From Algisphaera agarilytica (GTDB taxonomy: Bacteria; Planctomycetota; Phycisphaerae; Phycisphaerales; Phycisphaeraceae), in assembly GCF_014207595.1 (NCBI RefSeq), contig NZ_JACHGY010000001.1, positions 1,798,001-1,862,000 of the forward strand: a stretch of 64,000 bases of DNA, in the 5' to 3' direction. Of this stretch, positions 1-64,000 are shown piece after piece. Every line of letters starts with the position of its first letter. Position 1 is the stretch's first letter. The notes below the pieces were generated by a model. That model saw only the letters and a list, made by a program, of their open reading frames with translations. It had not been told where the DNA came from and did no database searches. A program made the translations under genes and the position numbers.

Positions 1-1013
1 TCCGAAGCCGCGGGTTCATCTTCAATCGAGTCCGTGTCTTGAGATGCTGCGGGCTCGGTTCCCCCTTCTGCCGGGATAGGGCTGGGGTGAGGGGGCTCGG
101 GGGTTGGCTCAGATGCCGTGGGCGCATCAGTTTCGGCCGACACCGCGGCGGCTGGTTCCACTTGATCAGGCACGGAAGGCTCAACTGCGACTTGCGTGCC
201 CTCGTCCGACCCGCTTTGCGGGCCACCTTCGCCCGGCGGGAGAAGGGTTAGCAATGCCTCTGCAGCGCGGTCGCCCAGAGTGAGCAGGGATTGACCGTTG
301 ACGTGCCAGGCATCGCCTTCGATTTGATGTAGATCGTCAGTGTTGATCCACGTCGCCATCGGGTCGGCCTGGGCGACCTGCACCTGGAGTTGGCGGATGA
401 CGTGATCGTTGCTGTGATTGGGTTCAGTGGCAGGCCGTATGCGGACGATGGTTTTTGGCGCGGGTTGGCCGTCGTTCAACTCATCGCTGATGAGTTCGAA
501 GATCGTTTGCAGCTGTTGGCTATAGGCGTGGGGGTCGGGGTTATTGAGGCTGGTGTCGGATTCGCCCTGATACCAGATGATCCCCGCGAGACGGGGGTTG
601 AGTCCTTCTTCAAGCAGGGATTCCCAGGCCTCGGCCGACGCAGCGAGCATGAGGTTGGTCAGCGTGGACGGGTCGTCGTGGTCTTCGGGCCGCCAGTCGG
701 CGTAGAGCGAGGTGCCTCCGCGATCGGATTTAATGAGGGCGACGGGTGTGTTGCTGCGGGCCGCGAGGGTGTGTCCCAGCGAGAGTTCGAGGCCGAACCC
801 GCCGGGGTGTTCGCCGCTGTTGGGCGCGAGCGCCGACCATTGGCGGACGTGCGGCCGATCGAGGCGTTCGTTGCCGGGCGAGTTGAGCGGCGCAAAGTAG
901 ATGCGAGCCGAGGCGTGCGGGGCCTTGAGCACATCGGGCAGTTCGTGGCTTTGGCCGCTGCCGGACATATTGGATTGGCCGGCCAGGAGGTAGACGTCGA
1001 TCGGATCGGGCAT
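1..1013 (-). CDS. SASA-type carbohydrate esterase (sialate O-acetylesterase-like), partial
   Basis: The gene runs off the left edge, so its C-terminus is missing; about 337 residues are visible. The start is the ATG at 1013. The N-terminus carries the SGNH block I motif LLAGQSNMSG (about residues 8-17), and IWYQGESD further on is the block typical of the SASA/DUF303 family. These enzymes remove acetyl groups from sugars such as acetylxylan or sialic acid. No signal peptide is visible, so a cytoplasmic location is inferred. After about residue 255 the protein becomes a Pro/Glu/Ser/Ala-rich tail that coincides with a palindromic repeat (58-250). It lies 46 bp downstream of the PadR gene on the same strand and could be co-transcribed with it. 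Family assignment is firm; substrate is unknown. Confidence 0.85.
   Translation of the reverse strand, partial: MPDPIDVYLLAGQSNMSGSGQSHELPDVLKAPHASARIYFAPLNSPGNERLDRPHVRQWSALAPNSGEHPGGFGLELSLGHTLAARSNTPVALIKSDRGGTSLYADWRPEDHDDPSTLTNLMLAASAEAWESLLEEGLNPRLAGIIWYQGESDTSLNNPDPHAYSQQLQTIFELISDELNDGQPAPKTIVRIRPATEPNHSNDHVIRQLQVQVAQADPMATWINTDDLHQIEGDAWHVNGQSLLTLGDRAAEALLTLLPPGEGGPQSGSDEGTQVAVEPSVPDQVEPAAAVSAETDAPTASEPTPEPPHPSPIPAEGGTEPAASQDTDSIEDEPAAS
58..250. repeat. Palindromic repeat (GGGCTGGGGTGAGGG family) inside the esterase tail
   Basis: The arm at about 61-96 contains TAGGGCTGGGGTGAGGGGG, and the opposing arm at about 207-248 contains the GCCCGGCGGGAGAAGGG type sequence. The first arm resembles the element at 14631-14760. 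Both arms are read in frame by the esterase, giving a PHPSPIPAEGG-like peptide close to the PHPSPLPQGRGG peptide in the agmatine-deiminase-like gene. The boundaries are approximate. Confidence 0.55.
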
Positions 1014-1059
1014 GCTGGGGGCATTGTAAAGAGTGCGCGCACTTCCGCTTTTGGCGGGA

Positions 1060-1428
1060 TCAGACCGGCAGCGTCGGTCGGGCGATACGGCGGAGCGATG
1101 GCAGGACGACCGACTGCATCTGGGCGAGCATCGCTTGCCAATCCGCGGCGTAGGCCCGGTACTGCTCACGGCCCACGTCGGTGACGCGGTATCGCTTGCG
1201 GGCGCGGCCGCCGACGGTTGCGGCCTCGGCATGGATCAGGCCCTGCTCGGCAAGGCGGTGGAGCAGCGGGTAGAGGGTGCCGTAGGGCAGGGGCTGCCCG
1301 GTAGTCAGTTGGAGCTGTTTCTGGATCGCGTACCCGTGGGCCGGCCGGTCGGCCAAGACCGAAAGCACCAGCACCTCGAGGCTGGCTCGAAACAGGTCGC
1401 GGCGGTATCGGGGGGCGGTTTCGGGCAT
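1060..1428 (-). CDS. PadR-family transcriptional repressor
   Basis: A 122-aa winged-helix DNA-binding protein. The PadR core is visible as LEVLVLSVLADRPAHGYAI followed by GTLYPLLHRLAEQGLI (recognition helix and wing), then a basic linker GGRARKRYRVT and a C-terminal dimerisation helix. PadR proteins repress nearby genes until an effector binds. I chose ATG 1428 because a TATATT -10 box (1438-1443) would start transcription almost at this codon; GTG 1437 and ATG 1434 are alternatives. A perfect 10-1-10 palindrome (1439-1459) abuts the gene and is almost certainly its own operator. The gene may form an operon with the esterase and is divergent from atpD. Confidence 0.92.
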   Translation of the reverse strand: MPETAPRYRRDLFRASLEVLVLSVLADRPAHGYAIQKQLQLTTGQPLPYGTLYPLLHRLAEQGLIHAEAATVGGRARKRYRVTDVGREQYRAYAADWQAMLAQMQSVVLPSLRRIARPTLPV

Positions 1429-1438
1429 GGGCATCACA

Positions 1439-1459
1439 ATATATCGAATTTCGATATAT
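1439..1459. promoter_or_regulatory. PadR operator, 10-1-10 palindrome
   Basis: ATATATCGAA and TTCGATATAT are perfect inverted arms separated by one T. The site overlaps the likely -10 of the PadR gene and lies just upstream of the candidate -35 of atpD, so it fits an autoregulatory site that might also influence atpD. Confidence 0.8.
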
Positions 1460-1464
1460 CTGGT

Positions 1465-1492
1465 TTGTGGTGGCTCCGGGCTCGCGTTATCT
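1465..1492 (+). promoter_or_regulatory. Candidate atpD promoter
   Basis: TTGTGG (1465-1470), a 16-bp spacer and TTATCT (1487-1492) lie 46 bp upstream of the atpD start. The match to a sigma-70 promoter is only moderate. Confidence 0.35.
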
Positions 1493-1514
1493 TCTCCGCT
1501 CGCACGATTAGTGA

Positions 1515-2984
<1,470 letters not shown>

Positions 2985-2989
2985 TCGCT

Positions 2990-3394
2990 CTACAAAGTCT
3001 GGAACCCACTCGAACCCGCGGAGTCATCCGCGGGTTCTTTTTCTTTCACGATGATGCCCGCCGCGTTCAATTCGCCGTCGGTGATCACTTGGTTTTGGTC
3101 CAGGTCGACTTTATCGATGGCGGCGTTGAAGTGCGCGTTTTCCGAGAGAACACGTTGCTCGTGGACGCTGATGATGAACGGGATCCCGAAGTATCCGGAG
3201 CCGAGGTTTTTCTCGGCGGGATAACTGGACTTCACGTGAGACGCGAAAGCCGACATGCCGGCATCGGATTCAAAGCTGACCGCTTTACGGGATTCGGACG
3301 CCTTGACCACCTTGGTGCCGCCGACATTGATGAGGCAACCCATCTGAACCAGAGCCAGGCAGACCGTGAGAGACAAAAGAATGGCGCGTTGCAT
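2990..3394 (-). CDS. Hypothetical lipoprotein with an EF-hand-like loop
   Basis: A 134-aa protein with an N-terminal signal and lipobox (LVQMGC, Cys20), so it is predicted to be lipid-anchored outside the inner membrane. I recognise no family. Near the C-terminus, VDLDQNQVITDGEL matches the spacing of an EF-hand calcium loop (D-x-D-x-N-x-V-x-T-D-G-E). Its last 16 or so codons overlap the atpD terminator hairpin on the opposite strand. It is convergent with atpD and lies 170 bp from the divergent SPFH gene. Confidence 0.7.
   Translation of the reverse strand: MQRAILLSLTVCLALVQMGCLINVGGTKVVKASESRKAVSFESDAGMSAFASHVKSSYPAEKNLGSGYFGIPFIISVHEQRVLSENAHFNAAIDKVDLDQNQVITDGELNAAGIIVKEKEPADDSAGSSGFQTL
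3012..3046 (+). terminator. Rho-independent terminator of atpD
   Basis: A perfect 11-bp stem (GAACCCGCGGA / TCCGCGGGTTC, 3012-3022 and 3027-3037) with a GTCA loop is followed by TTTTTCTTT. The U-tract orientation fits atpD only. The hairpin is embedded in the 3' end of the convergent lipoprotein gene. Confidence 0.93.
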
Positions 3395-3564
3395 GGGGAC
3401 TCCCTGAAATGGAAATGAGCGTATCCGTCTAATGGACGTAAATCGCCGGGTTATCTTTCATCAGCGGGAGCAAAGAAGCAAGAAATTCCATCGGCGGGGT
3501 GGGGGTTCCCTTAAAATGCGGCCGTATCATTGTTTGAATCGCCCCGTTGCTGAAAGAGCTTGCC

Positions 3565-4464
3565 ATGCACCCCGCCCTGCAAAAAACCGCCCCAATCGTG
3601 TTGATCCTGGTCCTGTTGCTGATTGGCGTGTCACGCTGCATCAAGATCATCCCCGCTGGCCACGTCGGCGTGGCGACCTTGTTTGGCAGTGTCGATGATG
3701 AGGCTTACGAGGCGGGCTTTCATATCGTCAACCCGTTGCTGGGTTGGTCGCTCTACGACACGCGCCAGCAGTCGCATTACGAGACCTCCAACGTTCCGAG
3801 TCAGGACCAACAGAACACCGAAGTCGACATCTCGGTGCAGTACCGCGTGATCGGGACGATGGCGCCCTCCATGCTCGAGAACACCGGCTCGAAAGAGAAG
3901 GCGATCGAAGTCCACCTCGTGCCGAACCTGCGCTCACTGATCCGCGAGTCGGGCAAGACGATTCAGCGTGCCGAAGACTTCTTCAACGACACCACCCACC
4001 AACGGCTGGAGACCGACATGACCGAGAGCCTGCGTCAGACGCTCGGGCCCAAGGGGATCGAGGTCGAGGAGGTGCTGATCCGCGACTTCCGTTTACCGTC
4101 GGTCATCCTGCGGCAGGTGGAGCAGAAGAAGGTGAAAGAACAGGAAGCCGAGCGCGAAAAAGCGGAGCTTGAACGGATCACGATTGAATCGCAGCAGAAG
4201 GTCGTTCAGGCCAAGGCCGAGCGTGAAGCCGCCCAGGAAGAAGCCGAGCGTCGGAAACTCATTGCCGACGCCCAGGCCTACGAGATCCAGAAGATCAACG
4301 AAGCGATCTCGGCAAACCCCGCGTACATCCAGCTGCAATCTCTGGAAGCCCTGAAGTCCATGAGCAAGGATCCCGCGGCGAAGATTTACTTCCTGAATGG
4401 CGACAGCCCCGCCCCCCTGCCGCTGCTGAATCTGGGCGAAGGCAACAACGCCCTGAACAAGTAG
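3565..4464 (+). CDS. SPFH/prohibitin-like membrane protein
   Basis: About 299 aa. A single N-terminal membrane helix (APIVLILVLLLIGV) is followed by an SPFH domain and then a long Glu/Lys/Arg-rich coiled coil (about residues 190-260). Proteins of this type form large membrane-associated oligomers that scaffold proteases or other membrane complexes. I chose ATG 3565 because GAAAGAG (3552-3558) sits at the right distance; an upstream in-frame TTG at 3547 would place that site inside the gene. It appears monocistronic, with lower-GC sequence upstream. Confidence 0.85.
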   Translation: MHPALQKTAPIVLILVLLLIGVSRCIKIIPAGHVGVATLFGSVDDEAYEAGFHIVNPLLGWSLYDTRQQSHYETSNVPSQDQQNTEVDISVQYRVIGTMAPSMLENTGSKEKAIEVHLVPNLRSLIRESGKTIQRAEDFFNDTTHQRLETDMTESLRQTLGPKGIEVEEVLIRDFRLPSVILRQVEQKKVKEQEAEREKAELERITIESQQKVVQAKAEREAAQEEAERRKLIADAQAYEIQKINEAISANPAYIQLQSLEALKSMSKDPAAKIYFLNGDSPAPLPLLNLGEGNNALNK

Positions 4465-4523
4465 CGATAACTCGCAGACCCGGAGGCCGACATTCGCTCT
4501 CGACAGCGCGTGTGCCCCGGGGG

Positions 4524-4529
4524 TACACT
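4524..4529 (+). promoter_or_regulatory. TACACT -10 element of the GGGGGTACACT type
   Basis: CCGGGGGTACACTGG occurs here, matching copies at 33444, 42480 and 44308. If it is the -10 of the glucanase gene, the transcript has a 5' leader of about 280 nt containing the folded region at 4713-4793. Confidence 0.4.
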
Positions 4530-4712
4530 GGTGACGTCTAGAGTGGTATTTCTTTGATTTTCATGTCTTTATCGCCGTTCGGCAGCATGGTTGGAATGAA
4601 CCGTGTATCGGGAGAAGCCGTATGAACACTGAAGCGCTCCGGCCCGCCTTGCCGATGGGATAGATGGTTCGCGTAGCGGCGGATCGGGCGTTCCAAGAGG
4701 GTCCGAGATTAT

Positions 4713-4793
4713 CCCGCCAGCGTGATGAGTGATGCGGCGACAACACGCCGCGAGACCCGAACGGCTCGGGTCGGCTACGCTATCTCCGGCGGG
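4713..4793 (+). ncRNA. Candidate structured cis-regulatory leader RNA
   Basis: Three nested elements can be drawn by hand. The outer helix is CCCGCC (4713-4718) with GGCGGG (4788-4793), extended by AGCGT (4719-4723) with ACGCT (4777-4781), leaving a six-nucleotide bulge. Inside are two perfect hairpins, GCGGCG/CGCCGC (4734-4739, 4746-4751) and GACCCGA/TCGGGTC (4754-4760, 4766-4772). The structure ends 11 nt before the GAGG ribosome site of the glucanase. It matches no riboswitch class I know. GC-rich sequence makes chance hairpins common, so confidence is moderate. Confidence 0.4.
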
Positions 4794-4815
4794 CAGATCG
4801 AATCGAGGTACATCG

Positions 4816-6264
4816 ATGATCCAGGTGTTTCGGAAAGTGGTCAAGGCAATCGCACTCGCGGCCGTGGTGGCCGGCGTGCATTCGGCCGCGCCCTCGGCGG
4901 CGGTGGCTCAGGTGCAGAACGATCGGCCGGTGTTCATGAGCGACCGCGCGTTTCTCGACGAATGGCAGCTGCGCTGCTTCAAGTACTTCTGGGAACAGAC
5001 CAGCCCCGCGACCGGCATGACCGCCGACCGCGCCCCCGCCGACGGCAGCCGATTGGTCTACGCCGGCGAAGAACCCGCGGGCAGCATCGCCGCGGTCGGC
5101 TTCGGCCTCACCGCGCTGACCATTGCGGATGAACGTGGCTGGGTGGAAACCGACGCGTCGCAAGAGCGCGTCGTTACCACGCTGCGTTTCCTGCTCGACA
5201 AGGCCGAACACAAGGAAGGCTTTTTCTACCACTTCATCGACATGACCACGGGTCAGCGGATCTGGAACTGCGAAGTGTCGTCGATCGACACCGCCCTGCT
5301 CTTGGCGGGTGTGTTGACCGTACGTCAGTACTACTCGGATCACGCTGAGATCCCCGAGCTCGCGACCGCGATTTACGACCGCGTGAACTGGCCGTGGATG
5401 ATGAGCGACGGCAAGACGCTGAGCATGGGTTGGACGCCGGAAGAAGGCTTCATTACCTGGCGGTGGGACCACTTCAGCGAGCACCTCGTGCTGCAGATGC
5501 TGGGCCTGGGCAGCAACACCCACCCGCTTCCCGAGCACACCTGGCACAACTGGAAGCGTGGCCCGGTCTACACCAACGAAAACACCGGCGAACGTTTCAT
5601 GTCGTTCCCCCCGCTGTTCGTGCACCAGTTCAGCCACGCGTGGATCGATTTCCGCGGCAAGCGTGACGACTACGCCGACTACTGGACCAACTCGGTCTTC
5701 GCCACGCGGGCCCACCGCGACATGTTCAGCTCGCCCGAGCTGACCGAGCGTTTTCCGCACTACAGCGAGATGCTCTGGGGCATCACCTCCAGCGACTCGG
5801 CCAATGGCTACACCGCCTGGGGCGGCCCCGATCCCTCGCCGCACATCGACGGCACCATCGTGCCCTGTGCCGCAGCTGGTTCGATCCCGTTCAAGCCCGA
5901 CGAGTGCATTGCCGCCGTCCGCCACATGGTGGATGTCTACGGCGACAAGGTGTGGAAGCACTACGGCCTGGCCGACGCCTTCAACCCCGCCACCGGCTGG
6001 GTCGCCAACGACGTGATCGGCATCGACGTGGGCATCACCATGCTCATGATCGAAAACGAACGCTCCGGCTTCGTCTGGCGTCAATTCATGGCCAACCCCG
6101 AGATCAACCGCGCCATGCTCACCGCCGGCTTCCGTCCGCTGCCCGCGGATCAGGAACAAGCCGTGGCCCTGTTCTTCGATGGCGACGGCCCGAGCTACGC
6201 CTACGCCGAGGACTCCCCGGAATCGTCCGAGCCGACCGACACGGACGCCACTTCGGCCGAGTGA
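4816..6264 (+). CDS. Secreted GH144-like (glycoamylase-fold) glucan hydrolase
   Basis: About 482 aa with an N-terminal signal peptide (positive MIQVFRK, hydrophobic stretch, cleavage near AVAQ), so the product is exported. The body has the PF10091-type pattern: LDEWQLRCFKYFWEQT near the N-terminus, then repeated Trp-rich helices expected of an (alpha/alpha)6 barrel, with NGYTAWGGPDPS and ATGWVANDVIGIDVG later. Family members include endo-beta-1,2-glucanases. I chose ATG 4816 because GAGG (4805-4808) precedes it and the signal peptide begins here. A long structured leader lies upstream and a terminator follows, so it looks like a single-gene unit. The exact substrate is not readable. Confidence 0.85.
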   Translation: MIQVFRKVVKAIALAAVVAGVHSAAPSAAVAQVQNDRPVFMSDRAFLDEWQLRCFKYFWEQTSPATGMTADRAPADGSRLVYAGEEPAGSIAAVGFGLTALTIADERGWVETDASQERVVTTLRFLLDKAEHKEGFFYHFIDMTTGQRIWNCEVSSIDTALLLAGVLTVRQYYSDHAEIPELATAIYDRVNWPWMMSDGKTLSMGWTPEEGFITWRWDHFSEHLVLQMLGLGSNTHPLPEHTWHNWKRGPVYTNENTGERFMSFPPLFVHQFSHAWIDFRGKRDDYADYWTNSVFATRAHRDMFSSPELTERFPHYSEMLWGITSSDSANGYTAWGGPDPSPHIDGTIVPCAAAGSIPFKPDECIAAVRHMVDVYGDKVWKHYGLADAFNPATGWVANDVIGIDVGITMLMIENERSGFVWRQFMANPEINRAMLTAGFRPLPADQEQAVALFFDGDGPSYAYAEDSPESSEPTDTDATSAE

Positions 6265-6294
6265 TCGGTTCCTCACTTTCGACAAACCACGCTG

Positions 6295-6326
6295 CCCCGG
6301 CTTCGATCGAAGTCGGGGTTGTTTTT
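6295..6326 (+). terminator. Terminator of the GH144-like gene
   Basis: Stem CCCCGGCTTC / GAAGTCGGGG (6295-6304, 6309-6318, one G-T pair) with a GATC loop, followed by TTGTTTTTA. Confidence 0.85.
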
Positions 6327-6445
6327 ATGCGTTGCGCTGGCACCGGAGCGGGCTTCGACCTGAAACCCACGCCGCCCGTTACAATCCGGTGGTTCTGCGG
6401 CCTGCTTTCCGCATCGGCAACCATCAAGAGTCGGGAGACCTCGGC

Positions 6446-7228
6446 GTGGCGCAACTCAAAAACAAAGTCGGCAACTTCTTCGCGTGGGCCCTCAAAGGCA
6501 AGGAGCCGGTGTCGGTCGATGTCACCCGCCGGGAGGACCCAGACCAACCCGAGGTGAAGAAAGAAGTCTCGATCCAGCAGCTCAAGCAGGGCTACGGCGA
6601 GGTCATCGAGACCATGCAGTCGGTCCGCACGCACCTCGAACAGCAGGCCGACCGCAGCGAGAAGATGATGGAGCTGCTCAGCGGACTGCCCGATGTGCTG
6701 CAGTCGATCCCCGACAGCGCCAACCGGCACACCGGGATGCTCCAGGCGATCCACAACCACCTCGAAGACCAGAATCAGACGTCCAAGCAGCTCACCGACG
6801 CCATCACCGGCCTCGCCACCGCGTCGTCCCACCAGCAGCGGGCGTTGACTTCGATCGACAACCACCTGACCGAGGGCCACGCGAGCCGCACCGAACTCAG
6901 CCAGGGTGTCGCCGCGTTGAACGACACGCTTGGCGAAGTGAAGCAGTCCAACGCCGCGACGCGTGACTCGATGGGCGCGGTGGTCGAGCAGACCCGGGTC
7001 AACGACGAGCGGATGCGGGAGATGTACCAGCGCAGCCAGAAGATGAACACCATGATGGTGGTTCTTTGCCTGGTGTTGGCGACCGGGGCGTTGGCGCTGG
7101 GTGGGTACATGGCGGTGCTGGTCAGCAAGGTGGTCAACGAAGAGCCCGGCGTGGCCGCCACGACGGTCCAGCCCGCCCCGGGGGATATGGCTTCGTTTGA
7201 GCCGGCGGGGCCGCCGCTGCCCGAGTAG
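6446..7228 (+). CDS. Coiled-coil protein with one C-terminal membrane helix
   Basis: About 260 aa, family not recognised. The long N-terminal part is a polar, Gln/Glu/His-rich alpha-helical region with heptad-like spacing. A single hydrophobic helix (VVLCLVLATGALALGGYMAVL, about residues 207-228) follows, then a short Pro-rich tail. The arrangement suggests a tail-anchored cytoplasmic coiled coil, loosely reminiscent of chemoreceptor signalling helices but without their conserved hairpin tip. The start is GTG 6446, with GGGAGA at 6433-6438; the upstream in-frame extension to 6179 overlaps the previous gene and its terminator. Confidence 0.7.
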   Translation: MAQLKNKVGNFFAWALKGKEPVSVDVTRREDPDQPEVKKEVSIQQLKQGYGEVIETMQSVRTHLEQQADRSEKMMELLSGLPDVLQSIPDSANRHTGMLQAIHNHLEDQNQTSKQLTDAITGLATASSHQQRALTSIDNHLTEGHASRTELSQGVAALNDTLGEVKQSNAATRDSMGAVVEQTRVNDERMREMYQRSQKMNTMMVVLCLVLATGALALGGYMAVLVSKVVNEEPGVAATTVQPAPGDMASFEPAGPPLPE

Positions 7229-7307
7229 ACCTGCCCGGGCATAGAATCGGTTACCGAATCAACCCGCCGCTCCGTGTTTATTCGGGGCGGCACCTTTGGA
7301 GTTTTCC

Positions 7308-8696
7308 TTGACCACGCTTTCCTCGTCTTCGTCCCCGACCTCGGCCGATGCCGGCATCTCTCCCGAATCTCTCGCGCAGTGGCGGCAGGCCTTCGACGAG
7401 AACCCGCAGCACCGGCTGATGCAAAACGCCGTGACCCGGGCGGCGCTGGACGATGTGGCGCTCGACCGTGAAGTGGTCACGGGCATCGACCACACCTTCA
7501 GCCACGTGCTCGACGACTGGGCGGTGACCAGCCAGAAGAAGTCGGGCCGGTGCTGGATGTTCGCGGGTTTGAACCTTCTGCGCGTCGGCGCGATGAAGAA
7601 GATGAACCTCAAGGCGTTCGAGTTCAGCCAGAACTACACGTTCTTCTGGGACAAGCTCGAGCGAGCCAACTACTTTTTTGAACAGATCCTGCTGACTGCG
7701 GACCGCGACATCGACGACCGCGTCGTCGCCTACCTGCTCGACCACCCGCTCGACGACGGCGGGCAGTGGAACATGTTCGTCAACGTCGTGAAGAAGTACG
7801 GCCTCGTGCCCAAGTCGGCGATGCCCGAATCCGAAAGCTCATCCAACACCCCGCGGATGAACGCCAACCTCAAGACGATCCTCCGTGAAGGCGCCGCCAC
7901 GCTACGCAACCTGAAGGCAAACGGCGCGGTCCGTGAAGCACTCGACGCCAAGAAACAAGACCTGATGCAGACGGTCTACCGCGTCTTGGCGATCCACCTC
8001 GGCACCCCACCGACCGAGTTCGACTGGCGGTGGAACGACAAGGACAAGCAGTTCCACCACGTCGGCACCGTCACCCCGCAAGAGTTCGCCGAGAAGTACT
8101 GCACGATCGACCTCGACGACTACGTCTGCCTCGTGCACGACCCGCGTCCGTCTTCACCGCAAGGCAAAGCCTTCACCGTCGCCCACCTGGGCAACGTGCT
8201 CGGCGGCGACTACGACGGCGGCGTGCGCTACGTCAACGTTGATATCAACCTCATGAAAGACGTCACCCGCCGCAGCATGACCGAACGCGGCGAGCCGGTG
8301 TGGATGGGATGCGATGTCGGCAAAATGATGCACCGCGAACTCGGCATCTGGGACGCCAAGCTGTTCGACTACGAGGGCGTGTATAACGCCAGCTTTACCC
8401 ACGACAAAGCGGATCGCCTCATCCACCACCAGACCTTGATGACCCACGCCATGATGTTCACCGGCGTCGACGTCGACCCCGGCACCAACTCGGCCCGCCG
8501 CTGGCGCGTCGAAAATTCCTGGGGCGACGAGAACGGCATCAAGGGCTACTACACCATGAACGACTCGTGGTTCGACGAGTACATGTTCGAGGTGGCGGTT
8601 CACAAAGACCTCTTGCCCGCCGACGTGGTTGCCGCAGCTCAGAGTGAACCCGTCGTCCTGCCGCCGTGGGACCCGATGGGGTCGTTGGCCGAGTGA
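7308..8696 (+). CDS. pepC: Aminopeptidase C / bleomycin-hydrolase family cysteine peptidase
   Basis: About 462 aa, the usual length for the C1B family. The papain-like triad is visible: the catalytic Cys in KSGRCWMFAGLN, the His in LMTHAMMFTGV and the Asn in WRVENSWG. These are cytoplasmic homo-hexameric peptidases that trim N-terminal residues from peptides. I chose TTG 7308 because GGAG (7298-7301) lies six bases upstream. The gene is convergent with, and two bases from, the NfeD-type protease gene. Confidence 0.93.
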   Translation: MTTLSSSSSPTSADAGISPESLAQWRQAFDENPQHRLMQNAVTRAALDDVALDREVVTGIDHTFSHVLDDWAVTSQKKSGRCWMFAGLNLLRVGAMKKMNLKAFEFSQNYTFFWDKLERANYFFEQILLTADRDIDDRVVAYLLDHPLDDGGQWNMFVNVVKKYGLVPKSAMPESESSSNTPRMNANLKTILREGAATLRNLKANGAVREALDAKKQDLMQTVYRVLAIHLGTPPTEFDWRWNDKDKQFHHVGTVTPQEFAEKYCTIDLDDYVCLVHDPRPSSPQGKAFTVAHLGNVLGGDYDGGVRYVNVDINLMKDVTRRSMTERGEPVWMGCDVGKMMHRELGIWDAKLFDYEGVYNASFTHDKADRLIHHQTLMTHAMMFTGVDVDPGTNSARRWRVENSWGDENGIKGYYTMNDSWFDEYMFEVAVHKDLLPADVVAAAQSEPVVLPPWDPMGSLAE

Positions 8697-8697
8697 T

Positions 8698-10524
8698 TCA
8701 GCTTTCCTGAACCGCATCCACCACGATCGAATAGCGTGTGACTTCCACGACGCGGATGGGTGTGCCGGGCTCGAGGAAGGCGCCGAGGCTGGTGACGTCG
8801 ATGACTTGGCCGTCGATCTCGGCTTCGCCGGCGGGGCGTAGGGTGCTGAGGACTTTGCCGGTTTGGCCGACGGTGATGTGGCCGTTGCCGTGGACTTCGT
8901 CGCCGGCGAGGTGGGTGGGTTCGGTGACGTCGCCGGCGCTGGCCTGGGCGTCGGCGAGGACGAGACGGCTGAGGCCGGGGATGTTGCCGAAGTTTCGCAT
9001 GAGCAGGCCGATGCCCACGCCGCCGAGCACGAAGGCGATGACGGTGGCGAGCAGTGCGGCGAGGAGCTGGTTCCACATGCCCGGGGCAGGGATGCCGCCG
9101 GTGCTCGGGATCACCGAGATCACGAGCGCACCGATCATCACGATGATGCCGACCACGCCGAGGACCCCGAAGGTCGCACCCCCCAATCCGATTTCGACGA
9201 TCAGCAGCGTAAGCCCGACCATGAACAGCAGGATGTGCCAGATGTCGGCCAGGCCGATGATCATCGGGGCGCCGAACAAGCCCACGAGGGCGAGCAGCGC
9301 GATGGCTCCGGGGATGCCCAGGCCGGGGGCTTGGAGTTCGAGGAACACGCCGATGGCGAGCAGGACCACGAGGATCGCTCGGACCCAGAGCTTGGTGAGG
9401 AAGCCCGCGAAGTTTTCCGACCAGCTCTGGTCGATCCGCGTGACGCTGGCGGCGCCGAGGTAGCGTTGCAGGTCGGCGTCGTTTTGGATGGTGGCTTTGG
9501 AAAGGCCGATGTCGGCGGCGAGAACGTCGTCGGTGGTGAACAGCAGGCCGACGCCGGAGTGGAACCGGCCGTTGGGCGCGGACTTGCCGGAGGGCAGGCT
9601 GATGACGGGCTTCCAGACGCCGACGTCTTCGGGGCGGTAGGACTCGGCCTCGGCGAGGTCGAGGGTGGTGTTGGTGGGGCCCAGTGTTTGGCTGTTGCTG
9701 CTGCCGGGGATGGGCAGGCTGGGGATGTTGCCGCTGGGGGTGCTGGTGGAGTTGTCGATGGGGATGCCGGTGGAGGCCGAGAGATCGCCGTTGACCATGA
9801 CGGCGTAGTCGGCCTGGTTCACGACGAGGCGCTCGCCGGTGTCGGGGTGTTCGATGAGGTAGAGTTCGACGCCGAGCACGCACATCGCGTGGAAGGTGGC
9901 GTAGGTGTAGCCGTTGGTGGCGGCCGAGTTTTTGAACTCCGCGGCGATGGGCGAGAAGGCCTTGGCACGCTCGGTGGGCGAGAGGTTCATGCCCGGCACG
10001 ATCGGGGCGCAGTCGCCGGTCTGGGCGGCGGGGGCCATGATGATCTCGTCGCAGGCCGCGGCGATCATGATCCCGGCCGAGAGGGCCTTGGGTTTAATCC
10101 AGGCGACGGTGGGGACGGGGACCTCGGTGGGGTCTTTGAGGTAGCGGGAGATGTCGAGGGCGGCGGTGACGAGTCCGCCGTTGGTGTCGATCTCCAACAC
10201 GATGACCGAGGCGCCGTCGGCCAGGGCACGATCGATGCGGCGCTGCAGGCTGTCGAGGGTGAAGTCGTAGATGATCCCTTCGATGGGGATGACCGCGACG
10301 TTCGACCCGCTGGGCAGGCTCGACACCGTTTTGGCGGGGGCGGATGCGGCGGTTGGATTGGACTCGGCCGACGCCTCGGTCTCAACGACCTCGCTTTCGG
10401 CGGCGGCCTCGGTCACCGGCGGATCAACCTCCGGGCTGGGTTCAGACGCCGGCTCGGCCAGCCCCAGCATCAATCCGAGGAGAACAAGCAGCAGCCCGGC
10501 ACGGCGAAAAGATCGTTTCATCAC
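8698..10524 (-). CDS. NfeD-family membrane serine protease (ClpP-like plus NfeD)
   Basis: About 608 aa. An N-terminal signal/anchor and a Pro/Glu/Ala-rich spacer precede a ClpP/SppA-like domain. IDTNGGLVTAALDISRYL resembles the oxyanion-hole region, and SAGIMIAAACDEIIMAP contains the likely nucleophile Ser. Several membrane helices follow (about residues 375-500), and the protein ends in an NfeD OB-fold domain (VGQTGKVLSTLRPAGEAEI). Such proteins act at the membrane and often partner SPFH proteins; an SPFH gene lies about 4 kb away on the other strand, so a functional link is only inferred. Full-length long-form (NfeD1b) architecture. Confidence 0.9.
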   Translation of the reverse strand: MMKRSFRRAGLLLVLLGLMLGLAEPASEPSPEVDPPVTEAAAESEVVETEASAESNPTAASAPAKTVSSLPSGSNVAVIPIEGIIYDFTLDSLQRRIDRALADGASVIVLEIDTNGGLVTAALDISRYLKDPTEVPVPTVAWIKPKALSAGIMIAAACDEIIMAPAAQTGDCAPIVPGMNLSPTERAKAFSPIAAEFKNSAATNGYTYATFHAMCVLGVELYLIEHPDTGERLVVNQADYAVMVNGDLSASTGIPIDNSTSTPSGNIPSLPIPGSSNSQTLGPTNTTLDLAEAESYRPEDVGVWKPVISLPSGKSAPNGRFHSGVGLLFTTDDVLAADIGLSKATIQNDADLQRYLGAASVTRIDQSWSENFAGFLTKLWVRAILVVLLAIGVFLELQAPGLGIPGAIALLALVGLFGAPMIIGLADIWHILLFMVGLTLLIVEIGLGGATFGVLGVVGIIVMIGALVISVIPSTGGIPAPGMWNQLLAALLATVIAFVLGGVGIGLLMRNFGNIPGLSRLVLADAQASAGDVTEPTHLAGDEVHGNGHITVGQTGKVLSTLRPAGEAEIDGQVIDVTSLGAFLEPGTPIRVVEVTRYSIVVDAVQES

Positions 10525-10624
10525 GCCTCATTATAGTTCGCCCCCTCCGCCCCCGACACACTTGCCTGCCCGTTTGCCGAGGGGTAAAACCTATGTTCCC
10601 CTCTAAGCCAACCAGGAGTTTCTT

Positions 10625-11509
10625 ATGGCCTCATCCCCCCTACGCGTCACCGTCTGGCACGAGTACCGGCACGACAACCCCGACAGCGAACACCCCAACG
10701 CCACCGCCATGGAGCTCTACCCCGATGGCATGCACGGCGCGATCAAGTCCGCGATCGAAGAGCACCTCGGCAGCGATGTCGTAGTCACCACCGCCACCCT
10801 CGACCAGGACGACGATCACGGCCTGTCGGACGAACTCCTGGCGAACACCGACGTGATGACCTGGTGGGGCCACATGGCCCACGACAAGGTCAAAGACGAG
10901 TGGGCGCAGAAAGTCGCCCAGCGTGTCCGCGAAGGCATGGGCCTGGTCGTGCTGCACTCGGGCCACTACGCCAAGCCGTTCAAGCTCCTCATGGGCACCA
11001 ACTGCCACCTCAAGTGGCGCGAGGCCGGCGAGAAGGAGCGGCTCTGGGTCCTCAGCCCCGGCCACCCCATCACCGCCGGGATGACCAAGGACTACATCGA
11101 GCTCGAGCACACCGAGATGTACGGCGAGCACTTCGACATCCCCGACCCCGACGAGCTGGTGTTCACCTCCTGGTTCGAAGGCGGTGAGGTCTTCCGCAGC
11201 GGCTGCGTCTGGAAACGCGGCGCGGGCAAAGTGTTCTACTTCCGCCCGGGCCACGAGACGTTCCCGATCTACCACAACGCCGAGGTCCGCCGGGTGATCG
11301 CCAACGGCGTGAAATACGTTGCCCCGCCCGAGGGCTTGGCCAAGCCCATCACGGTGACGTGGGACGAGCCCCAGCGTGACCTGGGGGCCGAGGTGCCCGG
11401 CGGGGTCGTGCCGTATCGCGAAGGCTCGCCGTGTATCAAAGAATCGCTCTCGCCGATCGAGGCCGAGCACGAGGTGGACGAGTCGCTGCACAAGCAGGCG
11501 AACGAGTAG
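10625..11509 (+). CDS. ThuA-like protein (trehalose-utilisation family)
   Basis: About 294 aa with a class-I glutamine-amidotransferase-like fold as in ThuA. Visible hallmarks are [11 protein letters not shown] at the N-terminus, [12 protein letters not shown] and [19 protein letters not shown] in the middle, and [17 protein letters not shown] near the C-terminus. ThuA proteins are linked to disaccharide metabolism; their reaction is poorly defined. No signal peptide, so cytoplasmic. An AGGAG ribosome site precedes ATG 10625. A second, lipoprotein-type ThuA homologue lies at 12887. Confidence 0.88.
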
Positions 11510-11706
11510 CCTCGAACGGCGATCCGTAAAAATTTCATGAATTGTGGAGGATTGGCCACCATCCGCCGATATCTCCTGCGCGGATGCTGTATGCTCTCCG
11601 CCCCCCGCCTGCACGCGCCGACCCGTCGGCGTCCCGCCTGCCCCCGGCTTTGCCGGACCCACCCCCAAACTGGCCACCCCGGCCAAACGGAAGTTTGAGA
11701 AACCCG

Positions 11707-11913
11707 ATGTTCGATTCGTTAGCCCAGACTGTACTTTGCGTGACCCACGGCCTCAGCAACTCCGCCGAAGCCGCCCAGCTCGACAAGCCCGGAAAGAAGA
11801 TGGACCGCCGCACCCGTTCGCTGTTCAAGCGTCTGCCGATGGACACCAACAGCGACCTCGAGGTCCTGCTCAACCAGGAAGGCGAAGCCGACCCGTCACT
11901 CCGCGCGGCCTGA
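11707..11913 (+). CDS. Hypothetical 68-aa protein
   Basis: A small, charged, soluble protein with no recognised family. Its third codon positions are strongly GC-rich like those of neighbouring real genes, which supports it being coding. A Lys/Arg-rich stretch (KKMDRRTRSLFKRLP) occupies the centre and the C-terminus is acidic. ATG 11707 lacks a strong ribosome site; the in-frame extension to 11542 runs through sequence that looks like a promoter region. Confidence 0.5.
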   Translation: MFDSLAQTVLCVTHGLSNSAEAAQLDKPGKKMDRRTRSLFKRLPMDTNSDLEVLLNQEGEADPSLRAA

Positions 11914-11979
11914 ACACGCAGTAAAACCAGATATTCGGTTTAGCGGGTGACGCGAAGCGTCCCCGGAGATATCGCTGCG

Positions 11980-12774
11980 CTACAGCACGGTCTGGATCAG
12001 CATCATCCCGCCGAAGCCGAAGGTAAACGCCCAGGCGACGCGCTGGCAGCTCAGCGTCTTATTCGCTTCGGGGATGAGTTCTTCCACGACCAGGAAGATC
12101 ATCGCCCCCGCCGCGAAGGCCATCAGCCACGGCATCAGCGGGTTGAACAGCCAAGCGGCCAGCACCGCGGGTACCGCCGCGATCGGTTGGGGCACGCTGG
12201 TCAACACCGCCAGCCAGAAGCACTTGTGCAGCGACACCCCCGCGGCGCGAAGCGGGATCGCCACAGCCAAACCCTCGGGGATGTTGTGGATGCCGATCGC
12301 CAGCGCGAGGTACGAGCCCATGTTGGGGTTGTGGGCGTACTCGGTGCCCTCGGCGGTGTAGCCCACGCCGACCGCGACGCCCTCGGGGATCGAGTGGATC
12401 AGCATCGCCAGGAAGATCAGCAGCCCGCCCGCCCCGCCGACGCCTTTGCCCAGGCGTTCGCCCAGGTCGTGGTCTTCGATCAGCTTGCCGGAAAGCGAGA
12501 GGAAGCCCGCGCCGATGAAGAGCCCCCCGAGGATGGGCAGCATCTTGGCCAGGGTCCAGTGAAACGCGGCCTCGCCCTCGCCGACCTGCAGCCCCGGGAG
12601 GATCAGGTTGTAGACCGAGGCGGCAAACATCAGCCCGGCGGCCACGGCATAGCCGGTGCCCGAGTGGCGCTTGGGGTCCAGACCCGGGACCATCAACGGC
12701 ACCACCCCGAGCCCACACGCCAACGACGCGAGCAGCCCCGCCACCACCGCCTTGATGAGGATGTCGTCGGGCAT
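11980..12774 (-). CDS. ZIP-family divalent metal transporter
   Basis: About 264 aa with eight likely membrane helices. The ZIP signature is clear in two helices: MLIHSIPEGVAVGVGY (TM4) and GIHNIPEGLAVAIPL (TM5), whose His/Asn/Glu residues form the metal path. It imports zinc or a similar divalent metal. ATG 12774 begins the first helix; the longer in-frame extension to 13191 has no membrane or domain features and overlaps the divergent ThuA lipoprotein gene. Confidence 0.92.
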   Translation of the reverse strand: MPDDILIKAVVAGLLASLACGLGVVPLMVPGLDPKRHSGTGYAVAAGLMFAASVYNLILPGLQVGEGEAAFHWTLAKMLPILGGLFIGAGFLSLSGKLIEDHDLGERLGKGVGGAGGLLIFLAMLIHSIPEGVAVGVGYTAEGTEYAHNPNMGSYLALAIGIHNIPEGLAVAIPLRAAGVSLHKCFWLAVLTSVPQPIAAVPAVLAAWLFNPLMPWLMAFAAGAMIFLVVEELIPEANKTLSCQRVAWAFTFGFGGMMLIQTVL

Positions 12775-12886
12775 GACGCCATCGTACCGGGCGGCCCGTC
12801 TGTGGGATATGATTGAGCCTCGTGATTCGTTGCCGTTGTATTGGAAACGGATCATTTTCCCGTCGTGAATCCGAGGAACTCTTGAG

Positions 12887-13879
12887 ATGAAGCCAATCGC
12901 CCTGCTGTGTTCTGCCGTGGTCCTCATCGCGGGCTGTGCCGTGTCGCCGTCGCACGCCGAGCCCGCCCCCAAGCTCAAAGCCCTGATCATCGATGGCCAG
13001 AACAACCACGCGGTCTGGCCCAAGTCGACGATCATGATGAAGCAGTACCTCGAGGACACCGGCCTGTTCGAGGTCGAAGTCGATCGCACCCAGTTCACCT
13101 GGAAAGCCAAACGCGAGCAGAAGTGGCTGCCCCTGGCGGGCGTCGGTGAGACCCAGGACCTGGAGCAGCCCAAGCCCGACCCCGACTTCAAGCCCGACTT
13201 CAGCGGCTACGACGTGGTGATTTCCAACTTCGGCTGGAAGGCCGCCGATTGGCCCGAAGTCACGCAGCGGTCGCTCGAGGACTACATGGAGAACGGCGGC
13301 GGCTTCGTCTCGGTCCACGCCGCGGACAACAGCTTCGCCAACTGGGAAGAATACAACCGCATGATCGGCCTCGGCGGTTGGGGCGGACGCAACCACAAGA
13401 GCGGCCCCTACGTGTACTACAACCTCGAAGGCGAACTGGTCCACGACCACTCGCCCGGCGGCGCAGGAGCCCACGGCAAGCAGCACGAGTTCCCCATCAC
13501 CATCCGAGTGCCGGACCATCCGATTACCAAGGACATGCCGTCGGAGTGGCTGACCACCAAAGACGAGTGCTACGGCAAGCTCCGCGGCCCGGCCGAGAAC
13601 ATGACCATCCTCGCCACCGGGTTCGACCTGACCCTGGGGCCCGACCTCGACCGCCACGAGCCGGTCTTCATGGTCATCGACTACGGCGAGGGGCGGATCT
13701 TCCACACCACGCTCGGCCACGACACGCCGGCATTCGAAGGCGTGGGTTTCATTGTTTCGTTCACCCGCGGGGTCGAATGGGCCGCCACCGGCGAAGTGAC
13801 CCAGCCGATCCCAGACGACTTCCCCACCGCGGAAAAATCGAGCCGTCGGCCGTTTCCTGCGATCGATAAGCTGAAGTGA
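12887..13879 (+). CDS. ThuA-like lipoprotein
   Basis: About 330 aa. The N-terminus is a lipoprotein signal with lipobox LIAGC (Cys17). The mature part is a ThuA domain: LKALIIDGQNNHAVWPKST, the ...GGGFVSVHAADNSF loop, and GRIFHTTLGHDT with the conserved His. Large families of secreted ThuA-like proteins are typical of planctomycetes and are thought to act on polysaccharide-derived sugars. It is divergent from the ZIP gene and convergent with the deiminase gene. The enzymatic role is unproven for this branch. Confidence 0.88.
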   Translation: MKPIALLCSAVVLIAGCAVSPSHAEPAPKLKALIIDGQNNHAVWPKSTIMMKQYLEDTGLFEVEVDRTQFTWKAKREQKWLPLAGVGETQDLEQPKPDPDFKPDFSGYDVVISNFGWKAADWPEVTQRSLEDYMENGGGFVSVHAADNSFANWEEYNRMIGLGGWGGRNHKSGPYVYYNLEGELVHDHSPGGAGAHGKQHEFPITIRVPDHPITKDMPSEWLTTKDECYGKLRGPAENMTILATGFDLTLGPDLDRHEPVFMVIDYGEGRIFHTTLGHDTPAFEGVGFIVSFTRGVEWAATGEVTQPIPDDFPTAEKSSRRPFPAIDKLK

Positions 13880-13920
13880 TCCAGAATCTACTTTGTCGGT
13901 AAGGCGACCCGTCGTGAGTT

Positions 13921-15024
13921 CTATGAGCTCGCGGCGGGTTGTTGCATACTCAGGCAGTGCAACGCGCCTTGGCCGACCACCAGATGGTTGCTGCGGATCG
14001 GCACGGGGGTGTGATTCGGCATCGCGTCGTCGAGCAGGCGTAGGGCGCGGTCGTCGGCGGGTTGGCCGAACGTCGGGACGAATATGCGGCCGTTGGCGAT
14101 GAGGAAGTTGGCGTAGCTGCACGGGAGTTGCATGCGTTGGGCCGGGCCGAAGCGGTCGCCGGGGTAGTCGTAGAAGATCGGATCGACGGCGGGGAGCTCG
14201 ATCACATTCAAGCCGGCATCGCGTAAGGGCGTGGTGTCGATCGCGGGGTGGACCACGACGGAATCTGGAGAGACGAAGCGTGCGGCGTTGTCGATGTGGC
14301 CGTCGGTGTCGTCGCCGGGGAGTTGGGCGGACAGCCAGATCGTGCGGGTGATGCCGAGGGCGTCGTTGAGCAGTTGCTCCATAGTGTCGCGGTCGGTCGG
14401 GCCGTTACGGCTGGGGTTGAGCAGGCAGTCGGTGGTGGTGAGTAGGGTGCCTCGGCCGTCAGTTTCGAGGGCGCCGCCTTCGAGGACCTGGTCGTGTTTC
14501 ACGATCGGCAGGCCCAGCGCCTCGGCCAGCTTTCCGGAGACCGCGTCGTCGAGGGCGCGGGTCTCGTACTTGTCGCCCCAGCCGTTGAAGCGGAAGTCCT
14601 GGATGACGAGTTGAGGCATCGTGGTTTGGCCCCCTCTCCCTTGAGGGAGAGGGCTGGGGTGAGGGTGACGAAGCTCGCCATCCGCCGCAGCTTGGCGTAA
14701 AAGGTCAGACGAGTGCTCAGCCCCCTCACCCTGCCCCAACCCCTCCCTCAAGGGAGGGGAGCCAGCCTCATCGCGCCACACAAACAACGGCCCGAAGTCA
14801 CGGATCCACGAGTCGTTGGTCGCGATGCCCAGCTCATCGGTCGTGCGTACCCGCACCACCTCGGCCATCGCTTTGCACCACGCCGCGTGCTCGGCCTGGG
14901 CCTTGTCCAGGCAGCCCGGCCAGGTCTCGGGGTTGTGCGGCGGGACCACCCACACCGCTTCCAACGGCTCCCACTCAGCGGGCCAGCGGAATGAAACGTG
15001 TTCAGGGGGCGGAGGGGAAGCCAT
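13921..15024 (-). CDS. Agmatine-deiminase-like enzyme with an in-frame repeat insert
   Basis: About 367 aa of the peptidylarginine/agmatine deiminase family, which hydrolyses agmatine to N-carbamoylputrescine in polyamine synthesis. Family motifs are NDSWIRDFGPLFV (70-82), FNGWGDKYE (146-154), GDDTDGHIDN with the catalytic His/Asp, and GALHCLSMQQP with the catalytic Cys near the C-terminus. Residues 89-132 are not part of the family. They are encoded by a palindromic element (14631-14760) lying exactly between the RDFGPLFVW block and the FRFNGWGD block. The frame is kept, so the enzyme may still work with a 44-residue surface loop. Confidence 0.9.
   Translation of the reverse strand: MASPPPPEHVSFRWPAEWEPLEAVWVVPPHNPETWPGCLDKAQAEHAAWCKAMAEVVRVRTTDELGIATNDSWIRDFGPLFVWRDEAGSPPLREGLGQGEGAEHSSDLLRQAAADGELRHPHPSPLPQGRGGQTTMPQLVIQDFRFNGWGDKYETRALDDAVSGKLAEALGLPIVKHDQVLEGGALETDGRGTLLTTTDCLLNPSRNGPTDRDTMEQLLNDALGITRTIWLSAQLPGDDTDGHIDNAARFVSPDSVVVHPAIDTTPLRDAGLNVIELPAVDPIFYDYPGDRFGPAQRMQLPCSYANFLIANGRIFVPTFGQPADDRALRLLDDAMPNHTPVPIRSNHLVVGQGALHCLSMQQPAASS
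14631..14760. repeat. 130-bp MITE-like palindromic element inside a coding gene
   Basis: The left arm (14631-14666) and right arm (14721-14760) are imperfect inverted copies of each other. Each also contains its own small hairpin, CTCTCCC-TTGA-GGGAGAG and CCCTCCC-TCAA-GGGAGGG. The element encodes residues 89-132 of the deiminase, including PHPSPLPQGRGG, and has no in-frame stop. Confidence 0.88.
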
Positions 15025-15135
15025 TATCGGGCGTTGAAAAGTTTTGGGGAAACTTTGATAAGTTGCGTGCTGACTGGGGTTTGCTGCGTCTCAGGATAAC
15101 AGCCCGCTCGCCCCGCGTCCGCCCCGCCGACCCGG

Positions 15136-15141
15136 TACACT
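15136..15141 (+). promoter_or_regulatory. TACACT -10 element upstream of the bactofilin
   Basis: ACCCGGTACACTC occurs about 120 bp before the bactofilin start. It shares the TACACT hexamer with several other upstream regions in the window. Confidence 0.3.
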
Positions 15142-15259
15142 CAAGGGGCTTGGGCCGACGTCGGCCCGGGTCCATTTTATCTGCACCCCCACCGCGCTCG
15201 AATGGTTCGAGAGGCGGGCGGGGGTCGTGTCTGTTTGTTTTGACAGGAGTAGTTTCATT

Positions 15260-15667
15260 ATGGCAGAGAACGAATCCCAGACGACCGTCATCGGCGCTGA
15301 CTCGTACTTCAAGGGCGAGATGCAGTTCGAACGCACCGCCAAGATCATCGGCCGGTTCGACGGCAAGATCTCCGGCAAGGGCGAGCTGCAGGTCGGTCAG
15401 TCGGCGACCTGCAAGGCCGACATCGAATCCTCGATCGCCAACATCGACGGCACCATCGAAGGCAACATCACCGCCAAGGACGCCGTGAAGCTCACCGCCA
15501 ACGGCAAGGTCAAGGGCGACATCACCGCCACCAAGATGACCATGGCCGAGGGCGCTTCGTTCTACGGCATGTGTGCGGTCGGTCCCGACGCGGCCAAGAA
15601 CGCCGGCGGTGGCGGCGCTCCCCAAGGTGGTCAACCCCAAGGCGGACAACAACCCCCCAAGAAGTAA
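15260..15667 (+). CDS. Bactofilin
   Basis: About 135 aa with a single bactofilin (DUF583) domain: short repeats rich in Gly/Ile/Val such as GRFDGKISGKGELQVG, ANIDGTIEGNITAKDAV and GKVKGDITATKM, which build a right-handed beta-helix. The C-terminal tail is Gly/Gln/Pro-rich. Bactofilins polymerise into cytoskeletal filaments that organise envelope growth or polar structures. ATG 15260 has AGGAG (15245-15249) before it. A second bactofilin and a coiled-coil protein follow on the same strand. Confidence 0.93.
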   Translation: MAENESQTTVIGADSYFKGEMQFERTAKIIGRFDGKISGKGELQVGQSATCKADIESSIANIDGTIEGNITAKDAVKLTANGKVKGDITATKMTMAEGASFYGMCAVGPDAAKNAGGGGAPQGGQPQGGQQPPKK

Positions 15668-15906
15668 ACACGCCCCGCGATGATCGCCGGTGACGGCGAG
15701 CGTTTGCGCGCCCGTCGGAAATCGCCTCAGCGATCGCGTGAGTCGTTGCGCGCGGGTTCTGCGCGCACGGTGTGTGGTCTTGTGTTGGTTGTTGTCGTTG
15801 TCGCGTGCTCAAAGCACGTGGTTGTTGTCCTTGATTGATTTGCCCCAGGTACCCGTAGGAGACCGACGGTTGTTTGCGCTGCCGCAGCGCATCGGCGTAG
15901 AGACCC

Positions 15907-16380
15907 ATGGCGCGTAGTCTGCCCCCCAAGACGGTGCAGTGTTACCACTGTGACCACCGATTCGAAGTCGGTGGCCGCGCCCAGTCCACGTCCTGCCCGG
16001 GCTGCAACAAGCCGGTGATGGTCGCCGACCAGGTCATCGACAAGCAGCGTGGGCCGATCCGCGAGCTCAAGACCTGTGGCAAGATCATCGTCAAGAAGCG
16101 CGGCCGATTGATCTGCCACCACGTCGTGGCGCACAACGGCCTGGAGTGTGAAGGCATCGTGGATGCCCAGACCGTGTTGAGCCGCCAGCCCGTCTTCCTG
16201 GGCAAGAAGGCCAACTTCAAGGGCGACCTGACCGCCCCGTCGGTGGAGATCACCGAGGGCGCCCAGATCCAGCCGAGCCTGTTTGCCATCGGTCCGCCGA
16301 TCGATGAGTCGCCCCCACCGGAGCAGCCCCCGGACGAAACCCCGGATGCCCCCGGCCCCGATGAAAAGGAATCCTCATGA
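15907..16380 (+). CDS. Zinc-ribbon bactofilin
   Basis: About 157 aa. The N-terminus holds a zinc ribbon (CYHC at 12-15 and CPGC at 30-33) with further cysteines in CGKIIVKKRGRLICHH. The rest is a bactofilin-like beta-helix (GIVDAQTVLSRQPVFLG, ANFKGDLTAPSVEI) ending in a Pro/Asp/Glu-rich tail. It starts 239 bp after the simple bactofilin and overlaps the next gene by four bases (ATGA), so translation of the two is probably coupled. The zinc ribbon could bind nucleic acid or a partner protein; that is inference. Confidence 0.8.
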   Translation: MARSLPPKTVQCYHCDHRFEVGGRAQSTSCPGCNKPVMVADQVIDKQRGPIRELKTCGKIIVKKRGRLICHHVVAHNGLECEGIVDAQTVLSRQPVFLGKKANFKGDLTAPSVEITEGAQIQPSLFAIGPPIDESPPPEQPPDETPDAPGPDEKESS

Positions 16381-17147
16381 CCGCACGAATCCCCCGTGGC
16401 GTCGTTGTCTTGTCGCTTATGGCGATCGCTCTGGCCCACCCCTCGATATCGCTGGCCGCGGAAGATGAGATCGCCCAGCTCAAGGTGGAAAACGCCGAGC
16501 TGCGCGAACAAGTGCAAGCGCTCACCGCTGAACTCGATGCACTCCGCCAGGAACTGGCGGCGCTCAAGCAGGACAACGCCGACTTGGCCAACGAAACCCA
16601 GGTGCTCGAGAAGCAAACGACCGAATTACAGGAACTCGCGGGCGTGGCGACCGCGGACCGCAAGCAAAACGCCCAGACGCAGCGTATCCGCCGGGCGTAC
16701 GACGCCGAGACCGACCGAACCGTGGTGACGTTCGGCCCCGAGGCTCTGGAGGTCACGGGCAACGCGGGAGACTTCTACTTTTCCGTGGTGTACAGCCACC
16801 CGGGGCAGGACGAGGTGGCGGTGGATTCCGCGACCCTTTTTTTGCAGACCTACCGTTCCGGCCGACTGTTTAACAAAAGCGACGTAGTCGAATTCCTGGT
16901 CAACGGCGAGGAGGAGTCGTTGGCCATCACTGGCTTTGACCTCCGCCCACGCAAAGCGGGCATGGCGGGCCGGACCCAGATCGACCGGAGCGACGAGGTG
17001 GTGGAAATGAAACTGGACCGCGAGGCGCTGCTGGCTCTGGGTGAGTCGCGGAGCTTGACGGTTCACGAAGGTCGCGTCGTCCTGACGTTTGATCAGGACG
17101 ACCTGGCGGGTCTCCGCGCGGTTGCCCTGCGGATGGGTCAGGAGTAG
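16377..17147 (+). CDS. Exported coiled-coil protein in the bactofilin cluster
   Basis: About 256 aa, family not recognised. A signal peptide (VVVLSLMAIALAHPSISLAA) is followed by a strong leucine-heptad coiled coil (about 32-90). A C-terminal domain of about 160 residues, likely beta-rich, contains VVTFGPEALEVTGNAGDFYF. It is translationally coupled to the zinc-ribbon bactofilin, so a role in the same envelope structure is plausible. Its stop codon lies within a palindromic repeat (17144-17216). Confidence 0.75.
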   Translation: MTARIPRGVVVLSLMAIALAHPSISLAAEDEIAQLKVENAELREQVQALTAELDALRQELAALKQDNADLANETQVLEKQTTELQELAGVATADRKQNAQTQRIRRAYDAETDRTVVTFGPEALEVTGNAGDFYFSVVYSHPGQDEVAVDSATLFLQTYRSGRLFNKSDVVEFLVNGEEESLAITGFDLRPRKAGMAGRTQIDRSDEVVEMKLDREALLALGESRSLTVHEGRVVLTFDQDDLAGLRAVALRMGQE

Positions 17148-17216
17148 GTCAGGCATGCCTACCTGACACGGCTCATATGTACAGAGGCATACGTCAGGCA
17201 AGCATGCCTGACCTAC
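17144..17216. repeat. GTAGGTCAGG-type inverted repeat
   Basis: GTAGGTCAGGCATGC and its near-exact inverse (17200-17216) flank about 40 bp. It shares GTAGGTCAGG with the repeat at 52627-52700. The left arm supplies the stop codon of the preceding gene. Confidence 0.75.
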
Positions 17217-17234
17217 GGCCCCAAAGGTGAACAC

Positions 17235-17269
17235 AAAAAGAAGCCCCCCACCTTGCGGCGGGGGGCTTC
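17235..17269 (-). terminator. Terminator of flgM
   Basis: A perfect 10-bp stem (GAAGCCCCCC / GGGGGGCTTC, 17240-17249 and 17260-17269) with a run of A on its left, giving a U-tract for minus-strand transcripts. Confidence 0.88.
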
Positions 17270-17315
17270 GGCGTCTTGAACGGTGGAAATCGGGGTGGCG
17301 AAAAGCCGACTCGGT

Positions 17316-17591
17316 TTAGCCGAGGTCTTGAGCGAGGCCTTCGATCGCGGCGTTGAGCTTCGCGTCGGATTCGTACGTGCCGTTGGCGATCTCAGCACGG
17401 ACACGGGCGACCAGGTCTTCACGCACTTCGGGGATGTCGGCCAGCTTGGCGAGGATCTTAGCGGTGTCGGACAGCTCGATCTGATCCGAGCCGCGCGACA
17501 CATCGGTCGACGAAGCCGCGGGGCGTTCGATCTTGCCCGTGGGCAGGTACGACGCGGCGCTGGGGCCATTGAGGGGGGCGATGTCACTCAT
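17316..17591 (-). CDS. flgM: FlgM-family anti-sigma-28 factor
   Basis: A 91-aa protein. The N-terminal half is Ser/Pro/Ala-rich and probably disordered. The C-terminal half carries the FlgM core (SDQIELSDTAKIL, IPEVREDLVARVRAEI, GTYESD, LNAAIEGLAQDL). FlgM binds the flagellar sigma factor FliA and blocks late flagellar genes until the export apparatus is complete. An AAGGAG ribosome site sits upstream. It is preceded by an unusually AT-rich region of about 395 bp and followed by its own terminator, so it is a single-gene unit. A MotA-like gene lies at 32647. Confidence 0.85.
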   Translation of the reverse strand: MSDIAPLNGPSAASYLPTGKIERPAASSTDVSRGSDQIELSDTAKILAKLADIPEVREDLVARVRAEIANGTYESDAKLNAAIEGLAQDLG

Positions 17592-17986
17592 AAAAGCAAA
17601 AACTCCTTGCCCACGGAACGGCTAGCTGAGCTCAGCTTCGGAGCGGTGTCCAACGGGGAACACCTAGCTGATTCAAGCCGCCGCGGCGGGCTCGTCTTAC
17701 GGGATTCATATCGCCAAGGAAGGGGCTGAACCTTGAAGATATGCCGCACGACACAATTGTACGCTAACCGTATCAAAAACAAACATTTAAAGAAAATTAG
17801 ATTCGGGCGAATGTTGCATAAGTCCGCTAACAACCCCCCCGCCACTACTGGTGTCGGGTGCTCCAAACCGTGGATTACACACGGTTTATCCGCAGTCATG
17901 AACAGCGTTTAGCGTCGTTTGGGGGCACCAAACAGAATACGAAAAAATATGCAAAAAAGTTTTCCGCCGGCCTCCATGAATTTTGA
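17592..17986. other. AT-rich intergenic region upstream of flgM
   Basis: No convincing gene. On the minus strand a candidate promoter (TTTGTT, 16 bp, TACAAT) lies around 17755-17782. A leader of about 150 nt then contains several short hairpins, including GGTGT/ACACC and the palindrome AGCTGAGCTCAGCT. The distal part near 17760-17820 is much richer in A/T than its surroundings. Confidence 0.4.
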
Positions 17987-18886
17987 TCAGCCGTGGTGCA
18001 CGGCCCACGCCGCGATCGCCGCCTGATGATTCAGGGCCACATCGTGTACGCGGAAGAGCGGGACGCCCGCGGCCACGCCCAGGGCCGTGGTCGCGGCGGT
18101 GCCCCCGGCCGGGTCGGGCTCGATCTTGCCCTCGGGGTCGCCCTGCAGTTTGGCGAGGAAGCTCTTGCGGCTGGTACCCAGCAGCACGGGTTGGCCGGTG
18201 GCGACGTATCGCGGCATCGCCCGGAGGATGGCCAGGTTGTGTTCGACCGTCTTGCCGAAGCCGATGCCCGGGTCGATCACGACTTGCGAACGCTCGACGC
18301 CCGCCGCCACCGCCGCCTCGACGCGCTCGGCGAGAAACGCCTCGATCTCTTGCACCACGTCTTCGTAGCTCGGCGCAGCCTGCATGCTTTTGGGTTGGCC
18401 GTGCATATGCATCAGGCAGATCGGGGCGCTTCGCTCGGCCGCGAGGGTAAGCATGCCCGGGTCTTCGCGGCCGGCGCTGATGTCGTTGAGCATCCCCGCC
18501 CCGGCATCCAGCGCGGCGCGGGCAACCTTGGCCTGCGTGGTGTCGATGCTGATCGCCACGTGTTCGTAGCCCTCGCCGTCGAGCGTGTGGCGGAGCGCTT
18601 CGATCACCCCCGCGGTCCGCTGGATCTGCTGGTCGGCCGAGACCCGCTCCGCCCCGGGCCGGGACGACTCGCCGCCGACGTCGATCAGGTCGGCCCCCTC
18701 GCGGGCCATGACCAGCCCGCGCATCACCGCGACATCCAAATCGTCGTACTTCCCGCCGTCGCTGAAACTGTCGGGCGTGAGGTTGAGGATGCCCATGAGC
18801 CGGGGCCGGTCGAGCGTCATGGTGGGTCGGCCGGGGAACCGAAACTCGGCGGCGGCGGTCGGGTTGTCGGGGGTGGTCGGATTCAT
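17987..18886 (-). CDS. folP: Dihydropteroate synthase
   Basis: About 299 aa TIM-barrel enzyme that joins p-aminobenzoate to dihydropterin pyrophosphate in folate synthesis. Both signatures are present: MGILNLTPDSFSDGG near the N-terminus and LIDVGGESSRPGAERV, together with VVIDPGIGFGKTVEHNL and the C-terminal FRVHDV. The start lies 12 bp downstream of the MATE gene's stop, so the MATE transporter gene is translated first in a likely two-gene operon. Confidence 0.96.
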   Translation of the reverse strand: MNPTTPDNPTAAAEFRFPGRPTMTLDRPRLMGILNLTPDSFSDGGKYDDLDVAVMRGLVMAREGADLIDVGGESSRPGAERVSADQQIQRTAGVIEALRHTLDGEGYEHVAISIDTTQAKVARAALDAGAGMLNDISAGREDPGMLTLAAERSAPICLMHMHGQPKSMQAAPSYEDVVQEIEAFLAERVEAAVAAGVERSQVVIDPGIGFGKTVEHNLAILRAMPRYVATGQPVLLGTSRKSFLAKLQGDPEGKIEPDPAGGTAATTALGVAAGVPLFRVHDVALNHQAAIAAWAVHHG

Positions 18887-18898
18887 GGGGGTGGCGAG

Positions 18899-20317
18899 TT
18901 ACACCTTTACTTTAAGCCAGCCGCCGTGGAAGAACCGGCTGGTAAAGAGTACCCCGCGCATCAGCAGCTCACCGCACAGCGCGTACCACACGCCGATGAG
19001 CCCCATCTCCAGCGTCACGCCGAAGACCCACACCGCCGGTAGCCGGATGCACCAGGTCGAGAAGTTCGACAACAGCATCGGCCAGCGGGTGTCGCCGGCC
19101 CCACGCATTGCTTCGCTGAGGATCAAGTAGCTGCCGAAGCCCAACTGAACAAAGCCGCAGATCCGCACCAGCGTCGGGCTGATCGCCAGGAGTTCGGGCT
19201 GGTCGGTCATCAGCCGCACCCACAGGGTCGGGAACAGGACAAACGTCACGCCCATCAGCGTCATGATGCCCACGCCCACCGCCCAGCAGTACACCACCGC
19301 CCGGCGGGCCAGCGCCTCGCTGCCCGCGCCCAGGTATTGCCCCGCCAGGGTCGCCGCCGCCACGCCAAACGCCATGCCCGGCAGGAAGCTGATGGCTTCG
19401 ATGCGGATCGCCACGATATGCGCACCTTGCAGGGCCGAGCCGTCGCCGGCGATGTCGTTGACCGCGATGAAGCCGACGATCATGAGCACGAAGAAGTTGC
19501 CCAGCCAGTGGCCGAAGCGATCGACGAGGTTGGGCACCGCGATGCGGACGATGCGTTTGATGGTGTGGGCGTGGGGCTGGAGCCGGTGGGGCCGGAGGCG
19601 GATTGGGCCGTTGGGCCGACGCAGGACAAATAGCGTGAGTGCCGCGCCGACGACCCAGGCCACCGCGGTGCCGGTCGCGATGCCCGCCACGCCGTAGCCG
19701 CGCGCGACCAGGCTGACGGTCAGCGCGATGTTGACGATGTTGACCCCGAGCATGATCCAGAACGGGCTTCGCGTGTCGCCCGCCGCAGACAAGGACATCC
19801 CGCCGACAAACAGGATCGCCGCGACCGGCGTGGCCAGAGCGACGATGCGCAGATACGTCGTGGCCAACGCCAGGCTCTCCTCGCGCAGCCCCGCCCAGCC
19901 GCTGATCAGCCCGGCCATGGCGTACACGATGGCGCCGACGATCACGCCCCAGCCGACCGCGAGGATCAGCGCTTGTCCGAGACCGGCGTTCGCCAGGCCA
20001 CGGTGGCGTCCGCCGACCGCACGAGCGATGAGTGCTGCGCCGCCCGAGCCGACCGCCATCATGAGCAGGCCAAGCAGCCAGCCCATGTAGGCCGCCACCG
20101 CGATCGCGTTGGTTGCCTCGACCGACAACCGCCCCGCCACCGCGGTGTCCACCGTCGATACCAGCCAGCTCAGCAACTGCTGCAGGAACGGCCACACCGC
20201 AAGCACATAGACCTGCCGCGGCAGCGACAGCCCTTCGAGCTTCCCGCCCAGGGTGACCTCGGCGGGGCTCGATTCGGGATTATCGATTTCGGATTCGGCG
20301 GCGACGGCTTGAGTCAT
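18899..20317 (-). CDS. MATE-family efflux transporter
   Basis: About 472 aa with twelve predicted membrane helices in two similar halves. The N-lobe PFLQQLLSWLVSTVDTAVAGRL matches the TM1-2 pattern of MATE proteins, and AMRGAGDTRWPMLLS is the second-lobe counterpart of SLSAAGDTRSPFWIM. MATE proteins export cationic drugs or metabolites using Na+ or H+ gradients. It lies immediately upstream of folP with a 12-bp gap. The substrate cannot be predicted. Confidence 0.93.
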   Translation of the reverse strand: MTQAVAAESEIDNPESSPAEVTLGGKLEGLSLPRQVYVLAVWPFLQQLLSWLVSTVDTAVAGRLSVEATNAIAVAAYMGWLLGLLMMAVGSGGAALIARAVGGRHRGLANAGLGQALILAVGWGVIVGAIVYAMAGLISGWAGLREESLALATTYLRIVALATPVAAILFVGGMSLSAAGDTRSPFWIMLGVNIVNIALTVSLVARGYGVAGIATGTAVAWVVGAALTLFVLRRPNGPIRLRPHRLQPHAHTIKRIVRIAVPNLVDRFGHWLGNFFVLMIVGFIAVNDIAGDGSALQGAHIVAIRIEAISFLPGMAFGVAAATLAGQYLGAGSEALARRAVVYCWAVGVGIMTLMGVTFVLFPTLWVRLMTDQPELLAISPTLVRICGFVQLGFGSYLILSEAMRGAGDTRWPMLLSNFSTWCIRLPAVWVFGVTLEMGLIGVWYALCGELLMRGVLFTSRFFHGGWLKVKV

Positions 20318-20354
20318 GGAAGGGGGATCATAGCCCGCCGAGGTTGGCAGAAAC

Positions 20355-21404
20355 CTACATATTATTCGGAAGGTTCACGCGGTAGTCGAGCAGCACGTCG
20401 TCGCCCAACCGTTCGACGTCGATCAGCGACAGCTCCAAAGCGTCGTCCATCGTCTCGCAAACCAACCCTTGGACGGCAGGAAGAGCCGCGGCGTCGCCGA
20501 CGAGCTTGGGGGCGGTGAATACGAGCAGTTGATCCACGAGATTCGCTTGCAGCATCGCCCCGACCAACGTCGCGCCGCCCTCGACCAGGATGTTGGTCAC
20601 GCCCTCGCCGGCGAGCTGCTTCAGTTCTTCGCGCAGGTCGCCCTTCAGCACCGTCACAGGCGGGCCGTTGTCGAGCAGCATCTTCGCGTCGGCGGGTAGG
20701 CGTCCCGAGCGGTCCACGACCAGGCGACGGGCGGTGCGGAGGACGTGGGACGTGTCCGCGGGCCGGGCGGTCAGCGACGGGTTGTCCGTGATCGCGGTGC
20801 CCACCCCGACCATGACCGCGTCCATCCGGCCGCGGATCTGGTGCACCCTGTCCCGGGATGCTTCGTTGCTGATCCATTGGCTGTGCCCCGTCGCGGTGGC
20901 GGTCTTGCCGTCGAGCGTCTGGGCCCACTTCACGATGACCCACGGCAGCCCGTTGGTGACACGCTTGATAAACGCTTCGTTGAGTCGTTGTGCCTCGGCC
21001 TCTTTGATGCCGACTTCCACCTCGATCCCCGCGTCGCGCAGCATCGCGATGCCGCGCCCCGCGACCTCGTGGTACGGGTCCTGCATCGCGATGACCACGC
21101 GCCCGATGCCCGCATCGATCAGCGCCTCAGCACACGGCGGCGTCTTGCCGTGGTGCGAGCAGGGTTCCAACGTGACACACATCGTCAGGCCACGCGGGTC
21201 GATGCCCTTGGCCTTCGCGTCCGCCAACGCATTGACCTCGGCGTGGGCTTCCCCACATTTTTCGTGGTAACCCTCAGCCACGATGTCCCCGTCGCGCAGC
21301 AACACCGCCCCGACCATCGGGTTTGGCTCGACTCGTCCGCGCCCCCGCTCGGCCAACGCCAACGCCCGCTCCATCGCTTTGCTTACCAATTCTGCATCAT
21401 TCAC
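20355..21404 (-). CDS. ribD: Bifunctional riboflavin biosynthesis protein RibD
   Basis: About 349 aa with an N-terminal deaminase and a C-terminal reductase, carrying out two consecutive early steps of riboflavin synthesis. The deaminase zinc site is visible as HAEVNAL and PCSHHGKTPPC. The reductase domain shows WVIVKWAQTLDGK and NILVEGGATL. I chose GTG 21404 because an AGGAAAGGG stretch lies just upstream and homologues start near here; an in-frame TTG at 21434 would add ten residues. The gene stands alone, 37 bp upstream of the MATE gene, on the same strand. Confidence 0.95.
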   Translation of the reverse strand: MNDAELVSKAMERALALAERGRGRVEPNPMVGAVLLRDGDIVAEGYHEKCGEAHAEVNALADAKAKGIDPRGLTMCVTLEPCSHHGKTPPCAEALIDAGIGRVVIAMQDPYHEVAGRGIAMLRDAGIEVEVGIKEAEAQRLNEAFIKRVTNGLPWVIVKWAQTLDGKTATATGHSQWISNEASRDRVHQIRGRMDAVMVGVGTAITDNPSLTARPADTSHVLRTARRLVVDRSGRLPADAKMLLDNGPPVTVLKGDLREELKQLAGEGVTNILVEGGATLVGAMLQANLVDQLLVFTAPKLVGDAAALPAVQGLVCETMDDALELSLIDVERLGDDVLLDYRVNLPNNM

Positions 21405-21503
21405 CGGCGGGCCGCCCTTTCCTGAGACGAACAACCTGACATACTATCTAATGTCGGTTCACAACCGCTCCACGGGGTCACCCAGCTCGAAAGAAGGCTC
21501 GTT

Positions 21504-22346
21504 ATGAAAAAACTCATTGTCCGCGGCGGACTTGTTCTCATCGCTCTCGTCGTTGTTGGCGTGGTCGTGCTCTACTTCTCACTCAACGGCATCATCAAGA
21601 ACGTCGTCGAGACCCAGGGCACCAAGGCCACCGGCGTCGCCACCACGCTCAGCAGCGTCAATCTCAACCCGTTGGGCGGGGCGTTGGCCCTGAGCGATTT
21701 CGAGCTGGCCAGCCCCGAGGGCTTCACCAACCCGTCACTGTTCAAGCTGGGTGGGGCCGACGTCCAGGTGGACACCAGCACCCTGCCGATCCCGGTGATC
21801 GGCAACAAGGGCGACGAGATCGTGGTCGATCGCGTGTACATCGACGGGGCCGAGGTCGTCGTGGCCTTTGAGAACGGCAAGCTGAACCTGAAGGAACTGC
21901 TTAAGCAGATCGAAGAGAACGCCGGGGCCAAGGAAGACAAGCCCGCCGGCGAGGACGCCCCGGCCGAGGAAAGCGAAACGAAGGGCGTGCTCATCAAGGA
22001 CCTGAAGATCACCAACACCAAGGTCCGCGGCGAGATCAGCCTCGTGCCCGGCACGCCGCCGGTGCCGGTGGACTTCGTGATCGCCAACATCGAAGAGAGC
22101 GACTTCCGCGAAGCCGACACCGGTGCGGTCATCGGCTACGTTATCGAGACCATCATGCTCAACGCCACCACCGAGGTGTTCAAGCAGGTCGAGGGCCTGG
22201 GCGATGTGGTCGGCGATCTGGGTGACCTCGGCGTCAAGGCCGTCGAAGACCTCGGCGGCGAAGCGACCAAGGCGATCGATGGTGTCGGAAAGAGCCTCGA
22301 GGAAGGCCTCGGCGGATTGCTCGGCGGGCAAAAGAAAGAAGAGTAA
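21504..22346 (+). CDS. AsmA-like membrane-anchored periplasmic protein
   Basis: About 280 aa. A single N-terminal membrane helix (LVLIALVVVGVVVLYFSL) is followed by an AsmA/DUF748-like region: SSVNLNPLGGALALSDFELA, VDRVYIDGAEVVVAFENGKLNLKEL and VLIKDLKITNTKVRGEI. Between these runs a Glu/Asp/Ala-rich linker. The C-terminus is a Gly/Asp/Leu-rich amphipathic helix. AsmA-like proteins span the periplasm and are tied to outer-membrane lipid homeostasis; this is a short version. AAGAAGG precedes ATG 21504. Confidence 0.65.
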   Translation: MKKLIVRGGLVLIALVVVGVVVLYFSLNGIIKNVVETQGTKATGVATTLSSVNLNPLGGALALSDFELASPEGFTNPSLFKLGGADVQVDTSTLPIPVIGNKGDEIVVDRVYIDGAEVVVAFENGKLNLKELLKQIEENAGAKEDKPAGEDAPAEESETKGVLIKDLKITNTKVRGEISLVPGTPPVPVDFVIANIEESDFREADTGAVIGYVIETIMLNATTEVFKQVEGLGDVVGDLGDLGVKAVEDLGGEATKAIDGVGKSLEEGLGGLLGGQKKEE

Positions 22347-22377
22347 GCAGCGCGATACTTGGGTGATTGTTTTCGGA

Positions 22378-22509
22378 TCGCCTGCGCGGCGGGCGGCAGG
22401 GGCTCTGCCCCTGCACCCCGAAGGCAATAAAACGACCGATGCACCACGAGCCTGCGCGATTCGATGGGGGTACAGGGGGATATCCCCCTGCCGCCCGCCG
22501 TGCAGGCGA
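22378..22509. repeat. 132-bp MITE-like element with 25-bp terminal inverted repeats
   Basis: TCGCCTGCGCGGCGGGCGGC and following bases (22378-22402) and their inverse (22485-22509) match at 24 of 25 positions. The interior has no ORF of note, so the element is non-autonomous. It lies between the AsmA-like and PPK2 genes. Confidence 0.88.
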
Positions 22510-22540
22510 CCTGCAGATTTAACTTAAGAGTTTCAATTTC

Positions 22541-23398
22541 TTATTCGATCACGATCGACGCGGGGTCGAAGTTCACTTTCGGCGGCTGGGGGTTCATCTT
22601 GTCGAGTGTTTCGACGAGCACCTTGGTGATCAGCAGGTTGCGGAACCACCGCCGTTCGCCGGGGACGACGTACCACGGGGCGTGGTCGGTTGAGCACTTG
22701 GAGAGGGTCGTGTTGAACTCTTCCATGTACTCCTCCCAGTGTGCCCGTTCGGTGAGGTCTTCGGGGTTGAACTTCCAGTGCTTGTCGGGCCGATCGAGTC
22801 GGCGTTGGAGGCGCTGCTTCTGGTAGTCCTTGGAGATGTGGATCATGAATTTGACCACCGCGGTACCTTCGTCGGTGAGCATCTTTTCGAACGCGTTGAT
22901 GTGGTCGTAGCGCTGCTTAATCACGTCTTTCGGGGCCCAACCCTTGACCTTGACGATGAGCGTTTCTTCGTAGTGCGAGCGGTTGAACACGCCGATGTTG
23001 CCGTCGGCAGGGGTGTGGTGGTGGACGCGCCAGAGGTAGTCGTGGGCGAGCTCTTCCTTGGTCGGGGCTTTGAACGAAGTGACCTGGCAGCCCTCGGGGT
23101 TGACCGGGCCGAACACGTGGCGGACGGTGGAGTCTTTGCCCGCGGCGTCCATCGCCTGGAGCACGACGAGCAGCGATCGCTTACCCTCGGCGTACAGCCG
23201 TTCCTGCAAGTCGACGAGGTGGTGGGACAGTGCGCCGAACGCGTCCTGGCCGTAGTCCTTCTCGATCGGGCCTTCGTAGCGGGTCGGGCGGTCGTGGACA
23301 TCGACGCCCTTGCCGGGCTTGACGATGTAGTCGTCGGTGTCGAGCTGTTGGTCGAGGAGCGAAAGGTCGAAGTCGGCGAGGTGGGCGGGTGGTGTCAA
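22541..23398 (-). CDS. Polyphosphate kinase 2 family protein
   Basis: About 285 aa, the single-domain PPK2 length. It has the Walker A-like LQAMDAAGKDSTVRHVF (80-96), the Walker B-like GVFNRSHYEETLIVKV, and the lid region with QRLQRRLDRPDKHWKFN. PPK2 enzymes transfer phosphate between polyphosphate and nucleotides; class cannot be set by eye. It lies 17 bp downstream of the next upstream gene (23416-24615), suggesting an operon. Confidence 0.93.
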   Translation of the reverse strand: MTPPAHLADFDLSLLDQQLDTDDYIVKPGKGVDVHDRPTRYEGPIEKDYGQDAFGALSHHLVDLQERLYAEGKRSLLVVLQAMDAAGKDSTVRHVFGPVNPEGCQVTSFKAPTKEELAHDYLWRVHHHTPADGNIGVFNRSHYEETLIVKVKGWAPKDVIKQRYDHINAFEKMLTDEGTAVVKFMIHISKDYQKQRLQRRLDRPDKHWKFNPEDLTERAHWEEYMEEFNTTLSKCSTDHAPWYVVPGERRWFRNLLITKVLVETLDKMNPQPPKVNFDPASIVIE

Positions 23399-23415
23399 GG
23401 AATCGGTGTCCTGAG

Positions 23416-24615
23416 TTAGGGGTCCGGGCCGGACCCGTTTTCGGCGTATTCCATAGCATACTCCAGCGCGAGCAACGCCTCGCCCAGGCGGTACATCCGG
23501 TCGGGCCCGTCGTACTCGGGGAGGCCTGAGCTCTGGCCGATGACGCGGCGGGTGGCGACCTCGGCCGTGCGGCGGTCATCGAGCTTGACCGCCAACCGCA
23601 GCAGCGGCGCCCAGGTCTCGACGCCGGCCCAGGTGTCCTGCTCGCCGCGCAGCCGACGCCCGGTGTCCGCGTGGTAGTACAGCCGCAGCTGGGGCATGCG
23701 GTCTCGCGCGAACTCCAGCACCCGCTGCGAGACCGCGGGGTTGGTCCGCGCGCAGCGCTCCGCCACGGTGAGGACGTTGCTGAGCTGTTCGATTCCGTTG
23801 GCCGAGTACAGGCCGTCGCCCACAAGGTGGGGCATAACCGTGGCCACCTCGGGGCGGATCATCTGGTGCAAGAGTCCCGCGGGGGTTTGGGCGTTATCGA
23901 TGAGTTTCGCGGATTCGGCCACGACTTGATCCCAATCTTCTTTGCCTTCCAGGCCCGCCTCTATCACGGTGGTGAGCAGGTCGGGGTCGTAGTCGACGAG
24001 GAACGAGTTGGTGATGAAGTTGTAGATGTCCGGGTGGAGGTTGAAGTAGTTGCGGATCATCCAGGTGCCGTTGTCGCGCGCGGCGTGGCGGGCGTAGGCG
24101 TCGAGGATCAGGGCGACGGTGGCGCGGTCTTCGTCGAGGCCGAAGGCTTCGCTGCCGTGCCAGAGCGCCTCGGCGGCGCGGAGGGCTTCGGTCGTGCCCG
24201 ACGCGTCTTGCTGGAGCTCGCCTTCGGGTGGATTGGGGCGGTAACGCCACGCGACCATGCCGTGAGCGGGGTCGCCGGGGACACGCTCGACCAGGAGCTG
24301 GGTCAGGATGATCTCGCGCAGCGGGTTGTAAAGCGCGCGGTCGTTCGACATCGCGGCGAAGGTGGCGAGTTGGGTGACGTCCACGGCATAGACCGCGCCG
24401 TCCTCGCGCTGCAGCTCGCCGTTCTGCACCGAAGCGAACGCCGCGGCCCGCAGCCGATCCCGCGCGGCGGCGACGTCGGTGTCGGCATACTTCGCGCTGC
24501 GCTGCGACACCGCGATCCAGACCGCGGGGACCACCAGAAGCAGCAGCAACACCCGCACCGGCGTCCAGAATCGGCGGTCGGGCGTCTGCAATCGGGTTGA
24601 ATCCAAGTCCTGCAT
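23416..24615 (-). CDS. Membrane-anchored alpha-helical protein, possibly six-hairpin glycosidase-like
   Basis: About 399 aa. The N-terminus has one membrane helix (VLLLLLVVPAVWIAVS, about 20-37), so the bulk is probably periplasmic. The rest is helix-rich with many Trp/Tyr and patterns such as GTTEALRAAEALWHGSEAF and NGTWMIRNYFNLHPD, suggestive of an (alpha/alpha) toroid as in GH8-type hydrolases. I cannot identify catalytic residues, so the family is a guess. ATG 24615 is preferred to the adjacent GTG 24618. It is probably co-transcribed with the PPK2 gene. Confidence 0.65.
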   Translation of the reverse strand: MQDLDSTRLQTPDRRFWTPVRVLLLLLVVPAVWIAVSQRSAKYADTDVAAARDRLRAAAFASVQNGELQREDGAVYAVDVTQLATFAAMSNDRALYNPLREIILTQLLVERVPGDPAHGMVAWRYRPNPPEGELQQDASGTTEALRAAEALWHGSEAFGLDEDRATVALILDAYARHAARDNGTWMIRNYFNLHPDIYNFITNSFLVDYDPDLLTTVIEAGLEGKEDWDQVVAESAKLIDNAQTPAGLLHQMIRPEVATVMPHLVGDGLYSANGIEQLSNVLTVAERCARTNPAVSQRVLEFARDRMPQLRLYYHADTGRRLRGEQDTWAGVETWAPLLRLAVKLDDRRTAEVATRRVIGQSSGLPEYDGPDRMYRLGEALLALEYAMEYAENGSGPDP

Positions 24616-24635
24616 CACGTTCGATTTTACTCGCC

Positions 24636-24667
24636 CAAAGCCCGGGGATGGCTATCCCCGGGCTTTG
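24636..24667. repeat. Perfect 13-6-13 palindrome between divergent genes
   Basis: CAAAGCCCGGGGA (24636-24648) and its exact inverse (24655-24667) lie in the 68-bp gap between two divergent start codons. The position suits an operator or a short REP element rather than a terminator. Confidence 0.8.
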
Positions 24668-24683
24668 CCTGCATCATGGAGCC

Positions 24684-25841
24684 ATGAGCGAAGACTCTCC
24701 CCGCGTCCGCCACGTCGTCGGCTGCATGACCGGCACCAGCCTCGACGGCCTCGACGCCGCGCTCGTCCGCATCACCGGCACGGGCCTGGACATGACCGCC
24801 GAGTTCGTCGGCATGGTTAGCGCCCCCCTGCCTGATGCGCTGCGTACCACACTCCTGTCGATGGCCAACGGCGAATCGCATCCGCCCATCGAGTTCATGC
24901 GGGCCGCGCGGTACTTGGGCGTCGTCCACGCCGAGGCCGTCGCGCAACTCCTCAGCACGCACGCCTCAGACCTTAAGCCGGATTTCATCGTCGCCCACGG
25001 CCAAACCATCTGGCACGCCCCCCCCGACCGGTTGAGTTGGCAGTTGTTCGATCCCTGGCCGATCGTACGAGCCCTGCAGTTACCCGTTTGTTACGACCTG
25101 CGGCAGGCGGATTTGGTTGCGGGAGGCGAGGGGGCGCCGATCACGCCGATTACCGACTGGGTCATGTATCGAAAGCCTGGGAAGAAACGGTGTGTCTTGA
25201 ATCTTGGTGGTATCGCAAACATCACCGTACTCCCGTCGAATGGGATGATTACTGATGTGATGGCTGAAGATGTTGGTCCATGCAATTTGCTTATAGATCA
25301 AGCGGTCAGGCTGCTTCACCCTCACGAATCTATGGATCGCGACGGCAAGTTTTCTCGGGACATTTCTACGATCAGCACGGTGTTCTACGAGATTCGGAAA
25401 GCTCCGTTCTTCTCGAGACCTAGACCAAGGACGACCGGTCGAGAAGATTTTGATATGGAATGGCTTCGCGATGTTGCACGAAAAAGTGAGGCCAATGCCG
25501 ATTGCTGGGTGGCTTCGGTGGTTGAGGCGGCTGCCCGTCTCGCTTTGGCTGAGCTTGGGCTTGAAGATGGCGACGAGTTGATTTTGGCCGGAGGGGGCAC
25601 GCGGAATCCTACTTTGCTGAAAAACATCAGAGATAGAGCGACGCGCTGGGGCGATCGTCAAGTAGCGGTTGGCACATCCGACGAATTCGGCATCCCCTGC
25701 GAAGCGCGTGAGGCGATGGGGTTTGCGGTGCTTGGGGCGTTGTCGCAGGACGGCGTGCCGATCACGCTGCCGCAGGTGACCGGAGCAGAGACGCCGGGCG
25801 TGGCGGGGGTTTGGGCGTATCCCGACGGGTCATCAGCGTGA
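24684..25841 (+). CDS. anmK: Anhydro-N-acetylmuramic acid kinase
   Basis: About 385 aa. It phosphorylates and opens anhydro-MurNAc released from peptidoglycan, giving MurNAc-6-phosphate for MurQ. The N-terminal GCMTGTSLDGLDAALV is diagnostic; VAHGQTIWH, LNLGGIANIT and LILAGGGTRNPTLL are also present. GGAG (24678-24681) supports ATG 24684. It precedes murQ by 109 bp, with a palindrome between. The middle third (about 25160-25670) uses clearly more A/T-ending codons than the ends, as if part of the gene had been replaced by recombination. Confidence 0.95.
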   Translation: MSEDSPRVRHVVGCMTGTSLDGLDAALVRITGTGLDMTAEFVGMVSAPLPDALRTTLLSMANGESHPPIEFMRAARYLGVVHAEAVAQLLSTHASDLKPDFIVAHGQTIWHAPPDRLSWQLFDPWPIVRALQLPVCYDLRQADLVAGGEGAPITPITDWVMYRKPGKKRCVLNLGGIANITVLPSNGMITDVMAEDVGPCNLLIDQAVRLLHPHESMDRDGKFSRDISTISTVFYEIRKAPFFSRPRPRTTGREDFDMEWLRDVARKSEANADCWVASVVEAAARLALAELGLEDGDELILAGGGTRNPTLLKNIRDRATRWGDRQVAVGTSDEFGIPCEAREAMGFAVLGALSQDGVPITLPQVTGAETPGVAGVWAYPDGSSA

Positions 25842-25866
25842 GGGGTGATAATCCCGGGCCTGGTTG

Positions 25867-25938
25867 TTTAGCGGGCGATCGCAGATCGCCGATGGTCTCA
25901 GATAGCTACCAACCGGCGATCTCCGATCGCCCGCTAAA
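25867..25938. repeat. 24-bp-arm inverted repeat (TTTAGCGGGCGATCG family)
   Basis: Arms 25867-25890 and 25915-25938 match at 23 of 24 positions around a 24-nt centre. It lies between anmK and murQ, 12 bp before the murQ start, so its hairpin could affect murQ translation. Confidence 0.85.
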
Positions 25939-25950
25939 CTGGGAATTGCC

Positions 25951-26937
25951 ATGTCCGACCCTTCGCTCGACCGCAGCCAACTGGAGACCGAAAAACGGCT
26001 CGCCTCGGCGGCGGCAATTGATGCGTTATCGGTCGCCCAGACGCTCCAGCTCATGAACACCCAGGACATCGAGGTCCCGCGGATCGTGCGGACCGCGCTG
26101 CCGGCGCTCACCAAACTGATCGAGCGGATCATCGCTGGGATGCGCGAAGGCGGCCGACTGATCTACGTCGGCGCGGGGACGTCCGGCCGGCTGGGTGTGC
26201 TCGACGCCAGCGAATGCCCGCCGACCTTCTTCACCGACCCCACCGACGTCGTGGGCGTCATCGCCGGGGGCGACAAAGCGCTGCGTCGCTCGGCCGAGGG
26301 CAAGGAAGACGACCCCACCGGCAGCCACCTGACGCTGACCAACATGCAGCTCACCGAGCACGACACGCTCGTGGGCATCGCCGCGGGTGGGACGACGCCT
26401 TTTGTGTGGGGCGCGATCGAATTCGCCCGCAACAAGGGCGCGGCGACCGGGATCATCACCTGCGTGAAACTCAGCACGCTGCGTAAACCCATCCAGCGGG
26501 CTCCGCTCGTGCCTGGAAACGCGCCGGTCGATCTGCCCGCCCCCCCGGAAGAGCAGTTCCGCGTGGATCACCCGATCGAGCTGATCGTCGGCCCCGAGGT
26601 GGTCACCGGTTCGACCCGCCTCAAGGCCGGCACCGCGACCAAGCTCGCGCTGAACATGATCACCACCACGACGATGGTTCAGCTCGGCAAGACCTGGGGC
26701 AACCTGATGGTCGACGTGCGGGCGACCAACGACAAGCTCACCGACCGGGCCCAGCGCATCCTCATGCAGCAGCTCGGCATCGACCGCGAGGCGGCGGGCG
26801 AATTACTCGATCAGGCCGACGGCCGGGTGAAGTTGGCGCTGGTGATGCACCGCAAGAACCTCGATGCCGAGGCGGCCGAGGCGCTCATCGACGAGCACGG
26901 CGGGAAGCTCCGGCCGATCCTTGGGTCGCCGAAATAA
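25951..26937 (+). CDS. murQ: N-acetylmuramic acid 6-phosphate etherase
   Basis: About 328 aa SIS-domain lyase that cleaves the lactyl ether of MurNAc-6-phosphate to give GlcNAc-6-phosphate. It carries IYVGAGTSGRLGVLDASECPP (sugar-phosphate site), IAAGGTTPFV and GPEVVTGSTRLKAGTATK. With anmK upstream this is a complete two-step recycling route for cell-wall muropeptides. A 24-bp-arm palindrome ends 12 bp before its start, and no strong Shine-Dalgarno is visible there. A longer inverted repeat follows the stop codon and may end transcription. Confidence 0.95.
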   Translation: MSDPSLDRSQLETEKRLASAAAIDALSVAQTLQLMNTQDIEVPRIVRTALPALTKLIERIIAGMREGGRLIYVGAGTSGRLGVLDASECPPTFFTDPTDVVGVIAGGDKALRRSAEGKEDDPTGSHLTLTNMQLTEHDTLVGIAAGGTTPFVWGAIEFARNKGAATGIITCVKLSTLRKPIQRAPLVPGNAPVDLPAPPEEQFRVDHPIELIVGPEVVTGSTRLKAGTATKLALNMITTTTMVQLGKTWGNLMVDVRATNDKLTDRAQRILMQQLGIDREAAGELLDQADGRVKLALVMHRKNLDAEAAEALIDEHGGKLRPILGSPK

Positions 26938-26944
26938 ATAAGCC

Positions 26945-27028
26945 AACCACAGAGACACGGAGGCACCGAGTTAAACCCTGCCAATGACTGCGCGGGTCTT
27001 AACTCGGTGCCTCTGTGTCTCTGTGGTT
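26945..27028. repeat. 30-bp-arm inverted repeat (AACCACAGAGACAC family)
   Basis: Arms 26945-26974 and 26999-27028 match at 29 of 30 positions around a 24-nt centre. It sits between the convergent murQ and isomerase genes and could act as a bidirectional transcription barrier. Confidence 0.88.
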
Positions 27029-27042
27029 CTATCCGGTCGTTC

Positions 27043-27795
27043 TTACGACGTCAGGCTACGCATCTTTTGCACGCATTTGGTCAAAGCGGGCACGGGGTTT
27101 TCGACGTCGGCTTCGTACTCGAGGACCGCGGTGCCGTTGAAGCCGTTGTCGTCGAGGGCTTTCACGAAGGCGGGCAGGTCGAGGGTGCCGGTGCCGACGA
27201 CGACGTCGTTCCACTGGGCGTTGGGGTCGAAGACAAAGTCTTTGTAGTGGACGCCGAAGACCGCGTCGGCGTAGTGCTTGGCCCACTCGACGGGGTTGCC
27301 GTTTTGGGGGCCGGTCTGCATGCACCAGGCGGTGTCGATGCAGACGCCGACGTGGCCGTCGCCGAGCTTGATGAGGTGGTCGATGATGTCGCGGGAGCCG
27401 CCGAACATGTAGCCGCCGTGGCAGTGGATGCCGACCTGGATGCCGTAGTCGGCGGCGAGCTTGGCGGTCTTGGGCACGGCGGTGTGGAAGCTGTCGACCC
27501 TGAAGTGGGCGGTGATGAGCTTGGCGCCCGCGGCTGCGGCGCACTCGAACCACTGGCGTTCGTTGTCGTTGCCGACGAAGGTTTGGACGCCGATGGAGTT
27601 GACCGCCACGCCGCCGTCGCGGTAGGTCTTGACGATTTCTTTGAATTCTTCGGGCTTGTCGAAGTCGGCGTGGACCGCACAGACCTCGATCGAATCGACG
27701 CCGATCTCCTTGACCTTCTCCGCCACGTCGGCGTTGTCTTTGAAGTGGCGGAAGCAGAAACTCTGGACACCGAAATTCAGGGCGGGGCTGGGCAT
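27043..27795 (-). CDS. Sugar-phosphate isomerase/epimerase family TIM-barrel protein
   Basis: About 250 aa of the xylose-isomerase-like AP2Ec superfamily. Visible landmarks are the N-terminal FGVQSFCFRHFKD, then VAVNSIGVQTFVG, GIQVGIHCHGGYMF with metal-binding His, HVGVCIDTAWCMQTG and VFGVHYKDFVFDP, and a final Glu in AVLEYEAD. The set of His/Asp/Glu residues fits a divalent-metal isomerase or epimerase, substrate unknown. No signal peptide. It is convergent with murQ and appears monocistronic. Confidence 0.85.
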   Translation of the reverse strand: MPSPALNFGVQSFCFRHFKDNADVAEKVKEIGVDSIEVCAVHADFDKPEEFKEIVKTYRDGGVAVNSIGVQTFVGNDNERQWFECAAAAGAKLITAHFRVDSFHTAVPKTAKLAADYGIQVGIHCHGGYMFGGSRDIIDHLIKLGDGHVGVCIDTAWCMQTGPQNGNPVEWAKHYADAVFGVHYKDFVFDPNAQWNDVVVGTGTLDLPAFVKALDDNGFNGTAVLEYEADVENPVPALTKCVQKMRSLTS

Positions 27796-27898
27796 GATAC
27801 TTCTCCGAGCGCGGTGATTCGCGAAGCGCTAGGGTACAACCATGCCTTCGCGATGTCTGCGTCGAATTGCGGAATTTAATACAAAAAATGAACAGCCT

Positions 27899-27912
27899 GG
27901 AACACCTGTTCC
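27899..27912. promoter_or_regulatory. Small GGAACA-CC-TGTTCC palindrome
   Basis: A perfect 6-2-6 inverted repeat about 105 bp upstream of the isomerase start, in otherwise AT-richer non-coding sequence. It might be an operator, but a match this short can arise by chance. Confidence 0.25.
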
Positions 27913-27972
27913 AAATGTTTGAGTGTTGTGCTCGGAGGGGGTTTTGAGCCGCCTAAGCTGGAGGGCCGACGC

Positions 27973-28168
27973 AAAGAAAAACCGCCCCGGTGTTGGCCGG
28001 GGCGGCTTTGGGCGGCGTTGCTTACGGGTCCCTTCCGTGTGATCTTTCCCTGGATCTAGCCGCTTCCCGCGTCTTGGGCCCCGATGACTCGGGGCCGGTT
28101 CGCCTTGCGGGAGCTCTCTTTTCCCGTTTGCGATCGTTGCGGGTTGTCTGAAACGAACTTGTTTGTGT
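27973..28168 (-). other. Structured 3' region and terminator of the HTH-REC gene
   Basis: On the minus strand about 160 nt separate the HTH-REC stop codon from a strong terminator (stem CCGCCCCGG / CCGGGGCGG at 27982-27990 and 27997-28005, with a U-tract from 27973-27981). The intervening sequence can form several hairpins, for example GGCCCCGAgtcaTCGGGGCC. The length and folding suggest a 3' UTR that could yield a small RNA; no gene is seen. Confidence 0.5.
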
Positions 28169-28747
28169 TTAGTACACGATGGCCACGGCGTCTTCGACCG
28201 CTTCGATGACCGAGCGGACGTGGAACGGCTTCTTGAGGTAGCCGTCGAAGCCTTGGTTGATCAGGTGTTGGGCCTGGCCGTCGGTGAACTTGCCGGACAT
28301 GGCGATCACCTTGGTGGCCTGCAGGTCGTCGCTGGCGCGGACGAGCTTGAGCACGTCTTCACCCTGGACATCGCCCAGGTGCATGTCGAGCAGCAGGACG
28401 TGCGGGCGGAACTTTTCACACTCGATGCCGGCGGCGAAGCCGGTGTCGGCGGTCTTGACTTCGTAGTTGGCTTGTTCGGTCAGCACCTTGGTCAGGACGC
28501 CGACGATCTCGCTGGCCTGGTCGACGACCAGGACGCGGGTCTTGCCCGACTGCAGCCCGTCGAGCGGGATGTTGTGGGCCTTCATGAAGCGGAGCAAAGC
28601 CGGCATGGGGATGCGGCGGTCTTTGCTGCCGGGGATGCGGTAGCCCTTGAGCTGGCCCGAGTCGAACCACTTGCTGACCGTGCGGGGCGCGACGTTACAA
28701 ATTTTGGCGACTTCGCCCGTGGTCAAGATGTCTTTTTGTTTGGCCAT
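28169..28747 (-). CDS. Orphan response regulator with N-terminal excisionase-type HTH
   Basis: About 192 aa. The N-terminus (8-55) is a MerR/excisionase-like helix-turn-helix: LTTGEVAKICNVAPRTVSKW then GYRIPGSKDRRIP. A receiver domain follows (about 70-190), with phosphoacceptor Asp121 in VLLLDMHLGD and the conserved Lys in YLKKPF. Of the usual acidic pair, only one Asp is kept (VVDQASE). DNA-binding before receiver is the reverse of most response regulators. No kinase gene is adjacent. ATG 28747 was chosen over the upstream extension because the HTH starts right after it and GAAGGG precedes it. Confidence 0.85.
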   Translation of the reverse strand: MAKQKDILTTGEVAKICNVAPRTVSKWFDSGQLKGYRIPGSKDRRIPMPALLRFMKAHNIPLDGLQSGKTRVLVVDQASEIVGVLTKVLTEQANYEVKTADTGFAAGIECEKFRPHVLLLDMHLGDVQGEDVLKLVRASDDLQATKVIAMSGKFTDGQAQHLINQGFDGYLKKPFHVRSVIEAVEDAVAIVY

Positions 28748-28938
28748 AGCGGCAAACCCTTCAGCTTTCTCCTTGAATCTCCCGGCCCACACGACGTCGG
28801 TGCGTGAGCTGTACCCCATTCACATCGACCAGCCCCGCCAATCGGTTAACCCTCCTAACACGAAAAAACATTACCGCCCCCATGGGCGGCTCAGGCGGAG
28901 TCTTAGGTATTTTCAGACAGGTGGTGAAGGCGAGAAGA

Positions 28939-29184
28939 TCAACCCCCCGACACCGGCGGGATCAGGGCCAACTCGTCATGGTCCGCTAAAACATGCGCTG
29001 AATCGACGTAAGCGAGGTTGACCGCCACCGCCAACGTTTCTCGCGCCGAAGCCAACGCGGGGTAACGCTCGGCCAACTCCGTCAGCGCATCGTCCACGCG
29101 AGACTTCAACGGCAGCTCAAGTTCGATTTCTCGGACCCCCACACGGTCCGCGAGCGACGCAAAAAACAGGACTTTGATCTTCAT
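28939..29184 (-). CDS. moaD: Molybdopterin synthase small subunit MoaD
   Basis: An 81-aa ubiquitin-fold sulfur carrier. It ends in the mandatory Gly-Gly (ALIPPVSGG), which is thiocarboxylated and donates sulfur to precursor Z in molybdopterin synthesis. The N-terminus MKIKVLFFASLADRVGV is typical. It lies 22 bp downstream of moeA on the same strand, forming a molybdenum-cofactor operon. moaE is not in this window. Confidence 0.93.
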   Translation of the reverse strand: MKIKVLFFASLADRVGVREIELELPLKSRVDDALTELAERYPALASARETLAVAVNLAYVDSAHVLADHDELALIPPVSGG

Positions 29185-29206
29185 CTTTTTTTGGGGCTTG
29201 CTGATT

Positions 29207-30493
29207 TCAATGTGCGGCGGTGTCCGAATAACCCCCGAGCAGAGGCAAAAACATCAGGGGCGTGCCCGCGTGCAGCTCGGTGTTCGAGGCGGGCAAGCGT
29301 ACCCAACCTTCGGCCGTGGCGGTGTGTGACAGATCGCCCGAACCCTGCCACGGCAAGACCTCGACCTGCTCGCGGGTCTCGCCCACGAAGCGCGCAGCGC
29401 GGAACGCCTCACGGCGGGCGTTGGGTTTGGTGGGCGTTGACAGCCACACCCGCCGCCACGGCAACACCGGGTCGAGCCCGAGCATCCTGCGGACCATCGG
29501 CCACGCAAAAAGGTGGGCCGTCGCCAACACGCTCACCGGATTCCCCGGCAACCCGATCACACAAGCCGCTTGCGGCTTAGCGCTGCGATCGCCCTGCGGT
29601 TTGGCTACGAAGACGGGTTTGCCCGGCTGCATCTTCACGCCGTGCAAGACGGTTTCGTATCCCAGGGTGGGCCACGTCGCGGGGAACAAGTCGCGTTGCC
29701 CGACGCTGACACCGCCAGAGGTGATGACCAGATCGGCGTCAGCCACGGCTTGCGTGCATGCCTCGGTTACGGCTTGCGCTTCGTCAACCACATGTTCTTG
29801 CCGAACGACCTCGCAACCCATCGCGTATAGCAGCGCCACCAGCATCGGCCCGTTGCTGTTGCGGATCTGCTGCGGCTCGAGTTCCGCCAGCGGCGTATCG
29901 ATCGGCCGAAGCTCGTCGCCCGAGCTGAGGATGACCACCCGGGGCTTACGCGTCACGCTGACTTGGCCGGCCCCCACCGCCGCGGCGATCCCGAGGTGGT
30001 GTGGCCGGAGCATGGTGCCTGCGGGAATGATTTCCTGTCCGGCCGTGGCGTCGGCACCGCGTTGGTGGATGTTCATCCCCGGCTTCACGCCCTCGACCGT
30101 GAACCGCACCGTGGGCGAATCGCCTTCGGTGACCTGCGCTTTTTCGATCTGCACCACCGCGTCGAACCCGGTCGTGTCGCGTGGGACCGCGGCGCCGGTT
30201 GCGATGCGGACGACATCGGCTTGCGGGTCGAGTTCCAAGCCGTCGGGCAGCGTGCCCCCTGCCGGGATGCTGCCCACGACACGGAAGTCCTTCTCTGCGG
30301 CCCACGCGTCGGCCCGCAGCGCGAACCCGTCCATGGCCGAGCGGTCGAACGGCGGTTGATCCCGGTCGGCGGTCACCGCCTCCCGTAGCACCCGCGCGGC
30401 CGCTTTGGGCAACGCAACGTGTTCGGCCTCCAGCGGATTGCAGCAGGACAGGGCCTCGGGAAGGGCTTGTGAATAGTCGGGCAGATCGGCCAT
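29207..30493 (-). CDS. moeA: Molybdopterin molybdenumtransferase
   Basis: About 428 aa. MoeA inserts molybdate into adenylylated molybdopterin. Hallmarks are PPFDRSAMDGFALRAD near the N-terminus, VILSSGDELRPI, the loop DLVITSGGVSVGQRD, and MQPGKPVFVA followed by VIGLPGNPVSVL. Between the last two lies PQGDRSAKPQAAC (about residues 298-311), which coincides with a dispersed repeat (29565-29582) and is longer than the usual loop. It is followed by moaD. Confidence 0.95.
   Translation of the reverse strand: MADLPDYSQALPEALSCCNPLEAEHVALPKAAARVLREAVTADRDQPPFDRSAMDGFALRADAWAAEKDFRVVGSIPAGGTLPDGLELDPQADVVRIATGAAVPRDTTGFDAVVQIEKAQVTEGDSPTVRFTVEGVKPGMNIHQRGADATAGQEIIPAGTMLRPHHLGIAAAVGAGQVSVTRKPRVVILSSGDELRPIDTPLAELEPQQIRNSNGPMLVALLYAMGCEVVRQEHVVDEAQAVTEACTQAVADADLVITSGGVSVGQRDLFPATWPTLGYETVLHGVKMQPGKPVFVAKPQGDRSAKPQAACVIGLPGNPVSVLATAHLFAWPMVRRMLGLDPVLPWRRVWLSTPTKPNARREAFRAARFVGETREQVEVLPWQGSGDLSHTATAEGWVRLPASNTELHAGTPLMFLPLLGGYSDTAAH
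29565..29582. repeat. GCCGCTTGCGGCTTAGCG repeat unit inside moeA
   Basis: The same 18-mer occurs intergenically at 34137-34154 and, but for its final G, at 35564-35580. Here it is in frame and encodes part of a loop of MoeA. Confidence 0.7.
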
Positions 30494-30562
30494 GGCTTCA
30501 TCTTACGGGTCTGCCCCTATCGGGGTAACGCGTCAGATGCTGAAGTGAGTAAAATCCCCGCC

Positions 30563-31669
30563 ATGCAACAGACTCAAGCCGCCATCAGCGACACCCAGGG
30601 CAACTTCAGCATCCAGACCATCGACGTCGGCAAGCCGGGCCCCGGCGAGGTCGCGGTGGATATCAAAGCCTCGGGCATCTGCCACACCGACTACGACTCG
30701 ATGAACTGGGACCAGCGCGTCGTCATGGGCCACGAGGGGGCGGGCATCGTCACCGCCATCGGCGACGGCGTCACGACCTGCGACGTCGGCGACAAGGTCC
30801 TGCTCAACTGGGCCATCCCCTGCATGGCCTGCCCGATGTGTGTGCGTGGCCACCAGAACCTCTGCATGACGCAGAACACCGTCACCGCCGCCGACCCCGC
30901 GAATTGCGCCGCCCACCCCGAGTCCACCCAACTCGACGGCCAACCCATCTACCGCTCGTTCGCCGTCGGCACCATGAGCGCCCACACCGTCGTCAAAGAA
31001 GCCGCGATCATCCCCATCCACGTCGACATCCCCTGGGACTCGGCGTGCATCGTCGGCTGCGGCGTGATGACCGGCTACGGCTCGGCGGTGAACAGCGGTA
31101 AGGTGAAGGCCGGCGACAACACCGTGGTCATCGGCTGCGGCGGCGTGGGCCTCAACGCGATCCAGGGCTGCCGTATCGCCGGGGCGGGCAAAGTGATCGC
31201 CATCGACCTCAGCGAAACCCGCCTCGAAATGGCCAAGCAGTTCGGCGCGACCCACACCATCCAGGCTCAGCGCGACGACAAGGGATTGCTCAAAGCAGCC
31301 GAGCAGGTTGCACAACTCTGTGGCGGGATCGGGGCCGATGTCGCGGTCGAAGCGACGGCCGTGCCCGCGCTCGGCGCGGCGCCACTCGCTATGGTCCGCT
31401 CCGGCGGCACGGCCGTGCAGGCCTCGGGCATCGAGCAAGAGATCACCATCGACATGAACCTCTTCGAGTGGGACAAGGTCTACATCAACCCGCTCTACGG
31501 CGGCTGCCGCCCCACCATCGATCTGCCCATCCTGCTCGACCTCTACGCCAAGGGCGAACTCCTGCTCGACGAGATGATCAGCAAGCAATACGCCCTGGGC
31601 GACCTCGGCCAAGCCTTCGACGACATGCACCACGGCCGCATCGCCAAGGGCGTGATCATGTTCGATTGA
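30563..31669 (+). CDS. Zinc-dependent alcohol dehydrogenase (class III-like MDR family)
   Basis: About 368 aa medium-chain dehydrogenase. The catalytic zinc ligands are in SGICHTDYDSM (Cys) and VVMGHEGAGIV (His-Glu). The structural zinc Cys cluster is CMACPMCVRGHQNLC, and the NAD-binding motif is VIGCGGVGLNAIQG. The sequence resembles class III alcohol/formaldehyde dehydrogenases, and an esterase like S-formylglutathione hydrolase follows at 31840. Together they could form a formaldehyde or aldehyde detoxification pair; that pairing is inference. The start may be ATG 30563 or the in-frame GTG 30545; neither has a clear ribosome site. Confidence 0.9.
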   Translation: MQQTQAAISDTQGNFSIQTIDVGKPGPGEVAVDIKASGICHTDYDSMNWDQRVVMGHEGAGIVTAIGDGVTTCDVGDKVLLNWAIPCMACPMCVRGHQNLCMTQNTVTAADPANCAAHPESTQLDGQPIYRSFAVGTMSAHTVVKEAAIIPIHVDIPWDSACIVGCGVMTGYGSAVNSGKVKAGDNTVVIGCGGVGLNAIQGCRIAGAGKVIAIDLSETRLEMAKQFGATHTIQAQRDDKGLLKAAEQVAQLCGGIGADVAVEATAVPALGAAPLAMVRSGGTAVQASGIEQEITIDMNLFEWDKVYINPLYGGCRPTIDLPILLDLYAKGELLLDEMISKQYALGDLGQAFDDMHHGRIAKGVIMFD

Positions 31670-31697
31670 TCCACGCCAAGGCAGCAAGGCAAATTTT

Positions 31698-31798
31698 TCC
31701 ACAGATTGGCACGATTAGCAGGATTTCAAGACAAACCAAGGCAATAAACAAGTGGTTTGTTTTTGCCTTTAATCATCTTAATCCTGTAAATCTGTGGA
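31698..31798. repeat. Imperfect inverted repeat (TCCACAGATT family)
   Basis: TCCACAGATT (31698-31707) and AATCTGTGGA (31789-31798) flank an AT-rich centre with further partial pairing. It fills most of the gap between the dehydrogenase and esterase genes. A similar half-site occurs near 37648. Confidence 0.65.
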
Positions 31799-31839
31799 TA
31801 AACATGCCTTTGGTTTTTTCCTTTATCGAGAGCGAATCC

Positions 31840-32643
31840 ATGCCGCGTTTCCGCACGATCGAAGTCTCCGACCCGCCGTTTGAGTCGGCGAACCTGCGCT
31901 ATATCACGATCAAGACGCCCAACCTCGTCGGCCGAGGTGACATCAGCGTCTTCGTCCCCAATGGCGCACAAGAGGCAGGTAAGCTACTCCCGCTGGTCAC
32001 GCTGCTCCACGGCGTGTATGGCAGCCACTGGGTCTGGTCGCAGAAAGCTGGCGTGCACCTCACCGCCCAGCGCATGATCGACGCCGGTGAGATTCCGCCG
32101 ATGCTCATCGCCATGCCCTCCGACGGCCTCATGTTCGACGGCAGCGCCTATCTCCCGCACAACGACCGCAAGTTCGACGCCTGGATCGTCGAGGATGTGC
32201 CCGATGCCGTGATCGAAGCGGGCATCCCCACCGCCGCGGATTCGCCACGATTCATTTGCGGCCTATCGATGGGCGGCTACGGCGCACTTCGACTCGGTGC
32301 GGCAAACCCCGATCGCTTCGCCGCCTTCGCCGGCCATTCCTCAATCACCGACTTCGACCAGATGAAGCTCTTCGTCGAAGAGCTGGATGAAACGTACGGC
32401 CAACCCACCGTCGAACGCTCGGTCTTCCAAACCCTCAAACAGAACGCAGGCCATTTGCCCCCCTTCCGCTTCGACTGCGGCCCGGACGACATCCTTATCG
32501 AGCACAACCGCAAACTCCACGCCGACCTCGACGCCGCGGGCATTACCCATACCTACGAAGAACACCCCGGCGGCCACGAATGGCCCTACTGGACCAAGCA
32601 CATCGAAGCCAGCCTGAAGTTCTTCGCTGAAGAGTTGGGCTGA
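31840..32643 (+). CDS. Alpha/beta-hydrolase esterase (EstA/S-formylglutathione hydrolase-like)
   Basis: About 267 aa. The nucleophile elbow is GLSMGGYGALR, the oxyanion region is VTLLHGVYGSHWVW, and the catalytic His lies in HPGGHEWPYW. The Asp is probably in FDCGPDDILI. Esterases of this type hydrolyse acetylated or feruloylated sugars or S-formylglutathione. The preceding alcohol dehydrogenase hints at the latter, but a repeat of about 100 bp separates them. No signal peptide from ATG 31840; an in-frame ATG at 31804 would add a short hydrophobic start. Confidence 0.82.
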   Translation: MPRFRTIEVSDPPFESANLRYITIKTPNLVGRGDISVFVPNGAQEAGKLLPLVTLLHGVYGSHWVWSQKAGVHLTAQRMIDAGEIPPMLIAMPSDGLMFDGSAYLPHNDRKFDAWIVEDVPDAVIEAGIPTAADSPRFICGLSMGGYGALRLGAANPDRFAAFAGHSSITDFDQMKLFVEELDETYGQPTVERSVFQTLKQNAGHLPPFRFDCGPDDILIEHNRKLHADLDAAGITHTYEEHPGGHEWPYWTKHIEASLKFFAEELG

Positions 32644-32646
32644 TGC

Positions 32647-33327
32647 TTATCTGCCCGACTCAGCGGTGGGCTGAAGCTTGCCTTCGCTGATTGCTTGGTT
32701 GATGTGATCGATGACCGCGTCGTATTGCCCGGTCTGATCGAGTTCAGAGAAGCTGACGGTCAGCACGAAGAAGCAGCAAAGAATTAACAATACCACGGCC
32801 GCGCCACGCCAGAGCCCCGAGGCGCTGCCCAGGGCGGGAGTAACTTTTTCATCTTCTCCATCCGGGTTGCGCGGGCCGTCGAGGTGGTTCAGCAAAGTCT
32901 GGCGGCAGGGGCCAATGACAAACTCGGCGAGGAACGCGCCGTAGAAGGTTGAGAGCAGTGCGACCGCCATGCCCGCCCCGATCGACGAGGGGCTGCTGAG
33001 GTCGGACAGCATGGTGATCAGGCCGGTGAGGGTGATCACGATTCCTGCGCCCCACGCGACTTGGTACGCCTGAGCCGCCACCGCGACCCGCTGCCGAAGT
33101 CGCGTTTCGTCTGCATCGCCCGGCCCGGCAATGACCGCGCCGATGGTGTCAACAATGTCGCTGAGCGAGAAACAGCACAAGGCGCATCCCGCGAGCAAGA
33201 CGACCACCCCCATCAGCGAAGGCAGATCGATGTACCGCCCCAAGTTACCCCCGCTCCCGGCCCAAAGGGTCCAGGCGAAACCCAGTAGGACGACATGAAG
33301 CCCAATAAGACGCGAGAACAATTGCAT
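32647..33327 (-). CDS. Short MotA/TolQ-like proton-channel protein
   Basis: About 226 aa with four predicted membrane helices. GGNLGRYIDLPSLMGVVV matches the start of MotA, and SIGAGMAVALLSTFYGAFLA matches the MotA/ExbB channel helix. The cytoplasmic loop is shorter than in a canonical MotA. MotA forms the flagellar stator with MotB, but no motB is adjacent. It may instead be a stand-alone relative. ATG 33327 follows a GAGGA ribosome site; the in-frame extension to 34110 overlaps the divergent HAD gene. The C-terminal end is convergent with the esterase, three bases apart. Confidence 0.75.
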   Translation of the reverse strand: MQLFSRLIGLHVVLLGFAWTLWAGSGGNLGRYIDLPSLMGVVVLLAGCALCCFSLSDIVDTIGAVIAGPGDADETRLRQRVAVAAQAYQVAWGAGIVITLTGLITMLSDLSSPSSIGAGMAVALLSTFYGAFLAEFVIGPCRQTLLNHLDGPRNPDGEDEKVTPALGSASGLWRGAAVVLLILCCFFVLTVSFSELDQTGQYDAVIDHINQAISEGKLQPTAESGR

Positions 33328-33443
33328 GCGTTGATTCCTCGGAGATGATCCGCCCAGAGGCGTAGGTCTAAGCGGGTTATCGGCCGTGGCGGGAAAGCGG
33401 GATGAATCACGGCTCGGGATTTTGGCCCAGCCGCTTTCGGGGG

Positions 33444-33449
33444 TACACT
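33444..33449 (+). promoter_or_regulatory. TACACT -10 element of the HAD gene (leaderless)
   Basis: CGGGGGTACACTC places TACACT seven bases before the ATG at 33457, so transcription would begin at or near the start codon. Confidence 0.45.
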
Positions 33450-33456
33450 CCCGCCC

Positions 33457-34128
33457 ATGCTGGAAGCGATTGTTTTTGATTTTGATGGCGTGATCGTCGA
33501 TTCCGAGCCGCTGCACTACCAGGCGTTTGTCATGGTGGGCAAGAGCATCGGGTTCGAGTTCTCCTATGAGGAATACCTGGCGACGTACATCGGGTTTGAC
33601 GACCGCGATGCGTTCCGGGTGATGCTCGAGGCGTCGGGGGAGAAGGTGACGCCGGAGCGGGTGGCGGAGTTGTGTGCGCAGAAGCAGCCGATGTTCGACG
33701 CGGTGGCAAAGATGGGGGCCCAGAGCGGGTCGCTGGCCATTCCCGGGGCGTTGGAGCTGATTGATGAGTGTGCGAAGGTGGACCTGCCACGCGCCATCGC
33801 CAGCGGCGCGACGCGGGCGGACATCGAACTCATGCTCGAACTGCTGGATCGCAGGGACCGGTTCGACATCATCGTGACCGCCGACGACGTGGAGTTTTCT
33901 AAGCCTGATCCCACGAGCTACGCCATGGCGGTGGAGAAGCTCGGCATCACGCCGGGCAACGCGCTGGCGATTGAAGATACCGCCGCGGGCCTCGCTTCGG
34001 CAGGCGGCGCGGGACTCATGACCTTGGGCCTGACCACCACCGGCCCCGCCGAGGCGCTTGCTGATGCGGGCCGGGTGATCGACGACCTGACGGGCGTGGA
34101 CCTGGAACAACTCAAACTCTGGTATTGA
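33457..34128 (+). CDS. HAD-family phosphatase/beta-phosphoglucomutase-like
   Basis: About 223 aa. Motif I is FDFDGVIVDSEPLHYQAF, with both catalytic Asp residues; motif II is IASGATRADI and motif III lies around EFSKPDPTSY, with IEDTAAGLASA after it. The cap domain and sequence place it in the PGM-like subfamily, which acts on small sugar phosphates. It appears to be translated leaderless. The GlmM-like sugar phosphomutase follows 52 bp downstream on the same strand, suggesting related sugar-phosphate metabolism. Confidence 0.9.
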   Translation: MLEAIVFDFDGVIVDSEPLHYQAFVMVGKSIGFEFSYEEYLATYIGFDDRDAFRVMLEASGEKVTPERVAELCAQKQPMFDAVAKMGAQSGSLAIPGALELIDECAKVDLPRAIASGATRADIELMLELLDRRDRFDIIVTADDVEFSKPDPTSYAMAVEKLGITPGNALAIEDTAAGLASAGGAGLMTLGLTTTGPAEALADAGRVIDDLTGVDLEQLKLWY

Positions 34129-34136
34129 TCAATTCA

Positions 34137-34154
34137 GCCGCTTGCGGCTTAGCG
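34137..34154. repeat. GCCGCTTGCGGCTTAGCG repeat unit
   Basis: A short palindromic unit in the gap between the HAD and GlmM-like genes, identical to the copy in moeA. Confidence 0.7.
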
Positions 34155-34180
34155 TTTCTGGATTCGTTGGAGGACTGAAG

Positions 34181-35560
34181 ATGGCAGATTCAAACGCCCC
34201 CCTCATGCTCAGCATCAGCGGCATGCGCGGCCTGGTCGGCAAGTCGATCACGCCCGATGTCGTCGCCCGCTACACCGCGGCGTTCGGCAGCTGGCTCAAG
34301 ACCGCCCGCAACACCGCCAACCCCACCGTCGTGCTCGGCCGAGACTCGCGCCCGTCCGGCGAGATGTTCGAAAACGCCGCTGCCGCCGGTCTCGCCAGCA
34401 TCGGTGCCAAGGTCATCCGCGTCGGCATCCTCTCGACGCCCGGCGTCGCCATCATGGGCCAGCACCTTGGGGCTGACGGCGGCATCGTCATCACCGCCAG
34501 CCACAACCCCACGCCCTGGAACGGCGTCAAGCCGCTGCGCCACGACGGCGTCGCCCCGCCGCCCGATGCGTTCGAGCAGTTCATCGCGATGTTCAAATCC
34601 GACGAGGCCGACCACGTCGAGGTCGATGCGCTCAAGCCCATCACGAGCAACACCACCGGCGTCGAGGTCCATCGCGATCTGGCCGCCGACCTGGTGGACG
34701 TTGAGCTGATCCGAAACGCCAAGCTCAAAGCCGTCGTCGATTCGGTCCACGGCGCGGGCGGCGACGAAGCCGCGGCGCTGCTTGACCTCCTCGGCGTCGA
34801 AACCGTTCAGCTCTACAAAGAACCCACCGGCCAATTCCCTCACGTCCCCGAGCCGACCAAAGAAAACCTCACCGAGCTCTGCGAAGTCGTTGCCCGTGAA
34901 GGGGCCCACGTCGGCTTCGCGCAGGACCCCGACGCCGACCGCTTGGCGATCGTGGATGAGCAAGGCCAATACATCGGGGAGGAATACACGCTCGCCCTCT
35001 GCGCCATGCACAAGCTCGGTAAGGGCGACGTCGCCGTGGCAAATCTCTCGACCAGCCGGATGATCGACGACATCGCCGAGGCCGCGGGGGCAACCGTCGT
35101 GCGGACCCCGGTCGGTGAAGCGAATGTCGCCGCGGGCATGCGTGCGAACAACGCCAACCTCGGCGGCGAAGGCAACGGCGGCATCATCTGGCGGCCCATC
35201 AGCCAGGTCCGCGACAGCCTCGTCGGCATGGCCCTGGTCCTCGAGATGCTCGCCCAGCGCAAGATCAGTCTGTCGTCCATCGTCGCCGCCACCCCGAGCT
35301 ACGCGATCGTGAAAGACAAGCTCGAACTGCCTACGCGTGAACAAGCCGACCCGACATTGGTCTGGACCGCCCAGCACTACGCCGACCAAAAGGTCGACAC
35401 CCAAGACGGCGTCCGCGTCGACTGGGAAGACCGCTGGGTCCACGTGCGACCGAGCAACACCGAGCCGATCCTGCGCATCATCGCCGAAGCCGCGACACAG
35501 GAAGCCGCTCAGGCTTTGGTGGATGAAGTCCGCGCCGGCATCGCGTCGATCGAGTCTTGA
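34181..35560 (+). CDS. glmM: Phosphoglucosamine/phosphomannomutase-type enzyme
   Basis: About 459 aa alpha-D-phosphohexomutase. The phosphoserine loop is VITASHNPTPWNG, the metal site is DPDADRLAIVD, the sugar-binding loop is GGEGNGGII, and the phosphate-binding C-terminus is RPSNTEPILRII. These features fit GlmM, which makes glucosamine-1-phosphate for peptidoglycan, but phosphomannomutase activity cannot be excluded. A strong GGAGG lies at 34169-34173. A palindromic repeat follows the stop codon within four bases. Confidence 0.85.
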   Translation: MADSNAPLMLSISGMRGLVGKSITPDVVARYTAAFGSWLKTARNTANPTVVLGRDSRPSGEMFENAAAAGLASIGAKVIRVGILSTPGVAIMGQHLGADGGIVITASHNPTPWNGVKPLRHDGVAPPPDAFEQFIAMFKSDEADHVEVDALKPITSNTTGVEVHRDLAADLVDVELIRNAKLKAVVDSVHGAGGDEAAALLDLLGVETVQLYKEPTGQFPHVPEPTKENLTELCEVVAREGAHVGFAQDPDADRLAIVDEQGQYIGEEYTLALCAMHKLGKGDVAVANLSTSRMIDDIAEAAGATVVRTPVGEANVAAGMRANNANLGGEGNGGIIWRPISQVRDSLVGMALVLEMLAQRKISLSSIVAATPSYAIVKDKLELPTREQADPTLVWTAQHYADQKVDTQDGVRVDWEDRWVHVRPSNTEPILRIIAEAATQEAAQALVDEVRAGIASIES

Positions 35561-35563
35561 GAG

Positions 35564-35597
35564 GCCGCTTGCGGCTTAGCGCTAAGCTGCAAGCGGC
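35564..35597. repeat. Loop-less 17-bp-arm palindrome
   Basis: Arms 35564-35580 and 35581-35597 match at 16 of 17 positions. It belongs to the GCCGCTTGCGGCTTAGC family and lies directly after the GlmM-like gene, where it may also serve as a 3' barrier. Confidence 0.8.
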
Positions 35598-35602
35598 GGT
35601 CG

Positions 35603-36133
35603 CTACCAATTGATCCGCACAGGCTGCTCATCGATCAGTCGGGCCTCGTCGCCGACTTGGAAGGTGACGCGGAGCAACACCTCCCGCCGCGTGATGGCCG
35701 AGGAGTCCAGCCGCAGCCGCAGCAGGTAAGCCCGCGTGATCGGGTCGTAATACCGCTTCTGTTCGTCGAGGGTCAACAGATCGATGTCCCAGCTGTAGAG
35801 CAGCCGACCCACATCGATCCCCGGCGCATGCCCTGCCGCGAACAACTCGAACCGCAGCTGCCCCGACGCTTTGATCGAGTCGCCCATCTGGTCGAACATC
35901 TCGATCCGAGCTTCGAGGATCGGCGTGTCCTGCTCACGCACAAACCGCGTGGAGGGATAGATGCGAAGCGCCACCGCCTTCGGCTGCCAACCAGCTTCGT
36001 CCGTGGCCTCGCGATCACTGGTTCTCGGCGTAGCGGGCCCTTTGGGCTGACAACCGCTCAGCGCAACCCCGCACACAGCCAGGGCCATCACAAGGATCGC
36101 GGAGCGGTGAGCGGAGGGGAAGCGCATGATCAT
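35603..36133 (-). CDS. Hypothetical lipoprotein
   Basis: About 176 aa with a signal and lipobox (GVALSGC). The mature domain is probably a beta-sandwich: VALRIYPSTRF, PILEARIEMFDQMGDSIKASGQLRFELF and REVLLRVTFQV. I do not recognise the family, though similar small lipoproteins are common in planctomycetes. An alternative start two codons later (ATG 36127) is equally possible. Convergent with the GlmM-like gene. Confidence 0.72.
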   Translation of the reverse strand: MIMRFPSAHRSAILVMALAVCGVALSGCQPKGPATPRTSDREATDEAGWQPKAVALRIYPSTRFVREQDTPILEARIEMFDQMGDSIKASGQLRFELFAAGHAPGIDVGRLLYSWDIDLLTLDEQKRYYDPITRAYLLRLRLDSSAITRREVLLRVTFQVGDEARLIDEQPVRINW

Positions 36134-36197
36134 CGGTTATGAGAATAGACCGCGCTACCCACCGCATCAACACGACCCGTCGTCCCAGCCCCTCACC

Positions 36198-36905
36198 TCA
36201 AGCCGCCTTCGGCAACCGCTTCACTTCTTGGGTGCCCTCCGCCTCCACCACGCGCACCACCCGCTCCCCATTATTCGCCGAATCTCCCCCCGACACGCCG
36301 CCTTCCAGCAACCTTCCCACGGCATACCTTCCGCGTCCCTTGCTCTCGATCATCCGCCCCAGCTCGCTCCCCGGGGCCGTGTGTTCCTGCCAGCGGTCCC
36401 GTAGCTCCCTCGCATACGCCACCAGTTCCGGGTCGTTCTTCCGCTGAACCGCCCGCAGGGCCTGCTTCGCCGCCGCCTTCTCCGCCTCCAGCCGCGCCAG
36501 CTCCGCCTCGTCCGGCCCCATCACCGCCTTGTCCTCCGCCACCTCTTTCGCCGGCTCACCAAACCCGCTCCCCGCCCCAAACCCACCGACCGCCACCGCC
36601 CTCGCCCCCGGAAGTAAACCCGCCCCCGGAAGCCCCGACAAGCCCGCCCCGGGCCCTTGACCCTCCTCGGCGCGGCTCTTGCCCTTCCCCTTCTTCTTCG
36701 CCTCCCGCTCCCGCTTCTCCACGTTGCTCAGCTGGTCCTCCAGCAACCGCGTCTCCGCCGCCCGTCGCTCCGCCCCGGGCAACACCACCGGCGTCGCTTC
36801 GTGCCACTGCACCTCCGGGGGTAAAGGCAGCACCACCCGCCCCTCCATCATCGCCCCGCCTTGCGTCTCAAACGGATACCACCATGACGTCATCTCATCA
36901 CCCAC
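36198..36905 (-). CDS. Hypothetical protein with Lys/Glu-rich and Gly-rich segments
   Basis: About 235 aa, unrecognised. The N-terminus (TSWWYPFETQGGAMMEGR) looks folded. The centre has a basic helix (VEKREREAKKKGKGKSR) and a low-complexity Gly/Ala/Pro stretch. The C-terminal third is again charged and helical. It begins 12 bp after the GNAT gene, so the two are likely co-transcribed. Start could also be the ATG at residue 5. Confidence 0.6.
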   Translation of the reverse strand: MGDEMTSWWYPFETQGGAMMEGRVVLPLPPEVQWHEATPVVLPGAERRAAETRLLEDQLSNVEKREREAKKKGKGKSRAEEGQGPGAGLSGLPGAGLLPGARAVAVGGFGAGSGFGEPAKEVAEDKAVMGPDEAELARLEAEKAAAKQALRAVQRKNDPELVAYARELRDRWQEHTAPGSELGRMIESKGRGRYAVGRLLEGGVSGGDSANNGERVVRVVEAEGTQEVKRLPKAA

Positions 36906-36917
36906 CCGAACCCGCTT

Positions 36918-37553
36918 CTACCAAAAAACATGCACGCCCCCGGCCGTGTTCCCGTGCTTCTTCTTGAGCTTCTCCAACGTCGACCGCCCCGCCGCCCGGA
37001 ACGCCAACGGCACAAACCCCATCGCCTCCCAAAACCGATTCGCCTCCAGCGACTGCTTGCACCAGCAGCAATACAGCTTCGTCCCGTACGCACTCTGATC
37101 AAACTGCGCCTGCAGCAACGCCGCCGCCACCAGCGACCGCCGGTACGCCGGCGCCACACACATCTGATAGATGATCCCCACGTGGTCCTGCTTCATATAC
37201 CGATCCACGCCCAGGCAGTAGCCGACGGGGTTCCCGTCGGAGTGATCAGTGAACAGTGACGAGTGAACAGTCGAGTCCTCGTTGCCCGTGCCTTCCCCCT
37301 TGTTCACTGAGGACTGTGAACTGTTCACTGTGCTCGTCGCCACCGCGACGAGCACGTTGCCTTGCTCGATCCGCTTCCGGATGGCCTGTTCGTACTGAAA
37401 CCCGACCTTGTCCGAGTCGGCTTTCTGCAGCGCATCGATAAACGCGAAGTCGTCCTGCACCGCCCGCCGAATGCGGATGTCCAGCCGCGGCTCAACCGCC
37501 CGCAAACCACCGCCCAAGCCCGACGCCTGCTCGATCCGAATCACTTCCGACAT
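36918..37553 (-). CDS. GNAT-family acetyltransferase with an in-frame repeat insert
   Basis: About 211 aa. The GNAT fold is visible in IRIRRAVQDDFAFIDALQ, GYCLGVDRYM, the acetyl-CoA segment IIYQMCVAPAYRRSLVAAAL and the C-terminal NRFWEAMGFVPLAF. About residues 75-105 are not family sequence. They are encoded by a palindromic repeat (core 37247-37330) of the same family as the intergenic element at 61888-61987. The insert lies between two expected strands and keeps the frame. A GGGAGG ribosome site precedes ATG 37553. Acetyl acceptor unknown. Confidence 0.8.
   Translation of the reverse strand: MSEVIRIEQASGLGGGLRAVEPRLDIRIRRAVQDDFAFIDALQKADSDKVGFQYEQAIRKRIEQGNVLVAVATSTVNSSQSSVNKGEGTGNEDSTVHSSLFTDHSDGNPVGYCLGVDRYMKQDHVGIIYQMCVAPAYRRSLVAAALLQAQFDQSAYGTKLYCCWCKQSLEANRFWEAMGFVPLAFRAAGRSTLEKLKKKHGNTAGGVHVFW
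37247..37330. repeat. CAGTGAACAGT inverted repeat inside the GNAT gene
   Basis: CAGTGAACAGT (37247-37257) and its inverse ACTGTTCACTG (37320-37330) flank about 60 bp with further partial pairing. It shares the AGTGAACAGTGA core with the element at 61888-61987. Confidence 0.8.
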
Positions 37554-37809
37554 GATTGCCTCCCGGAAATAGGGGTTCGTTGTATCCACGCCAAGACGCT
37601 ACGGCGTCAAGGCACCAAGAAAACCAAAACGCGGTTGAGCCGCCGATTCCACAGATGAAGACCGGATTCAAGGCCATCCAACCCATCGGCGAAATCTGCG
37701 AAACCTGCGGCCAAACCCGACTCACCAAAGGCCCCTCGCCGATTTCTCGGCGGAGGACCAGGAGACGAAGACACCCCGCCACAGAGCGTGACGGGGCATC
37801 TGGGGGGTT

Positions 37810-38499
37810 TTACGCTGCTTCGGTCAGGCCCTGGAACCCGATGCGGGTCTGCACCGGGGCACAAGCCGGCCCCGGCTGTTCCGTGGGGTTCACCCACAAC
37901 GCCGTCACCCACACCTTCGTGCCCGGCTGGACCTCTGGCTCAATCACAATCTGCGGATTGTGCTTCGTCGATCCACCGCGGTACTGCCAGGCCGTGAGTT
38001 GGGCCGGCGGATCGTCACCGATGTGGGTGTACAGGTTCACCGACCGCACGCCAGCCGGTTTACGCTTCGTCTCGCCGTCTTCCCGGCGGACCTCCAGGTC
38101 CAACACCGAGCCGTTCACCGCAGCGACGCGCAACACCGGCATCTCCACCGGCGGGCCGATCGGCGTCGGCTGACTATCGCGTACCGGGATGCGCAATTCG
38201 TCACGCTTCGCGTCGGTCATATATGGCCAGCCTTGCAACACGCTGACCAACAGCCGGGCCTGACGCACCATCTCCGCCTTCTTGGCATTCTTGTCCGCCA
38301 CCGCTGGCTTGGTCTTGGTCGACGGGTTGCTGGTCACGGCGTAAGCCGCCGCAAATGCGCTGTACGTGCTGCCAAAAGGTACCAGTTGATCGGCGGTCAC
38401 CCCGAACGCTTCGGGTGTCGCTTCCAGCCGATCATTCAGGTTCTGCGCCCAGCCTAGAAGCTCGGCTTCACGACTCGGGATATACGATTCTTGCACCAT
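37810..38499 (-). CDS. Hypothetical protein of a planctomycete-type family
   Basis: About 229 aa. The N-terminal half is a helical bundle (LLGWAQNLNDRLEATPEAFGV, AAAYAVTSNPSTKTKPAVA, KAEMVRQARLLVSVLQG). The C-terminal half is a beta-sandwich-like module (PVLRVAAVNGSVLDLEVR, VRSVNLYTHIG, TKVWVTALWVNP). I have seen proteins of this two-part layout in planctomycetes, function unknown. No signal peptide. It is separated from the GNAT gene by about 255 bp of non-coding sequence with repeat fragments. Confidence 0.7.
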   Translation of the reverse strand: MVQESYIPSREAELLGWAQNLNDRLEATPEAFGVTADQLVPFGSTYSAFAAAYAVTSNPSTKTKPAVADKNAKKAEMVRQARLLVSVLQGWPYMTDAKRDELRIPVRDSQPTPIGPPVEMPVLRVAAVNGSVLDLEVRREDGETKRKPAGVRSVNLYTHIGDDPPAQLTAWQYRGGSTKHNPQIVIEPEVQPGTKVWVTALWVNPTEQPGPACAPVQTRIGFQGLTEAA

Positions 38500-39308
38500 G
38501 ATCCAACTCCTGCGGCCACGCCGCGTGTGATCGCCCCGCGGAAATGCACATGTTGTGCCCCGGAACGCTAAGAAATTTACTCAAGCCCCAGAAGCCAAAA
38601 ACGTTTGTGCCCCGGAAAAGAACGCTTGAGTTGTGAACACTGCTGACTTCGACCACCCCGCCGCCCCAGCTTCACTCCACGGATCGTGTTTTGCCCAAAA
38701 GTCACCCTCGCCGATAAACCCCGGCATCCCACCGCGCCCGCTCCCGTCTGCTCGACCTATCGCCGTCGGATCGGACCTCTCCGTTTCCGATAAGCCCGCC
38801 CGAATCCCTGAAAACGATCTATTTACACGTAAAAACGAATCATTCACGCGCGTGAATAAAGCGAAAACAATCGATAACAAGTTGCGCACGGTCGTGAACA
38901 ATTCAGATACGCGCGTGAACGCCCCACCTCATACGCGAGTACATCTTGGAATCGCGTACAAACAAAACGCTCAACAGTAGAACTAAACCGAAACCGATCG
39001 TGTTTGAACCATTTAAGGTTAAAAGCCCTTTGCGCACGACTCGAAATGATCGGCGTCTTGCGAAAAACTATAGCATTCACGAGTCGTTTCAGTTTAGAAA
39101 TTCTATTGGAGCGGCTCTCCCCTCCTTAGCCCCGGAACGAACCGGAGTCGATGTGTTCAAGAACATCCGTATCGAAAGGCTACACTGCTCGCGGCCACCC
39201 ATCGTGTACATGGATTAATGTACCCCTCCCCTTTTCCGCCCCCGATAGTGCTACTGACAATTATTACCGAGGCATGTTATCCCAGCCACCCGCCGAGAAT
39301 AGTGTAGA
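38500..39308. other. AT-richer 0.8-kb non-coding region at the island edge
   Basis: No convincing gene on either strand. It holds repeated short motifs: TGTGCCCCGGAA twice (about 38550-38625), and ACGCGCGTGAA at 38846-38856 and 38909-38919 with a related CGTGAAC between. Composition shifts gradually from the GC-rich left flank to the AT-richer helicase gene, as expected for the edge of a transferred segment. Confidence 0.45.
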
Positions 39309-42041
39309 TCACTTTTGGGAAGCGGAAGAAGCAACAAAGGTTGGATTACCAGGTAATCGGTCGAGTTCGGTTACCCCAGGCTCAGCCAACCAATCAATAA
39401 AGCTCGGCGCATCAAGGCGTCCTGTAAGCACACGAACCAACCCTTCCATAAATACCTCATGCCTAACCAGCGTGATATCCGTGGCAGCAGCAGCTTTCTT
39501 TTTTGACGTTTCATCGAAGTCTGGTTTTCCTAGCGTTACCCGATGCATCGACTTGTCAAAATCTGCAGATTTCTGGACTACTTCCCATGCCGCGCGCTTG
39601 TCAATCAGAGGCGGCTTCTTCGTAACGGTTTTGCATTCGATGATCAGAGACTTTTCATTCAATGCTAGGCTGAAGTCTGGCACATTCTGACGGTCGCCAT
39701 CATCAATCACATCAACTACAAGTTGCAATTCCTGCCGAAGCAGCTCGACAATCGCATCTTCATAGTCGGTACCAATAGCTTGATTGCAAGCCTCGACTTG
39801 TTCTGCTAGCCCAACTTCACCGGCAGCCTGAACATGTGCAGCGGCGTAAGGTACCGCAGCATCGTTAAGATTTTGACCAAGTGCATCAATGAGGCTCTCT
39901 GCTCGCTCTTTTCCGTGAATCAATTTCGCCAACTTATCGAGTGGCGTTTTCAGGATGTCCATGATTGTTCCGACGCCATTGGCAGTCAGCGCCATCAATC
40001 GCTGACGCCCAAAACCGGGAACCCGTGATCTTGTCGCAATTTTAAGGACATCGAGGCCATCGACTGGCACACCCCACCGGATTCTGCGAGCTAGCATGCG
40101 AAGGTGATTCGTTGTTGATTGTGGGATGGCAAGTTCCTTTGCCCCTGAAATGCAGCTCAAACCATCTAAAATCCAAGCAAAATCAGATGCCAGCCGGTGG
40201 ATGTATCCTGAAGAAATTCTCGACACAAACTGTATCTTTCGCTCGCCTTCTCCAGCCATAAACAAGCCGAGAGCATGTACTGATGCGATAACTTTTGAGT
40301 CGTTTGGATCAAGCGGCGTTAAGAGATTGTTTTGTTGAATGAATAGCTTTGATTCAGCTTTTACTTCCCCCGCAGGATAAGGAAGAAAACGCGTCGGAGT
40401 ATCACTTGAGAATTCAGGGCACGAGGCAATCCAGTGGATGATGCCGATCTGATGATCATCAAACGCATCGTTGATTTGCGAGCCCTTGTTTCCAAGCAAG
40501 TCAACAAACTGTCCAGCTGTTTCCGGTAGCAAGCCTGATTGAGCAGTAGCTCTTCCTAAAGAAGTGATTTGGATCGCGCCATCTTCTTGCGCAAGATAGT
40601 GCCTATCGATAAGCCAAGTGGCGGCATCCTTGGCTTTCTTGATTATCGCCTCCAGTAACTTGGGATTGTGTTCTTGCGTTTGATGCCAATAGAAGCTGTT
40701 TTTGAAGAACGTCTCGACTTCCTTCCGAGTCGAAACAGTTCCGGCTGCAACAAGACCTAAGATTGTTCGTCGCATACTGAGGGAAACCAGTTGTGATATG
40801 ATTTTCTCATTCGCCGGGGCGACGAGCTTGTTTGCGTGGGCTAGTTCAGCATTGTTTTTAGGCAAAAGATAAGCGTTGCCATCGGGGTGTAAACCAAGGC
40901 GACCCGCGCGGCCTGACATGTTGCGGTAATCACCCAATGACATTTTGTGATCGTCTCGATAGGTGAAAAAAAGCTTCGAGAAGACAACCGTGCGGAACGG
41001 GAAGTTGACGCCAGCTGAAAGTGTTGACGTGGCAAAGCAAACATCGAAATCAGATTTATCGAAGCCTTGCTCAATGACATTGCGTTCGTCGGGGGTCAGG
41101 TCGGCGGAGTGAAATGCGACACGTCTTTCCGCATTACTCTTAAGCGATTGTGATGACTCGGTCGGCTCCGAAAATAGCTCCAACTGATTCGAAATCGCGA
41201 TGCCTTTTTGATCGCGGTTGCATTGCTTGCTGTATTCGTCTGCATATCTTCGAGCTTCGTTTCTTGTCTCTGTAAAGACTAAAACTGGTCCTTGCCCTCT
41301 GGAAATGAGACTTCGAACAAACGAATGTAGATTAGACGAAGGGGTGGGGTCGACTGTCGTGGAGCCCTCATCTTGACCGAATTCAACTGTATATCTTTGC
41401 CCTGCGTAGCAAATATGTTGCTGTAGCACAACATCGCGTTTTGCGCAATGCACGACCTCGCATCCCATCCAATCTGCTACTTCGTCGGGATTTTCCGCTG
41501 TAGCTGTGAGTCCGACGAACTGTTTGGGTTTGCGCTGTCTCAGAAGCGTGCATAACGTCTCAACGGAGGCTCCACGATACTTGTCTCCAAGTAACTGTAA
41601 TTCGTCGGCAATGATCACCGTTTGAGACACGCGAAGGCGACCCGAGAGTAAAAGCCCAAGTGCTTTCTCGTATGTTGAGATCAGCAGGCGTGAGCGAATG
41701 TCCCCGTCTTCGCGGTCACCTGTGCTGATGGCCACAGAAATATGAGAGCCAAATTGATCAGAGGTAAATCGTCGTGAAAAGTCTGCGTATTTCTGCTCAG
41801 CCAACGCCTTGTGTGATACAAGATATAGAGCGTCGGCATCACCTTTAAGTGCAGACGCCAAAGCCAGCTCACCGACAAGCGTTTTGCCGGAGGATGTCGG
41901 AGCACACACTATCGCGCTTGTACCATTATGTACTCCGTGGTTGACGGCGAGCTGCTGTACGTCAGTAAACTCCTTGATGTTCCAGCATTTCAGCCAAGAC
42001 GCCAGTTCTGGGCCGACAATGGACTCATCGATTGTGAACAT
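39309..42041 (-). CDS. Ski2-like SF2 helicase fused to a C-terminal PD-(D/E)xK nuclease
   Basis: A 910-aa protein. Helicase motifs: Walker A APTSSGKT (47-54), motif II DELQ (146-149), motif III VGLTATAEN (176-184), motif V FATSTLSAGVNFP (336-348) and motif VI RNMSGRAGRLG (373-383). Helical domains follow, then a helix-hairpin-helix segment (VPGFGRQRLMALTANGV), as in Hel308-like repair helicases. The last 154 residues form a restriction-endonuclease-like domain: Glu761 in GTDYEDAIVELL, Asp789 in VPDF, and Glu802-x-Lys804 in LIIECKT. A strong GGAGAGGA site precedes ATG 42041. Composition is markedly AT-richer than the neighbours, indicating transfer. A defence or genome-surveillance role is inferred. 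Confidence 0.85.
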   Translation of the reverse strand: MFTIDESIVGPELASWLKCWNIKEFTDVQQLAVNHGVHNGTSAIVCAPTSSGKTLVGELALASALKGDADALYLVSHKALAEQKYADFSRRFTSDQFGSHISVAISTGDREDGDIRSRLLISTYEKALGLLLSGRLRVSQTVIIADELQLLGDKYRGASVETLCTLLRQRKPKQFVGLTATAENPDEVADWMGCEVVHCAKRDVVLQQHICYAGQRYTVEFGQDEGSTTVDPTPSSNLHSFVRSLISRGQGPVLVFTETRNEARRYADEYSKQCNRDQKGIAISNQLELFSEPTESSQSLKSNAERRVAFHSADLTPDERNVIEQGFDKSDFDVCFATSTLSAGVNFPFRTVVFSKLFFTYRDDHKMSLGDYRNMSGRAGRLGLHPDGNAYLLPKNNAELAHANKLVAPANEKIISQLVSLSMRRTILGLVAAGTVSTRKEVETFFKNSFYWHQTQEHNPKLLEAIIKKAKDAATWLIDRHYLAQEDGAIQITSLGRATAQSGLLPETAGQFVDLLGNKGSQINDAFDDHQIGIIHWIASCPEFSSDTPTRFLPYPAGEVKAESKLFIQQNNLLTPLDPNDSKVIASVHALGLFMAGEGERKIQFVSRISSGYIHRLASDFAWILDGLSCISGAKELAIPQSTTNHLRMLARRIRWGVPVDGLDVLKIATRSRVPGFGRQRLMALTANGVGTIMDILKTPLDKLAKLIHGKERAESLIDALGQNLNDAAVPYAAAHVQAAGEVGLAEQVEACNQAIGTDYEDAIVELLRQELQLVVDVIDDGDRQNVPDFSLALNEKSLIIECKTVTKKPPLIDKRAAWEVVQKSADFDKSMHRVTLGKPDFDETSKKKAAAATDITLVRHEVFMEGLVRVLTGRLDAPSFIDWLAEPGVTELDRLPGNPTFVASSASQK

Positions 42042-42170
42042 GTTATTCCTCTCCGGAAGCTGGTTTATATGAAGCTACCTCAATCAACGGTATTTCATGA
42101 GTGCTGTGGTTGATAGTTCCGGCCTCTCAAGCTCCCGCAGCGACTGCCCCGCGATTCCATGCAGGTCGCC

Positions 42171-42422
42171 TTACATCCTGACGCTGGTCTGCATGACGTT
42201 GGCGAGCTGATCTGCGCGGTCGTGGAGCGCTGGCTGGCGCTTGGCGTAGCCGGCGGATTGCTCGGCGAGCTTGGTCTCGTACTCCTGCTTGGTGGCGGTG
42301 ATGAGCGGGGCCGCGAGGGACTCGTTGAGCTTGATCTCGGTACCGCAGTTCTGGTCGGCGGGCATCGCGCCTCGGCCGGGGGGCCGCCTCACCATCACAC
42401 CACTCACCCGAAAACCGTCCAT
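42171..42422 (-). pseudogene. Truncated 5' remnant of a DUF2130-family gene
   Basis: About 83 codons. The stretch NCGTEIKLNESLAAPLITAT, followed by KQEYETKLAEQSAGYAKRQ, is the N-terminal zinc-knuckle-like and coiled-coil start seen in DUF2130 proteins, which are normally several hundred residues long. Reading stops soon after at 42171. The proposed ATG (42422) lies inside an 88-bp repeat shared with the region upstream of the astacin gene. Deletion of the rest during arrival of the neighbouring island is a plausible history. Confidence 0.6.
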
Positions 42423-42493
42423 CGATTCACAACTCCGGAAATCAATCATCAAAGGGCCCAGGAATTCCGCCGCGGCTCCAGTGTACGCCCCCG
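42406..42493. repeat. 88-bp direct repeat, copy A (downstream of astacin)
   Basis: 78 of 88 positions match copy B at 44234-44321, in the same orientation. Both contain a minus-strand GGGGGC(G/T)TACACTGGA promoter-like element and a CCGGAG ribosome site before ATG-GAC-GGT. Copy A begins four bases from the astacin stop codon. Confidence 0.9.
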
Positions 42494-42496
42494 CCC

Positions 42497-44011
42497 TCAT
42501 TCGAAGCCTCCTGCACGGTAGAGTTTTTCGTTTTCGATGATGTACACATGGTTGCCAAGGGTTGCGGCCCGGATCGGGGCTTCGGTCCAGATGCGGTCGC
42601 CGATGGTTTCGTGGCGGCCGGTCGAGACATCCAGTGCGTGCAGGTAGCCGTTCTCCAGAACAACCACTTCCCGGTTGGTCGAGGCGAGGCTTGGTGTGTC
42701 GGGGGTGACCAGCCAATCGGATTGTCCGACGACTTCGTAGGTGCCGGTGCCTGGATTCACTTTACGGAGCTTGTCGTTTTCGTAGACGTAGAGGCTGCCC
42801 CCGAAGTACGTCATCGAGGTGACGCCCTCCCAATTGGCGGTGCCGACCTGGCGGTAGTTGTTTTGGCTGAGCGAGACGGCGTAGAGCTTTCGGTTTTCCA
42901 CGATGAACACTTCGCCGTTGCCGTAGGCCATTGAGAGGGGGCCGATTTTCCAGGCGTTGGTTGGGCCGACGATCTTGACTTGCAAGGGGTTGGCGGCGGG
43001 GTCGATGCTGTGGAGGTTGCCGTTTTCGACGATGTAGAGGTGGGTGTCGGAGGAGGCGAGGGCGACCTGGCCGACGTTGAATTTGGTGCCCAGGGGCAGG
43101 ACGCGCTCCTTGCCGTTTGCGGGGTTGACCTCGTAGACGTCGCCGTTTTCGATGATGTACAGCTTGCCCCGGCAGCCGGTGATGTCGTGGAACTGGTTGT
43201 CCCATGCGGCGTCGCCGAGCCGGTGGTGTTTCTTAGGGTAGACCCGGCCCGCAAAGCGTTTGTCCTCAGCGGATAGTTTGTTGTTGAAGGGGATTTGGTA
43301 GTCCCCGATCGTAAAGCGGTTCGGGATCGGATAAGCCATGATCGATTGTGGATCGAACCGGCCGGCGTTGACGTGGCTGTGGTCGTAGGCGTCGAGCACG
43401 TTGCTGCGTATCTTGGCCTCGCTCCAGGGCGGTGTCAGGCTTTTGTAGTAGTTGAAGACGGCGGGTTCGTTCCACTGGAAAGGGATGTCGGTTCGGAGGT
43501 GTTCGTGGATCATCCCGATGGCATGACCGAACTCGTGCAAGATGACGCGTTCATCCAGCCAGCCAAAGTTCATCGTGGGCTGATCTTGACTGCGGTCCAA
43601 AGCAAACTTGCCCAGAGCGGACCACGACCCCGTGTCTCCGCCCCATTTGAACCCCACACGGATTTCGGCGTCGCCGTCATCGACGAACTCGAACTGGAGG
43701 GCGCAGTGGTCAGACCACTGGGGGGCAACATCCCGCACTTGTTGATGCTGGGCGGGGGTCCCATTGAGGAAGCGAACGCGGAGTGTCGACCGATCTCGCC
43801 AGGCGGTGTTCATGTCGGCCGCAAGTGACGGGGTGCCGCCATCGTTTAGGACAGCGTTCTGCGGCGGGGTGGCTCGTATGCCTTCTGGGTAGGCGGTGGT
43901 GCATATGTGCGCTTCTTCAGCCGTAGCGCAGACGGTTGATGCCATGAGCAAGCCCTTTCCGGCGATGAGTATGGCCGATACAAGCTGAGCTGAGAGTGAG
44001 GTGAGTTTCAT
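42497..44011 (-). CDS. Secreted astacin-like metalloprotease with C-terminal beta-propeller
   Basis: About 504 aa. The N-terminus has a hydrophobic signal (residues 8-30). The catalytic domain has the extended zinc motif HEFGHAIGMIHEHLR (159-173) and the Met-turn SIMAYP (223-228), both diagnostic for astacin/M12A metzincins. From about 282 onward there are five or six repeats of a LYIIENGxLYxVxP type strand pattern with a VGxxxW spacing, as in a small beta-propeller, probably a substrate-binding module. The gene is enclosed by 88-bp direct repeats and lies next to the helicase island, so it may be a mobile cassette. Confidence 0.88.
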   Translation of the reverse strand: MKLTSLSAQLVSAILIAGKGLLMASTVCATAEEAHICTTAYPEGIRATPPQNAVLNDGGTPSLAADMNTAWRDRSTLRVRFLNGTPAQHQQVRDVAPQWSDHCALQFEFVDDGDAEIRVGFKWGGDTGSWSALGKFALDRSQDQPTMNFGWLDERVILHEFGHAIGMIHEHLRTDIPFQWNEPAVFNYYKSLTPPWSEAKIRSNVLDAYDHSHVNAGRFDPQSIMAYPIPNRFTIGDYQIPFNNKLSAEDKRFAGRVYPKKHHRLGDAAWDNQFHDITGCRGKLYIIENGDVYEVNPANGKERVLPLGTKFNVGQVALASSDTHLYIVENGNLHSIDPAANPLQVKIVGPTNAWKIGPLSMAYGNGEVFIVENRKLYAVSLSQNNYRQVGTANWEGVTSMTYFGGSLYVYENDKLRKVNPGTGTYEVVGQSDWLVTPDTPSLASTNREVVVLENGYLHALDVSTGRHETIGDRIWTEAPIRAATLGNHVYIIENEKLYRAGGFE

Positions 44012-44233
44012 TGATCTGGTTTCGTTGTATGGCAGAGGTGCCAAGGGTTCAGAGATCGAGAGTGTTGGGTCAAGTTTTGCTGGTGAAGTGCTGTGCCCAT
44101 CTGCGCCCCGAATATGGGCGGTTATGGCATGTAGCGTCCCTCGCGGCGAACGACTGAGGAATCAAGCATTTGCCGCGCACGGCTGGCCTTGCGCAAAATC
44201 CCGCAAGTCCGTAAGGCCGTCCCCACCACGCCA

Positions 44234-44321
44234 ACCCGAAAACCGTCCATCGATTCACAGCTCCGGAAAACAAACATCAAAGGGCCCGGGAAATCTGCTG
44301 CGAGTCCAGTGTAAGCCCCCG
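44234..44321. repeat. 88-bp direct repeat, copy B (upstream of astacin)
   Basis: Matches copy A at 78 of 88 positions. It contains a minus-strand TACACT element (44308-44313) that could serve as the astacin promoter, although the start codon is about 295 bp away. Confidence 0.9.
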
Positions 44322-44578
44322 TTCCGGACGACACTACCTTTATTTTCCCTACTCGAAGCCCCAATGATCTGCAGGTTATCCACAGGCTGGGCGGCCGGGT
44401 GAATCCTATTCACGGCCGATGTGCTGCCATCTATATAAGCAGCCAGTAACGCCCCAGGGCCCCGAATCGGCCTCCCAAACGCGCATATACCCCCTCTGGG
44501 GCCCTTTTAAGCCAGAAAAATGGGTTGGTGAAAATTGTTCACCGCCCGGTCAGGAATGTGAAACTCCATGCAAAGCGC

Positions 44579-44607
44579 TTGCCAACACCCTGTTTTGATG
44601 ATTTAAT
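44579..44607 (+). promoter_or_regulatory. Promoter of the sigma-54 activator gene
   Basis: TTGCCA (44579-44584), a 17-bp spacer and TTTAAT (44602-44607) form a good sigma-70 promoter. The ATG follows after nine bases, so the transcript is essentially leaderless. Confidence 0.7.
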
Positions 44608-44616
44608 TGGCGTTCT

Positions 44617-46218
44617 ATGGATCGTGCTGAGCAAGAATTAGACATTCTCGAACAAATCAGCCAAATTCTTGGCGATGGCCTCGAGCTGAGCCAAGTGTTT
44701 CAGCGGGCGATGAGCCTGCTCAGCAGCCGGCTGAACGTGCAGCGGGCGGCGCTGGTTTTGTTCGATCAGGCGGCGGATCAGCTCCGGACGGTGGCCTCGG
44801 TGGGGCTGACCTCGGCCGAGCAGGAGCGGGGGCGGTACGCCCTGGGCGAGGGTGTGACCGGCCGGGTGATGGAGACCGGCATCCCCGCGGTGATCCCCGA
44901 TGTGGCCAACCACCCCGAATTCCTGAACCGGACCAAGAGCCGGGAGCTGGCCGAGGAGGCGGAGGGGCCCCTGAGCTTTATCTGTGTGGCGGTGAGAGAC
45001 GGCGACAGATTTGTCGGCACGGTCAGCATCGATAAGCCGTTCGTGGATGACGCGACGCTCGCGGCGGAGGCCCGGCTGCTCAAGATCTTTGCGGGGCTCA
45101 TCGCTCAGACGATCCGCATCCACAATGTCGTGCGGCTGGAGAAGGACGAGTGGCTCGCCGAGCGGGAGCAGCTCACCGACAACCTCCGTGGCAAGTACCG
45201 CTTCGACAACATCATCGGCTCCAGCCCGGTCATGCTCGACGTGCTCAGCACCATCGGGCAGGTTGCCAGCTCTCGCGCCACGGTTCTGCTGCTCGGCGAG
45301 ACCGGCTGCGGCAAGGAACTCATCGCCAAAGCGATCCACTACAACAGCCCCCGCCGCGACAAGCCGCTCATCCGCGTGAACTGCGGCGCGCTGTCGCCCC
45401 AGCTGCTCGAATCGGAATTGTTCGGCCACATGAAAGGCGCGTTTACCGGTGCGGTCAAAGACAAGATCGGCCGATTCGAGGCGGCCAGCGGGGGCACCAT
45501 CTTCCTCGACGAGGTCGGCACTCTGGACCCGCAGCTTCAGGTCAAGCTGCTGCGTGTGCTTCAGGAACGCGAGTTCGAACGCGTGGGTGACCACCTGACC
45601 ATCAAGACCGATGTCCGGGTTATCGCTGCGACCAACCTCGAACTCGAAGAAGAAGTCCGCAAAGGCAACTTCCGAGAGGACCTTTACTACCGGCTGAACG
45701 TGGTGACGATCCACCTGCCGCCGCTGCGGTCTCGTCGGGAAGATATCCCGCGATTGATTGACCACTTCCTGGACCGGTACAACCGCGAGAACCAGCGGGA
45801 CCTCAAGAAGATTAGCCGAGATGTGTTGAACACGCTGCTGCGGTACCCCTGGCCGGGCAACGTCCGAGAGCTGGAAAACGCGATCGAGCGTGCCGTGGTG
45901 CTGTCCTCGACCGAAGAGTTTTCTGAAGAACTGCTCCCCCTGCAGATCCGGCTGTTCGCCCAGCAGATCCGGGGTGACACAACCGACGAGTCAATCGAAG
46001 CGATCGCCACCAAGCTGGCCGAGCACGCCATCAAGCAGTTCCAGATGTACGACGGCGAGGTCTACGACATGGTCATCGGCGAGGTCGAGCGTCGGCTGAT
46101 CCGCGAGGCGTTGGACTACAACGGCGGGGTGAAGATCCGAACCGCCGACTTCCTGGGCATCAACCGGAACACGCTCAATAAGAAGGTCAAGGACCTCAAT
46201 ATCGAAGCCAAGGATTGA
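44617..46218 (+). CDS. Sigma-54-dependent activator with GAF sensor
   Basis: About 533 aa. A GAF domain (about 10-170) is followed by the AAA+ domain. Walker A is GETGCGKE (usually GESGTGKE), the sigma-54 contact loop [11 protein letters not shown] is intact, Walker B is [12 protein letters not shown], and the arginine-finger region is [12 protein letters not shown]. The C-terminus is a Fis-type HTH ([18 protein letters not shown]). It remodels RpoN polymerase at distant enhancers; the GAF ligand is unknown, as in NifA/FhlA-like proteins. No receiver domain, so it is not controlled by phosphorylation. Target genes are not evident here. Confidence 0.94.
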
Positions 46219-46478
46219 GGCCGGCATTGAATCAGGCCGTTCCGAATGGCTTCTGGCGGTAGGCCCGCGTCAATATCGGACGCGGTTTGGCTGCAAGCCA
46301 TGCTTGGGCAGATGTTTGGGGGAATTTGAGAGAAGCGATTGATTGACACCCCCGGGGGCGGCGGATACGCTTGGGGCCCGCGATTTTGCCTCGCGTGGCC
46401 GCCCCACGGACGGTTGGCCGATGGTTTAGGATGGACTCTCTGTTTTCTGTTCACAAGACGCCCACGGAGTTTCGTGAA

Positions 46479-47540
46479 ATGATGTCGAATCGGCGTTTAC
46501 GCACGATCTCGGGTTGGTTGATCTGCAGCCTCCTGCTGTGCCTGACTCTGCCCGCGATTAGCCAGGATCGGTTGGACGCGGGTGTGCTGGCCAACCCGGA
46601 TTTCTGGGCCCCCGCTGATCGGCAAGCCATCGCTGCTTTCGTGGACCGCCAAGTCGCTGCCATCCAGAGCGGCGATGAAGTGGCCATGAATGAAGGCCGG
46701 ACCAACCTCACCGACCCGCCCCGCACCCCGGGCGCGAGCGAGCGGTTCCTCAATCAGTTCTCTGAACTGGTTTGCGAGGAGGTTGCCCCGCTGATGGATT
46801 CGGACGTGCTCAAGGTCCGGATCAACTCGATGGTGGTCTGCATGAGCCTGCCGCACCCCAACGGCTTGGCCGCGATTCAGAAAGGCCTCGCCGACGAAAG
46901 CGCCGGCGTCCGCTACCCCGCCGCCCGTGCACTCGAAGGCCTGCTTTCCAGCGGCCAGCTCGACGCCGCTCAAACGGTCGAGGTGCTGGACCTGATCCAG
47001 GAACTGATCGTCGCGGAGAGCGATATCTATGTCGTCCAGCCGCTGTTTGAAGCGATGCTTGCGGCTCCCGACAACAACGAGAAGGTGTTGGAGGTGCTCA
47101 ACCAGCGTCTGTCGAGCCATGTCGATGAGCCCGATGCGAGTTTTGTGCCCGCCGGCACCGCGCTGCAAGCCGTGTACTCGCGTTTGATCACCGCCCCCCA
47201 ACGCCCGGTTGACGATGTGCGTGAGTTGGCCCGTGCCAGCGCCCGCCATTTGCTGTTGGCCGCCACGCAACTCGAGGCCGGTGAAGTGCCCGATCAAATC
47301 AAGGCCGGCCACTTGGAAGCCATCCGGGTTTCGGCGGTTGCTCTTGAGTTCGCGTTCCAGGAGCTTCAGTCGAGCCAACTCGCACCGCTGTCGCCTGCAG
47401 GTGCACTCCGCACCGAAAAGTGGGACGCGATCGTTCGGATCGGCGAGAACTGGGTTGAGGTTCTCAAGACCGACCCGTTCAACTACACCGATGCCGACCT
47501 CGACATCACCGCAGCAGCCCCCCAGGCCGCGGCGCAGTAA
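46479..47540 (+). CDS. Exported helical-repeat protein, unknown function
   Basis: About 353 aa. A signal peptide (WLICSLLLCLTLPAIS) is followed by a wholly alpha-helical mature protein with HEAT-like features, for example LKVRINSMVVCMSLPHPNG and AGVRYPAARALEGLLSSG. No catalytic motif is recognisable. I chose ATG 46479, with GGAG (46466-46469), over the frame extension to 46371 because the signal peptide begins here. It lies about 260 bp downstream of the activator gene and convergent with the YlbF gene. Confidence 0.75.
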   Translation: MMSNRRLRTISGWLICSLLLCLTLPAISQDRLDAGVLANPDFWAPADRQAIAAFVDRQVAAIQSGDEVAMNEGRTNLTDPPRTPGASERFLNQFSELVCEEVAPLMDSDVLKVRINSMVVCMSLPHPNGLAAIQKGLADESAGVRYPAARALEGLLSSGQLDAAQTVEVLDLIQELIVAESDIYVVQPLFEAMLAAPDNNEKVLEVLNQRLSSHVDEPDASFVPAGTALQAVYSRLITAPQRPVDDVRELARASARHLLLAATQLEAGEVPDQIKAGHLEAIRVSAVALEFAFQELQSSQLAPLSPAGALRTEKWDAIVRIGENWVEVLKTDPFNYTDADLDITAAAPQAAAQ

Positions 47541-47596
47541 TCCCCGCAAAACGTCTTGAGTCGACGGTCTTTAACTTAGCTAGCTTTAACGAGACG

Positions 47597-47932
47597 TCAT
47601 CGGCCCACGCCGCCGATTCGCTCATCGACCTTACGCATCAGGTCTACGTAATCCATTTGTGCCATCTGCATGTCCCGCAGGATCGGGTCCATCGCCACGC
47701 CCTGCTGGAGTTCCTGCAGTTTGCGTTTGTCATCGACTTCGATCGGCTCGCCTTTGGCCTGCTTCTCGGCCAGGGTCTGGTTGTGCCGATTCAGGTCGTT
47801 CATGAGGCGCTGCGAGTCGGTGTTGTCCTCGAGCTGCTTGATGAGCGATTCGAGTTTCTGGGTGGCGGGGTGAGCCGCGATCAGTTGGCCGAGCTTGTCG
47901 GCGGCGTCGAGGATGGCTTGTTGGTCGCTCAT
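47597..47932 (-). CDS. YlbF/YmcA-family protein
   Basis: A 111-aa all-helical protein matching the YlbF (PF06133) layout: AILDAADKLGQLIAAHPATQ, then DLNRHNQTLAEKQAKGEPI and a C-terminal helix with LQQGVAMDPILRDMQMAQ. In Bacillus such proteins form the Y-complex that directs RNase Y in mRNA processing. Here the gene is divergent from the RNase R gene, with about 117 bp between starts, which hints at a link to RNA turnover. Confidence 0.85.
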   Translation of the reverse strand: MSDQQAILDAADKLGQLIAAHPATQKLESLIKQLEDNTDSQRLMNDLNRHNQTLAEKQAKGEPIEVDDKRKLQELQQGVAMDPILRDMQMAQMDYVDLMRKVDERIGGVGR

Positions 47933-48049
47933 GGAGGGGCTCGCTGGGTGTGTGGATTAACATCAATTTCAACGGGCTATGCTACAGTACCAAGCGGGTG
48001 AAGACGCCGGGCAGCACCGCCCTGCCCTCGCTCGCCAAAGTTTTTCGAC

Positions 48050-50515
48050 ATGCCAGACCGCTACACCCGCCGCATCCTCGACCACATCGCTGACCGCCGT
48101 TACGCCCCGAGCACGGTGCAGGAGTTGGTCGAAGAGCTCTCCATTCCCGAAGACCAACAAGACGACTTCGTCAGCGCGATCGATGAGTTGCTCGAAGCCA
48201 AACAGGTGGTGCGAGGCACCGCCGACACCATCGCCCTGCCCCCGCCGGGCAAGGACATGATCGGCACGTTCCGGCGGCACGAGAAGGGCTTCGGCTTTCT
48301 CGTGCCCGACGAGCTCACCGAGCACGGCGACCTGTTCATCCCGCCGGGCAACGTCGGCGACGCCATGACTGGCGATAAGGTCAAAGCCAAGGTCATCCAC
48401 GAGAAAGGCCGTGGCGGCGGGAAGTCGCCCTACATCGGCAAGATCATCGAGGTCCTCACCCGCTCCGACAAGCAGTACTCCGGAACGCTCCTGAAAAAGG
48501 GCAGCAAGTACGGCGTGCAGGTCGATGGCCGGATCTTCAACGCCCCCGTCCTCATCCGCGACGTCAGCGCCAAGAACGCTCGGCCCGGCGACAAGGTCGT
48601 CATCGACCTCATCCAATACCCCGACGACCGCGGCGACGGCGCGGTCGGCGTGATCACCGAAGTCCTCGGCGAAGCGGGCGAGCCGGATGTCGAAACCCTG
48701 GCGGTGATGCGGTCTGCGGGTCTGGTCGAGCGTTTCCCAGACGACGTCATGCGGCAGGCCCGTGAAGCGGCGCGTCGCCTCGATGACGACATCCCCGCCG
48801 ACCGCGAAGACCTCACCAGCGAGATGATCTGCACGATCGATCCGCCCGACGCCAAGGACTACGACGACGCGATCAGCGTCACCAAGCTCGACGGCACGAA
48901 GAAGGGCGAACCCGCCTGGGAACTCGGCGTGCACATCGCCGACGTCGCCCACTACATCACCCCCGGCAGCGCCCTGGACGAAGAAGCCTACGAACGGGCC
49001 AACAGCACCTACCTCCCCCGCAAGGTCGTGCCGATGCTGCCCGAGGTGCTGTCCAACGGCGTCTGTTCGCTGATGGAAGGCGTCAACCGCTTCGCTAAGT
49101 CCTGCTTCATCACCTACGACAGCCTCGGCAACGTCCTCGAGCAACGCTTCGCCAAGACCGTGATCCGTTCCGCCAAACGGCTGACGTATATCGAAGCCCA
49201 AGCCCTGATCGAAGACGACCTGCGCACCGCGATCAAGCACTGCAAAGCCGAGCAGCCCAAGTACTCCCGCGCCCTGATCCAATGCCTCAAGCGGCAGGAC
49301 GTGCTGGCCAAGATCATCCGCAAGCGTCGCTTGGGACAGGGCATGATTGTGCTGGGTCTGCCCGCGGTGGACCTCGTCTTTGATGAGACCGGCCGGGTCG
49401 TCGATGCCCAGCCCGAAGACGACGCGTTCACGCACAAGATCATTGAGATGTTCATGGTCGAGGCCAACGAAGCCGCGGCGCGGATCTTCGCCGAGCTCGA
49501 GGTGCCCATGGTCCGCCGGGTCCACGCCGACCCGGATGCCCACGACATGAGCGACCTCAAGGCCTTCGCCCGGGTCGCGGGTTACAACATCCCCGCCAAG
49601 CCGTCGCGGATGGAGCTGCAACAGCTACTCGAATCAGTGCGGGATAAGCCCGCGCAGCACGCGGTGCACATGGCCGTGCTCAAGACGCTGAGCAAGGCCG
49701 AGTACAGCCCCGAGCTCATCGGTCACTTCGCGCTGGCCAGCGAACACTACACGCACTTCACCAGCCCGATCCGCCGGTACCCCGACTTCGTCGTCCACCG
49801 CTCGCTCGACGTGATGCTCGAGCACCAGCAACTCAAGGCGGGCAAGAAGCAACCCAACGCCAAACAACTCGGCAAGGCCTTGCGCGACGATGAGCGCATC
49901 CCCAACGAAGAGCAGATGCGCGAGATCGGTCGACACTGCTCAACCAAGGAACGCAACAGCGAATCCGCCGAACGCGAGCTGCGCAAGTACCTAGTCCTCG
50001 AACTCCTCTCGACCAAGCTCGGCGAAGACTACCCCGCGACCGTCACCGGCGTCACCGGCCAGGGCATCTACCTGCAGATCGATCAGTACCTCATCGACGG
50101 GTTTATCAGCCTGCAAGACTTGCCGGGCGCGAAGTTCGACCGCTGGCAGTTCAACCGCAACACGGGCGCATTGGTCGCCCAGCGTTCGGGACGCACGATC
50201 ACCATCGGCGACCGCTTCCCTGCGGCCCGCATCGCCAGCGTCGACCTTGCCCGTCGTCAACTCGAACTGGTCATCATCGACGAACGCCAGGGGCGCAAGC
50301 TCGGCCAAGGCAAGCCCAAGGGTAAAGCCAAGGCGTCGGGTAAACCTGCCAAGCCCGCCAAAACCGGCAAGAAGCCTCGTCGGGAACAGGGTGAAAGGGA
50401 CTCCAAAGCGGACGGTTCGAACAAGCCCCGCCGCGGCCGCAGCGACAGCGCCAAAAAGAAGGCCCACGCCCGGACGATCAAACTCAAAAAACACCGCGGG
50501 CGCAAGCGGAAATGA
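48050..50515 (+). CDS. rnr: Ribonuclease R
   Basis: About 821 aa, a hydrolytic 3'-5' exoribonuclease of the RNase II/R family. An N-terminal winged-helix and cold-shock domains (IGTFRRHEKGFGFLVPDE) precede the RNB catalytic domain, with CTIDPPDAKDYDDAIS holding the Mg-binding Asp residues and SPIRRYPDFVVHRSL. An S1 domain (EDYPATVTGVTGQGIYLQ) and a very Lys/Arg-rich tail of about 75 residues follow; such tails help unwind structured RNA. It overlaps lgt by four bases (ATGA), so the two are co-translated. Confidence 0.96.
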   Translation: MPDRYTRRILDHIADRRYAPSTVQELVEELSIPEDQQDDFVSAIDELLEAKQVVRGTADTIALPPPGKDMIGTFRRHEKGFGFLVPDELTEHGDLFIPPGNVGDAMTGDKVKAKVIHEKGRGGGKSPYIGKIIEVLTRSDKQYSGTLLKKGSKYGVQVDGRIFNAPVLIRDVSAKNARPGDKVVIDLIQYPDDRGDGAVGVITEVLGEAGEPDVETLAVMRSAGLVERFPDDVMRQAREAARRLDDDIPADREDLTSEMICTIDPPDAKDYDDAISVTKLDGTKKGEPAWELGVHIADVAHYITPGSALDEEAYERANSTYLPRKVVPMLPEVLSNGVCSLMEGVNRFAKSCFITYDSLGNVLEQRFAKTVIRSAKRLTYIEAQALIEDDLRTAIKHCKAEQPKYSRALIQCLKRQDVLAKIIRKRRLGQGMIVLGLPAVDLVFDETGRVVDAQPEDDAFTHKIIEMFMVEANEAAARIFAELEVPMVRRVHADPDAHDMSDLKAFARVAGYNIPAKPSRMELQQLLESVRDKPAQHAVHMAVLKTLSKAEYSPELIGHFALASEHYTHFTSPIRRYPDFVVHRSLDVMLEHQQLKAGKKQPNAKQLGKALRDDERIPNEEQMREIGRHCSTKERNSESAERELRKYLVLELLSTKLGEDYPATVTGVTGQGIYLQIDQYLIDGFISLQDLPGAKFDRWQFNRNTGALVAQRSGRTITIGDRFPAARIASVDLARRQLELVIIDERQGRKLGQGKPKGKAKASGKPAKPAKTGKKPRREQGERDSKADGSNKPRRGRSDSAKKKAHARTIKLKKHRGRKRK

Positions 50516-51540
50516 CCGCGTCGCTCGCCGCCTGGCTGCACACGATCGACCCGTACGCCATCCAGCTCTGGGAAGGCGGACCCATCCGTTGGTACGGGTT
50601 GTCGTACCTGGTGGGGTTTTTGATCGCGTATCTGCTGGTGCGCCGCGTCGCGCGGGTGGGCGTGTCGACGCTGGATTACCGCCGGGCCGCCGACCTGATC
50701 ATCACCTTCGCGATCAGCATCGTGATCGGGGGGCGATTGGGTTACGTCGTTTTCTATAAACCCGAACTCTTGATCGAGTTTTCGGATTCTCTGCCTTACT
50801 GGGGCGTGCTCAACATCGCGGGGGGCGGGATGTCGTCGCACGGCGGGATGATCGGCGGGCTGGCCGGCGCGTGGTATTTCGCCTTCCGCCACAAGCAGCC
50901 GATCCTGCATCTGTTTGACCTGCTTGCCTTTGCGGCGCCGCTGGGTTTGTTTTGTGGGCGCGTGGCCAACTTCATCAACGGCGAACTGTTCGGCCGGGTG
51001 TGTGGCAAAGAGTTCCCGCTGGCGGTTCAGTTTCCGCAGGAAGCTTATGAATCACAGGAGCTATACAACGCCCTCACCCAGGCCTACGGCCGAGAGCTGC
51101 CGCGCAACTGGCTGGACCTTTTGCAATCGGGAAATGAGGCCTTGCAACAAGCCGCGATAGAGGTGTTGCCCGCCCGGCACGCGTCACAGCTGTATGCCGG
51201 GGTGCTTGAGGGCTTGGTGGTGTTTGCGGTCCTCGCCTTGATCTGGCTGAAACCCAAGCGGTCGGGCACGATCGCCGGGGCGTTCGGCATCACCTACGCG
51301 ATCATGCGTTTGATCAACGAGAACTTCCGCGAGCCGGACGCGCACCTGGGCGAGCAACTGTTGGGCCTCACGCGTGGGCAGTGGTTGAGTGTTCCCCTGT
51401 TGCTGGCGGGAGTGGGGCTCGTGGTGTTGGCATATCGCCTCAAGCGTCCGCTGATGGGAAGTTGGCGTCGCGGGGAGTGGACCCGCTTGCCCGCTACGGC
51501 CGAAGGCGAGCCAGAATCGTCTTCGCCGAAGCCTGAATAA
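50512..51540 (+). CDS. lgt: Prolipoprotein diacylglyceryl transferase
   Basis: About 342 aa integral membrane enzyme that transfers diacylglycerol to the lipobox Cys of prolipoproteins, several of which are encoded in this window. Motifs: IRWYGLSYLVGF, the essential SSHGGMIGG and the signature GRVANFINGELFGRVC. A helical insertion of about 45 residues (QEAYESQELYNALTQAYG and after) enlarges the usual loop. The last 47 bp overlap the convergent birA gene. Coupled to rnr. Confidence 0.95.
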   Translation: MTASLAAWLHTIDPYAIQLWEGGPIRWYGLSYLVGFLIAYLLVRRVARVGVSTLDYRRAADLIITFAISIVIGGRLGYVVFYKPELLIEFSDSLPYWGVLNIAGGGMSSHGGMIGGLAGAWYFAFRHKQPILHLFDLLAFAAPLGLFCGRVANFINGELFGRVCGKEFPLAVQFPQEAYESQELYNALTQAYGRELPRNWLDLLQSGNEALQQAAIEVLPARHASQLYAGVLEGLVVFAVLALIWLKPKRSGTIAGAFGITYAIMRLINENFREPDAHLGEQLLGLTRGQWLSVPLLLAGVGLVVLAYRLKRPLMGSWRRGEWTRLPATAEGEPESSSPKPE

Positions 51541-52048
51541 GTTCGTTGAGATCCACGTCGTGGCCGAGGATGTCGCGCAGCGACGTCGGTGGGGTACGCA
51601 AATCGTCGCCTAGTTCGCTGGCGGCGAAGTTCGCGTTGATTCCGACACCCACGATGACCGTGGTGGGCGGTTGTTCTTCGGGGGATCGGCCGGCCGAAAG
51701 TGTTTGCTCGCAGAGGATGCCCACGAGTTTCTTGCCGTGGCGCAAGATGTCGTTGGGGTGTTTGAGGGTGAGCCCGTCGCAGTAAGACGACAGCGTTTCG
51801 ATTAAAGCTTCGCCCACGACGACCGGCGTCGCCGCTTCGGGCCGAGGCATCGGGACGGCCAGGCTGAACCACGCGCCGCCTTGGGGTGACTTCCAGCTTC
51901 GGCCGTGGCTGCCGCGCGATTGCGTCTGAGTGTCGGCCCAGACCAGCACGATCTGATCGGCGTGCTCGACGATAAGGCGCTTGGCCTCGTCGCTGGTGGA
52001 CCCGATTTCCTCGAAGTGAAACGTCAGCATGGATGTAGCGGGTTCCAT
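51494..52048 (-). CDS. birA: Biotin-[acetyl-CoA-carboxylase] ligase, no DNA-binding domain
   Basis: About 184 aa catalytic-only (group I) biotin protein ligase. SRGSHGRSWKSPQGGAWFS is the biotinyl-AMP loop; LKHPNDIL holds the catalytic Lys, with His where Trp is common. GVGINANF is also present. It attaches biotin to carrier domains such as the one encoded immediately upstream (stop and start one base apart). Its 3' end overlaps lgt by 47 bp on the other strand. Confidence 0.9.
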   Translation of the reverse strand: MEPATSMLTFHFEEIGSTSDEAKRLIVEHADQIVLVWADTQTQSRGSHGRSWKSPQGGAWFSLAVPMPRPEAATPVVVGEALIETLSSYCDGLTLKHPNDILRHGKKLVGILCEQTLSAGRSPEEQPPTTVIVGVGINANFAASELGDDLRTPPTSLRDILGHDVDLNELIQASAKTILARLRP

Positions 52049-52049
52049 G

Positions 52050-52394
52050 TCAGAACGTCACGAGGACCTGGTTGACCGTGGCGGTGTCGCCGACGCTGAC
52101 GTGAACTTCTTTGACGATGCCCGCGTGGGGTGAGACGACGCTGGACTCCATCTTCATGGCTTCGATGACGACCAGCGTTTCGTTGGCCGCCACGGTGTCG
52201 CCGGGCTTGACCAGAACCTCGAGTACGTTGCCGGTGAGAGGGCTCTCGACGGTGTCTTCGCGTTGCGACGACGGCGGCAGCAGCGTGATGCTCGACGCGA
52301 CGGGCAGGTCGGTGATGACGGTGGCTTTTTCCTCTTCGAGGATTTGGACCTCGACGTGATAGGCTTGGCCGTCAACGGTGATGAGCATCTTCAT
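52050..52394 (-). CDS. Biotin carboxyl carrier protein
   Basis: About 114 aa. The biotin attachment motif VVIEAMKMESSV with its target Lys is present in a barrel domain (ESPLTGNVLEVLVKPGD), after an N-terminal region similar to the carrier part of decarboxylase/carboxylase alpha chains. It overlaps the short upstream peptide gene by four bases (ATGA) and is followed one base later by birA, making a compact biotin module. The carboxylase enzyme subunits are not in the window. Confidence 0.9.
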   Translation of the reverse strand: MKMLITVDGQAYHVEVQILEEEKATVITDLPVASSITLLPPSSQREDTVESPLTGNVLEVLVKPGDTVAANETLVVIEAMKMESSVVSPHAGIVKEVHVSVGDTATVNQVLVTF

Positions 52395-52555
52395 GGCTTG
52401 GCCTTTCCGGGCGGAGAAGGTCGGGTGTCGTCGTCAGGTGGAGGTGACGGTGCCGCCTGGACCGCGGTGATGAGCACGTCTCGGCCGAGCGCCGCGGTGG
52501 CGGCGGCGGTGAGGATGGCGATGAGCTTCGGGTCGTGGGGTGGGGTTGAAGACAT
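52391..52555 (-). CDS. 54-aa OadG-like small peptide
   Basis: A small gene with start ATG 52555 and stop overlapping the carrier gene start. The segment PKLIAILTAAATAALGRDVLI resembles the short conserved helix-turn of small decarboxylase/carboxyltransferase subunits (typically LIAVIAAAVAAALG), which sits beside biotin carriers in other bacteria. The remainder is Pro/Asp-rich. The ATGA overlap with the carrier gene and the family-like motif are the evidence; assignment is tentative. Confidence 0.65.
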   Translation of the reverse strand: MSSTPPHDPKLIAILTAAATAALGRDVLITAVQAAPSPPPDDDTRPSPPGKAKP

Positions 52556-52626
52556 CTTCCAGCAAGATAGCCGGGGTTGTATAGGCGTTCAATCCAATTT
52601 ACGAGCCGTGCGATAAGGTTGTTTGA

Positions 52627-52700
52627 TTCGTAGGTCAGGTCTTCGACCTGACACCCTGTTATCTAGGCGACCATGTCAGGTCGAAGACCTGACCTACGAA
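52627..52700. repeat. Perfect 27-bp-arm inverted repeat (GTAGGTCAGG family)
   Basis: Arms 52627-52653 and 52674-52700 are exact inverses around a 20-nt centre. It ends one base before the stop codon of oppB and shares GTAGGTCAGG with the repeat at 17144-17216. Confidence 0.92.
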
Positions 52701-52701
52701 A

Positions 52702-53619
52702 CTACAGCTCGATGCGCGGGTCCAGCCAGGCGTAGGCGACATCGACAACGAGGTTGAACAGGATGAGCATGGTGGCGTAGACGAGTACGATGCCGAGGAT
52801 CAGCGACTGGTCTTTGTTGAGGACCGAGTTGACGAAGTACTCGCCGATGCCGGGGATATTGAAGACTTTTTCAACGACGAACGAGCCGGTCATCACCGAG
52901 GCGGCGGCGGGGCCGAGGAACGAAAGCACCGGGAGGTAGGCGACTTTCATGGCGTGTTTGAACAGCGCTTTGTGATTCGACAACCCCTTGGCGCGGGCGG
53001 TGCGGATGAAGTCGGCGCTCATGATGTCGGCCAGTCCCAGCCGGATCAGCCGGGCGATATAGGCCGCGGGCGCAAGGCCCAGCGTGATCGCGGGCAGGAT
53101 CATGTCCCGTGGCGAGCTCCACCCCCCCACCGGCACCCAGTTGAGCATCCCCGCAAACACGACGAGCAGGATCGTGCCCGTGACGAAGTTAGGCAGGCTG
53201 ATCCCCAGGAGCGCCACGCCCAGGCTCATATGGTCCAGCGGGCTGCCGGGCTTCAACGCGCCGAGCACCCCAGCCAATGTACCGAGGAACAACGCCACAC
53301 CCAACGCCGCGAAGCCCAGCGACGCGCTGATCGGCAAACCCTCGGCGATGATTTCGCGGACCGAACGCCCGCGGTATTCCAAGCTAGGCCCGAAGTCGCC
53401 GACTAGCGCGCCCTTGGCGTAACCCACGAGGAAGCTCGTCGGCGAGTCGAGGTTGTATCGGGCTTTCATCGCCTGCTCGACCTCCGGCGGAGGCCGACGC
53501 CCTTCGGCGCGGTCCAACGGGTTGCCGGGCAGCACCCAGACCAGCGTGAACGTTACCAGGAAGATGATCGCGAGGATCAACGGCAACTGGATCAAGCGTC
53601 GGAGGATCAGCGAGGCCAT
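52702..53619 (-). CDS. oppB: Oligopeptide ABC transporter permease (OppB-like)
   Basis: About 305 aa with six membrane helices. The start LIRRLIQLPLILAIIFLVTFTLVWVLPG is typical of OppB/DppB, and the EAA loop is IRTARAKGLSNHKALFKHAM, which contacts the ATPase. The final segment AYAWLDPRIEL matches the OppB C-terminus. It imports peptides with the binding protein encoded upstream, separated by 79 bp that hold an inverted repeat. OppC and the ATPases are not seen nearby. Confidence 0.93.
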   Translation of the reverse strand: MASLILRRLIQLPLILAIIFLVTFTLVWVLPGNPLDRAEGRRPPPEVEQAMKARYNLDSPTSFLVGYAKGALVGDFGPSLEYRGRSVREIIAEGLPISASLGFAALGVALFLGTLAGVLGALKPGSPLDHMSLGVALLGISLPNFVTGTILLVVFAGMLNWVPVGGWSSPRDMILPAITLGLAPAAYIARLIRLGLADIMSADFIRTARAKGLSNHKALFKHAMKVAYLPVLSFLGPAAASVMTGSFVVEKVFNIPGIGEYFVNSVLNKDQSLILGIVLVYATMLILFNLVVDVAYAWLDPRIEL

Positions 53620-53620
53620 A

Positions 53621-53700
53621 AGAAAAGCAGCGAAGCAGCAAAAATCAAATGCAGAAAAGGATTGGTCAGCCCAGCAATGTTTCTGCTTTGCTGGTTTTCT
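53621..53700. repeat. Imperfect inverted repeat between oppA and oppB
   Basis: AGAAAAGCAGCGAAGCAGC (from 53621) and the inverse of AGAAAACCAGCAAAGCAG (53680-53700) are near-matching arms. Its hairpin fills the gap between the two transporter genes and might lower expression of the second. Confidence 0.6.
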
Positions 53701-55444
53701 ATTCTCCTGCCCCGACCACCTCGATCGCGTCCAGGCGGCGCACGTTCCAAGGGTTGGGGTGGTGGTTCTTCACCCGCGCGGGATCGAAGAGCTCGAGGTT
53801 TGTGTAGTGGTAGAGCGGCATCAACGGCTGCTCGGCGAGCATCAACGCCTCGGCTTCGGCCAACATCTTCAGGCGAGTGGGCGCGTCCATCTCCGTCTCG
53901 GCGGCGTCGAGCAATTGGTCGTACTCGGCGTTGGCGTACTTGGCGTCGTTGTTGTTGTTACGCGAGTGGAACTTGTCGAGGAAGGTCGTGGGGTCGCGGT
54001 AGTCGCCGAACCAGCCGGCCCGGGCGATCTGAAAGCCCTGGTTTTTCAGGCGGTCGCTGAAGGTGGTGCGCTCGACCGATTCGATCTGAACGGTAACGCC
54101 CAGGTGGGTTTCCCAGCCCTTGCGGATCGCCTGGGCGGGGTCTTCGTGGCCGCCGCCTTCGTTGATCAGCAGGGTGATGCCCGACAGGCCGTCGCCGTTG
54201 GGGTAGCCCGCCTCGGCGAGCAGGGTCTTGGCCGCGGCGGGGTCGAAGCTCACACCCGCATCCGTTGGGGCGGTGTAGTTCGGTAGGGCGTCGGGCGGGA
54301 TGAACGTGAGCGCAACGGGTTGGTTGAGCTGGGTCACGTTTTCGACCAGTGTTTTGCGGTCCACCGCTAGCGAAAACGCGCGGCGGACCCGGGCGTCGGC
54401 GAATGGATTGGGCTTACCCTCGTAGGTTGGCTCACAGTTGAAGGTGTAGAAATAGGTGCCTGCTGCGGCGCCGTAGTGCACATCGGCTCGGCCGGAGGCG
54501 ACGAGCTTGGCGGCGTCTTGCGACGCGGTGGGGAAGCTGGGGTACCAATCGGTCTCGCCCTCGCCGTAGCGGAGCAGCCCGTTGCCCGGGTCGGTGTTGA
54601 CCTGCATGGTCACACGGGTGTTGCCCATCGCGTCGCGGTTCCACCAGTTGGGGTTTTGCTCGAGGATGAGCCGTTGCTTGAATTGCCAGGTGTCGAGCCG
54701 GTAGGGGCCGTTGCTGACGATCAGCTCGGGCTTTTGGAAGTAGACCGGGTCCATGGTCACGGTGCCCGTCTCGGCGTCGGGCTTGAGGTAAGCGTCGGCA
54801 CTCGCGCGGTGGACCGGTGAAAACGGCGCGAACGCCACGAGTTCGTTGAAAAAAGCGGTGGGTTGTTGGAGCGTGACCTGAAGCGTGCGTTCGTCTAACG
54901 CTTTGATGCCCACGGTTTCGTCGAAGCGGGCTTGGGTCTGCGCCCAAAGGTCTTCTGCGGAAACGCCCGAGTCTTTGAAGTTCCGCAGCTGCCCACCACG
55001 CCAATTGAAGAAGTCCTCGGCCCCTTCGATGCAGAAGAACAAGGCGGAGTAGTCGGCGGCGAGGTCGAACAGCAATGCACGCTGCCAGCCGTAGGCGTAG
55101 TCCGAGGCGAGCAGCGGGTCGCCGTTGGACCACTTGGCGTTTTCGCGGATGGTGAAGGTGTAGACCGTGCCGTCGTCGCTGACTTGCGGCAGGGCCTCGG
55201 CGGCGGACGGTTCGATCTCCATGGTCGCCGGGTTCACGCGCAGCAGCGGCTCGAAGAGGCCTTCGATGATGCGGAAATCGATCAGCCAACTCGTGGCCTG
55301 CGGGTCGAGGGTTTTGATGGCCGAGCCGCTGATGAACCGGAGCTCGCCCTCCGCGGCCGGGGGCTCTTCGGGTTGGAAGCCACAGCCCGTGGCGACACTC
55401 AAGGCGGCGATCAGACACGAGCACAGGGCAATGGATTTAAACAT
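53699..55444 (-). CDS. oppA: Oligopeptide-binding lipoprotein (OppA-like)
   Basis: About 581 aa with a signal peptide and lipobox (SVATGC, Cys21). The family 5 solute-binding signature is spread through LDPQATSWLIDFRIIEGLFEPL, YTFTIRENAKWSNGDPL and FNCEPTYEGKPNPFADARVRRAFSLAV. It captures peptides outside the cell for the permease encoded downstream. It is the first gene of the transporter unit. Length and domain order are normal for OppA. Confidence 0.93.
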   Translation of the reverse strand: MFKSIALCSCLIAALSVATGCGFQPEEPPAAEGELRFISGSAIKTLDPQATSWLIDFRIIEGLFEPLLRVNPATMEIEPSAAEALPQVSDDGTVYTFTIRENAKWSNGDPLLASDYAYGWQRALLFDLAADYSALFFCIEGAEDFFNWRGGQLRNFKDSGVSAEDLWAQTQARFDETVGIKALDERTLQVTLQQPTAFFNELVAFAPFSPVHRASADAYLKPDAETGTVTMDPVYFQKPELIVSNGPYRLDTWQFKQRLILEQNPNWWNRDAMGNTRVTMQVNTDPGNGLLRYGEGETDWYPSFPTASQDAAKLVASGRADVHYGAAAGTYFYTFNCEPTYEGKPNPFADARVRRAFSLAVDRKTLVENVTQLNQPVALTFIPPDALPNYTAPTDAGVSFDPAAAKTLLAEAGYPNGDGLSGITLLINEGGGHEDPAQAIRKGWETHLGVTVQIESVERTTFSDRLKNQGFQIARAGWFGDYRDPTTFLDKFHSRNNNNDAKYANAEYDQLLDAAETEMDAPTRLKMLAEAEALMLAEQPLMPLYHYTNLELFDPARVKNHHPNPWNVRRLDAIEVVGAGE

Positions 55445-55495
55445 GCCGTGATCTTACCCCCCGTCGGGGGTTCCGGCGATGTCGGATCACGCGGG

Positions 55496-55918
55496 TTACG
55501 GCCGGGGTTCGGTCATCGGAGTCTCCGCGGGGCGGACCTTGTCGAGCAGCTCGGAGACCGTGCCGCCGGTGGAGAGGAAGTAGATCGAGTACCCCCCCGC
55601 TGCGAGGATCGCCAGCACTACGATCAGGACCAGCCGACGCATGACCGGCGAGCGCTTGCGGCCCGTCGCGTCGTGGACCGCCTGGTGCTGAGCGGTGACC
55701 TGCTCCTGAACGGTGTCCATCTTGTTCTGCATCGCGTCGTAACGCTGTTCATCCTTCTCCGAGCCCTTGCGGGTCGGGGCGGCGTAGTAGCCCTCGCCCG
55801 AGCCGCGTTGGACGACGTAGAAGATGCGGTCTTCCTCGTCGCGGACGGCACGGCCGATGTCTTCGTCGCGGATTTTGACGGGGCGGCCGGAGTAGGGGCT
55901 GTTGATGGTGATGGGCAT
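55496..55918 (-). CDS. Hypothetical protein with one membrane helix
   Basis: About 140 aa. The N-terminal 40 residues (ITINSPYSGRPVKIRDEDIG, RIFYVVQRGSG) look like a small beta-domain of the GYF/zinc-less ribbon size. A charged coiled region and one membrane helix (LVLIVVLAILAAGGYSIYFL) follow. Cytosolic N-terminus is likely. Family unknown; similar short proteins accompany protein-kinase or secretion genes in planctomycetes, but no such context is seen here. Confidence 0.65.
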   Translation of the reverse strand: MPITINSPYSGRPVKIRDEDIGRAVRDEEDRIFYVVQRGSGEGYYAAPTRKGSEKDEQRYDAMQNKMDTVQEQVTAQHQAVHDATGRKRSPVMRRLVLIVVLAILAAGGYSIYFLSTGGTVSELLDKVRPAETPMTEPRP

Positions 55919-56165
55919 GGCGATGACCTGGGATGGGGTGGCGGTATGGAAAGGCGAGAAGCCCCCGCCTCACGCCCGAGCTCCAGTATACCGCTGCGTG
56001 GACGGGATCTGAGAGAGCGGTGGGCTTGGGGGGCACGGGGGATCACGTCCGTGGCGGTTACACCCTCATGGGCGTGGCGGCGTGGGGCCGATGGTGCCCA
56101 GACGAGGAGCATGGGCGATCCTGCCCCGCTTTGATGGACCTTTTCGAGCCTGAGGACACGTCACG

Positions 56166-56354
56166 ATGAGCAAGCAGCAGATGATTGAGCAGATTCAACT
56201 CAAGAACCGCAGTGCGTCTCCGGAATTCCTCGAGCGTTTCGATGAGATGGCTCTGCAGACCTATCTGCGTCGGCTCAATACGGTCGTCGGCCACCGCGGC
56301 AAAGGCAGCGTCTGGGTCCGTGAGGGCAACACCCCCGCCATCGCCACGCGATAA
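56166..56354 (+). CDS. Small conserved-looking 62-aa protein
   Basis: A short soluble protein, SKQQMIEQIQLKNRSASPEF at the N-terminus and RLNTVVGHRGKGSVWVREGN in the second half. A GAGGA ribosome site precedes the ATG, and codon use fits the neighbours. The sequence looks constrained (helix-turn then a basic Gly-rich strand) and resembles small planctomycete proteins I cannot name. Confidence 0.6.
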   Translation: MSKQQMIEQIQLKNRSASPEFLERFDEMALQTYLRRLNTVVGHRGKGSVWVREGNTPAIATR

Positions 56355-56417
56355 AGCGTCTCGCTGTAGGCGATATTGTTCGCGGCACATCAGATGGAAT
56401 GAAGGTCCGCCCCGAAA

Positions 56418-57602
56418 TCAGGATTCGGCGGGGACACCAGCGCGCGACCGGCGGAGGGTCTGCACCAAGTCGTTGACCGTTTTGCGGATCGACTCGGCGT
56501 CTTGCTCGGCGGCCTCCAGGCTGTCCATGGCGTAGCGCGCCATCGTCGTGATCGCCTCGAAGCCGTAGCCCGCCCCGGCACCCTTGAGGTTCTGGCAGAG
56601 CTGTTCGATGGTTTTCAGGTCGGCGTCGGCGTTGGCCCGGCGGAGGCGCATCGATAGCGGGCCCAGCGTGCTGACAAACTCTTCGATGAGCGGGAGCATC
56701 TCGGCGTCATCCGCCAAGGTGCTGTACACGGCATCGGCTTCGTTGGTAGCCGAGGTGTCAATCGATAGGGAGTCTTCGAGCGCGACCCGCAGGTCTTCCA
56801 ACCCGAAGGGCTTGACAAGAAATGCGGTGGCACCAGCCTCGATGGCTGCGTTTTCCTCGGTTTTGTGATCGCTGGCCGATGTGGCGATGATGGGCCGTTC
56901 GAAACCCTGGCCACGCAGGTGCTGGATCAATTCGATGCCCGACTCTTCGCCGAGCTCAAGGTTGATCATAATCAGGTCGAACTGGCACTGGGACATCTGT
57001 TCGATCGTCGTTGTCACGCCGCTGGCTTCGTTGGTCGCCATGTTCAGCTTCTCCAGCCACAGCCGATAGAGCTTGCGGTCGGTCGCCATGTCGTCGATGA
57101 CCAACGTTCGGCCCACCGAGTTGACGTCCATATCGTGTTCGGGGTCGAAGTCTTGGGACTGCTCAGCCCTGTGCTTTTCCTGCTGTGATGCGGTTAGTCG
57201 CACAAAGTCGTTGAGGTTTAGGGGCTCATCAAAAACGATAGCAATCTCGTGAATGATGCCCTGGATGTGGCGGCAGGTGCGGACCTCTCCTTCCACGGCG
57301 TACCACTTTCCGTTCTGCATCGGCAGAGTGACTTGGCAACGGGACTCGGGGTAAACGAATCGGCCGTGTACAAACGCGATGCCGTTGCGGCTCAGGTTGC
57401 GGGGCAGCACGCTGTGGCTCACACGTTGGCCGTGGTTGTTGGTGATGGTGACCAGGACCTTACGCCCGTGGAAATCAACACGCAACGCCCGGCGGTCGTT
57501 GTTGATTACTTTCTTCCCCGAGTGCTCGATGTAATCGACAAGCTTTTGCTTGTCGCGAGCGCTCAGGCGGATCGTCTCAATAGGGGTGGATTCGTGGGGC
57601 AT
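56418..57602 (-). CDS. PilZ-receiver-HPt protein lacking both phosphoacceptors
   Basis: About 394 aa. An N-terminal PilZ domain (about 30-130) has a RRALR basic motif and NLSRNGIAF, the usual c-di-GMP contacts. A receiver domain (165-280) keeps Asp170/Asp171 and Lys264, but the phosphorylated Asp is Asn214 (LIMINLEL). The C-terminal HPt-like bundle (300-390) has CQNLKGAGAGYGF, where the phosphorylated His would be Gln337. The protein thus looks like a c-di-GMP-responsive scaffold rather than a phosphorelay member. ATG 57602 lacks a ribosome site; a TATATA box lies about 30 bp upstream. Confidence 0.85.
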   Translation of the reverse strand: MPHESTPIETIRLSARDKQKLVDYIEHSGKKVINNDRRALRVDFHGRKVLVTITNNHGQRVSHSVLPRNLSRNGIAFVHGRFVYPESRCQVTLPMQNGKWYAVEGEVRTCRHIQGIIHEIAIVFDEPLNLNDFVRLTASQQEKHRAEQSQDFDPEHDMDVNSVGRTLVIDDMATDRKLYRLWLEKLNMATNEASGVTTTIEQMSQCQFDLIMINLELGEESGIELIQHLRGQGFERPIIATSASDHKTEENAAIEAGATAFLVKPFGLEDLRVALEDSLSIDTSATNEADAVYSTLADDAEMLPLIEEFVSTLGPLSMRLRRANADADLKTIEQLCQNLKGAGAGYGFEAITTMARYAMDSLEAAEQDAESIRKTVNDLVQTLRRSRAGVPAES

Positions 57603-57775
57603 GAGGAAGGAGGTTGTCGGCGGCCGATTCGTATATAGGGTTATCAATTACATCGGATATCGAGCAGAGAGACTTGTGCCCCGACGCATCGGCCGCAAAC
57701 TTGTCCGTCACCCGGCCACACGGCCGATGATGAAAGTCAGGCGGGTTCGGTATTTGCCTTAGTGTGGTTGCACCC

Positions 57776-59308
57776 ATGATTCTGTCGTCTCTCATCGAAA
57801 ACCTCGGCCTGCCCCTCGTTGCGGGTGACGGCGGGCTGGAACTATCGGACCTGACCGACGACTCCCGTCGGGTGAGCGAGGGCTGCTTGTTCATCGCGCG
57901 CGACACGGGCGATGATCGTTGGAAAACTTTTGCGGCGGACGCGATCGAGCGGGGCGCGGCCGCGCTGGTCGTGCCCGAGGCGATTGAGGTGCCTCCGGGG
58001 GTTGGGTTAGTGGTTGGGGCAGGTGAGGGTTCGGGGCCGATCGATCAACGCCTGGCCGGCCGACTGTCGGCTCGATTCTTCGGCGAACCCGCCAAGCGGT
58101 TGAAACTGATCGGGATCACCGGGACCAACGGCAAGACGACCGTCGCCACGCTGTCCCAATACCTGCTCAATGCGGCGGGCATGAAGTGTGGATTGATCGG
58201 CACCGTTACGATTGACCACGGCTCATCCGAAGGGCCGCTCACCGCCGAGCTGACCACGCCGGGCGCCATCGACCTGCACCGCCACTTTGTCGAGATGGTC
58301 AAGCACGGCTGCGGGGCGTGCGCGATGGAGGTGTCCAGTCATGCGTTGGATCAGGGCCGAGTCGATGGGCTGGAGTTTGAGGTCGCGGTATTCACCAACC
58401 TGACCCAGGACCACCTCGACTACCACGGCACGATGGAGAACTACGCCGCGGCGAAGGCGAAGTTGTTGGGCCTGCTGTCGGAGTCCGGTGTGGCGGTGGT
58501 GAACTGTGAAGATGAAGGTCTCAAGCTAATTGAGTTGTCTAGTGTCGAACAAGACGTGGTGTTGAGCGCGGTGGCGGATGAGCGAGGTCACGCGGACGCT
58601 TCGGCATGGCCAAGCGAGATGACGGCCAGTGGAAGCAGTGCAAAATTCGAAGGACGCTGGGACGCGTTTGACGCGAATCTGCCTCTGACGGGTGATTACA
58701 ACCTGATGAATGCTCTGCAGGCGCTCACGGCGGCATTTGCTCTTGTGCCGAATGCGAAGTGTGATTGGGCGCAGAGCATTGCGAACTGCCCCCCGGTGCC
58801 AGGCAGGTTGGAGCGTGTCCAAACGAGCACAGCAGAAGTCCATGGGGAGTGTCCATCGGTCCTGGTGGATTATGCGCACACCCCCGATGCACTTTCGACG
58901 GTTTTGAAGACGGTCCATCCTCTGACGAAGGGGAAGCTCATCTGTGTGTTCGGATGTGGCGGCGACCGAGACCGTACCAAACGCCCCAAGATGGCTGCCG
59001 CTGTGGCCGAGGTGGCGGATGTGTTGTTTCTCACCAGCGACAACCCACGCACCGAGGACCCGCGGCAGATTCTGAGTGATACCGAGGCGGGGGTGCCACG
59101 AGGTAAACGCGAGGCGCTCACGGTCGAGATCGACCGCGCCATGGCGATCGAGTCCGCCATCCTCAGAGCGACCGCCAACGACACTGTGCTCATCGCGGGC
59201 AAGGGCCACGAGGACTACCAGATCCTCGGCAACGAAAAGATCCACTTCGACGACCGCGAACAAGCGGCGGCAGCGCTTGCGAAATGGGTGGAGCAGCACG
59301 ATTCATGA
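57776..59308 (+). CDS. murE: UDP-MurNAc-tripeptide synthetase
   Basis: About 510 aa. It adds the third residue of the peptidoglycan stem peptide. The ATP loop is IGITGTNGKTTVATL, and the C-terminal specificity motif SDNPRTEDP indicates meso-diaminopimelate. The stop codon overlaps the murF start (ATGA). ATG 57776 is preferred to the in-frame GTG 57764. Codons from about 58480 to 58960 are less GC-rich than the rest, a milder version of the pattern in anmK. Confidence 0.96.
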   Translation: MILSSLIENLGLPLVAGDGGLELSDLTDDSRRVSEGCLFIARDTGDDRWKTFAADAIERGAAALVVPEAIEVPPGVGLVVGAGEGSGPIDQRLAGRLSARFFGEPAKRLKLIGITGTNGKTTVATLSQYLLNAAGMKCGLIGTVTIDHGSSEGPLTAELTTPGAIDLHRHFVEMVKHGCGACAMEVSSHALDQGRVDGLEFEVAVFTNLTQDHLDYHGTMENYAAAKAKLLGLLSESGVAVVNCEDEGLKLIELSSVEQDVVLSAVADERGHADASAWPSEMTASGSSAKFEGRWDAFDANLPLTGDYNLMNALQALTAAFALVPNAKCDWAQSIANCPPVPGRLERVQTSTAEVHGECPSVLVDYAHTPDALSTVLKTVHPLTKGKLICVFGCGGDRDRTKRPKMAAAVAEVADVLFLTSDNPRTEDPRQILSDTEAGVPRGKREALTVEIDRAMAIESAILRATANDTVLIAGKGHEDYQILGNEKIHFDDREQAAAALAKWVEQHDS

Positions 59309-60582
59309 GCGCGTTCTGGAGCTACGAAAACCTTGAACGCGTCACCGGCGGCGAGTGGACGATTGAGCCTACGGACTACACGGCACAAGCCACCGGACTG
59401 TCTCACGACACGCGGACACTCCAACCCGGTCAGGTCTACCTCGCGGTCAAAGGCGAGAACCACGACGGCCACCGCTTCGTGGGTAGCGCCCTGGAAAACG
59501 GCGCGGCCTGCGCGATCGTGAGCGACGAGGCCGCTGTGGGTCCGGGACCGGTGCTACTCGTGGACGACACGGTCGCGGCATTGCAAGAACTCGCCAGCGC
59601 GTACCGGGACGAACTCGCGAAGCACGACTGCAAGGTCATCGCGGTCTGCGGGTCCAACGGCAAGACCACGACCCGCCAACTCATCCACCACGTGCTCACC
59701 CGCTGCGGCCTCCACGGCACGCAGTCGCCCAAGAGCTTCAACAACCACCTCGGCGTGCCGTTGACGCTGTTGGCAGCGCAGCTCGACCACGACTTCATCG
59801 CTTGTGAGATCGGAACGAACCACCCCGGCGAGATCGCCTCGCTCGGCGACATCGCCTGGCCCGACGCGACGGTCATCACCAGCATCGGCAGCGAACATCT
59901 GGAGTTCTTCAAGGACATCCAAGGTGTCGCGAAGGAAGAAGCCGCGATCCTGCCCTTCGTCCGCCCCCACGGCTACGTCACCCTTCCCGCCGAGGCGGCG
60001 GAGCTGATCGCCCCGTACTACAACGTGCAGGAAGGCGTGATCATGCTGCCCGTCCGGCACGACCGCGATGTCCCCGAAGACTTCCCGTTGCTGGGCGAAC
60101 ACAACCGGATGAACGCGGCGCTGGTCGTTGCGTTGTGTCGCTGGCTGGAGCTGTCGGGCGACGCGGTGAACGATGCGCTGCGGTGTGCCGAGCCCCCGGC
60201 GGGGCGTTTGCGGCAGATCGAATTGGGGCAAGGCGTCACGGTGCTCGATGATTCGTACAACGCCAACCCCGACTCGATGCGGGCGGCGTTGGAGGTGCTG
60301 GCGGAAAGTGACGGCCGAAAGATCGCGGTGCTGGGCGACATGCTGGAGCTGGGCGTGGCGGGTGAAGCGGCCCACCGGGAAATCTCAGCCGAGGCGGGGG
60401 TGATCGCCGATCATCTGGTGTTGGTTGGCGAGCTGTTCAGGGGCGAGGTTTGGTCCGATGGTCTGCCGACGAAGATCGCGGACCTCGTGCAACCCGGCGA
60501 CACGCTGCTGCTTAAGGGTTCACGCGGCATGGCGTTGGAGCGTATCATCCCTGCGGTCGAGGCCAAGTACCCGAAGGTGTAG
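59305..60582 (+). CDS. murF: UDP-MurNAc-tripeptide-D-Ala-D-Ala ligase
   Basis: About 425 aa. It adds D-Ala-D-Ala to the UDP-MurNAc-tripeptide. The ATP loop is IAVCGSNGKTTTRQL; ACEIGTNHPGEI and LLGEHNRMNAALV are Mur ligase motifs, and VLDDSYNANPDSM is typical of MurF. It overlaps murE by four bases. A short stretch of CTAACTCCTAAC-like repeats lies between murF and mraY. Confidence 0.96.
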   Translation: MSAFWSYENLERVTGGEWTIEPTDYTAQATGLSHDTRTLQPGQVYLAVKGENHDGHRFVGSALENGAACAIVSDEAAVGPGPVLLVDDTVAALQELASAYRDELAKHDCKVIAVCGSNGKTTTRQLIHHVLTRCGLHGTQSPKSFNNHLGVPLTLLAAQLDHDFIACEIGTNHPGEIASLGDIAWPDATVITSIGSEHLEFFKDIQGVAKEEAAILPFVRPHGYVTLPAEAAELIAPYYNVQEGVIMLPVRHDRDVPEDFPLLGEHNRMNAALVVALCRWLELSGDAVNDALRCAEPPAGRLRQIELGQGVTVLDDSYNANPDSMRAALEVLAESDGRKIAVLGDMLELGVAGEAAHREISAEAGVIADHLVLVGELFRGEVWSDGLPTKIADLVQPGDTLLLKGSRGMALERIIPAVEAKYPKV

Positions 60583-60674
60583 AACCGCGCGGAAGGCTCC
60601 GCCATCCGCGGGCTTTCGGTGAAATAGAACCGACTAATCTCCTAACTCCTAACCCCCAACTCCCAACCCCGCCC

Positions 60675-61877
60675 TTGCTCTACTACCTCACCGACCTCTT
60701 CCGCGACACGATCCACGCCAGCGAATGGCTGGGGGCGCTCGGTGTGTTTCAGTGGGTTGAGTTCCGGGCGGTGCTGGCGATCATCCTGAGCTTCACGATC
60801 GTCGTCGTCTCCGGCAAGCGAACCATCGGCTGGCTGGTCATGAAGAAGGTCGGCGACAACCCCGACTTCGGCCGAGCGGACGTCAACGAGCTCATGAAGG
60901 CCAAGAGCAACACGCCCACCATGGGCGGGATCATGATCGCCGGGGCGATCTTCCTGACCACGCTGTTGCTAGCGGACCTCAGCAGCTTCTACGTCCGCAT
61001 GGCGATGGTCTGCCTGGTGGGCTTCTTCCTCATCGGGCTGGTCGACGATTGGCTCAAGCTCACCGCGGCCCGCCGCAGCACCGGTCGGCAGGGCCTGCAC
61101 TCGTGGGAGAAGATGCTGTTCCAGATCGCGCTGTCGGTCTTGCTGGGGTTCTTTGTGGTGAACCACCCCGAGCGCATGTTCGTCACCGGCAGCGAGTTCA
61201 CCGACATGGCCCGGGCGCTGAACATCCCGGGCCTCAAGACCTGGGTGAAAGACGCGGGCGAGTTCGTGCAGAGCCCGGGTTTGATCGTTTTACCCCCGGC
61301 GTTGTTCGTGCTGATCGCCGTCTTGGTGATGGTCTTCTCGTCCAACGCGGTCAACCTTACCGATGGCATGGACGGCCTGGCGAGCGGGATCATGGTCATC
61401 GTCGCGTTCGCCATGCTCGTGCTCTGCCTGATCGCGGGTTACGCCCACGAAGACTTTGTCTTGGCCAAGTACCTGCTGGTGCCGCACATCCCGCTCAGCG
61501 ATGAGTTGGCGGTCGTCGCCGCGTCGATGGTTGGGGCTTGCCTCGGCTTCCTGTGGTTCAACTGCAACCCCGCGCAGGTGTTCATGGGCGACACTGGCTC
61601 GCTTCCGCTCGGCGGACTGCTGGGCTTTATTGCCGTGGTCATCCGCCAGGAATTCCTGCTGTTTGTCATCGGCGGGGTGTTCGTAATGGAAGCCGTCAGC
61701 GTGATGCTGCAGGTGGCTTACTTCAAGATCACCAAGGGCCGACGCATCTTCAAGTGTGCCCCGATCCACCACCACTTCCACCTCGAAGGCTGGACCGAGC
61801 AGCAGGTCGTGATCCGGTTCTGGCTGATCACGGTGCTACTTGCCGCGATCGCGCTGGCGACCGTCAAGATCCGTTAA
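60675..61877 (+). CDS. mraY: Phospho-N-acetylmuramoyl-pentapeptide-transferase
   Basis: About 400 aa with ten membrane helices. It makes lipid I at the membrane. Catalytic motifs: the first Asp pair in GLVDDWLKL, NAVNLTDGMDGLASG, MGDTGSLPLGG and the C-terminal CAPIHHHFHLEGW. The likely start is TTG 60675 (MLYYL as in homologues). It completes the murE-murF-mraY order of a dcw cluster, but mur/fts genes do not continue; a palindrome and an opposite-strand gene follow. Confidence 0.95.
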   Translation: MLYYLTDLFRDTIHASEWLGALGVFQWVEFRAVLAIILSFTIVVVSGKRTIGWLVMKKVGDNPDFGRADVNELMKAKSNTPTMGGIMIAGAIFLTTLLLADLSSFYVRMAMVCLVGFFLIGLVDDWLKLTAARRSTGRQGLHSWEKMLFQIALSVLLGFFVVNHPERMFVTGSEFTDMARALNIPGLKTWVKDAGEFVQSPGLIVLPPALFVLIAVLVMVFSSNAVNLTDGMDGLASGIMVIVAFAMLVLCLIAGYAHEDFVLAKYLLVPHIPLSDELAVVAASMVGACLGFLWFNCNPAQVFMGDTGSLPLGGLLGFIAVVIRQEFLLFVIGGVFVMEAVSVMLQVAYFKITKGRRIFKCAPIHHHFHLEGWTEQQVVIRFWLITVLLAAIALATVKIR

Positions 61878-61887
61878 CGCGGATCTC

Positions 61888-61987
61888 AGTGATGAGTGAC
61901 AAGTGAACAGTGATGAGTCGAGCGGAGCACAGCGATGGGTATCCGGCTTGCCTTGGACTCATCACTGTTCACTGTTTACTCATCACT
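61888..61987. repeat. 32-bp-arm inverted repeat (AGTGAACAGTGATGAG family)
   Basis: Arms 61888-61919 and 61956-61987 match at 29 of 32 positions. The right arm contains the last codons and stop of the Coa1-like gene (Ser-Asp-Glu-stop). Related to the insert in the GNAT gene. Confidence 0.88.
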
Positions 61988-62515
61988 TGCTTCATCCGTG
62001 GGCTCGTCCTCGACGCCGTACTTTTTCTTCGCTTCGGGCGTGGGCTCGGGTAGTTGCACCCCCGTCGGCGGCTTGTCGTTGATGATCTCGACCATCTCGA
62101 CGCCGAAGTCGCTGTAGGTCGCGACGTCGAGGAAGACGAGTTCCCATTCGCTGGCGTCGTCCTCGGGGTCGCGTTCGAGGACCGCGCGGACCACGCCTTT
62201 GCCCGTCGGGCCGGCGATGCGGAAGGTCATCTCGGTGTAGCCGGTCTTGTCGTTGACCTGCCCCGCGGCGAGCCAGGTCGGCTCGACGGGCTTGCCCAGG
62301 TTCGATTGCACCCCGTGGTAGTTCACCACCCGCTCGACCGCGATCTGATAAGGCACGGTGGTCTTGAGGTGATTCACCGTGAGGACGAACACCGTGGTGA
62401 ACACGACCGCGCCGAACACGAGGAACGAGCCGAGCATGATCAGCAGGGCCCGCATGCGGTGTTCGATGTACCAGGGGATTTTGGCGGCAGGAGTGGGGGC
62501 AGCAGGTTCGTTCAT
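61976..62515 (-). CDS. Coa1/Tim21-like membrane protein
   Basis: About 179 aa. One membrane helix (LLIMLGSFLVFGAVVFTTVFVL) precedes a periplasmic domain resembling cytochrome-oxidase assembly factor 1: YQIAVERVVNYHGVQSNLG, then GYTEMTFRIAGPTGKGVVRA and WELVFLDV. Bacterial proteins of this family are thought to assist respiratory complex assembly. It overlaps miaE by four bases, although no functional tie is known. Its final three residues and stop codon are supplied by a dispersed repeat. Confidence 0.7.
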   Translation of the reverse strand: MNEPAAPTPAAKIPWYIEHRMRALLIMLGSFLVFGAVVFTTVFVLTVNHLKTTVPYQIAVERVVNYHGVQSNLGKPVEPTWLAAGQVNDKTGYTEMTFRIAGPTGKGVVRAVLERDPEDDASEWELVFLDVATYSDFGVEMVEIINDKPPTGVQLPEPTPEAKKKYGVEDEPTDEASDE

Positions 62516-63180
62516 CGGTCGGTGTCTTCGGGCACGCCGCTGTGCATGCCGGGATAGTGGGATTGATCAGCCAGGATCGCGGCTTCTTGCTCAAGCATCT
62601 CCTGCCAGCGCCTTTCGATCGCCTCGGCGGGGACGCCCGGGAGCTTGCGGGCCAGGTCGAGGAAGGTGATGTAGTGGCCGTGCTCGGAAGCCCAGAGGCC
62701 CTTGTACAGCTTGGCGAGTTCCTCATCTTCGCCCGTCTCGGCCAGATAGTCCGCCAGCGTCGCGAAACGCTCACACGACCGCACTTCGATCAGTGCGCTG
62801 ACCATCAGCCGATCCGTCAGTGTGTTTCGCCGGGCGTCGGTGGTGCCGCCGCCGAGGCGGATGAGGTCGCGCAGGGCCTTGGCGTAGGGGTTGCGGTGGC
62901 TGCGGGAAAACGTGCCGCCGCGCTTGTGCAGGATCCGCAGCACCAGCTGCAGGTGGTCGGCCTCTTCGCCCGCCACGGCCGTCATCGTCGTCACCCACGC
63001 GTCCGGCGGGATCGGGTCGGGCCACTGGTGCAACAACTCCAACGCGTTGGTCGCCGCCTTCCGCTCCAGGTGGGCGTGGTCCGACAGCAACGCCAACGGC
63101 TCGGCCAACACCCCCGCCGCCCACGCCGAGGACGTGGCGGATTTCAGCGGGAGTTCGACTTTATCTAACAAAGCAGGCAT
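62512..63180 (-). CDS. miaE: tRNA-(ms2io6A)-hydroxylase-like diiron protein
   Basis: About 222 aa ferritin-fold protein. Glu/His residues of the diiron site are visible in LSDHAHLERKAATNALEL, AVAGEEADHLQLV, EVRSCERFATLA and ASEHGHYITFLDLA. MiaE hydroxylates the isopentenyl group of ms2i6A37 in tRNA. The start is ATG 63180; the extension to 63507 overlaps the divergent gene. It is the first gene of a two-gene unit with the Coa1-like gene. Confidence 0.92.
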   Translation of the reverse strand: MPALLDKVELPLKSATSSAWAAGVLAEPLALLSDHAHLERKAATNALELLHQWPDPIPPDAWVTTMTAVAGEEADHLQLVLRILHKRGGTFSRSHRNPYAKALRDLIRLGGGTTDARRNTLTDRLMVSALIEVRSCERFATLADYLAETGEDEELAKLYKGLWASEHGHYITFLDLARKLPGVPAEAIERRWQEMLEQEAAILADQSHYPGMHSGVPEDTDR

Positions 63181-63234
63181 AGCACACGAGTATAGCCGGG
63201 CGGTATGATTCCCCCACGCACCCCGAGACCCGCG

Positions 63235-63741
63235 ATGAACGACACGCCCGACCCACCTCAACCCCCCGGCGACGGCCCGCGGATCGTCGGCTACCACGAG
63301 TACGTCGACCTGCCCGCCTGGGGCATCAAACGCCTGCTCGCCAAGGCCGACACCGGTGCGCGATCGTCGGCTCTCGACGCCCGGAACATCCAGGAACTGC
63401 CCGGGGAGCGGGTGCGTTTCGAGGTTGCCCGTTCGCGTGACAACCGCCAAGACGCGGTTGCGGTGGAAGCACCCATCGTCCGCCGGGCTTCGGTACGGGA
63501 CAGCCACGGCAACACGTCAGAGCGGCTGGTTGTCGAGGCGGAGATCAAGATCGGCGATCAGACCCTGAAACGCGAGGTCACTTTGGTGTCGCGTGAGCAG
63601 ATGATCTGTCGCATGCTGCTGGGTCGGCAAGCGCTGTCCTCAGAATTTCTGGTCGACTCGTCCCGCCGGTTTGTTCAGAGCAGGCCGCCGCGCAAGCGCC
63701 GCTCGTCAGAAGCCCCGAACCCGACGGGGGATCAGCCATGA
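63235..63741 (+). CDS. RimB-like aspartic-protease-fold protein (ATP-dependent Zn protease family)
   Basis: About 168 aa. VGYHEYVDLPAWG then LLAKADTGARSSALDA are the conserved start and catalytic-like Asp-Thr-Gly of the DUF785 family, and REQMICRMLLGRQALS is the second half. Such proteins are usually encoded next to RimK and may process its poly-glutamate tails. The stop overlaps the rimK start (ATGA). Start could be ATG 63205 instead, ten bases after a TATAGC box; this choice affects ten residues only. Confidence 0.85.
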   Translation: MNDTPDPPQPPGDGPRIVGYHEYVDLPAWGIKRLLAKADTGARSSALDARNIQELPGERVRFEVARSRDNRQDAVAVEAPIVRRASVRDSHGNTSERLVVEAEIKIGDQTLKREVTLVSREQMICRMLLGRQALSSEFLVDSSRRFVQSRPPRKRRSSEAPNPTGDQP

Positions 63742-64000
63742 AGATTGTGGTGTTGTCGCGTAACCCCAAGGGCTACTCCGTCAAGCGATTTCGCGAGGCC
63801 GCCGAGGCGCGCGGCCATACGCTGCGTGTCCGTAGCACGCTGCGGTTTTCGATGTACGTCGAGCCGCAATCGCCCGACCTGACCTACAACGGCAAAGAGT
63901 TCGGCGAGGTCGACGCGGTCATCCCGCGCATCGGCGCCAGCATCACGCAGTTCGGTACCGCGGTCGTCCGGCAGTTCGAGCAGATGGGCGTGTTCTGCCT
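63738..64000 (+). CDS. rimK: RimK-like ATP-grasp ligase, partial (cut at right edge)
   Basis: Only the first 87 codons are visible. MKIVVLSRNPKGYSVKRF and the later VDAVIPRIGASITQFGTAVVRQFEQMG match the N-terminal domain of RimK, which adds glutamates to ribosomal protein S6 or makes alpha-poly-glutamate. The ATP-grasp catalytic region lies beyond the window. Coupled to the RimB-like gene. Confidence 0.93.
   Translation, partial: MKIVVLSRNPKGYSVKRFREAAEARGHTLRVRSTLRFSMYVEPQSPDLTYNGKEFGEVDAVIPRIGASITQFGTAVVRQFEQMGVFC

Follow-up and report, generated by a model that had tools for sequence, protein, structure and literature searches.

Hel308 is a fork-repair helicase of archaea and animals that translocates in the 3'-5' direction. 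One account (PMC12278908) states that it is absent from bacteria and also describes Hachiman, in which a Ski2-like DNA helicase is coupled to a D-E(x)K nuclease, with genome-integrity sensing as the model. Hna, as described in PMC13381803, is a single-gene anti-phage helicase-nuclease that acts by abortive infection; its motor is DinG/XPD-like, the Arch domain being reduced, and Hna is the source of the ATP restraint and SSB trigger considered below. YprA-family helicase-nucleases (ARMADA, Druantia) and BREX-related Swi2/Snf2 helicase-nucleases likewise combine an SF2 motor with a fused C-terminal nuclease (PMC12458937 and PMC12839542), but by these descriptions their motors belong to other SF2 families than the one studied here. 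We analyzed a 64,000-nucleotide stretch of Algisphaera agarilytica DNA (the window), in which one gene joins a Hel308-type motor to a putative Hna-type nuclease, a combination that is best read as an unreported pairing.

An intact gene on a genus-variable insertion

The gene and its surroundings comprise the following features:

36134..44616, no strand: genus-variable insertion holding the helicase-nuclease gene (from the distance between matches to the two flanking genes, here versus in genomes G001 and G002)
39309..42041, minus strand: helicase-nuclease gene, 910 aa (from the ORF, the ribosome site, and full-length relatives at 58-59% identity)
42047..42054, minus strand: ribosome-binding site GGAGAGGA, preceding the ATG of the helicase-nuclease gene (from sequence)

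The gene is real and intact, and its ATG-initiated frame runs without interruption, as expected from the original prediction of a single 910-aa polypeptide. Its GC content is 0.491, and its GC3 is 0.475 versus 0.76 to 0.84 in eight neighboring genes, which bears out the claim that it is poorer in GC than its surroundings. Promoter-like and terminator-like sites did not exceed the level of shuffled sequence. Matches to the two genes flanking the insertion lie ∼165 bp and ∼198 bp apart in G001 and G002, respectively, but 8,483 bp apart here. The 8.48-kb insertion thus has no counterpart in either same-genus genome, both of which show an empty site, and the insert holding the gene is mobile-looking. 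The proposal of a foreign island was upheld.

Immediately beside the gene, the only ORFs at positions 38500-39308 and 42042-42496 are short (115 aa and 90 aa on the left), and both stretches are plausibly noncoding. A broken DUF2130 gene had been suggested as one border. No DUF2130 was found in Pfam for fragment 42174-42362 (E ≤ 0.5) or ORF 42171-42716 (E ≤ 1), and the fragment matched only itself across three genomes of the genus at E ≤ 0.001; this candidate remnant was dropped. PADLOC families were absent from the four neighboring window ORFs scanned, a part of the ORFs in the insert.

A Hel308-type motor

The N-terminal part of the protein carries the following features:

39858..42041, minus strand: Hel308-type helicase, aa 1-728, with RecA1, RecA2, winged helix, domain-4-like region and helix-hairpin-helix (from PRK02362, the fold match and HTH_61)
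41880..41903, minus strand: Walker A, APTSSGKT, aa 47-54 (from sequence)
41595..41606, minus strand: Walker B, DELQ, aa 146-149 (from sequence and alignment)
41097..41114, minus strand: motif IVa, FHSADL, aa 310-315 (from sequence; the Hel308 counterpart is F/YHHAGL)
40899..40922, minus strand: motif VI, NMSGRAGR, aa 374-381 (from sequence)
39879..40025, minus strand: helix-hairpin-helix, aa 673-721 (Pfam HHH_5, E = 0.0022, below cut-off)

Helicase motifs were located as predicted (the name "motif IVa" follows PMC10484726). NCBIfam PRK02362 matched across aa 11-728 with an E value of 7e-86, below its cut-off, HTH_61 passed the Pfam cut-off, and the helicase part ended at about aa 728-730. The best solved folds were those of Hel308/Hjm: 2zj8 aligned over 671 residues (aa 2-722) with a Z score of 37.8 and an rmsd of 5.1 (VIA-align), tied with 2p6r (Z = 37.0). 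Hel308/Hjm was also the top PDB sequence match (E = 3.2e-57, aa 4-729). In the full-length model, 539 of 910 residues reached a pLDDT of at least 70, mostly inside aa 1-725. The sub-threshold HHH_5 match falls where domain 5 of Hel308 is expected, and we count the predicted helix-hairpin-helix as confirmed on this match. Profile and fold together place the motor, originally and correctly called Ski2-like, with the Hel308 type, and it has both the domains and the fold of Hel308. It shares with Hel308/Hjm/HELQ the helicase domains, including the winged helix, the domain-4-like region and the helix-hairpin-helix, but the protein differs in its additional nuclease and in FHSADL replacing F/YHHAGL. 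Since the curated NCBIfam Hel308 cut-offs were missed (289 of 887, 233 of 1216 and 221 of 1200 bits), the motor is a Hel308-like relative rather than Hel308 in the strict sense.

A C-terminal domain homologous to the Hna nuclease

Downstream of the motor, the following features were assigned:

39312..39839, minus strand: putative PD-(D/E)xK nuclease domain, aa 735-910, whose core (aa 744-831) aligns to the nuclease of Hna (from hhalign, shuffles and sliding windows)
39759..39761, minus strand: E761, equivalent to Hna E687 (from alignment)
39675..39677, minus strand: D789, equivalent to Hna D713 (from alignment)
39636..39638, minus strand: E802, equivalent to Hna E727 (from alignment)
39630..39632, minus strand: K804, equivalent to Hna K729 (from alignment)

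By homology, the tail is predicted to be a PD-(D/E)xK nuclease related to that of Hna. Compared with a profile of six Hna-family tails, it scored 40.5 in hhalign (E = 9.5e-6 for one comparison, probability 82.7%); none of 200 column shuffles attained this score (12.4 ± 2.2, maximum 19.8), the reversed tail scored 20.0, and seven slices from the remainder of the protein scored 10.0 to 12.7. The similarity was significant only with the family profile and not with the single Hna sequence (E = 0.12 in both hhalign and HMM comparisons). Hhalign and sliding windows both brought the E/D/E/K residues into register with the Hna nuclease, in which an alanine change of K729 abolishes nuclease activity (PMC13381803). 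E761, D789 and E802-x-K804 are exactly the core residues named beforehand, and they are invariant in the four aligned intact members of the family, the window protein included. For two tails, 5,000 shuffles produced the pattern E-(20-32)-PD-(8-18)-E-x-K at rates of 2.2% and 0.9%, so that it exceeds chance expectation, and the relatives retain it. Homology to the Hna nuclease thus sustains the predicted nuclease assignment.

Structural modeling of the tail gave low confidence. Modeled alone (pLDDT 41.5), it showed the order helix, two strands, helix, strand, strand, which conflicts with the all-helical tail, mostly at pLDDT <50, of the full-length model; Foldseek with the single-domain model returned no match at E ≤ 0.001. 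Searching PDB profiles with the tail returned chance-like matches only (best, the Vivid PAS protein, E = 0.17). Tails of the family had only sub-threshold matches in Pfam, PHROGs and PADLOC: Hjc in three of four (best E = 0.0031), Mrr_cat in one of four (0.077) and CARF_PDDEXK in one of four (0.0082). Unrelated names also reached similar E values (PADLOC cyclase, 0.0094; phrog_2165 "DNA helicase," two of four, 0.022), and none of these matches was given weight.

The closest known analogue is Hna (Sinorhizobium meliloti SMa2245), which the original prediction did not mention. Like the window protein, Hna is one polypeptide of similar size (845 versus 910 aa) with an SF2 motor first and a PD-(D/E)xK nuclease last, and it is also plasmid-borne (239 plasmid records match Hna). 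The motors differ, the window motor being of the Hel308 type. Motor profiles of the window family and Hna aligned over 132 columns in RecA1 only, compared with 530 columns for sister Hel308-like helicases, and the family HMM gave Hna 7.4 bits, the lowest value among 34 proteins. With a motor that is not DinG/XPD-like, the window protein is therefore not an Hna, although it may work like one; membership was rejected on the motor, and the kinship of the nucleases was kept.

Family, motor tree and gene neighborhoods

The family is rare: of 400 genomes in the order, four carry a member, the window genome included, and two conjugative Cereibacter plasmids do so as well. One of the four genomic copies (G045) is in pieces with parts missing; those of the window, G054 and G057, like the Cereibacter copy, are intact and keep the catalytic residues at 27-59% identity, the Cereibacter protein being 27% identical. 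By motor alone, the four intact members are monophyletic (support 100/99). Despite this support, the Cereibacter placement is less sure than the rest of the tree because of its long branch (1.89). All four carry the PD..ExK residues, which are found in none of 29 other helicases within the last 260 residues; monophyly and retention together indicate that nuclease and motor stayed together. One sister group consists of caspase-fused Hel308-like helicases, for example from Bradyrhizobium, Agrobacterium and Hymenobacter plasmids, whose effector is instead an N-terminal caspase (Peptidase_C14; eight of eight proteins scanned) and whose tails lack PD..ExK. Another sister group carries a C-terminal tail of ∼170 aa. 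The tails of two proteins (L029 and L030), which we take to be winged-helix-like in appearance, had no Pfam match at E ≤ 0.5.

Beyond these genomes and plasmids, a genome-contig search with the single protein found one weak helicase only. Viral contigs gave no match to the full protein or tail; searched with the family alignment, they yielded 12 loci matching the helicase part, and the ORF was read in 9. Among plasmid and phage records, none had one place covering 80% of the query. With the tail alone as query, the window sequence matched no plasmid and the Cereibacter sequence matched the two Cereibacter records only. None of 288 genomes from another phylum matched at E ≤ 1e-60, in a search run without a positive control and hence uninformative.

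The original prediction had asked whether homologues always sit in core repair operons; instead, flanks differ between copies, and the window neighbors go unmatched in the surroundings of the G057, G054 and G045 copies. What G057 and G045 have in common there is limited to ∼4 kb containing the helicase and an FRG gene; this unit is 84-85% identical and therefore counts as one event, not two. The FRG gene had no match in the window or G054 stretches, and none at E ≤ 1 in 19 other loci. The G057 copy neighbors an integrase, a BsuBI/PstI-type endonuclease, two methylases and the FRG gene, which matches PADLOC candidate PDC-S15. A DarT gene lies 3.4 kb from the family member on a Cereibacter plasmid, and a serine recombinase lies near the G045 copy. 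Recognized defense neighbors were found only in G057 and the Cereibacter plasmids, in profile scans that covered these, part of the G045 neighbors and four window ORFs.

Alternative explanations

A relation to Hachiman had been proposed originally, and the best PADLOC matches of the window protein are indeed HamB profiles (E = 6e-31; PDB HamB, E = 6e-8). HamAB also resembles it in combining a Ski2-like DNA helicase with a D-E(x)K nuclease, but it comprises two genes, a motor of another branch, an N-terminal extension before the HamB motor and a nuclease unrelated by profile. The best HamB profile covers the motor only (aa 30-400 against profile positions 146-525). Among the best 25 of 46 matching profiles, the HamB profiles whose best stretch starts in RecA1 placed profile positions 133-265 at aa 21-46, and the window motor starts ∼90 to 245 residues closer to the N terminus than in these matching profiles; in two full HamB proteins the motor begins at aa 168-169, versus aa 16 here. 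The part absent from the window protein is presumably the HamA-binding domain, judging from PMC12278908. In the motor tree, HamB lies outside the clade of the window protein. The comparison of the tail with the HamA/DUF1837 profile, suggested as a check, revealed no similarity (hhalign probability 0.3%), and HamA (DUF1837, PF08878) had no match in this genome or in those with close relatives (G000, G045, G054 and G057), in a search positive in 2 of 61 genomes and in 0 of 14 control genomes. On these grounds the HamB/Hachiman identity was rejected, and a fused Hachiman, whether HamB joined to HamA or HamB with a partner elsewhere, is highly improbable.

For genome maintenance, the protein would be a Hel308-like repair helicase, imported and equipped with a structure-selective nuclease (compare archaeal Hef), that acts on stalled forks or junctions of the host and plays no part in defense. 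This reading would suit a motor closest to a fork-repair helicase and the weak matches to Hjc, a Holliday-junction nuclease. We consider it unlikely in view of a family present in just 4 of 400 genomes from the order with one copy broken, its differing flanks and foreign composition, and a tail whose match, between the two nuclease families used in profile comparisons, is to that of anti-phage Hna. Service to a mobile element instead of host defense, through replication of the element or through inter-element exclusion that destroys rival plasmids or phages, is quite unlikely: conjugative plasmids in Cereibacter, the recombinase near the G045 copy, the integrase-bearing island in G057 and the window insertion all fit it, but no transfer or replication gene was found among the window neighbors scanned in Pfam, and what the copies have in common amounts to a single gene, or to a pair where FRG is included. 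That the gene is a decaying passenger without function, as the fragmented G045 copy might imply, is very unlikely given four intact copies with all catalytic residues kept at such divergence.

Proposed function and significance

The more probable explanation, in our judgment, is a single-chain sensor-effector defense protein that works in an Hna-like manner with a Hel308-type motor. We infer an anti-phage role from context: the sporadic, mobile-looking distribution, the Hna-type nuclease, the defense neighbors in G057 and on the Cereibacter plasmid, and the caspase-bearing sister group favor it, and the predicted defense or DNA-surveillance role is probably right. The motor would load on single-stranded or branched DNA, such as damaged forks or phage replication intermediates, and, like Hel308, would translocate in the 3'-5' direction. 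At normal ATP, with the motor cycling on ordinary host DNA, the nuclease would be restrained; persistent single-stranded DNA, or a bound phage protein such as SSB, would tip the balance toward the nuclease. Once released, the nuclease would degrade 3' single-stranded DNA, and phage replication would be halted, probably with cell death or arrest. ATP restraint and an SSB trigger are borrowed by analogy from Hna, whose motor differs, and may apply here.

The locus suggests a one-protein virus defense that combines familiar components in a new way. More tentatively, bacterial Hel308-type immune sensors could form one chassis with interchangeable effectors (an Hna-type nuclease, an N-terminal caspase or a ∼170-aa C-terminal tail), of which the window gene would be the nuclease version and Hna the same nuclease joined to another motor. 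If true, this would add a further route by which SF2 motors police bacterial DNA, beside Hachiman and Hna, and would give Hel308, an archaeal and animal repair helicase, the central place in an immune family built from modules. The nuclease and caspase versions, whose motors are sisters, would constitute a natural swap series, with Hna as the converse (a related nuclease on another motor), and would make it testable whether sensing is set by the motor and the response by the domain attached to it.

Gene and helicase motor

The helicase-nuclease gene of Algisphaera agarilytica has an unbroken frame of 910 aa that starts with ATG and lies downstream of a strong ribosome site.

39309-42041, minus strand, helicase-nuclease gene
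42047-42054, minus strand, ribosome site, GGAGAGGA

Its GC content is 0.491 and its GC3 0.475, versus a GC3 of 0.76-0.84 in eight neighboring genes, which bears out the AT richness reported in the original prediction. The catalytic residues named there (E761, D789, E802, and K804) were all present in the sequence; a broken DUF2130 gene, said to border the helicase gene, found no support.

The top NCBIfam profiles were those of Hel308-type helicases (aa 11-728, E = 7e-86), at 289 bits and thus under the cutoff of 887, and Pfam placed DEAD, Helicase_C, and HTH_61 above cutoff and HHH_5 below it. In a PDB sequence search, Hjm/Hel308 ranked top (E = 3.2e-57), and HamB, the SF2 helicase of Hachiman, ranked lowest among the 54 matches listed (E = 6e-8). 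With nine helicase relatives as input, AlphaFold gave a model (mean pLDDT, 68.6; 539 of 910 residues at ≥70) whose best match was Hel308/Hjm (Z = 37.8 over 671 residues), tied with the next Hel308 entries and followed by Pol theta and Brr2. According to PMC12278908, Hel308 prefers 3'-5' unwinding, has a wide substrate scope, and is absent from bacteria; in contrast, a genome of the same phylum encodes a plain Hel308-like protein of 760 aa (L035:7815-10097) with strong archaeal domain-4 and HHH matches.

A predicted nuclease tail homologous to that of Hna

Residues conserved in the tail alignment (window, G057, G054, and Cereibacter proteins) included G757, E761, A763, D780-D781-G782, P788-D789, E802, and K804, and a PD..ExK pattern occurred within the last 260 residues of all four nuclease-clade proteins versus none of the 29 other helicases examined. 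Hna, the single-chain anti-phage helicase-nuclease of S. meliloti, was located on pSymA as SMa2245 (845 aa; P712, D713, E727, and K729) from features given in PMC12445080 and PMC13381803, and its tail family was assembled with five plasmid homologues from the matches listed (30 of 239 matching records). Comparison of the two tail families with hhalign gave a probability of 82.7% and a score of 40.5 (E = 9.5e-6, for one comparison); 200 column shuffles averaged 12.4 (standard deviation, 2.2; maximum, 19.8), and the reversed tail scored 20.0. When nine slices of the full alignment were compared with the Hna tails, seven scored 10.0-12.7 and the two containing the nuclease core 35.2 and 40.6. Against the single Hna sequence, the match fell short of significance (E = 0.12), yet the residues were already in register. 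Since direct prediction of the tail yielded no fold, its assignment as a putative nuclease is based on the homology with Hna tails and the conserved residues.

Distinction from Hna and Hachiman

Although its tail is homologous, Hna differs in its motor, which is described as DinG/XPD-like in PMC13381803. In motor-profile alignments, the window family paired with Hna over 132 columns of RecA1, compared with 366 columns for HamB and 530 for the sister Hel308-like group, and the full family HMM gave Hna 7.4 bits, the lowest among 34 proteins scored; on these grounds, the motor rules out that the window protein is an Hna. A link to Hachiman, proposed in the original prediction, did not hold either: HamA, its DUF1837 nuclease, matched either tail family with an hhalign probability of 0.2-0.3%, and a search that was positive in 2 of 61 genomes did not find it in the four with the family. 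Of 33 motors collected, 32 entered a maximum-likelihood tree (one HamB piece was too short), in which the three HamB proteins from DUF1837 loci fell outside all others; this likewise speaks against Hachiman. One Hachiman locus (L075:8056-10647) had an interrupted HamB, read as two ORFs.

In the same tree, the nuclease clade (100/99) was sister to a group (99/95) of helicases with other attachments. Some carry a C-terminal tail of ∼170 aa without a recognized family (L029-L034, L037, and L039; some on contigs filed as viral), and others are caspase type, with an N-terminal Peptidase_C14 above Pfam cutoff in 8/8 scanned (a ninth, L036, was masked there and left out).

L025:4023-7163, L048:4996-8280, and L076-L081, Hel308-like helicases with N-terminal caspase; seven plasmid borne, the L048 contig filed as viral

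Because sister motors carry other effectors, and some caspase-type helicases adjoin restriction, Piwi, TIR, or caspase genes, we infer that the motor acts as sensor and the attached domain as effector.

Distribution and gene neighborhoods

Within the order, the family occurred in 4 of 400 genomes (E ≤ 1e-40), spread over three families; full-length members were those of the window, G057 (59%), and G054 (58%), and the G045 copy was fragmented with parts missing. A phylum sample gave matches in 11 of 392 genomes (E ≤ 1e-35), with the nuclease in the window's genome, G054, and G045 and the helicase part alone in the other eight; searched again with an alignment, it gave 10 of 392 (E ≤ 1e-60). None of 66 matching plasmid records covered 80% of the query at one place; two Cereibacter plasmids encode a colinear 962-aa member. 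Besides plasmids, phages, and viral contigs, the searches covered samples of the window's phylum and, without a positive control, one other phylum, with chromosomes of other phyla barely sampled.

In two genomes, the helicase-nuclease is directly followed, on its downstream side, by an FRG-domain gene.

L026:10765-11676, FRG-domain gene
L028:1582-2547, FRG-domain gene

The G057 gene, 58 bp downstream, matches the PADLOC candidate PDC-S15 (E = 3e-29) in surroundings with an integrase, a BsuBI/PstI-type endonuclease, and two methylases; in G045 the same gene follows after 3 bp, and a serine recombinase is present. Helicase and FRG genes of both genomes were 84-85% identical over the longer aligned pieces and therefore moved as one unit. 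The Cereibacter plasmid is conjugative, with an IS256 element, a UvrD-like gene, DarT, and an ADP-ribosylglycohydrolase downstream of the helicase-nuclease gene. A local GC dip marked the gene in G054 and G045 too. No PADLOC family was found in the 4 ORFs scanned around the window gene.

Insertion within the genus

Three genes around the helicase-nuclease adjoin one another in both congeners compared (G001 and G002).

34142-35560, phosphohexomutase-like gene (named by eye)
35603-36133, lipoprotein-like gene (named by eye)
44617-46218, sigma-54 activator gene

The spacing between the last two was ∼165 bp in G001 and ∼198 bp in G002, versus 8,483 bp in the window. The helicase-nuclease was absent from both congeners (78 and 91% complete), the empty site being directly seen in each; their best matches (28 and 30% identity) were a different helicase, also present in the window's genome. 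Because a GNAT gene, a 229-aa ORF, and a metalloprotease gene in the insert have host-like GC3, the composition suggests that the helicase gene was a separate, younger arrival within the insert.

The astacin/matrixin-like metalloprotease (42497-44044, minus strand) has internal repeats in its C-terminal half, a beta-propeller by eye. It is flanked by an 88-bp direct repeat (42406-42493 and 44234-44321; 89% identical), further copies of which were found neither elsewhere in the window's genome nor in the two congeners; the pair may mark a separate insertion. At the insertion's left end (36001-37000), GC skew was strongly negative (-0.357), the largest of the window's 1-kb steps.

Proposed mechanism

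Hna is a 3'-5' single-strand exonuclease that ATP restrains and phage SSB releases, as stated in PMC13381803. By analogy, and beyond the domain identities, the window protein might join Hel308 unwinding (3'-5', wide substrates) with an Hna-like control of its nuclease by ATP restraint and phage SSB release. Among the top literature hits listed (at most 20 per search, mostly without subscription papers), no title or abstract reported a bacterial helicase of the Hel308 type joined to a nuclease or caspase, a weak hint that such fusions are unpublished. Helicase-nuclease defense as a general kind is already known from Hna; what may be new is the pairing of a Hel308-type motor with a nuclease.
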